Below are positions 1-64,000 of a DNA stretch of 64,000 nt, piece after piece. The stretch lies in contig NZ_JAPNKC010000001.1 of assembly GCF_026626705.1 (NCBI RefSeq), positions 12,029,001 through 12,093,000 on the forward strand, given 5' to 3'. The position numbers and the translations under genes are program-made. The notes under the pieces are model-generated. The model worked only from the letters and a program-made list of their open reading frames with translations. It did not search any database and was not told the DNA's origin. Each line of letters starts with the position of its first letter. Position 1 is the first letter of the stretch. This DNA comes from Pyxidicoccus sp. MSG2 (lineage in GTDB: Bacteria > Myxococcota > Myxococcia > Myxococcales > Myxococcaceae).

Positions 1-678
1 CACCAGCTCGTCCACGAGGCTGGACTTGCCCGCGCCGCCGGTGCCGGTGATGCCGAGCACGGGCACCCGGGGGGCGTCCACGTGGGCCTCCGCCATGGCC
101 TTGCGCAGCTCCTCACCCGCGTCCGCGAAGTTCTCCGCGATGGTGATGAGCGACGCGATGCGGTCCGGCTGGCGGGGCAGGGGCCGGGCCACCAGCGGCT
201 GGAAGTCCGCGGGGCGCTTCTCGAAGTCGCACTTGGAGATGAGGTCGTCGATCATCCCCTGCAGGCCCATGGCCCGGCCGTCGTCCGGCGAGTAGATGCG
301 CGTGACGCCGTACTTGTGGAGCTCGTCGATCTCCGTGGGGAGGATGGTGCCGCCACCGCCGCCGAACACCTTGATGTTCGCGCCGCGCTGACGGAGCAGG
401 TCGATCATGTACTTGAAGAACTCGACGTGCCCGCCCTGGTAGGAGGTGATGGCGATGCCCTGGGCGTCCTCCTGGATGGCGCAGTCGACGATCTCCGCCA
501 CGGAGCGGTTGTGGCCCAGGTGGATGACCTCGGCACCCGACGCCTGCATGAGGCGGCGCATGACGTTGATGGCCGCGTCATGGCCGTCGAACAGGCTGGC
601 GGCCGTGACGATGCGGACGTGGTGGCTGGGCTTGTAGGGCTGCGGAGGGGTCGGCGTGGTCGGCTGGGCGTGTCGCAC
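1..678 (-). CDS. icmF: IcmF, fused isobutyryl-CoA mutase (N-terminal part, cut by the window edge)
   Basis: Isobutyryl-CoA mutase fused interconverts isobutyryl-CoA and n-butyryl-CoA (also isovaleryl/pivalyl-CoA) with adenosylcobalamin. The visible 226 residues give the family's N-terminal order. A B12-binding Rossmann domain (about residues 21-155) carries DGHDAAI, the cobalamin-ligand His motif, and a GGGGG stretch. The MeaB-like G-domain then begins with the P-loop [12 protein letters not shown] at about residue 213. The TIM-barrel mutase domain must lie left of the window. GTG 678 is the only sensible start: an in-frame TAG lies at 688-690 and the B12 domain starts about 20 residues in. 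No clear Shine-Dalgarno is seen. It sits 75 bases downstream of meaB in the same orientation, as the fourth gene of the mutase operon. The G-domain fused directly behind B12-binding is what separates IcmF from MutB. Confidence 0.93.
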
Positions 679-753
679 GCGCGTACACTAAAAGTGCGGT
701 GCGGGACCGGCAAGCGATTGAAGTTGCGCGTGCTCGCCGTACGACGCGGGCCG

Positions 754-1737
754 TCAGGCCGGCATTCGTGGCAGGAAGGCGCCTAGCACCCGCAGTGCGG
801 CGGAGGTCGGCGTCGCACGGCCTTCGCGCACATCTGTTTCCAGCGAGGGCACGAGGGCGGACACCTCGGGGTGCGCCCGCAGGGCCGCCCGCAGGCCGTC
901 CTGCACCATGGCCCACATCCAGCCCACCTGCTGCTCCTGGCGGCGGCGCGCCAACTCACCCGACGCGACGCGCCGGGAGACGCGCTCCACGACGGAGTCC
1001 CACAGCTTCTCGATGCCGGTGCCCTCCAGCGCGCTGCACGTGGTGACGACCGGCTCCGCGCCCGGCCGCATGAGGTGCAGGGCGGCGCGGTACTCGGCGC
1101 GGGCCCGCTCGGCGCGGGGCGCGTTGTCGCCGTCCGCCTTGTTGATGGCGACCATGTCCGCGACTTCGAGGATGCCGCGCTTGATGCCCTGTAATTCGTC
1201 GCCCGCGCCCGCGAGCATCAGCACCAGGTAGAAGTCGACCAACTCGGAGACCACCGTCTCCGACTGGCCCACGCCCACCGTCTCCACCAGCACCACGTCG
1301 AAGCCCGCGGCCTCGCACAGCAGGAGCGTCTCGCGAGTCTTGCGCGCCACACCGCCGAGCGTCCCGCTGGACGGGCTGGGGCGGATGTACGCCGCGCTCT
1401 CGCGCGACAGGCGGGCCATGCGCGTCTTGTCACCCAGGATGCTGCCGCCGGAGATGCTGCTCGACGGGTCGATGGCGAGCACCGCCACGCGGTGGCCCTT
1501 GCCCACGAGGTGCATGCCCAGCGCGTCGATGAAGGTGCTCTTGCCCGCGCCCGGCACGCCGCTGATGCCCACGCGCTGGCTGTTCCCCGTGTGGGGCAGC
1601 AGGTGCGTGAGCACCTCCTGCGCGAGCGCCGCGTGACGCGGGTGCTCGCTCTCCACCAGGGTGATGGCGCGCGCGAGCACGGCGCGGTCTCCGGCGCGGA
1701 CGCCGTCCACGTAGGTGGCCGCGGGCAGCAGCTTCAC
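754..1737 (-). CDS. meaB: MeaB/ArgK-family G-protein chaperone of methylmalonyl-CoA mutase
   Basis: MeaB is a SIMIBI GTPase that gates cofactor loading and protects methylmalonyl-CoA mutase. The protein is 327 residues, normal for the family. The P-loop GVPGAGKST lies at about 60-68. It is followed by the DPSSS(I)[12 protein letters not shown] switch region, ETVGVGQSE (Walker B/switch II) and NKAD (guanine specificity). Its ATG overlaps the mutB stop codon by four bases (1734-1737), so translation is probably coupled to its client enzyme. IcmF downstream carries its own fused copy of this G-domain, so the operon holds both a free and a built-in chaperone. Confidence 0.96.
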
Positions 1738-3920
1738 GCCGCCTCCAGCTCGGCGGCGAGCTTGTCGAGCAGCTCCAGGGCCGCCTTCGCGATGACGGTG
1801 CCAGGGCCGAAGATGGCGGCGGCGCCCGCGGCGCGCAGCGCATCGTAGTCCTGGGGCGGAATCACGCCGCCCACCACCACCATGATGTCCTCGCGACCCA
1901 GCTTCGCCAGGGCCTGCTTCAGCTCCGGCACCAGCGTGAGATGTCCCGCGGCGAGCGAGCTGGCGCCCACGATGTGGACGTCGTTCTCCACCGCCTGGCG
2001 CGCGGACTCGTCGGGCGTCTGGAAGAGGGGACCGATGTCCACGTCGAAGCCCAGGTCTGCGAAGGCGGTGGCGATGACCTTCTGGCCGCGGTCATGCCCG
2101 TCCTGCCCCATCTTCGCGATGAGGATGCGAGGCCGGCGGCCGAAGCGCGCCAGGAAGGCATCCGCCTTCGCCCGCGCCTCGGCGATGCCGCTCGCGGAGC
2201 CTGCCTCGGCCGAGTACACCCCGGAGATGGTTCGCACGGTGGCCTCGTAGCGCCCGTAGACCTTCTCGAGCGCGTCGCTGATTTCTCCCACGGTGGCCTT
2301 GGCGCGCGCCGCGTCGATGGCGAGCGCCAGGAGGTTGCCCTCGTTGCGCCGGCCCGCCTCGGTGAGCGCGTCCAGGCGGCGGCGGACGTCGTCCGCGTTG
2401 CGCTCGGCGCGCAGCTCGCGCAGGCGGGCCACCTGGGACTCGCGCACCGCGGAGTTGTCCACCTTGAGGATGTCGATGCGGTCCTCACGCTCGGGCGGGT
2501 ACTTGTTCACGCCGATGATGGCCTGGCGCCCGGAGTCGATGCGCGCTTGCGTGCGCGCCGCGGCCTCTTCGATGCGCAGCTTGGGCAGGCCGGCTTCAAT
2601 CGCCTTCGTCATGCCGCCCAGCGCTTCCACTTCCTGGATGTGCGCCCAGGCCTTGTGCGCCAGCTCGTGGGTGAGGCGCTCCACGTAGTAGCTGCCGCCC
2701 CACGGGTCGATGACGCGCGTCGTTCCGCTTTCCAGTTGCAGGTACAACTGGGTGTTGCGAGCGATGCGCGCGCTGAAGTCGGTGGGCAGGGCAATCGCCT
2801 CGTCCAGCGAGTTGGTGTGGAGGCTCTGCGTGTGGCCCTGGGTGGCGGCCATGGCCTCCACGCAGGTGCGCACGACGTTGTTGTAGACGTCCTGCGCGGT
2901 GAGGCTCCAGCCAGACGTCTGGCAGTGCGTGCGCAGCGCCAGGCTCTTGTCGCTCTTGGGCTTGAAGTCCTTGAGGAGCCGGGCCCACAGGAGGCGGGCC
3001 GCGCGCAGCTTGGCCACCTCCATGAAGAAGTTCATCCCGATGGCCCAGAAGAACGACAGGCGGGGCGCGAACGCGTCCACGTCCAGGCCGGCGGCGAGTC
3101 CCGCGCGCACGTACTCCACACCGTCTGCGAGCGTGTAGCCCAGCTCCAGGTCCTGGGACGCGCCGGCCTCCTGCATGTGGTAGCCGCTGATGCTGATGCT
3201 GTTGAAGCGCGGCATCCGCTCCGCCGTGAAGCGGAAGATGTCCCCGATGATGCGCATCGAGGGACCGGGCGGATAGATGTACGTGTTGCGGACCATGAAC
3301 TCCTTGAGGATGTCGTTCTGGATGGTCCCGCTGAGTTGCTCGGGGCGCACGCCCTGTTCCTCGGCCGCCACGACGTAGAGCGCGAGCACGGGGAGGACGG
3401 CGCCGTTCATCGTCATGGACACGGACATCTGGTCGAGCGGAATCCGGTCGAACAGGATGCGCATGTCCTTGATGGAGTCGATGGCCACGCCCGCCATGCC
3501 CACGTCGCCGGAGACGCGCGGGTGGTCGCTGTCGTAGCCCCGGTGCGTGGCGAGGTCGAACGCGATGGACAGGCCCTTCTGACCGGCCGCGAGGTTGCGG
3601 CGGTAGAAGGCGTTGGAGGCCTCGGCGGTGGAGAACCCGGCGTACTGGCGCACCGTCCACGGCTGCTGCACGTACATCGTGGCGTACGGGCCGCGCACGA
3701 AGGGCGGCAGGCCGGGCAGCGAGCCCAGGTGCGCCACGCCCTCCAAATCCTCCGGGGCGTAGACGGGCTTGACGGGGATGCCCTCGGGTGTGTCCCAGCG
3801 CTCGGCGGCGCGGGTGGCGTCGCTCGCGTGGCTGCGCTGCGTGTCGCGCACGGCGGGGGCGGGCTGCGTCTCTGGGGCGTCGAAGGCGACGCGGGAGAAG
3901 TCCGGAACGTTGGAGCGCAT
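1734..3920 (-). CDS. mutB: Methylmalonyl-CoA mutase large (catalytic) subunit
   Basis: Converts (R)-methylmalonyl-CoA to succinyl-CoA with adenosylcobalamin, linking propionyl-CoA to the TCA cycle. The protein is 728 residues, normal length. The TIM-barrel acyl-CoA domain covers about residues 60-560. The C-terminal B12 domain starts near 592 and carries DGHDRG (the cobalt-ligating His) followed by [10 protein letters not shown] and VVGGVIP. The N-terminal start MRSNVPDF overlaps the mutA stop in a TGATG arrangement (3918-3922). It is the second gene of the mutA-mutB-meaB-icmF operon, and the heterodimer partner is encoded immediately upstream. Confidence 0.97.
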
Positions 3921-5803
3921 CAGGCCACCACTCCGAGCTGCTGGTGCAGCGTCTTCAGGAGCTGGAACAGGTCCGCTCCCGCGTAGATGAAGAAGTCCAC
4001 GCCGGCCGCGCGGAAGGCGGCCTCGTGGTCACCGGGACGGCCCGCCACGACGACGGTGCGCGCGCCCCGGGCCTTGAGGGCCTGGGTGAGCGCGGGTACC
4101 TGGTCCGGGTACAACGTGTCCGGGCCGGAGATGACCGCGAGCAGGGTGCCCGTCTTCGCGAACGCCTCCGCGGCGTGGGCCGCGTCCGTGAAGTCGCGGT
4201 GCTCGTCGGTCTCGATGCCACCCACGGCCAGCGCGTTGGTGGTCCACATCGAGCGCGTGGTGTGCTCCGCCACCGTGCCCAGGCTCGCCAGGAAGGCGCG
4301 CGGGCGCATGCCGTACAGGGCGAGGTGCCGGTCGCTGGCGTCGCGCAGCGACTCGAACGCCTCGGCCATGCGAACGGGACGCAGCGGCGCGAAGCCGCCT
4401 TCGGCCTTCACGGGCGTGGGATGCGGCTCGCGCTGGACGGGGGCCTCGCTCAGATGGGGGAATTCGCTGACGCCCACCATGGGCAGTCGCCGGCTGCGCA
4501 CGGCCTTGTCGCGCGCCGCGACTGTCTCGGCGAGCACGCGGGCCACGTCACCCTCGACGAGCGCGCGCGTCATGCCGCCCAGGGACTCGATGCGCTGCAG
4601 CTCCGTCCACGCCGCACGGGCCACTTCGCCGGTGAGCTGTTCCAGGTAGTAGCTGCCGCCGGCGGGGTCCGCGACGCGGTTGAGGCTGGACTCGTCGCGC
4701 AGGATGAGCTGCGTGTTGCGCGCAATCCGCCGGCTCTGCTCGTCCGGCGTGCCCAGGGGCTCGTCGAAGGGAGAGGTGCTCACGCTGTCCGCGCCCGCGA
4801 CGACGGCGGCGAAGGACTCCGCGGTGGCGCGCAGGATGTTCACCCACGGGTCGCGCTTCGCCTTGGTGCCGGTGGCGGTGCGCGCGTGCAGCGACATCGC
4901 CTGGGTCTCGGGCGGACCACCGGAGGCGGCGACGACCTTGGACCAGAGCAGCCGCGCCGCGCGCAGCCGGGCAATCTCCGGGAAGAACTGCCCGCCCACC
5001 GACAGCGCGAACTGCACCGAGCGCGCCGCGTCCGCGGGGGACACGCCCGCGCGCTCCAGCTCGCGCAGGTACTCCACGCCGGTGGCGATGGTCCATGCCA
5101 GTTCCTGCACGGGCGTGGCGCCAGCGTCCGCCCAGGCACGCGAGGACACCAGCAGCGCGCGCAGGCCCGGCGCTTCCTTCAGCAGCGACGTCACCAGCGG
5201 CGCGGCCTTCGCGAGCGTCCCGGCCACGTCCACCTTCGCCGTGCCCGCGCGGGCCATGGCGCCGATGGGGTCGATGCCCAGGCTGCCGCTCAGCGCCTTG
5301 CGCGGAACACGCAGCGCGTCCGCGACCTGGAGCAGGAGGGACGCGGGAGCGAGCACGTCACGCGCCGGCTCCAGGTGCACGGGCGTGCGCTCCAGCGGGA
5401 CGTGCGCGAGGAGCCGCCGCAGCGAGTCCGCGTCCTTCACGTCGATGCCGTGCGGCGCATCCAGCAGCAGCCAGACGCCCTGGCCGCCGCGCTCCAGATC
5501 ATTGCGGAGCACCTCGGCGGTGGAGGACACATCGGGGCCGGCGTACTCCTGGCACACCGTCCAGCCGCCCTCCGTGTGGCCGAGCGGCTGCGTGCCGCGC
5601 ACATAGGGGGCCACGCCCGGAGGCTCCGTGGGGACGGGAGCATCCTGGGGCGTGTAGAGCGGCTGGAGGGACAGGCCACCTTCCAGGCTCGATTGGAGGG
5701 ACGTGAAGGGCTTGCCCTTCAGGTCCTTCTCGACGAGCCGGCGCCACGCGTCGAGCGACGGGGGCGGGAAGTCCTTGTCGGAGGGGGGAGGCACTTGCGA
5801 CAT
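3920..5803 (-). CDS. mutA: Methylmalonyl-CoA mutase small (non-catalytic) subunit
   Basis: Partner of MutB in the heterodimeric mutase. From ATG 5803 the protein is 627 residues. This start follows a GCGAGGAC Shine-Dalgarno about seven bases upstream and gives the expected N-terminus ([20 protein letters not shown]). A longer in-frame reading to 6172 would include non-conserved sequence and is rejected. The C-terminal B12-like domain lacks the DxHxxG cobalamin motif: the equivalent region reads [13 protein letters not shown]. This is the normal state of the small subunit and marks it as non-catalytic. It is the first gene of the operon. No cobalamin riboswitch-like structure was recognised in the 216 bases upstream. 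Confidence 0.96.
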
Positions 5804-6019
5804 GCTGCGTCCTCGCGGAGAGATGAGGCGCCATGCCCCGGAGGGCAGCACCGTGTCCATCCCATAGGCGCAATGCCCGTCCGGGGCAATGGGTCTGATG
5901 CCGCCACCGTGTCCAACGTCCAGGGAGTGGGAGCAGGGGGCATGGAACCCCGCGCGCGAACAGGGCGCCGTATCCTTTCCAGGTGGCCTCACTCCCAATG
6001 AGGTAGGAGCCACACGCCC

Positions 6020-6748
6020 GTGTCCTTCTTCGGAGAGCTCTACCTTCGCAGCACGCTGCCCTTCCTCTCGGAGGCCGTCACGGCCCGGGAAGTGGAGTAC
6101 CTCGCTCACGCCTTCGCGGACGTGCCGGGCCCCGCCCCGGTGGTGGACCTGGGCTGCGGCCATGGCCGCCACGCGGCGCGGCTCAATGCCAGTGGCACCC
6201 TGGCCGGTCGCGTCATCGGTCTGGAATTAGACGCGCTGTCGCTTTCCATGCGGCGGCCGGGGTTTCCCGCGGTGCAGGGCGACCTCCGGGCACTGCCGTT
6301 CCAGGAGGCTTCAGTGGCCGGGGCCTACGCCTGGTACTCGACACTCTTCGCCTTCACGGATGAGGAGCACGTGCACATCCTGCGCGAGGTGGCGCGGGTG
6401 CTGCGGCCGGGAGGGAGGCTGGTGTTCCAGACGGTGCCGTACGAGCGATTGGTGGAGTCACCGGCGGCGGCGTTCCAGCAGACGCTGCCGGACGGAAGCA
6501 TCTTGGAAGAGCAGAGCCGGTTCGACGCGGTTACGGGTAGGGACGAGGGACAGCGGACGCTCACCCTACCGACCGGTCGGCGTCTCACCGCGTCATATGC
6601 CATCCGCTACTATCCCCTTGCGGAACTGACACGTCTGTTGGAAAGCACGGGGTTTTCCAGGGCCTGGGTGCACGGTGGGCTGGACGGTGGGCCACCGACA
6701 TCGCGGTCGACCGATTTGATTGTGGGAGCAGCGCTTCGAAAGCGCTGA
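6020..6748 (+). CDS. Class I SAM-dependent methyltransferase (methyltransferase 11-like)
   Basis: A 242-residue Rossmann-fold methyltransferase of unknown substrate. Motif I is VVDLGCGHGRHAARL at about residues 39-53, followed by an acidic residue at the end of beta-2 (GLELD) and motif IV/post-motif LRPGGRLVFQTVPYE. The start is GTG 6020, with AGGAG in GAGGTAGGAGCC about ten bases upstream. It is divergent from mutA and lies nine bases before the HMG-CoA lyase gene, so the two are probably co-transcribed. The substrate could be a small molecule or a quinone-like lipid; the sequence does not decide. Confidence 0.85.
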   Translation: MSFFGELYLRSTLPFLSEAVTAREVEYLAHAFADVPGPAPVVDLGCGHGRHAARLNASGTLAGRVIGLELDALSLSMRRPGFPAVQGDLRALPFQEASVAGAYAWYSTLFAFTDEEHVHILREVARVLRPGGRLVFQTVPYERLVESPAAAFQQTLPDGSILEEQSRFDAVTGRDEGQRTLTLPTGRRLTASYAIRYYPLAELTRLLESTGFSRAWVHGGLDGGPPTSRSTDLIVGAALRKR

Positions 6749-6757
6749 GCTCGTCCA

Positions 6758-7741
6758 GTGGATCCGAACCAGAATTCCCGAGCGCATACAGGCTGGCTGG
6801 GCCAGCTCCCGAAGCGGGTCGACGTCTACGAGGTCGGCCCCCGGGATGGCCTGCAGAACGAGCTGCGCACGCTGCCCACGCGGGACAAGGCGCGGCTCAT
6901 CGACGCGCTGGTCTCCGCGGGCGAGAAGCGCATCGAGGTGACGTCGTTCGTGTCACCCAAGTGGATTCCGCAGCTCGCGGACGCGGAGGAGTTGCTGCGC
7001 CTCGTGGGGCGGCGGGAGGGCGTGGTGTTCTCCGCGCTCGTGCCCAACCTCAAGGGACTGGAGCGCGCGAAGGACGCGGGCCTGGAGGAGGCAGCGGTCT
7101 TCATCTCCGCGTCCGAGGCGCACTCGAAGAAGAACATCAACAAGAGCATCGCCGAGGCCCTGGCGGGCGCGCGCGAGGTGACGGCGGCGGCGCTCGCGGC
7201 GGGCATGCGCGTGCGCGGCTACCTGTCCACCGTGTGGGGCTGCCCGTATGAGGGACATGTCCCGGTGGAGCGGGTGGTGGACATCTGCCGCCAGCTCGTG
7301 GACGCGGGCCTGTATCAGCTCAGCCTGGGGGACACGATTGGCGTGGGGACGCCGAGGCAGACCGAGGGAATCCTCGAGGCGCTGCTGAAGCACATCCCCG
7401 TGGAGAAGCTCGCGCTGCACATGCACGACACGCGCGGCACCGCGCTGGCGAATGCGCTGGTGGGACTGTCCGCGGGCGTGACGACGTTCGACGCGAGCAT
7501 CGGTGGACTGGGTGGGTGCCCCTACGCTCCGGGCGCGGCGGGCAACCTGGCCACCGAGGACGCCGTGTTCATGCTGCACGGCATGGGCGTGGAGACGGGC
7601 ATCAACCTGGACCGGCTGGTGGAGGCCGGGGAGATTGCCCAGGAGCTCATCGGCCGGAAGCTGGCCGGCAAGTACCTGCAGGCTGCGCTCGGTGAGCGGG
7701 AGAAGAAGGCGTCCCGTCGCGTACAGAGCGCGCAGACCTGA
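6758..7741 (+). CDS. mvaB: Hydroxymethylglutaryl-CoA lyase
   Basis: Cleaves 3-hydroxy-3-methylglutaryl-CoA to acetyl-CoA and acetoacetate, the last step of leucine degradation. The 327-residue TIM-barrel protein shows the family pattern: EVGPRDGLQNE (metal-binding Asp and catalytic Arg, about 25-36), SASEAHSKKNINKS, LSLGDTIGVG, the metal-ligand HMHDTRG and the signature GGLGGCPYAPGAAGN containing the catalytic Cys. GTG 6758 is the start. Its Shine-Dalgarno is weak and its N-terminal extension is about 20 residues longer than in compact family members, so a slightly later start cannot be excluded. A GC hairpin follows the stop. LiuC and acyl-CoA genes of the same pathway lie further right. Confidence 0.93.
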   Translation: MDPNQNSRAHTGWLGQLPKRVDVYEVGPRDGLQNELRTLPTRDKARLIDALVSAGEKRIEVTSFVSPKWIPQLADAEELLRLVGRREGVVFSALVPNLKGLERAKDAGLEEAAVFISASEAHSKKNINKSIAEALAGAREVTAAALAAGMRVRGYLSTVWGCPYEGHVPVERVVDICRQLVDAGLYQLSLGDTIGVGTPRQTEGILEALLKHIPVEKLALHMHDTRGTALANALVGLSAGVTTFDASIGGLGGCPYAPGAAGNLATEDAVFMLHGMGVETGINLDRLVEAGEIAQELIGRKLAGKYLQAALGEREKKASRRVQSAQT

Positions 7742-7768
7742 GCGCGCAACTCACGGGTTGAACACAAT

Positions 7769-7808
7769 GAGGGCGGCACCGGAAAGGTCTCCGAGCCGCC
7801 CTCGATTT
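7769..7808 (+). terminator. Hairpin after HMG-CoA lyase gene
   Basis: GAGGGCGGC (7769-7777) pairs with GCCGCCCTC (7795-7803), a perfect nine-base-pair stem with a 17-base loop, followed by GATTTG. The T-tract is short, so termination may be weak or Rho-assisted. It separates the lyase gene from the following lipoprotein unit. Confidence 0.55.
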
Positions 7809-7849
7809 GCGGCTCTGCCGTTGGGTCTTCCTGAGTAGGCTCATTTCGA

Positions 7850-8494
7850 ATGAGCCCGCCTCCTCGGTTCCGCAGCCTCGTGCTTCTGGTTCAAGCCTGC
7901 GTCCTGCTTTCCTGTGGCAGCAGTGTCCGTTCCGCACTTCTGCCTGCGCCCGAGGAGCTCTCCAGTCTGGCCCTGGTCATCGAGGAACGGGCCGATGGCC
8001 AGATAGTTCACTCCTGGCGACCCGCAGCCGAGTTCGAGGATGCGCTGCGGAGCCTGCCGACCTACGGCCGTCGGAGTGCGCCCTCAAGGCCCATCGTCCT
8101 TGCCAGTAGCCGCCGTCGAGACTGTGACCAGGAACTGATCGAATGCCACCGGAACTGCATGCGGCGCAAGCTCCCGGCTCCTCACAACTACATCCCACGT
8201 GGGCACCCCAGGCATGATCAGATTTGCCGTGACAATTGCCGGCCCGCCTACGCGGACTGCGTGGAGGCAACGGGCGCCCGGGCGCTGCGGTTTCCTGCGG
8301 TGAATGGTGCGGTTGAGTGGCTGAAAGAACATCGAACAGAACTTCTCGTGGGAACCGGAGTCGTCATCGCAGGGGTGGCCTTCGTCGTCGTTTCCGCGGG
8401 AGCAGGGCTGCTCGTACTCGCCCCTCTGGCCCTGATGGCCTCGGCGGACAGCATGGATGCGCCGCTGTGTGGTGGAGGTGAGCATGAATCGTGA
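7850..8494 (+). CDS. Cysteine-rich lipoprotein with C-terminal hydrophobic segment (possibly toxin-like)
   Basis: A 214-residue protein of unknown function. The N-terminus is a lipoprotein signal with lipobox LLSC (Cys 22). The middle holds two Cys clusters of the form CDQELIECHRNC and CRDNCRPAYADC, suggesting disulfides or metal binding outside the cytoplasm. A hydrophobic, small-residue-rich helix (GVVIAGVAFVVVSAGAGLL) lies near 167-190, after which the protein ends within about 25 residues. The next gene overlaps its 3' end by 11 bases. The layout of a lipoprotein followed by a coupled small cytosolic partner resembles the SitA/SitI outer-membrane-exchange toxin systems of myxobacteria, but no toxin domain follows the hydrophobic segment here. 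Function is inferred only from layout. Confidence 0.8.
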   Translation: MSPPPRFRSLVLLVQACVLLSCGSSVRSALLPAPEELSSLALVIEERADGQIVHSWRPAAEFEDALRSLPTYGRRSAPSRPIVLASSRRRDCDQELIECHRNCMRRKLPAPHNYIPRGHPRHDQICRDNCRPAYADCVEATGARALRFPAVNGAVEWLKEHRTELLVGTGVVIAGVAFVVVSAGAGLLVLAPLALMASADSMDAPLCGGGEHES

Positions 8495-9224
8495 CGACCT
8501 GGACAGGCGCGTGGGCGCCCTCCGCAAGGCCCAGGAACTGCTCAGCGCCTTTCCAGAGGTCGCGGAGGCCCTCGCGCCTGCCTTGCACGCCTCCTATTTC
8601 CTGCTCGATGGTCATGGGCACAACTTCGAGGACTACCTCGCGGCCTTCAGGGGCACCTCACTTCCATTTCTCGGAACGTTCTCCAGCCGGGCGGAGTTCG
8701 ACGCCTGGCTGAAGACGCACTTCGTGCCTCCACCACGAGGCGCTTTGCAGATAGTGGGTGAGCGGTATTCCCTTGGCTACGCCCGCTCAAGTGGCCAACC
8801 CCTATTGTTCCGGGTCCCTCCTGTCGAGGCCTTGAGAAGGCCAAGCGGAACAGAGGGGCAGGAGCAGCTATGGCACGCGCTCGATCGTGCGCGGGCCGTG
8901 CTCGGTTCATCATCTGCGGACGTCGAGGGACTGCACTCTGCCGCGCTGGCCCTGCACTTCATCCACGAGGCTGGCTGCGGACGCGAGTTCGCACATTTCC
9001 TGGCGCACCTCGACGAGCACCTGCCTCCCCTCCGATCGTTCGCCACGCGCGAAGCAGCGGAAGCCTGGTTGATGAGCCATCCGAGTCCTCCGGATGGCGC
9101 ATGCGTTCAGGTAGGGGACGAGCAATTCACAGTGGGGTACTGGCCCCGGAGCGGGCTCCGGAGCCTGCTGCGCTACCCCACGGACGAAGCGCTTGACGAA
9201 GTGGTGGAGGACGAAGGCCGCTGA
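8484..9224 (+). CDS. Protein with internal duplication, coupled to upstream lipoprotein (possible immunity/partner)
   Basis: A 246-residue soluble protein with no signal peptide and no recognised family. ATG 8484 is chosen because a strong Shine-Dalgarno, GGAGGTG, lies five bases upstream. The start is inside the 3' end of the lipoprotein gene, so translation is coupled. The two halves look alike. Half 1 (about 1-115) has FEDYLAAF, a FSSRAEFDAWL helix and a GERYSLGYARSSGQPLLF strand. Half 2 (about 130-235) has a SFATREAAEAWL helix and GDEQFTVGYWPRSG-type strands. Its position behind a surface lipoprotein would fit a cognate immunity or regulatory partner; this is inference. Confidence 0.75.
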   Translation: MNRDDLDRRVGALRKAQELLSAFPEVAEALAPALHASYFLLDGHGHNFEDYLAAFRGTSLPFLGTFSSRAEFDAWLKTHFVPPPRGALQIVGERYSLGYARSSGQPLLFRVPPVEALRRPSGTEGQEQLWHALDRARAVLGSSSADVEGLHSAALALHFIHEAGCGREFAHFLAHLDEHLPPLRSFATREAAEAWLMSHPSPPDGACVQVGDEQFTVGYWPRSGLRSLLRYPTDEALDEVVEDEGR

Positions 9225-12059
<2,835 letters not shown>

Positions 12060-12073
12060 TCCGGACTGAAGGT

Positions 12074-12097
12074 GCCCCCCGGAAACACACCGGGGGC
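12074..12097. terminator. GC-rich hairpin between convergent liuC and YtxH-like genes
   Basis: CCCCCGG (12076-12082) pairs with CCGGGGG (12090-12096) around an AAACACA loop. No T-tract follows on either strand, so this is at best a Rho-assisted or bidirectional stop between two convergent genes. Confidence 0.4.
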
Positions 12098-12168
12098 GGC
12101 GGCCTGGATGAACCAGACCGCGCCCCCGGAGGACTTCCGTCAGGTCATGGACCGGAAGGCCGGGCGCC

Positions 12169-12528
12169 TCAGGCGCTGGCGGTCTTCTCGGGGCCGACGT
12201 TGACGCCCTGCTTGTTCATGTAGCCGATGGCCCGGTCCTTCACCGTGGTGCGCAGCTCCGTGCCCGTCTTCGGGGCGAGGAGCAGCGCCGCCACGCCACC
12301 CGCGGCCACGCCGAGGATGAAGACGCCCAGGCCCCCCAGGCCCAGCGTCGCGGGCTTGCGGGTGGTCAACCCCACCAGATTCAGGACGTCGTCCGGGTCG
12401 AAGTCGTCCCACCTGTTCCTGGCGGCGCGGGGAAGCTCGTCGATCAGCTTGTGAGCCATCCACTTGCGGTACAGGTCGCTCTTGGCCAACCCCTTCGCCA
12501 TCCACTTGCCTCTCTTCGCTGCGAACAT
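12169..12528 (-). CDS. YtxH-like small membrane protein
   Basis: A 119-residue protein with one Gly/Ala-rich membrane segment (about 62-85, LGGLGVFILGVAAGGVAAL) followed by the YtxH hallmark LLLAPKTGTELR. Its start ATG 12528 has a strong GGAGGG Shine-Dalgarno about five bases upstream. The N-terminal 55 residues are charged and probably cytoplasmic. YtxH-type proteins are often envelope-stress related, but no specific role can be given. It is divergent from the carboxylase gene. Confidence 0.72.
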   Translation of the reverse strand: MFAAKRGKWMAKGLAKSDLYRKWMAHKLIDELPRAARNRWDDFDPDDVLNLVGLTTRKPATLGLGGLGVFILGVAAGGVAALLLAPKTGTELRTTVKDRAIGYMNKQGVNVGPEKTASA

Positions 12529-12736
12529 GCGTCCCTCCTGGGCCAGATGATTGCGGAGGCGCGTGTCGCTCGCGTGTACGCCCCCGTTGAGGCTCCAAGG
12601 TAGGCAGGGGGCGCTTCCGTGGCACCCCCCGAGCCCCCTCGTTCACACACTGCGTCGTAAGCTGGACGTCACGACGCGCCGCACCCTCGGAGAGAAGGCA
12701 GCCAGGCGGAAACCTTTCTGCTATGTGGCCCGGGCC

Positions 12737-14266
12737 ATGTCCCAAGACTCGAAGCTGCTGGAGAAGATCGCGCAGGTGGAGAAGGGTGGCGCGCAGAAGT
12801 ACCACGCGAAGAACACGGAGGCGGGCAAGCTGTTCGCCCGTGAGCGCATCCGCCTGCTGGTGGATGAGGGCTCCTTCGTGGAGGACGCGAAGCTCGCCAA
12901 CAACCTGGACCCCGAGCTGCCCTCGGATGGCGTCGTCATCGGCCTGGGCAAGGTCGCCGGTCGCACCGTGGCCATCATGGCCAACGACTCCACGGTGAAG
13001 GCCGGAAGCTGGGGCGCCCGCACGGTGGAGAAGATCCTCCGCATCCAGGAGACGGCCCGCTCGCTGCGCTGCCCGCTCTTCTACCTGGTGGACTCCGCCG
13101 GTGCGCGCATCACCGACCAGGTGGAGATGTTCCCCGGCCGTCGTGGCGCCGGCCGCATCTTCTACAACGAAGTGCACATGTCCGGCTTCGTGCCGCAGGT
13201 GTGTCTGCTCTTCGGGCCCTCCGCCGCGGGCGGCGCGTACATCCCCGCCTTCTGCGACCTGGTCATCATGGTGGATGGCAACGCCTCCATGTACCTGGGC
13301 AGCCCCCGCATGGCGGAGATGGTGATTGGCGAGAAGGTGACGCTCGAGGAGATGGGCGGCGCGAAGATGCACTGCTCCATCTCCGGCGTCGGCGACGTGC
13401 TGGTGAAGACGGAGCAGGAGGCCATCGCCGCGGCGAAGAAGTACATCGGCTTCTTCCCGGAGAACTTCAGCCAGCGCGCGCCCGTGGCCCCCGCGATTGC
13501 ACCCCTGGCCAGTGGCAAGCGCGTGGACGAAATCGTCCCCGCGGACCAGAACAAGCCCTTCGACATGCATGCGCTCATCAAGGAGCTCATCGACGAGGAC
13601 AGCTGGTTCGAGGTGAAGAAGCTCTTCGCGCAGGAGCTCATCACCGGCCTCGCCCGCATCGACGGCATGCCCGTGGGCATCGTCGCCAACCAGCCCAAGT
13701 ACAAGGGCGGCGTGCTGTTCGTGGACAGCGCGGACAAGGCGGCGCGCTTCATCTGGCTGTGTGATGCATTCAACATCCCGCTGCTCTACCTGGCGGACGT
13801 GCCGGGCTTCATGATCGGCACCAAGGTGGAGCGGGCCGGCATCATCCGCGCCGGCGCGAAGATGATTTCCGCCGTGTCCGAGGCCAGCGTCCCGAAGATC
13901 TGCGTGGTGGTCCGCAAGGCCTACGGCGCCGGCCTGTACGCCATGAGCGGTCCCGGCTTCGCGCCGGACGCCACCCTGGCGCTGCCCGGGGCGATGATCG
14001 CCGTCATGGGCCCGGAGGCGGCGGTGAACGCCGTCTACTACAACAAGATTCAGGAGCTGCCCGAGGCGGACCGCCCGGCCTACGTCCAGAAGCTGCGCGA
14101 CGAGTACAAGGCCGACGTGGACATCTACAAGCTGGCCAGCGAGCTGATCATCGACGAGATCGTCCCCGGTGACAGCCTGCGTCAGGAGCTGACCCAGCGT
14201 TATCGGCTGTACGCCCAGCGCCACCAGCCCCGTGCCGAGAAGAAGCACGGTGTCTATCCCGTCTGA
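12737..14266 (+). CDS. Acyl-CoA carboxylase carboxyltransferase (beta) subunit
   Basis: A 509-residue biotin-dependent carboxyltransferase with two crotonase-like halves. The N-terminal half has VDSAGARI and [14 protein letters not shown] (acyl-CoA site). The C-terminal half has [18 protein letters not shown] and [15 protein letters not shown] (biotin/oxyanion site). ATG 12737 is preferred over upstream in-frame positions because similarity starts at [18 protein letters not shown]. Family members act on propionyl-, methylcrotonyl- or glutaconyl-CoA. The leucine-pathway genes around it fit methylcrotonyl-CoA carboxylase, and the mutase operon fits propionyl-CoA carboxylase. No biotin carboxylase subunit is encoded in the window. 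Confidence 0.9.
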
Positions 14267-14337
14267 GTAGAAAACCTGCTCCCTTCTCAAGCCCCCGGCC
14301 TGCGCTGGGGCGCTCTGCTATAGATCCTGCCGACACC

Positions 14338-15483
14338 ATGGATTTCGAACTTCCTGAAAGCCACCGCGCCCTCCAATCCTCCCTCCGGGACTTCTGCGAG
14401 CGCCGGGTGAAGCCGTACGCCCGCGACTGGGACAAGGACGAGAAGTTCCCGATGGAGGTCGTCCGGGAGCTGGGCCAGCTGGGCGTGCTGGGCATGCTGG
14501 TCACCGAGGAGTACGGCGGGGCGGCCATGGACTCTCTCGCCGTGGCGGTCGCCGTGGAGGAGCTCGCCCGCTACGACGGCTCGCTCGCGCTCACGGTGGC
14601 CAGCCACAACGGCCTGGGCACCAGCCACCTGCGCATCTTCGGCACCGACGCCCAGCGCAAGAAGTTCCTGCCGAAGCTCGCCACCGGTGAGTACCTCGGC
14701 GCGTGGGGCCTGACGGAGCCCGGCTCCGGCTCGGACGCCTCCGGCATGAAGACGACCGCGGTGCGCAAGGGCAACAACTGGGTGCTCAACGGCACCAAGA
14801 TGTTCATCACCCAGGGCACCGTCGGCGACGTCTTCGTGGTGCTGGCGGTGTCGTCCCCGGACAAGAAGCAGAAGGGCGTCACGGCTTTCCTGCTGGAGAA
14901 GGGAATGCCGGGGTTCAGCCAGCGCGCCATCCACGGCAAGCTGGGCATGCGCTCGTCGGACACGGCGGAGCTGGTGATGGAGAACGTGGAGGTTCCCGAC
15001 TCGGCCCGCGTGGGCGAGGTGGACCACGGCTTCATCGACACCATGAAGATCCTCGACCGCGGCCGCATCACCATCGGCGCGCTGGCGGTGGGCCTGGGGC
15101 GGGGCGCCCTGGAGGAGTCCATCCGCTACTCGCGCGAGCGCACCGCGTTCGGCCAGCCCATCAGCGAGTTCCAGGGCCTGCGCTGGATGATGGCGGACAT
15201 GAAGACGGAGATGGACGCGGCGCGCCTCCTGGTGCACCGCGCGGCCCGCCTGGCGGACGAGGGCAAGCCGTACTCGAAGGAAGCCTCCATGGCGAAGCTC
15301 TTCGCCTCCGAGGCGGCCATGCGCGCCTGCAACAAGGCGGTGCAGATCCACGGCGGCTACGGCTACACCCGCGAGTTCCCCGTCGAGCGCTACCTCCGCG
15401 ACGCCAAGCTGTGTGAAATCGGCGAGGGCACGAGCGAGATCCAGCGCACCATCATCGCCCGCGAGATCTTCAAAGGGGCGTGA
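14338..15483 (+). CDS. Acyl-CoA dehydrogenase
   Basis: A 381-residue FAD enzyme of the short/branched-chain class that oxidises an acyl-CoA to the 2-enoyl-CoA. Signatures are [17 protein letters not shown] (FAD/substrate), [13 protein letters not shown], the [21 protein letters not shown] helix, [20 protein letters not shown] and the terminal GEGTSEIQR with the likely catalytic Glu. It lies 71 bases after the carboxylase gene and its stop overlaps the next start (TGATG). Isovaleryl-CoA or a short-chain acyl-CoA are the likely substrates. Confidence 0.94.
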
Positions 15484-16346
15484 TGGACACCGCTCGACTG
15501 GAGGGACTCGGGCTGCAAGTGCGGGAGGACGCGGCCGGCACCGAGGCGGTGCTGGACCTGGAGTCCTCCCCGCTGGTGAATCCCGTCACCCGGGCCTTCA
15601 TCCCCGAGGTGACCTTCCAGGTGATGGGGGATCGGCTCATCCCCATTGCCCCGGCGGCGGTGGTGGGGCTCGCCCCCATCCTGGTGGGGGCCCTCAGCGA
15701 CGTTTCGGACATCGAGGCGCTGCTGGCGGACGCGTTCAACGAGCACATCTTCCACGTCCAGCGGCGCTCGGCGGAGCTCCAGGTGCTGGGGCTCGCCCCG
15801 CGCGTGGACCCGGAGACGCTGGAGCTGTCCACCGAGGTGGCCGACGGCGACCTGACCGTCATGCTGGTGGCCGACCGGTTGGGCAACTTCCGGGTGGCCC
15901 GGGTGCTGCGCGGCGGTGAAGAGGTGCGCACCGCGAGCGGCCACACGCTGGAGCTGTCGGAGTTCCGGGAGCGGGTCGCGCTGACGGGCTACCTCTCCGC
16001 GCTGTTCGGCGAGCCGGCGTCCCGGCCCCAGCCCGTCCCGGTAGGCGCCGGGCTGGTGCGCTTCGCGGACATCGTGGAGAAGTTCGGTGCGGAGGCGCTG
16101 GTACCTCCGAGGAGCAGCCTGGAGCTGCTGGCACAGCTCGAGGTCAAGGGCCGTCCCTACCGCTTCGCCGCCGCGAGGGTGGCGGGGCGCACGTTCCGGG
16201 GGCTGCTGGCGGGGGCCCGGGGCAAGGTGTGGGCGGGACGGTTCGAGCTGGATGAATTTCCAGGCATCGTCCAGATGGTGGCGGACCTGCTGAAGGTCCC
16301 CCCCGAGGCCGTGAGGCTGGTGGGGCCGGACACGCCACAGGAGTGA
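15483..16346 (+). CDS. Hypothetical protein translationally coupled to acyl-CoA dehydrogenase
   Basis: A 287-residue soluble protein that I do not recognise. ATG 15483 overlaps the dehydrogenase stop by one base, with AGGGG upstream. The sequence is acidic and rich in beta-strand-like segments, has no Cys motif, signal peptide or membrane segment, and ends VGPDTPQE. It sits seven bases before rnc, so it may bridge the metabolic and RNA-processing transcription units. Confidence 0.72.
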   Translation: MDTARLEGLGLQVREDAAGTEAVLDLESSPLVNPVTRAFIPEVTFQVMGDRLIPIAPAAVVGLAPILVGALSDVSDIEALLADAFNEHIFHVQRRSAELQVLGLAPRVDPETLELSTEVADGDLTVMLVADRLGNFRVARVLRGGEEVRTASGHTLELSEFRERVALTGYLSALFGEPASRPQPVPVGAGLVRFADIVEKFGAEALVPPRSSLELLAQLEVKGRPYRFAAARVAGRTFRGLLAGARGKVWAGRFELDEFPGIVQMVADLLKVPPEAVRLVGPDTPQE

Positions 16347-16352
16347 ACGACG

Positions 16353-17180
16353 TTGAGTGGTTCCGAGAAACCCGGCCTCACCGAGCGCGTGCAGCTCCTC
16401 GAGTCCCGCCTGGGAGTGTCCATCTCCCGGCAGGACCTGGCGATTGAAGCGCTCACCCACAAGACGTACGTGAACGAGAACCCGGACCTGCGCCTGAAGG
16501 ACAACCAGCGCCTGGAGTTCTTCGGCGACGCGGTGGTGAACCTCGCCGTCGCCGACCGGCTCTGGCGGCGCTACCCGGACGTGCCGGAGGGCTTCCTCAC
16601 CAAGGTCCGCGCCCGCCTCGTGCACGAGGAGGGGCTGGCCCTGGTGGCGCGGCGGATTCCCCTGGGAGACCTGCTGCTGCTGGGCCGGGGGGAGGACAAG
16701 TATAAGGGGCGCGAGAAGAACTCGCTCCTGGCGGACGCCATGGAGGCCGTCTTCGGCGCCGTGTACCTCAGCTCGGGCATGGAGCCGGTGCTCCAGTTGG
16801 TGGACCGCTTCTTCGCGGAGCTCATCGACGAGGCCGCCGGCAGCCTGGACAAGGACTACAAGACGGCGCTGGGCCAGGTCATCCACGAGCGGCTGAAGAT
16901 GCCCCCGCGGTACCGGGTGGTGTCGGAGTCCGGCCCGGAACACTCGAAGATCTTCGAGGTGGAGGTCCTCATCGGCGACGAGCCCTTCGCGCGCGCCACG
17001 GGGCGCAGCAAGAAGGAGGCGGAGCAGGCGGCGGCCCGGGTGACGCTGGACATGCTCCCGCAGCGGCTGCCGGCGAGCGGCGCCCCGTCCCCGGCGCCGG
17101 CCTGCGAGCCCCGGGCGCAGGGGGAGGAGCCCTCCGGACAGGTTCCGGCTGAAACGTCAGGGGGCGACACCCCGGCGTGA
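16353..17180 (+). CDS. rnc: Ribonuclease III
   Basis: A double-strand-specific endoribonuclease for rRNA and mRNA processing. The protein is 275 residues. The catalytic domain carries the signature QRLEFFGDAVVNLAVADRLW (about 52-71) and LLADAMEAVFGAVYL (second acidic site, about 125-139). A dsRNA-binding domain follows (about 167-235, YKTALGQVIHE to RSKKEAEQAAA). A Pro/Ala/Glu-rich tail of about 40 residues is extra. The start is TTG 16353 with AGGAG about nine bases upstream. Coupling with era downstream in the same run is common in bacteria. Confidence 0.96.
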   Translation: MSGSEKPGLTERVQLLESRLGVSISRQDLAIEALTHKTYVNENPDLRLKDNQRLEFFGDAVVNLAVADRLWRRYPDVPEGFLTKVRARLVHEEGLALVARRIPLGDLLLLGRGEDKYKGREKNSLLADAMEAVFGAVYLSSGMEPVLQLVDRFFAELIDEAAGSLDKDYKTALGQVIHERLKMPPRYRVVSESGPEHSKIFEVEVLIGDEPFARATGRSKKEAEQAAARVTLDMLPQRLPASGAPSPAPACEPRAQGEEPSGQVPAETSGGDTPA

Positions 17181-17223
17181 AACCGCTTGGACGGGGGAGG
17201 GGTGGCGCATAAGGTGCCGCCGA

Positions 17224-17949
17224 ATGCGACCCTCCCCCCTCCGAATGACGCTCGCGCTGGTGGCCTGCCTGCTGGCGGGTACCGCCTCGGCCGCCGCTGC
17301 CGCCTCCGGCAAGTGGACGAAGAAGGTCGAGTCCGGCAAGGACCTCTACGCCACGCTGAAGACGAGCCAGGGCGACATCGTCGTCCGCCTCTTCTCCAAG
17401 GACGCCCCCAAGACGGTGGCCAACTTCGTGGGCCTGGCCTCCGGCGAGAAGGAGTGGAGGGACCCCAGGACGGGGGACAAGTCGAAGAAGCCGCTGTACG
17501 ACGGCACGGTGTTCCACCGCGTCATCCCCGACTTCATGATTCAGGGCGGAGACCCCTCGGGCACCGGCATGGGCGACCCGGGCTACCGCTTCGAGGACGA
17601 GTTCCAGAGCGGCCGTACCTTCGACAAGGTCGGCCTGCTGGCCATGGCCAACGCGGGGCCGAACAGCAACGGCAGCCAGTTCTTCATCACCACCAGCATG
17701 CCCACGTACCTGAACAACAAGCACACCATCTTCGGTGAGGTGCTGAGCGGCTACGACGTGGTGACGAAGATTGGCGGCGTGCCCCGCGACGGCCGGGACA
17801 AGCCCCAGACGCCGGTGGTCATCAACCGGGTGGTGCTGAGCGACAAGGCGCCCCCGGGCGTGAAGGCCCCGGCACCGGCGCCGAAGAAGGCGCTGGAGAA
17901 GACTCCGGAGAAGGCTCCGGGCGCGACGCCGGCTTCGCCGAAGCAGTAA
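17224..17949 (+). CDS. Exported cyclophilin-type peptidyl-prolyl isomerase
   Basis: A 241-residue cyclophilin with an N-terminal signal peptide (MTLALVACLLAGTASA, cleavage near 27-29). The isomerase domain spans about 40-205, with VFHRVIPDFMIQGGDP, NGSQFFITT and KHTIFGEVLSGYDVV. A Pro/Ala/Lys tail (about 210-241) follows and may be a flexible linker. It is the first of a tandem pair; the second copy lacks the signal peptide. It probably folds envelope or secreted proteins. Confidence 0.93.
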   Translation: MRPSPLRMTLALVACLLAGTASAAAAASGKWTKKVESGKDLYATLKTSQGDIVVRLFSKDAPKTVANFVGLASGEKEWRDPRTGDKSKKPLYDGTVFHRVIPDFMIQGGDPSGTGMGDPGYRFEDEFQSGRTFDKVGLLAMANAGPNSNGSQFFITTSMPTYLNNKHTIFGEVLSGYDVVTKIGGVPRDGRDKPQTPVVINRVVLSDKAPPGVKAPAPAPKKALEKTPEKAPGATPASPKQ

Positions 17950-18023
17950 CGCCGCGGCACGCGGGACAGTGGACCTGACACGGGCCCGTCCATCCGGCCG
18001 GGCCCCACAGACGGGAGGGCAGC

Positions 18024-18575
18024 ATGGGAATGATGGACGAGGCCCAGGCGGGCAAGGACCTTTACGCCACCTTCGACACCACGCAGGGGAAGATCGTCGC
18101 GCGCCTGTTCGCGAAGGACGCGCCGAAGACGGTGGCGAGCTTCGTGGGCCTGGCGACGGGCGAGCTGGAGTTCCAGGACCCCCAGTCGGGTGAGAAGACG
18201 AAGAAGGCGTACTACGACGGCATCGTCTTCCACCGCGTGATTCCGGGCTTCATGATTCAGGGCGGAGACCCGACGGGCACCGGCCGCGGTGGCCCGGGCT
18301 TCAACGTCCCGGACGAGTACCAGAGCGGCCGCACCTTCGACAAAGTGGGCCTGCTGGCCACGGCCAACATCGGCCGTCCCAACACCAACGGCAGCCAGTT
18401 CTTCATCACCACGTCCAAGCCGACGTACCTCAACAACAAGCACACCATCTTCGGTGAGGTGCTGAGCGGCTACGACGTGGTGGAGAAGATCGCCGGCGTG
18501 CCGCGCGACGGGAGCGACCGCCCCCGGACGGATGTGCGCATCAACAAGCTGACCATCTCGACGACCCAGCCGTAG
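18024..18575 (+). CDS. Cytoplasmic cyclophilin-type peptidyl-prolyl isomerase
   Basis: A 183-residue cyclophilin with the same core motifs as its upstream neighbour (VFHRVIPGFMIQGGDP, NGSQFFITT, KHTIFGEVLSGYDVV) but no signal peptide or tail. GGGAGGG precedes ATG 18024. DNA identity with the upstream copy is very high in patches, for example around the KHTIFGEVLSGYDVV codons, which points to recent duplication or gene conversion. The two copies would serve different compartments. Confidence 0.93.
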   Translation: MGMMDEAQAGKDLYATFDTTQGKIVARLFAKDAPKTVASFVGLATGELEFQDPQSGEKTKKAYYDGIVFHRVIPGFMIQGGDPTGTGRGGPGFNVPDEYQSGRTFDKVGLLATANIGRPNTNGSQFFITTSKPTYLNNKHTIFGEVLSGYDVVEKIAGVPRDGSDRPRTDVRINKLTISTTQP

Positions 18576-18601
18576 GCCGCCCGCCTGCCGCCCGTCCGTG
18601 C

Positions 18602-18632
18602 TTGAAGGGCCGGGCGGCGGGGCTGTTATAGG
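18602..18632 (+). promoter_or_regulatory. Possible sigma-70-type promoter for era
   Basis: TTGAAG (18602-18607) and TATAGG (18627-18632) are separated by 19 bases in the 120-base gap before era. Each hexamer matches four of six consensus positions, and the spacing is long. Confidence 0.35.
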
Positions 18633-18695
18633 GCGCTGTCAGACGTTCCTTTTTCGGGGCTCCCTTTCAGGGACTCCCAGATCACCTCCGAAGCA

Positions 18696-19640
18696 ATGGC
18701 CTCCCCCAAGACACATCGCAGCGGCTTCGCCGCGCTCATCGGGCGCCCCAACGTGGGCAAGAGCACGCTGCTCAATGCACTGACTGGCGAGAAGATCGCC
18801 ATCGTCTCGCCCAAGCCTCAAACGACTCGCAACCGCATCCTCGGCGTGGTGACGCGCCCCGAGGGGCAGGTGGCGTTCCTCGACACGCCCGGCATCCACC
18901 AGGCCAAGGGTGAGCTCAACCGGTACATGGTGGAAGTCGCCCTCAGTGCGGCCGAGGAAGTGGACCTGGTCCTCTTCCTCATCGAGCCGCCCGCGGGCGA
19001 GAAGCTCGAGGTGAGCCCGGGCAACCGCACCATCCTCGAGCGGCTGCAGAAGGTGGGCAAGCCGACCTTCCTCGTCATCAACAAGATCGACTCCATCCCC
19101 AAGGCGATGCTGCTGCCGCTCATCGACCTGTACCGCAACGAGTTCCCCTTCGCGGAGGTGGTGCCCATCTCCGCGCGGGAGAAGGACGGCGTGGAGCGGC
19201 TCTTCGACGCGGTGCTCGGCCACATGCCGGAAGGGGAGAACGTCTTCGACGACGACATGCTCACCGACCAGCAGGAGCGCGTGCTGGTGGCCGAGTACAT
19301 CCGCGAGCAGGTGCTGCGCCACTGCCGCCAGGAAATCCCCTATTCCACCGCCGTATTGGTGGACATCTTCGACGAGTCCGAGCGGGAGCCCCGGCCGGGC
19401 ACTCCGCCGAACCAGCTGGGCGGGCTCATCCGCATCGCGGCGTCCATCTACGTGGAGCGCGACAGCCAGAAGGCCATCATCATTGGCAAGCAGGGGCAGA
19501 TGCTGAAGACCATTGGCACGGACGCTCGCAAGTCCGTGCAACGCCTGCTGGGCGCGCACGTGTACCTGGACCTCCGGGTACGCGTGGAGCCGCGCTGGAG
19601 CGAGCGCCCCGAAGGCCTCAAGAAGCTGGGATACGACTGA
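18696..19640 (+). CDS. era: GTPase Era
   Basis: A ribosome-assembly GTPase acting on the 3' end of 16S rRNA. The protein is 314 residues, normal length. The G1 motif GRPNVGKST is near residue 17, followed by switch KPQTTRNRI, DTPGIH (G3) and NKID (G4). A C-terminal KH domain (about 230-305) carries AIIIGKQGQMLK. It is followed one base later by der. Confidence 0.97.
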   Translation: MASPKTHRSGFAALIGRPNVGKSTLLNALTGEKIAIVSPKPQTTRNRILGVVTRPEGQVAFLDTPGIHQAKGELNRYMVEVALSAAEEVDLVLFLIEPPAGEKLEVSPGNRTILERLQKVGKPTFLVINKIDSIPKAMLLPLIDLYRNEFPFAEVVPISAREKDGVERLFDAVLGHMPEGENVFDDDMLTDQQERVLVAEYIREQVLRHCRQEIPYSTAVLVDIFDESEREPRPGTPPNQLGGLIRIAASIYVERDSQKAIIIGKQGQMLKTIGTDARKSVQRLLGAHVYLDLRVRVEPRWSERPEGLKKLGYD

Positions 19641-19641
19641 G

Positions 19642-21021
19642 ATGAAGCCCCTGGTTGCAATTGTCGGACGCCCCAACGTGGGCAAGAGCACGCTGTTCAA
19701 CCGCCTCGTCGGCAAGCGCCTCGCGCTGGTCGAGGACATGCCCGGTGTGACGAGGGATCGCCACTACCACGACGCCGAGTGGGAGGGCCGCACCTTCACC
19801 TTCATCGACACGGGCGGCTTCGTCCCCGGCGACAAGGACTCGCTGCTCCAGCAGGTGCGAGAGCAGGCCCAGCTCGCGGTGGAGGAGTGCAACGTCATCA
19901 TCTTCGTCGTCGACGCACGTGAGGGAATCACTCCCGCGGACGACGCGGTGGCGAAGTACCTGCGCAAGAGCGGCAAGCCGGTGGTGGTGGCCGCCAACAA
20001 GCTGGACAACACCACCGGGCCGATGCAGGCGCTGGCCGCCGAGTTCTACAAGCTGGGCCTGGGCGAGGTGCAGCCCATGTCCGCCGAGCACGGCCTGGGC
20101 GTGCAGGGCCTCTTCGACGAGGTGGTGGCGAAGCTGCCCCCCAAGGAGGAGGACGAGGACGCCGAGGCCCCGCCGGACGACGGCGTCATCCGCGTGTCCA
20201 TCATCGGCCGGCCCAACGTGGGCAAGAGCACCCTGGTCAACTCCATCCTCAAGCAGAAGCGGGTGGTGGCCAGCGAGATTCCCGGCACCACCAGAGACCC
20301 GGTGGACTCGCCGCTGACCTACAAGGGCGAGCAGCTCATCCTCACGGACACCGCGGGCATCCGGCGCAAGAAGACGATTGCCCACCGGGTGGAGCAGTTC
20401 TCCGTCATCTCCGCGCTGAAGGTGATGGAGCGCAGCGACGTGGCGGTGCTGCTGATGGACGCCACGGAGCCGGCGGTGGACCAGGACGCGAAGCTGGCGG
20501 GCCTGGCGGAGGAGCGCGGCCGGGCGCTGGTCATCGTCATCAACAAGTGGGACCTGGTGGGCGCGGACCAGCGCCGGCAGGAGACCTACCGCGAATCGCT
20601 CAAGTACTCGCTCAAGTTCGTGGGCTATGCGCCCATCCTCTTCACCTCGGCCCTGACGGGCTCGAAGGTGGAGAAGGTGGTGGACGTGGCGGTGGAGCTG
20701 GCCAAGCAGTTCCGGTTCCGGGCGCCCACCCCGCAGCTCAACCGGCTGCTGGAGCACATGGTGGACAACCACCCGGCGCCCATCGTCCGGGGCAAGCCCC
20801 TGCGGCTGTACTACATCTCCCAGGTCACCACGGCGCCGCCGACCTTCGCGATCACGACGAATGCCCCCGCAGGCGTCCCGGACATGTACAAGCGGTACAT
20901 CACCAACCAGCTCCGCAAGACGTTCGACCTGCGGGTGCCCATCCGCCTCATCTTCCGGGAGCGTCCCGGGCAGGCCAAGCGGCAGGCCCGCAAGAAGCCG
21001 CACCTTCAAGGGAAGAGCTGA
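19642..21021 (+). CDS. der: GTPase Der (EngA)
   Basis: A double-GTPase needed for 50S subunit assembly. The protein is 459 residues from ATG 19642. Two complete G-domains carry GRPNVGKST at about 8-16 and again at about 190-200. DTGGF and DTAGI are the two G3 motifs, and NKLD and NKWD the two G4 motifs. A KH-like C-terminal domain follows. A start further upstream would lie inside era and is rejected. An acidic linker (EEDEDAEAPPDDG) joins the G-domains. Confidence 0.97.
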   Translation: MKPLVAIVGRPNVGKSTLFNRLVGKRLALVEDMPGVTRDRHYHDAEWEGRTFTFIDTGGFVPGDKDSLLQQVREQAQLAVEECNVIIFVVDAREGITPADDAVAKYLRKSGKPVVVAANKLDNTTGPMQALAAEFYKLGLGEVQPMSAEHGLGVQGLFDEVVAKLPPKEEDEDAEAPPDDGVIRVSIIGRPNVGKSTLVNSILKQKRVVASEIPGTTRDPVDSPLTYKGEQLILTDTAGIRRKKTIAHRVEQFSVISALKVMERSDVAVLLMDATEPAVDQDAKLAGLAEERGRALVIVINKWDLVGADQRRQETYRESLKYSLKFVGYAPILFTSALTGSKVEKVVDVAVELAKQFRFRAPTPQLNRLLEHMVDNHPAPIVRGKPLRLYYISQVTTAPPTFAITTNAPAGVPDMYKRYITNQLRKTFDLRVPIRLIFRERPGQAKRQARKKPHLQGKS

Positions 21022-21033
21022 AGCGTCAGTGCG

Positions 21034-21063
21034 TTGACACTCGCGGCGCGCGCTCCGTACAGT
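21034..21063 (+). promoter_or_regulatory. Near-consensus sigma-70 promoter upstream of yfgM-like/bamB
   Basis: A perfect -35 TTGACA (21034-21039) and a -10 TACAGT (21058-21063, four of six) are separated by 18 bases. It lies directly after der, 62 bases before the GTG start of the YfgM-like gene. It would give the envelope genes their own transcription start separate from era-der. Confidence 0.6.
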
Positions 21064-21124
21064 GCGCCGCTCTTTCACACTCTGCCAGGGTAGAGCAGCG
21101 TCGTATCTAGAGAGGTTGCCAGAC

Positions 21125-21931
21125 GTGGCCGGAACCAAGACCGAGAAGATTCGCCAGAAGGAGCTTCGCGCGCCGGACACCTTCCAGAAGGTCGGTGTCG
21201 AGGCCAGTGACTGGCTGGCTCAGCGGCAGAAGATGATCGGCATCGCCGCGGGCGTGCTGATCCTCGGCGGCCTGGGCGTGGCCATCGCCAGCCAGGTGTC
21301 CAAGAGCGGCGAGGAGAAGGCCGCCCAGGCGCTGGGCCAGGCGCTCGCCGTCCTGGAGCGGCCGGTGGAGGGCGTGGAGCCCCCGCAGCCCGGTGACACC
21401 GAGCCCGCCTTCAAGAGCCTGAAGGAGCGGGACGAGGCGCTGGTGACGGCCCTCACCGACTTCCGCAAGGCGCACGGCGGGACGCGCTCCGCGACGACGG
21501 CGGAGCTCACGCTGGGCAAGGCGCAGTTCCGGCTCGGCAACTACCCGGCGGCGCAGGAGGCCTTCGCGGCCTTCCTGAAGGACGCCCCGGCGAACGAGCC
21601 GCTGCGCGCCGGTGCGCTCGAGGGTCAGGGCTACGCCCAGGAGGCCCAGCAGAAGTACGACGACGCCATCAAGTCCTTCGACCAGATGGAGGCGGCGGGC
21701 GGCGGCGAGTACCTCACCGGCATGGGCGCGTACCACAAGGCGCGCATGCTCATCCTCCAGAACAAGAAGGAGGAGGCGGCGCAGGTGCTCTCGAAGATCT
21801 CCACGGACCACCCGAACACCGCGGCGGCGCGGCAGGCCAGCGAGCGGCTGGCGGTGCTCGCCTCGGAGGGCGTGAAGGTTCCGCCCCCGGCGCCTCCGGC
21901 GGCGCCGACCACGGGTCAGGACGCGGGGTAG
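21125..21931 (+). CDS. YfgM-like TPR protein, single-pass membrane
   Basis: A 268-residue protein with a charged N-terminus, one membrane segment (about 40-60, MIGIAAGVLILGGLGVAIA) and tetratricopeptide-like repeats (about 125-245). The architecture and position next to bamB and der match YfgM, a periplasmic chaperone partner of the SecYEG translocon in E. coli. GTG 21125 is chosen because GAGAGG lies about 11 bases upstream and similarity begins here; an upstream ATG at 21062 overlaps the -10 element. The tail is Pro/Ala rich. Confidence 0.83.
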   Translation: MAGTKTEKIRQKELRAPDTFQKVGVEASDWLAQRQKMIGIAAGVLILGGLGVAIASQVSKSGEEKAAQALGQALAVLERPVEGVEPPQPGDTEPAFKSLKERDEALVTALTDFRKAHGGTRSATTAELTLGKAQFRLGNYPAAQEAFAAFLKDAPANEPLRAGALEGQGYAQEAQQKYDDAIKSFDQMEAAGGGEYLTGMGAYHKARMLILQNKKEEAAQVLSKISTDHPNTAAARQASERLAVLASEGVKVPPPAPPAAPTTGQDAG

Positions 21932-21941
21932 CACGGACTTT

Positions 21942-23105
21942 ATGAAGGAGCGGCTCGTGAGCTGGAAGCGTTGGCTGGGTGGCGCCGCGGTCGCGGGGCT
22001 TCTGGGAGGCTGCAGCACGGCGCCGCTCTATACGAATCCGGAGCTGCCCCGGCCCGCGTCGTTCCGGCCGGTGGACTACTTCTCGGTGAACTGGTGGGCC
22101 TCGCTGGCCCCGCCCACGCGGCTGGAGTTCTCGCCGCGTGAGGTGGCGTCCCCGGCCTATGACGCGGACAACAAGCACGTCATCGCGCTCACGCGGGACG
22201 GCTATGTCCGCGCGGTGGGGCCGGACGGCAAGGTGAAGTGGTCCTTCCGCACGGCCGTCCGCTTCAGCGCGGGCGCCCGGGTGAGCGAGGGCGTCGTCTA
22301 CGTGCCCGGCGGTGACGGCGTGCTGTACGCGCTGGACTCGGCCACGGGCGACGTGAAGTGGAAGTACGCCTCGGGCGAGTCGCTGGCGACGGTGCCGGTG
22401 CTGGCGGATGGCCTGGTGCTGGTGGCCTCGGAGAGCGACACGCTCTTCGCGGTGAAGGCCGCGGACGGGGTGTGGGCCTGGCAGTACCGGAGAGACCCAC
22501 CGTCCGGCTTCACCATCCGCGGCGCGTCCACGCCGCTGGTGCACGAGGGCACCGTCTACGTCGGCTTCTCCGACGGCTTCCTGGTGGCGCTGAGCATCTC
22601 GGATGGCAGTGCCACGTGGGAGAAGTCGTTGTCCGGCGCGGGCACCCAGTTCCTGGACGTGGACACGCAGCCGGTGATGAACGAGGCCGGGCTGCTCTTC
22701 GTGGCCTCGTACAAGAACGGCATCTTCGCCCTCGAGGCGGAGACGGGCGACATGGTGTGGAACACCACCGTGGGCGGCGTCACGTCGCTGCTGACGCGGG
22801 GGCAGATGCTCTTCGCGTCGGGTGACGGCCGGGTGGACGGCTACCTGGCGGACAGCGGGAAGCTGCTGTGGTCGCTGCCCCTGGGGGAACGGGCGGCGTT
22901 CGCTCCGGTGTTCGCCCAGGGAATGCTGCTCGTGCCCATCCAGCGCTCGCTGCTGTTCCTGGACCCGAAGACGGGCAGGTCCCGTTTGGCGTGGAACCCG
23001 GGGGACGGCATCAGCGCGACGCCCTTCGTCCGGGGCAAGCAGGTGTTCGTGCTGTCCAACAACGGCTTCCTGTACGCCCTGGACGTGAACGGGTTTCGCG
23101 GGTGA
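21942..23105 (+). CDS. bamB: BamB-like outer-membrane beta-propeller lipoprotein
   Basis: A 387-residue PQQ-type beta-propeller lipoprotein of the BAM outer-membrane protein assembly complex. The lipobox is LLGGC (Cys 24). At least seven propeller blades follow, shown by repeated VYVPGGDGVLYALDSATGDV and LFAVKAADGVWAW-type units. It follows the YfgM-like gene by ten bases and overlaps the Nudix gene by four. In E. coli the order is yfgM-bamB-der, so the same partners are clustered here in another order. Confidence 0.9.
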   Translation: MKERLVSWKRWLGGAAVAGLLGGCSTAPLYTNPELPRPASFRPVDYFSVNWWASLAPPTRLEFSPREVASPAYDADNKHVIALTRDGYVRAVGPDGKVKWSFRTAVRFSAGARVSEGVVYVPGGDGVLYALDSATGDVKWKYASGESLATVPVLADGLVLVASESDTLFAVKAADGVWAWQYRRDPPSGFTIRGASTPLVHEGTVYVGFSDGFLVALSISDGSATWEKSLSGAGTQFLDVDTQPVMNEAGLLFVASYKNGIFALEAETGDMVWNTTVGGVTSLLTRGQMLFASGDGRVDGYLADSGKLLWSLPLGERAAFAPVFAQGMLLVPIQRSLLFLDPKTGRSRLAWNPGDGISATPFVRGKQVFVLSNNGFLYALDVNGFRG

Positions 23106-23530
23106 CGGTGGTGGCGACCAGGACGGTCCGCGTCGTCGCGGCACTGATTCCGAGGCCCGAGGACGGCAACCGGTTCCTGGTGCAGCAGCGGCTCCCCGGC
23201 GGAAGCCGGGCCCTGCTGTGGGAGTTCCCCGGCGGCAAGGTGGAGCCGGGGGAGTCGGACGAGGCCGCCCTGGCCCGCGAGTGCCGTGAAGAGCTGGACG
23301 TGGAGCTCTCCGTGGGCCGGCGGCTGTGGGAAGGCCGGCACACGTACCCGGACCTCACGGTGGAATTGGTGCTCTATGCCGCCCGGATGGTGACGGGCGA
23401 GCCGAAGCCGTTGGGCGCCCACAGGCTGGCGTTCCACACGCCGGCGGAAATGCAGGCTCTGCCGTTCTGCGAGGCGGACATCCCGCTGCTGGACGACCTG
23501 GTGGCGGGAAGGCTGGGCTCGCTCGATTGA
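23102..23530 (+). CDS. Nudix hydrolase, MutT-like
   Basis: A 142-residue Nudix protein with the box GGKVEPGESDEAALARECRE followed by ELDV, matching Gx5Ex7REUxEE. This suggests an 8-oxo-dGTP or related nucleotide pyrophosphatase. GTG 23102 overlaps the bamB stop (GTGA), so translation is coupled, and the stop overlaps the next gene (TGATG). Confidence 0.9.
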   Translation: MTVVATRTVRVVAALIPRPEDGNRFLVQQRLPGGSRALLWEFPGGKVEPGESDEAALARECREELDVELSVGRRLWEGRHTYPDLTVELVLYAARMVTGEPKPLGAHRLAFHTPAEMQALPFCEADIPLLDDLVAGRLGSLD

Positions 23531-24411
23531 TGCTGCAGCGGACCTTCCAGCACATCCCCGGAGTGGGGCCCTGGCGGGAGAAGGACCTGTGGTCCCGAGG
23601 CATCCGGACCTGGGACGACTTCCCGGCGGCCGGCACCGGGGTGGCCATCAGCAAGAAGACGGACGACGTCGCCCGCGCGCGCATCGCGGAAGCCCGTGAG
23701 GCGCTGGAGCGCGGGGACTTGCGCAAGCTGGCGGAGCTGCTGCCGCCCCGGGAGCACTGGCGGCTGTACCCGACGTTCCAGGACGACGCCGTCTACTTCG
23801 ACATCGAGACGGACGGGAAGGACGCGCAGGCGCCCACGGTGGTGAGCCTGTTCGACTCACGCGGGCTGCACGTGTTCATCCAGGGCCGCAACATGGACGC
23901 ACTGCCAGAGGCGATGGCGGAGCGGCGGCTGTGGGTGACGTTCAATGGCTCGTGCTTCGACGTGCCGGTGCTGCGGGACTACTTCGGGCCGGGGCGCTTC
24001 CCGGTGCCGGACGCGCACATCGACCTGCGCTTCGTCACGCGGCGGCTGGGCATTGGCGGCGGGCTGAAGGAAATCGAGGGGAAGATTGGCGCCGAGCGGC
24101 CGCAGCACCTGAAGGGCGTCAACGGGTACGACGCGGTGCTGCTGTGGCGGGCGTACCTGCGCCGGGGAGACGTGGAGGCACTGCGGTTCCTCGTCGAGTA
24201 CAACCTCTACGATTCGTTCCAGCTCCGGACGCTGATGGACTTCTCGTACAACCGCGGCGCGGACGAGCTGAACCAGGACGTGCCCCGGGTGCCGGTGTTC
24301 GACCGCGGCGACGTGCTGTACGACGTGAGCAAGATCATCCTGGACCTGGGGCCCACCGAGCGGGACTTGCAGACGCTCGCGAGGGTGCGGGCCATGGAGC
24401 AGGATTCCTGA
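23530..24411 (+). CDS. RNase H-fold exonuclease-like protein (YprB type)
   Basis: A 293-residue protein with an N-terminal helical region and a ribonuclease-H-like domain (about 85-250). Likely metal-binding acidic residues are in YFDIETDG (DxE), FNGSCFDVPVL, HIDLRF and YNLYDSFQLR, which resembles the DEDD pattern of the YprB/RNase_H_2 family. Its substrate, DNA or RNA, cannot be told. It is the last gene of the bamB-Nudix run. Confidence 0.8.
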   Translation: MLQRTFQHIPGVGPWREKDLWSRGIRTWDDFPAAGTGVAISKKTDDVARARIAEAREALERGDLRKLAELLPPREHWRLYPTFQDDAVYFDIETDGKDAQAPTVVSLFDSRGLHVFIQGRNMDALPEAMAERRLWVTFNGSCFDVPVLRDYFGPGRFPVPDAHIDLRFVTRRLGIGGGLKEIEGKIGAERPQHLKGVNGYDAVLLWRAYLRRGDVEALRFLVEYNLYDSFQLRTLMDFSYNRGADELNQDVPRVPVFDRGDVLYDVSKIILDLGPTERDLQTLARVRAMEQDS

Positions 24412-24477
24412 GCGGGTAGGGTGTTGGGCTCGTTCGAGGGTGCCGCTTCTTCGCTCCCGACGAAGTAAAGAGCCCGC

Positions 24478-26619
24478 ATGCGCACCCGCTTGCGTCCCTT
24501 CGCATCCCTCGTCGTCCTCGCCGCGCTCAGCGCCGCCGCCCAGTCCCCCACGTCCCCGCTGGGCCCCGTGTCGCCCACCACCGGACTGGTGCTGCGGGAC
24601 GAGGTGGTGCGCGCCCTCATCCAGGAGAGCTCCGGCGACCGCATCCACGACAACGTGCAGCGGATCTCCCTCCTCGCCCGGGACACCCAGGGGGGCTACG
24701 CCGAGGCAGCCGGGTGGATGAAGGCCGCCGCCGAGGCCGCGGGACTTCAGGAAGTGCGCCTGGAGGCGATGAAGGACGGCCCCCAGTGGCGCGCCAGCCA
24801 TGGCGAGCTGTGGGTGGCCAGTCCCCACCGGCACAAGGTCACCTCCTACGCCGACCTGCCCATGTCCCTGCCGGCGGGCAGCGGCAGCTTCGAGGGCACG
24901 GGCCTGGAATTGGTCGACGTGGGCACCGGCATGCAGGACGCGGACTACGTAGGCAGGGAATTGAAGGGCAAGGTGGTCATCACCCGCGGCCCTCCGGGTT
25001 TCGCCGTGCGCAAGGCGGTGGGCGAGCGCGGCGCCGTGGGCGTGATCTCGTCCTACACGACGCCGCCCTGGAATGCCCCCCACCGCATGGACGGCGACTT
25101 CCCGGACCAGGTGGGCTGGGCGCGCGTCTCATCGGCGCTGCTGCCGCCGGGCACACCGTTGCCCTTCGTGTTCATGGTCTCGGACCGCCAGGGGCGCGAG
25201 CTGCGCGCTCAGCTGCAGACGGGCCCGGTGAAGGTGGACGTGAGCGTCGCCACCGAGACCTTCGAGGGGCACTACAGCATCGTCAGCGGCGTCATCCCCG
25301 GCACCCGCGCCGGAGAGGAGGTCGTCCTCACCGCCCACCTGGACCACTACAAGCCCGGGGCCGACGACAATGCCTCGGGGGCGGCCACCCTGCTGGAGAT
25401 GGTGCGCACCTACACCACGCTCATCCGCCGTGGCGTGCTGCCGCCACCGGTGCGCACCGTTCGCGTGCTGTGGCTGCCGGAGTTCGATGGCACCCGGGAC
25501 TGGTTCTCCCACCACGCCGATGACCCGGTGCGGCGGGTGGCCAACTTCAACTTCGACATGCTCGGCGCGAGCCTGACCCGCACGCACTCGCGCTTCATGG
25601 CGACCTACACGCCGGACTGGAACGCCAGCTTCGTGAACGCTGTCTCCGAGTCCACGGTGGACTTCATGAACCGCTTCAACGGTGTGGCCTACCCGCCGCG
25701 AAAGGACTTCCGCATCGGCTCCGTCACCGGCTCTCAGGACCCGCTGGACGTCCACATGGAGCGCTACAGCCGAGGGTCGGACCACCAGCTCTTCAACGAC
25801 CACGGCATCCCGGGCGTGGCCTTCTCCACCTGGCCCGACGACGGCTACCACACCAGCGGCGACCGGCCGGAGAACGTGGACCCCACCCAGCTGCACCGCG
25901 CCGCCTTCGCGGGCCTGGCCTCGGTCACCGTCGCCGCCTGGGCCGAGGGCACGGGCGCGCTGGAGCTGGCGCGCCTGGTGTCGGTGCACGGCGTTCGGCG
26001 CGTGGCGGAGGACGAGTTCAGCGCCCGCCGCGACCTGGCCTCGGTCCCCGCCGCGGAGCTGCCCGGCGCCTACCGCCTGGCCCGCGCCGTGGTGCGCGCC
26101 GGCTACCAACGCGAGCGCGAGGCCCTGCGCTCCTGCCTTCCCCTGGGGGCGCCCGCCGCGCCGGTGCAGGCCATGGCCAAAGCGCTCGAGGCCACCGAGG
26201 CCCAGGCACTGAAGCGCCTGGAGGCGGACGGCAAGGCGCGCGGCGCGTCCCTGCGGGAGCCCACCCCCACCGAGGCCGAACGCCGGGCACGGGCCTTCAT
26301 CCCGCGCCGCGTGAAGGGACAGGAGCTGGCCTCCTTCGACGAGGTGGCGGGCAAGGCCAGCCCCGAGGCCCAGCCCCGGGTGGCCGCTGTGCAGGCCGTC
26401 ATGACCGCCGCGACCACCGCCCTGCGGGAGCGCGGGGAGGACGAGCTGCGCTTCTACCAACTGCCCGATGCCATCTTGAGTTACGCCGACGGCAGGCGCT
26501 CCGTGGAGGACATCCGCGAGGCGGCCTATGCCGAGTACGGCCACGCCTTCCCCGTGGAGGCGCTCCTGGACCTGTTCGGGTTGATGGAGCAGGGCGGAAT
26601 CATGACGCGTGCCCGCTGA
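24478..26619 (+). CDS. Exported M28-family zinc peptidase with PA domain
   Basis: A 713-residue exported peptidase. A signal peptide (about 1-21, LVVLAALSAAAQ) is followed by a PA-like insert (about 130-250) and the M28 metallopeptidase core. Zinc ligands visible are AHLDHYKPGADDNASG (His and Asp), FNFDMLG (Asp) and GYHTSGD (His). The usual EE catalytic pair reads PEFDGT, a variant. The last 200 residues are helical and end in a winged-helix-like SYADGRRSVEDIREAAY unit. Probably an aminopeptidase used in extracellular protein digestion. Confidence 0.87.
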   Translation: MRTRLRPFASLVVLAALSAAAQSPTSPLGPVSPTTGLVLRDEVVRALIQESSGDRIHDNVQRISLLARDTQGGYAEAAGWMKAAAEAAGLQEVRLEAMKDGPQWRASHGELWVASPHRHKVTSYADLPMSLPAGSGSFEGTGLELVDVGTGMQDADYVGRELKGKVVITRGPPGFAVRKAVGERGAVGVISSYTTPPWNAPHRMDGDFPDQVGWARVSSALLPPGTPLPFVFMVSDRQGRELRAQLQTGPVKVDVSVATETFEGHYSIVSGVIPGTRAGEEVVLTAHLDHYKPGADDNASGAATLLEMVRTYTTLIRRGVLPPPVRTVRVLWLPEFDGTRDWFSHHADDPVRRVANFNFDMLGASLTRTHSRFMATYTPDWNASFVNAVSESTVDFMNRFNGVAYPPRKDFRIGSVTGSQDPLDVHMERYSRGSDHQLFNDHGIPGVAFSTWPDDGYHTSGDRPENVDPTQLHRAAFAGLASVTVAAWAEGTGALELARLVSVHGVRRVAEDEFSARRDLASVPAAELPGAYRLARAVVRAGYQREREALRSCLPLGAPAAPVQAMAKALEATEAQALKRLEADGKARGASLREPTPTEAERRARAFIPRRVKGQELASFDEVAGKASPEAQPRVAAVQAVMTAATTALRERGEDELRFYQLPDAILSYADGRRSVEDIREAAYAEYGHAFPVEALLDLFGLMEQGGIMTRAR

Positions 26620-26762
26620 GGGCACCCCCACAGCCCGAACACGTTGAGCTACGACGGGCTCGAAGACGCTCGCGATGTGCAGTGCCCGCCATCGCGGGCC
26701 CGGTCCGGTGGAATGCGCCGGGGGCCCGTTTGTAGGTTCTGGGGCCCACGACGGAGGAATGC

Positions 26763-27581
26763 ATGAGCGACCCGATGAATCCGACGCCCGCAGGAACCTC
26801 GCCGACGCCGCCCTCGGAGCCTCCACGGGGCTCCCGGGCGAAGACGCTGGCCGTCGTCCTCCTGCTGGGCGGTCTGGCCCTGGTGGCCTCGTACTACGGA
26901 CTCCGGCGGCAGATTCGCGCGCCCGAGGTGGTCAGCGCGCCCGTGGTTGACGCGGGGCCCGCAGCGCCGCCGGTGGAAGAAGTGTCGCTGCCGGAGAGCG
27001 ATGGTCGCGTCCGGGATTTGATGGGCCGGCTTTCGACCGAGCCCGAGTTCGCGAAGTGGCTCCAGGAGAAGGACCTGGTCCGGCGCTTCACGGCGGCGGT
27101 GAACAACGTGGCCGAGGGCGCCAGCCCGCGGATGGTCCTGGGGTTCCTCGCTCCGGCCGGTGGTTTCGCGGTCTCCCAGGTCGACAGGGCGACGACGGTC
27201 ATCGACCCGAAGAGCTACGGGCGCTACGACACGGTGGCCCGGGTGTTCGGCTCGCTGGACGCGCAGGCCGCGGGCAGCGTGTACCGGGAGCTGAAGCCGC
27301 TGATTGACCAGGCCCACCGGGAGATCGCGCCGCCGGGCCAGCCTTTCGACAGGACGTTCAGCCAGGCCATCCAGCACCTGCTGGTGGTTCCGGTGCAGGA
27401 AGGGCCCGTGGAGGTGAAGCCGCAGGGCGCCCTCTACGCGTATGCCTCGCCGGAGCTGGAAGGCCTGAGCCGGGCCCAGAAGCACCTGCTGCGCATGGGG
27501 CCGGAGAACATGCGGACCATCCAGGCGAAGCTGCGCGAGCTGCAGAGTGCGCTGGGCCTGCCTCCGATGGCGGAGCGCTGA
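26763..27581 (+). CDS. DUF3014 single-pass membrane protein
   Basis: A 272-residue protein with a Pro-rich N-terminus, one membrane segment (about 31-46, AVVLLLGGLALVASYY) and a periplasmic DUF3014 domain (about 75-250). The domain is marked by NNVAEGASPRMVLGFLAP and SYGRYDTVARVFGSLD. Function unknown. GGAGG lies just before ATG 26763. It is convergent with the lipoprotein gene, with the GAACATTC array between. Confidence 0.78.
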   Translation: MSDPMNPTPAGTSPTPPSEPPRGSRAKTLAVVLLLGGLALVASYYGLRRQIRAPEVVSAPVVDAGPAAPPVEEVSLPESDGRVRDLMGRLSTEPEFAKWLQEKDLVRRFTAAVNNVAEGASPRMVLGFLAPAGGFAVSQVDRATTVIDPKSYGRYDTVARVFGSLDAQAAGSVYRELKPLIDQAHREIAPPGQPFDRTFSQAIQHLLVVPVQEGPVEVKPQGALYAYASPELEGLSRAQKHLLRMGPENMRTIQAKLRELQSALGLPPMAER

Positions 27582-27604
27582 ACGGCGGATTGCTGGCAGG
27601 GCGC

Positions 27605-27735
27605 CCAGGAACATTCCTGGAGGGAGCCCGGACGCGTCAAAGAACATTCTTTCGGGCAAAAGAACATTCTCCGGACCTGGAAGGGCGTCAAAGAACATTC
27701 TTTTGGGTTCATGGGCGCAGGAAGAACATTCCTGG
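27605..27735. repeat. Array of five GAACATTC pseudo-palindromes
   Basis: Five exact copies of GAACATTC lie at 27609, 27642, 27662, 27693 and 27724, all in the same orientation. The flanks extend the inverted symmetry differently in each copy: CCAGGAACATTCCTGG in copy 1 (seven-base arms around CA), AAAGAACATTCTTT in copies 2 and 4, shorter arms in copies 3 and 5. Start-to-start distances are 33, 20, 31 and 31 bases, close to whole helical turns. The array lies between two converging genes, so it is not an ordinary promoter operator. Copies 2 and 4 share a longer GCGTCAAAGAACATTCTTT block, suggesting duplication. Confidence 0.85.
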
Positions 27736-27757
27736 TGCCAGGAGCCGCACGGCCGGG

Positions 27758-28300
27758 CTACTTGCGTTTCTTCTTCTTGGCCGGCGGAGGCGGAGGTGCC
27801 GGCTTTTCCTTTTCGCCAGCGACCTGGAACGGGGCCCGGAGTTCTTCGACGTCGCGGCCCAGGGCGTCGGTGAAGCCCGAGCCGGTCTGGGCGTCGACGA
27901 CCAGCGTGTACTCGAAGCCCGTCTTCAGGGGCTGCGGCAGGTTGATGCGGTACACGAGCCCGGCATCGGATTCCTCGACGTCATCATCGGAGACCATGGC
28001 GCGCTCGGCCTCGTCGAAGAGCCGGACCCGGTAGTTCCGGAGGCCCACCGAGCTGCGCAATTCGAGCGCCGACGTGGGCTCGATCAGCGGCTTTTCATCC
28101 GGCGCGAGGGAGATCTCGGCCAGGCCTGCATCCGGGGACTGGTAGGTCAGCGAGAACCGGGCGGGCGGAGGCGCCGAGGGGACCTGGGCGGCCTCGGTGG
28201 TGCCGGCATCGGACGTCGCCGCCGGCTTGTCGGGGCAGCCAGCCAGCACGAGGGCGCCGCAGCAGGTGACGGCAGCCAGGCCGAATCGAAGGAAGCGCAT
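27758..28300 (-). CDS. Small lipoprotein
   Basis: A 180-residue lipoprotein with lipobox LAGC (Cys near 22), a Pro/Ala-rich spacer and a beta-rich domain (about 48-160) that may be Ig-like. The tail is Pro/Lys rich (PPPPPAKKKKRK). Function unknown. The start is ATG 28300; no good Shine-Dalgarno is visible. It converges on the DUF3014 gene. Confidence 0.78.
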   Translation of the reverse strand: MRFLRFGLAAVTCCGALVLAGCPDKPAATSDAGTTEAAQVPSAPPPARFSLTYQSPDAGLAEISLAPDEKPLIEPTSALELRSSVGLRNYRVRLFDEAERAMVSDDDVEESDAGLVYRINLPQPLKTGFEYTLVVDAQTGSGFTDALGRDVEELRAPFQVAGEKEKPAPPPPPAKKKKRK

Positions 28301-28623
28301 GGGCCGGTCACGGTATGCGCGTGAGCGGGCTCCGGAAAGCACGGAGTGCCGTGCAGGCAGGCGAGCCTCAGGCGAAGTGCCGGGCGTGGAACACGGCGGG
28401 CCAGAGGGCCGGGAACAGGCTCCAGAACGCGCCCGAACACCCCTGGTCTCCCTCTGTCGGAACGTCTGATAACATGCGTTATGTAAACTAAGCGCATGGG
28501 CAACCTGGGGTTCCAAATCCCGTGCTCCAGGCCGACTCCACGGGCCTTCCCCCGCCTCCAGAACCTCCGGAACGGAGCCGGCTCCGAGCCCCCGGTTCCG
28601 TCTCGCGAGCCGCTGCCAGCCGC
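28301..28623. other. Intergenic region with AT-rich palindrome
   Basis: This gap of 323 bases between two minus-strand genes holds no convincing gene. An AT-rich patch stands out from its GC-rich surroundings. ATAACATGCGTTAT (28469-28482) is a palindrome with five-base arms around ATGC. It overlaps a second imperfect inverted repeat (ATGCGTTA 28474-28481 and TAAGCGCAT 28489-28497). It could be an operator for the lipoprotein gene downstream on the minus strand. No good -35/-10 pair was found. Confidence 0.5.
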
Positions 28624-29316
28624 CTACCGCTTCACCTTGTAGCGGGCCCACAGCAGGTCGCCCTTGCGCCGCTCCACGGACAGCAGCTTGAGGTTCCGCG
28701 CCGGGCCCCTGCCAGCCTTCGCATCGAACAGCGACGGCGTTCCCACGCCCCCGTCCGCGACCGGCGCGAACAGGATGCTCAGTTCATCGACCAGGTCGGC
28801 GGCCAGGAACGAGCCGTTGATCTTCCCTCCGCCCTCGAGGAGCAGCGTCTTGATGCCGAACTCCTTCCGGAGCTTCTGGAGCACCCTCGGCAGGCTCAGG
28901 CGCTCCTTGCCGCCGAACACGTACGAGACGCCACGCGCCTGCAGGAACGCCAGGTAGTCATCCGATACCGCCTCGGTCAGCACCGTGATGACGTGCTCCT
29001 CGTCAATCGACGCCGACTTCCAGGTGAGCTTGCCGGACGGGTCCAGTGCAATCGCGTAGGACTCCGCGTCCCTGCGCGCGATGAAGTCCGTCCGAGGAAT
29101 CGGCTGCCCGCCCTTGCGCCTGGGGACCTTCGACTTCCCAGCGTACGGCTCCATGGAGACCCGGCCGATGATCCACCCATCCGCGTCGAAGATCTCGGCC
29201 GTCTGCTCATATTCGGCGTACGCGGCCTTCGGCAGCTCCCAGCCCTTCACCACGATGCGCCCGTCCACCGAGGGCACCATGTGGCAGATCACATAGGGTC
29301 GCTTCGTCATCTCCAT
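28624..29316 (-). CDS. RibD C-terminal/dihydrofolate reductase-like reductase
   Basis: A 230-residue NADPH-dependent reductase of the RibD-C/DHFR-like superfamily. The N-terminal strand RPYVICHMVPSVDGRI and the later TLLLEGGGKINGSFL and LVDELSILFAPV are typical. The start is ATG 29316, with GGAGGAC about eight bases upstream; an in-frame ATG at 29358 would skip that site. Stand-alone members do not necessarily work in riboflavin synthesis. No rib gene is near, so the substrate is unknown. Confidence 0.82.
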   Translation of the reverse strand: MEMTKRPYVICHMVPSVDGRIVVKGWELPKAAYAEYEQTAEIFDADGWIIGRVSMEPYAGKSKVPRRKGGQPIPRTDFIARRDAESYAIALDPSGKLTWKSASIDEEHVITVLTEAVSDDYLAFLQARGVSYVFGGKERLSLPRVLQKLRKEFGIKTLLLEGGGKINGSFLAADLVDELSILFAPVADGGVGTPSLFDAKAGRGPARNLKLLSVERRKGDLLWARYKVKR

Positions 29317-29669
29317 CTCGCTGTCCTCCGGTTGAGTGGCCTTCCCAGGTCCGGACACGCTGATCCCAGAACCGACGCACGACGCACCGCACCAGCCCCG
29401 TCAGGTTGCTTGTCCGCGCCCTGCCAGCACGCCGTATCGCGACTTTACCGGTCCGTCTCGGCTGTTACTTCCCGGGCCCGGAATTCGCAGTGTGACTGCG
29501 CAATTACCGAGGGAAACCGACGTAGCGCCTCTGTGCGGCGGCGTGGAATCGAATGACCGCTCGCCTGTTCCGTGCGCCGGGAATTATTCCCGGCTTTTTA
29601 CCGGCTTGACCCAGCCAGGGGGTTCCCGCAGAACGCGGCCGTCCCCCCGGTTCTGGAAAGGACCTGTTC
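29317..29669. other. Divergent intergenic region
   Basis: This gap of 353 bases separates the reductase gene (minus) from the S46 peptidase gene (plus). It holds a terminator-like hairpin at 29576-29600, listed separately. I see no coding region of confidence and no clear promoter hexamers. AAAGGA precedes the peptidase ATG. Confidence 0.5.
29576..29600 (+). terminator. Orphan terminator-like hairpin upstream of the S46 peptidase gene
   Basis: GCCGGGAA (29576-29583) pairs perfectly with TTCCCGGC (29587-29594) around a TTA loop and is followed by TTTTTA. It has the form of an intrinsic terminator reading rightward, yet lies 70 bases before the peptidase start and behind no recognised gene. 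It may end a short leader transcript or a small RNA, or act as an operator. Confidence 0.55.
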
Positions 29670-31766
29670 ATGAAGCGCTTGTTCGTGATTGCCACCCTCC
29701 TTGGTGCGGCGCCCGCGCTGGCCGACGAGGGAATGTGGACCTACAACAACTTCCCCGCCGCGAAGGTGAAGGAGAAGTTCGGCTTCGAGCCGACGCAGCA
29801 GTGGCTCGACAAGGTGCGCCTGTCCTCGGCGCGGCTCGCGGGGGGCTGCTCGGCCAGCTTCGTGTCCCCGGACGGCCTGGTGATGACCAACCACCACTGT
29901 GCCCGCGGCTGCATCGAGCAGCTCTCCACGGCGAAGAAGGACTACATCGCCAACGGCTTCTACGCGAAGACGCAGGCCGAGGAGAAGCAGTGCCCGGCCA
30001 TGGAGATCAACCAGCTGGAGAGCATCACCGACGTCACCGAGACGCTGAACAAGGCCACCCAGGGCCTGTCCGGCAAGCAGTACGCGGACACCCTCAAGGG
30101 GAAGATGTCCGAGCTGGAGCAGACCTGTTCCGCCGGTGACGCCAAGGTGCGCTGCGACGTCGTCACGCTGTACCAGGGCGGCAAGTACAACCTGTACAAG
30201 TACCGCCGCTTCCAGGACGTGCGCCTGGTGATGGCCCCCGAGCACGCCATCGCCTTCTTCGGCGGCGACCCGGACAACTTCGAGTTCCCCCGCTACGACC
30301 TGGACATGTCCTTCGTGCGCGTCTACCAGGACGGCAAGCCGGCCAACACCAAGGACACGTACTTCAAGTGGTCCGAGCACGGCGCCAAGGAGGGTGAGCT
30401 CACCTTCGTGTCCGGCAACCCCGGCCGCACCTCGCGCGGGCTGACCATCGCCGAGCTGGAGCTGCAGCGTGACGTCGTCCTGCCCAAGACGCTCATGTTC
30501 CTCTCCGAGATGCGCGGCCTGGTGACGGAGTTCCAGAGGCGCGGCCCCGAGCAGAAGCGCATCTCCAACAACATGCTGTTCGGCGTGGAGAACGGCCTCA
30601 AGGCCAGCAAGGGCCGGCACGAGGCGCTGCTGGACAAGAAGTTCTTCGCGCAGAAGGTCGCCGCGGAGCAGGACCTGCGCAAGAAGGTCGACGCCAACCC
30701 GGAGATGAAGAAGAAGTACGGCGCGGCGTGGGACGAGATCGCCAAGGCCCAGGAGCAGCTCGCCAACATCCGCAAGGAGCTGGGCTTCATGGAGCAGGGC
30801 CAGGGCCTGTCCTCCACGACGTTCCAGATTGCCCGCACGCTGCTGCGCGCCTCCGAGGAGCTTCCCAAGGACAACGGCCAGCGCCTGCGTGAGTTCAGCC
30901 AGGCCGGCCTGCCCGCCCTCAAGGCCCAGCTGCTCAGCCCCGCTCCCATCTACCCGGACCTGGAGATTGCCCGCCTCACCTTCGGCCTCACCAAGATGCG
31001 CGAGGAGCTGGGCGCCGACCACCCGTTCGTGAAGAAGGTGCTCGGCAAGGAGTCCCCGGAGACGCTGGCCACCCGCGTGGTCAAGGGCAGCAAGCTGCGT
31101 GACGTGAAGGCGCGCCAGGCCCTGTTCGACGGTGGCAAGGCCGCCGTGGACGCCTCCAAGGACCCGATGATCGAGCTGGCGAAGCTGGTGGACCCGGATG
31201 CCCGCGCGGTTCGCAAGAACTACGAGGAGAACATCGAGGCCGTCGTCCGCAAGAACAGCGAGCTCATCGCCAAGGCGAAGTTCGAGGTCTACGGCACCAA
31301 CCAGTACCCCGACGCCACCTTCAGCCCGCGCCTGTCCTACGGCTCGGTGAAGGGCTACATGGAGGACGGCAAGCAGGTGGCGCCCATCACCCAGATGGCC
31401 GGCACCTTCGAGCGCCACACCGGTGAGGACCCGTTCGCCCTGCCGCAGTCCTGGCTGAAGTCCCAGAAGATCCTGACCGGCACGACGGGCATGAACTTCG
31501 TCACCACCAACGACATCATCGGCGGCAACTCCGGCTCGCCCATGATCAACAAGGACGGCGAGATCGTCGGCCTCGTGTTCGACGGCAACATCCAGTCGCT
31601 CGGTGGCGAGTACGGCTTCGACGAGAACGTGAACCGCACGGTGGCCGTCCACAGCGACGCCATCATCGAGGCGCTGCAGAAGGTCTACGGCGCCACCCGC
31701 GTCCTCGAGGAGCTGCGCCCCGGCAGCACCAAGGTGCCGCCCGTGAAGACCAACCCGGCGGGGTGA
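29670..31766 (+). CDS. S46-family dipeptidyl-peptidase (DPP7/DPP11 type)
   Basis: A 698-residue serine exopeptidase that removes dipeptides from peptide N-termini, located in the periplasm or secreted. A signal peptide (about 1-18) is followed by a split chymotrypsin-fold domain. The catalytic His is in VMTNHHCARGC (near 75), the Asp is in the PRYDLDMSFVRVY region (near 212) and the Ser is in GGNSGSP (residue 621). A helical insert (about 270-500) covers the active site, as in DPP7/DPP11. Length is normal. Substrate preference cannot be set with confidence. Such enzymes suit a protein-digesting predator. Confidence 0.94.
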   Translation: MKRLFVIATLLGAAPALADEGMWTYNNFPAAKVKEKFGFEPTQQWLDKVRLSSARLAGGCSASFVSPDGLVMTNHHCARGCIEQLSTAKKDYIANGFYAKTQAEEKQCPAMEINQLESITDVTETLNKATQGLSGKQYADTLKGKMSELEQTCSAGDAKVRCDVVTLYQGGKYNLYKYRRFQDVRLVMAPEHAIAFFGGDPDNFEFPRYDLDMSFVRVYQDGKPANTKDTYFKWSEHGAKEGELTFVSGNPGRTSRGLTIAELELQRDVVLPKTLMFLSEMRGLVTEFQRRGPEQKRISNNMLFGVENGLKASKGRHEALLDKKFFAQKVAAEQDLRKKVDANPEMKKKYGAAWDEIAKAQEQLANIRKELGFMEQGQGLSSTTFQIARTLLRASEELPKDNGQRLREFSQAGLPALKAQLLSPAPIYPDLEIARLTFGLTKMREELGADHPFVKKVLGKESPETLATRVVKGSKLRDVKARQALFDGGKAAVDASKDPMIELAKLVDPDARAVRKNYEENIEAVVRKNSELIAKAKFEVYGTNQYPDATFSPRLSYGSVKGYMEDGKQVAPITQMAGTFERHTGEDPFALPQSWLKSQKILTGTTGMNFVTTNDIIGGNSGSPMINKDGEIVGLVFDGNIQSLGGEYGFDENVNRTVAVHSDAIIEALQKVYGATRVLEELRPGSTKVPPVKTNPAG

Positions 31767-31786
31767 TTCCCACCGCCGCTTGAGAG

Positions 31787-31812
31787 GGGCCCGGGACAAC
31801 ACTCCCGGGCCC
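31787..31812 (+). terminator. Hairpin 1 after the S46 peptidase gene
   Basis: GGGCCCGGGA (31787-31796) pairs with TCCCGGGCCC (31803-31812), a ten-base-pair stem with a CAACAC loop and no T-tract. Confidence 0.6.
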
Positions 31813-31822
31813 TGAAGCAAGA

Positions 31823-31857
31823 AGAGGCTGCCCGGAGCGAAACCGGGCAGCCTCTTT
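31823..31857. terminator. Bidirectional terminator between the S46 gene and guaA
   Basis: AGAGGCTGCCCGG (31823-31835) pairs with CCGGGCAGCCTCT (31843-31855), a 13-base-pair stem with an AGCGAAA loop, followed by TT. It sits between two converging genes and can serve both. Confidence 0.75.
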
Positions 31858-31890
31858 GCTTGTGCGCCCTACCCTCGCCCTACTGCCCGC

Positions 31891-33444
<1,554 letters not shown>

Positions 33445-33467
33445 CGGGGGTCTCCAAGGGGGCGTCG

Positions 33468-33497
33468 TTGACGGCTGGGGGCCCTTATCGCTACAAA
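33468..33497 (+). promoter_or_regulatory. Sigma-70-type promoter for the lipoprotein gene
   Basis: TTGACG (33468-33473, five of six) and TACAAA (33492-33497, four of six) are separated by 18 bases and lie about 50 bases before ATG 33544. It overlaps the divergent guaA promoter. Confidence 0.5.
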
Positions 33498-33511
33498 CTT
33501 CGGGAAATCAA
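33484..33511 (-). promoter_or_regulatory. Sigma-70-type promoter for guaA
   Basis: Read on the minus strand, TTGATT (33511-33506) and GATAAG (33489-33484) are spaced 16 bases apart, about 40 bases before the guaA ATG. It overlaps the opposite promoter, so the two probably compete for polymerase. Confidence 0.45.
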
Positions 33512-33543
33512 CGCCCAAGTACCTTCAATTGTTCGAGGTCTGG

Positions 33544-34173
33544 ATGCTCCGCCGCCTGTCCGCCCCTACTGCTGTGACGCTGCTCCTCCTGTCCGCCTCC
33601 GGTTGCGTGAAGGAGATCACCTCGGACGAGCGGTTGGACCGCGAGACCCAGAACCTGGCGGTGAAGGACACGCCCGGTGCCGCCGAGCTCCAGAAGCTCA
33701 CCTGTGACGACACCACCGACGCGCTCGGCAAGGCGCGCAACGTGAATCGTCCGGAGACGGACCGTCTGGTGGACTACATCGAGCTGTACTCCTCGCTCCG
33801 CAAGCGCACCACCACCTTCGAGGAGGCGATGAGCCGCAACCCGGACCTGAGCTACCGCGAGGGCAGCCAGCAGCTCGTCAACGCCAAGGACACCTGCATC
33901 CAGCAGACCGCCGACGTGCGCGTGGAGTTCGAGACCTACATCCGCGAGCTGGTGGACGTGCCCACCGTCCAGGAAATCAAGGGCGGCAACACCGTCACCA
34001 TCGCCCGGCTCGACTTCAACACCCTGCGCCAGGCGATTGAGACGCTGGAGCCGGACGACAAGGACTCGCTGCTCACGCGCGTGGCCAACGCGGAGAAGAA
34101 GGTGGCCCCCGCGTCGGCGCCCGCCTCCGAGGAGCCCGCCACGACGACGGGTGGCCGCAAGCGGGGCAAGTAG
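33544..34173 (+). CDS. Small lipoprotein with helical domain
   Basis: A 209-residue lipoprotein from ATG 33544, chosen because GAGG lies six bases upstream; a TTG at 33529 is possible but less likely. The signal ends in SASGC. The mature part is helical and charged, with two Cys (LTCDD and DTCIQQ) that may pair. The C-terminus is Pro/Ala/Gly with a basic end. Function unknown. It faces guaB convergently and is followed by a strong terminator. Confidence 0.78.
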   Translation: MLRRLSAPTAVTLLLLSASGCVKEITSDERLDRETQNLAVKDTPGAAELQKLTCDDTTDALGKARNVNRPETDRLVDYIELYSSLRKRTTTFEEAMSRNPDLSYREGSQQLVNAKDTCIQQTADVRVEFETYIRELVDVPTVQEIKGGNTVTIARLDFNTLRQAIETLEPDDKDSLLTRVANAEKKVAPASAPASEEPATTTGGRKRGK

Positions 34174-34198
34174 TCCGCGAGCCCGCTTTCGTTCCAAC

Positions 34199-34233
34199 AA
34201 AAAGGGCCCCGCCGTGTGGCGTGGGCCCTTTTT
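34199..34233. terminator. Strong intrinsic terminator between the lipoprotein gene and guaB
   Basis: AAAAAGGGCCC (34199-34209) pairs with GGGCCCTTTTT (34223-34233). The inner CGCC/GGCG pairs extend the stem (one bulged T), and a T-run ends the right arm. It can act on both strands. Confidence 0.85.
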
Positions 34234-34297
34234 CGTTCCGCCACTTGAGCCGCGAGGGCCGCCCGGGAATGGGGCACCCTCGTGGCCCGGGGCCGCG

Positions 34298-38274
<3,977 letters not shown>

Positions 38275-38429
38275 GCGCAGGCTCGCCTGCTCGCCCAGTA
38301 GCGGTGCTCCGTGCTCGTGTAAATCCAGAGCCGGAGTAACACTGCGAACTCTCTGTCCAATCTTCAAACGTTGGCGCGGCCTGATATGAGGCGCCCCGTC
38401 GACCCCCCGGACGGAAGAGCGCTGCCCCC

Positions 38430-64000
<25,571 letters not shown>

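Follow-up and report, generated by a model that had tools for sequence, protein, structure and literature searches.

A helically phased array of GAAYRTTC sites beside dif at the replication terminus of Pyxidicoccus sp. MSG2 and relatives

Array locus and flanking genes

Within the window analysed here, a 64,000-nucleotide stretch of the main contig of Pyxidicoccus sp. MSG2 (genome G000), five copies of the 8-mer GAACATTC lie in the 176-bp gap between a DUF3014 membrane protein gene and a small lipoprotein-like gene, followed by a dif site (Table 1). The array spans 123 bp, all five GAACATTC copies being on the same (+) strand, and comes within 26-27 bp of each stop codon. A sequence-only reading of this DNA had reported five identical cores in 123 bases with spacings of 33, 20, 31 and 31 bases between converging genes, and both statements were borne out, the two genes ending at 27581 (+) and 27758 (-), respectively. 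Against an expectation of 0.61 copies, five GAACATTC were observed in the window, a number reached in none of 100 shuffles, and no other 8-mer of the window has five copies inside 123 bp.

Table 1. Features of the array locus, in window positions.
Feature	Position	Strand	Sequence context or basis
DUF3014 membrane protein gene, left neighbour	26763..27581	+	PF11219, E 2.4e-49
Phased GAACATTC array, five sites	27605..27735	.	window sequence and same-place arrays in relatives
Site 1	27609..27616	+	CCAG-GAACATTC-CTGG
Site 2	27642..27649	+	AAA-GAACATTC-TTT; +33 from site 1
Site 3	27662..27669	+	AAAA-GAACATTC-TCC; +20 from site 2
Site 4	27693..27700	+	AAA-GAACATTC-TTTT; +31 from site 3
Site 5	27724..27731	+	GGAA-GAACATTC-CTGG; +31 from site 4
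Right-hand neighbour, a small lipoprotein-like gene separating array from dif	27758..28300	-	no Pfam family at E 0.001
dif, XerCD chromosome dimer resolution site	28462..28489	+	26/28 identical to M. xanthus DK1622 dif

The DUF3014 gene was found in all 27 genomes of the genus, and the lipoprotein-like gene, whose product matches no Pfam family at E 0.001, was matched at all 27 loci examined, G010 and G016 included. A single Rfam match in window positions 27000-29000 scored 20.3 bits against a 50-bit cut-off; with no family above cut-off in that interval, and with sites in both orientations, an RNA feature was rejected. Also rejected were a phage origin, for which there was no phage match, and a plasmid origin, for which there were two weak plasmid matches only (E 0.2, 19% of the query).

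Distribution of the array among relatives

Arrays of four to six GAAYRTTC sites, spanning 80-198 bp, were identified near the same two genes in 11 of the 27 genus genomes, the source included. They fall into two lineages, the first comprising G000, G022, G002, G026, G020, G011 and G019 and the second G003, G005, G004 and G025; in G011 and G019 the array is set off from the DUF3014 gene by additional DNA. Scored within 420 bp after DUF3014, the other 16 genomes show either no array or a decayed one, among them nine of 9.0-9.5 Mb from an M. xanthus-like group. What look like decayed copies, judged by sequence, occur in G012, and in G010 and G016, where another gene follows DUF3014, no GAAYRTTC and a single one, respectively, were found in 13-14 kb of sequence surrounding the locus. 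Since 16 of the 27 genomes lack an intact array, it is dispensable. In a DUF3014 tree, 9 of whose 27 inner branches are poorly supported, arrays appear in two places, a pattern that would fit either two gains or one gain followed by several losses. Genomes with the array measure 10.8-13.5 Mb, as against 9.0-10.4 Mb for 15 of the 16 others (G012 has 11.4 Mb), an association with genome size that tracks phylogeny and is only a hint.

Beyond the genus, a three-site pattern, which misses the arrays of G019 and G025 that were found otherwise, matched in 10 of the 179 genomes from the phylum, nine of them members of the genus, with the match at the array locus, and the tenth G088. Upon inspection the latter match, from another genus, was rejected as an unrelated AT-rich tandem repeat, with GAATATTCTAGAAGTA-like units of 16 bp (G088:C69:243-346). 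Site pairs in G042 and G027 were likewise set aside, as they lie at a different locus where the neighbouring genes are unmatched.

Uniqueness of the array and a dispersed palindrome

On its own GAACATTC is not rare, with 99 copies in the 13.3-Mb genome; it is their close clustering in phase that stands out. The array is the sole place in the genomes of G003, G004, G005 and G025 with two GAAYRTTC 10-40 bp apart, a test of site pairs that leaves room for lone sites elsewhere. One further pair, with CG centres, was found in G019, and seven others (11-34 bp between sites) in G000, all with the GGAA/TTCC arms of a dispersed palindrome. Outside the array, GAAYRTTC occurs once in the 64-kb window (GAACGTTC) and zero to one times in each of five relatives, read over 60-100 kb.

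Beyond the array, the main contig has 93 GAACATTC copies, all of which were read, and 39 of them match this dispersed palindrome, GGAANGAAYRTTCNTTCC, of 18 bp, 13 of these 39 sitting in one recurring ORF context. The palindrome is often arranged in tandem with spacers specific to each array (for example at L129, L130, L104 and L118, and also in G022, G020 and G026). It has 136 copies in G000 (at least 13 of them in the recurring ORF context) and 155 in G022, and is absent from 11 of the 27 genus genomes. Its outer arms vary by locus and, by eye, are complementary in several cases (GCGGAA/TTCCGC, GTGGAA/TTCCAC); it may be either mobile or structural in nature. The recurring context, ggccgtcaccggaatGAACATTCcttcca, has 13 copies in long open frames (L090-L095, L117, L146, L147, L153, L154, L161 and L162) and is perhaps, at a guess, a conserved motif of multi-module enzymes; these thirteen copies inflate the 8-mer and 18-mer counts.

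Membership of the array in the dispersed GGAANGAACRTTCNTTCC repeat of related genomes was rejected, since both GGAA/TTCC arms occur in none of 57 array sites and the 18-mer has no copy in the array-bearing genomes G003, G004, G005 and G025. As to the earlier suggestion of a small mobile repeat family, the genome does have a dispersed family, but a different one, and it is unphased in relatives.

Filling as it does the 176-bp gap between two 3' ends, 26-27 bp from each stop codon, the array might be thought to act as a roadblock or protein-assisted terminator separating the two converging transcripts. Converging pairs are common, yet no second such cluster was found per genome, and in 16 of 27 genomes the same two genes get by with no intact array between them, so that we regard this explanation as improbable. 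A generic insulating site, also raised by the sequence-only reading, is a poor fit for the same lack of a second cluster in the searches.

Conservation of core and arms

The 57 cores of the 11 arrays comprise 38 GAACATTC, 15 GAATGTTC and 4 GAATATTC, within a site consensus of approximately CAAGAAYRTTCTTG. When any two central bases were allowed in the search, the array centres were CA, TG or TA only; a CG centre is absent from the arrays, though likely in such a GC-rich genome. Cores in lineage 1 point mostly one way (30 CA, 3 TG, 2 TA), whereas those of lineage 2 are mixed (8 CA, 12 TG, 2 TA). The missing CG centre and the free orientation would accord with a dimer that is symmetrical and requires flexibility at the centre of its site.

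Pairwise identities were counted over ungapped aligned bases. For the two trustworthy pairs, cores matched at 39/40 positions against 95/127 in spacers (G000/G022) and at 44/48 against 100/133 (G003/G005). The remaining pairs, which are affected by site turnover, many gaps and an aligner biased to core matches, gave 41/43 against 80/139 (G002/G026), 46/55 against 83/132 (G004/G025) and 28/34 against 58/126 (G020/G002), while in G011/G019 the cores (40/69) were hardly above the spacers (58/121). In close pairs, then, the cores persist as the spacers drift. The sequence-only reading had taken loss in close relatives without constraint as grounds for abandoning its proposal; loss is indeed frequent, with 16 of 27 genomes lacking an intact array, but the surviving cores look constrained. 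A curved-DNA element, for its part, would presumably need no exact core.

Arms were earlier described as changing in a compensated way, such that symmetry rather than exact sequence is conserved. In the window, three of the five copies do have symmetrical arms (CCAG/CTGG, AAA/TTT and AAA/TTT). Across all 57 sites, however, shuffle tests placed arm symmetry weakly above chance at ±1 (p 0.01) and ±3 (p 0.014), with no excess at ±2 or at ±4 to ±8. The compensated arms thus hold for part of the window array, and the broader claim is mostly wrong: it is the 8-bp core that is kept, arm symmetry being weak.

Helical phasing of the sites

Phasing was assessed over the complete set of 46 spacings from the 11 arrays. 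The best period was 10.5 bp, with 45 of the 46 spacings no more than 2.5 bp from a multiple, as compared with a null mean of 23.5 and a maximum of 37 over 20,000 simulations; the lone off-phase spacing is one of 26 bp in G026. Because related genomes do not provide independent spacings, distinct values were also counted once each, giving p 0.0013 for lineage 1, 0.0005 for lineage 2 and 0.00075 overall. The flanks differ between the two lineages, and G005 has one site more than G003 through an 11-bp insertion that retains the phase. The helical phasing first noticed in a single array is therefore well supported, with a 10.5-bp period in 11 genomes and in two lineages tested separately.

At 10.5 bp the mean cosine of the arrays is 0.793. 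As a control, the dispersed palindrome in G022 and G011 was without a 10.5-bp phase, with a mean cosine of -0.225 over 33 spacings among the matches listed and 9 of the 33 no more than 2.5 bp from a multiple. For 44 spacings of the same palindrome at the loci read in G000, the mean cosine was 0.30 (0.375 for distinct values), 27 of the 44 coming from one locus with units of 63 and 66 bp that was read in two overlapping stretches. This milder tendency indicates that some phasing can arise otherwise.

These comparisons bear on the alternative of a neutral tandem repeat maintained by slippage and shared descent. Copies within a genome share common flanks (GGGCG..CAAA in lineage 1, and two identical 20-bp units in G026), and the array is absent or decayed in 16 of the 27 genomes, both of which speak for such a repeat. 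Set against this are the 10.5-bp phase shared by two lineages with differing unit sequences, the occurrence of copies in both orientations, the conservation of cores in close pairs, and the lack of phase in the control, namely the dispersed repeat in G022 and G011. We consider a neutral origin improbable, slightly more so than a transcriptional roadblock.

Position at the replication terminus

The dif site of the window, ACGTCTGATAACATGCGTTATGTAAACT, lies 731 bp to the right of the array. Its 6-bp centre and last 11 bases are identical to those of the M. xanthus DK1622 dif as printed by Carnoy and Roten, AGGTCCGATAACATGCGTTATGTAAACT (PMC2731167), and the features of a dif are present, namely a 28-bp site with two 11-bp arms and a 6-bp centre, found once per chromosome at the terminus. 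Allowing up to 2 mismatches, a single match was obtained in each of the 27 genus genomes; a limit of 3 added one weaker match in G000 and one in G025. A dif-like sequence with 3 mismatches, TATAACGTGGATTATGTAAACT, was also observed on the second replicon of G000 (147 kb; G000:C2:56887-56908). Across the window, the cumulative GC skew reaches its maximum at 28418, less than 50 bp from dif, and dnaA (C1:5417115-5418401) is 6.64 Mb from the array (C1:12056609), which by arithmetic is 50.3% of the 13.19-Mb chromosome (50.5% in G002). With dif 731 bp off, the skew peak nearby and dnaA half a chromosome away, the array is located in the replication terminus, beside dif.

In nine of the ten genomes with both elements on one contig, array and dif are 696-973 bp apart, the exception being G019, at 18.5 kb. 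In G019 some 18 kb of inserted DNA, its ORFs mostly on one strand (contig C67, approximately 18.9-36.6 kb; L233, L234), sits between the lipoprotein-like gene and dif, a placement suggestive of integration at dif; a PHROG search with seven of its ORFs matched no family. In G008 and G014, dif is 17-18 kb from the DUF3014 gene. Nearness to dif counts as one coincidence, of order 1e-4 per origin by arithmetic, with perhaps one or two origins.

We also scanned 3-kb dif loci (two of them shorter) for clustered 8-mers and gapped palindromes of up to 67% GC, using 30 of the 47 genomes of other genera with a dif match at 3 mismatches together with all 27 genus loci. No five-copy cluster was detected at the 30 dif loci of other genera. 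Outside the arrays no pattern reached five copies in 250 bp and a few reached four, as compared with four to six at array loci; a four-site array would thus not be conspicuous by count alone.

Given this proximity, the sites could represent accessory sequences for XerCD recombination at dif, akin to plasmid cer and psi. Phased protein sites are the way in which cer-type accessory DNA is wrapped, and such DNA has a fixed geometry and a fixed short distance to the recombination core. Here, conversely, the distance ranges over 696-973 bp in nine genomes and reaches 18.5 kb in G019, a gene intervenes, and 16 of the 27 genomes retain dif without an intact array. Among the explanations that we ranked, this one is the least probable.

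A replication fork barrier is the main rival to the reading that we prefer below. On this account, proteins bound to the array would stall forks and fix their fusion near dif, constituting a third trap besides Tus and RTP. The array's position between converging genes, near dif and the GC-skew flip, would suit such a role, as would its restriction among the 27 genomes to 11 of 10.8-13.5 Mb while 15 of the 16 others have at most 10.4 Mb, although genome size follows phylogeny. RTP, moreover, is described as likewise a dimer on adjacent half-sites (PMC10331603). The skew of relatives offers one further point in favour, from G019, where the peak is 0.7 kb from the array and dif 18.5 kb from it, but skew in that genome is confounded as a judge between the two by the inserted element with its one-sided ORFs. 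Elsewhere the peak is at dif rather than the array (less than 60 bp from dif and 0.7-0.9 kb from the array in G003 and G004), 0.2 kb past dif in G020, or about 9 kb from array and dif alike in G002. Tus and RTP sites are reported to be non-palindromic, polar and placed on flanks of dif (PMC6549158), whereas the array is near-palindromic and on one side, and its orientation, mostly uniform in lineage 1, is mixed in lineage 2. A fork barrier ranks second among the explanations, and we judge it unlikely.

A putative terminus-marking site

Location, clustering, phasing, core conservation and descent at one locus are observed features of the array, and the earlier suggestion of a nucleoid-organising or replication-related site is well supported by its place at dif, its 10.5-bp phase in 11 genomes and the retention of cores in close pairs. 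The explanation that we rank first, tentatively and at somewhat less than even chances, is that the array is a terminus-marking site for a putative DNA-binding protein whose likeliest task would be the organisation or tethering of the terminus. We infer that a protein binds the array; probably dimeric, it would recognise each GAAYRTTC site. Because the site centres lie whole helical turns apart, four to six dimers would sit on one face of the helix, presumably binding cooperatively and assembling, 0.7-1.0 kb from dif, into a single compact nucleoprotein complex. Such a complex would most likely serve to organise or tether the terminus, for example by holding dif at midcell for XerCD/FtsK or by keeping other chromosome machinery away, in the manner of MatP and ZapT elsewhere. 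Several considerations weaken a terminus-marking role, among them the lack of an intact array in 16 of 27 genomes and the turnover of sites in less close pairs. The terminus of M. xanthus, the nearest studied species, is described as relocating to midcell most likely passively (PMC3778016), in which case no tether is required there, and the sites of MatP and ZapT are scattered, unlike this single cluster.

It is possible, if somewhat less probable than the terminus-marking role itself, that a large-genome branch of myxobacteria has evolved a terminus system of its own, in which a single phased, operator-like cluster at dif and a dedicated protein form either a terminus centromere or a third independent fork trap. 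Among titles and abstracts of the open-access literature on these motifs, on intergenic repeats and on dif, terminus and segregation, no such array was described. Being only about 130 bp long, located at dif, and present in some but not all close relatives, the element lends itself to direct tests of its putative binder and its function.

Comparison with known terminus and segregation systems

Plasmid centromeres such as parC and tubC offer a structural parallel, being compact repeat arrays with helical spacing, one per replicon. In those systems partition genes adjoin the iterated sites; by contrast, no partition family was matched among the seven neighbouring proteins scanned here.

The MatP/matS system of enterobacteria and Vibrio resembles the array in that its sites are sequence-specific and restricted to the terminus region surrounding dif. 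MatP has been described as found only in enteric bacteria (PMC7188993), although another paper treats Vibrio (PMC4177673). The matS site, as described, is 13 bp long and present as 23 repeats over 800 kb in E. coli (PMC3330122), compared with four to six sites of another sequence in 80-198 bp here; scattered sites of this type were not found, with at most one GAAYRTTC outside the array in the window and in 60-100 kb of five relatives.

Tus/Ter and RTP/Ter also provide protein-bound terminus sites around dif, with RTP dimers on adjacent half-sites (PMC10331603), and the same source names as a fork-trap trait that the gene for the binder carries a binding site in its own promoter. These traps are reported to be limited to four clades (PMC6549158). 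Known Ter sites are polar, opposed and on both sides of dif, a layout that the array does not share, being one-sided in the genomes read and inconsistent in orientation between lineages.

ZapT of Caulobacter is a non-enterobacterial example of a DNA-binding protein linking terminus and divisome, but it is described at ten ChIP positions, mostly intragenic and without a consensus motif (PMC7188993). Within the myxobacteria, CdbA of M. xanthus occupies more than 500 sites chromosome-wide, characterised by a GC-rich direct repeat with a 4-bp gap (PMC7156744). Compared by eye with this worded motif description, the near-palindromic core of the array, which is not GC-rich and is clustered at one locus, was rejected as a CdbA site. 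CdbA is nevertheless alike in kind to the protein proposed here, as a nucleoid organiser described as having two DNA-binding regions one helical turn apart and as bending DNA.
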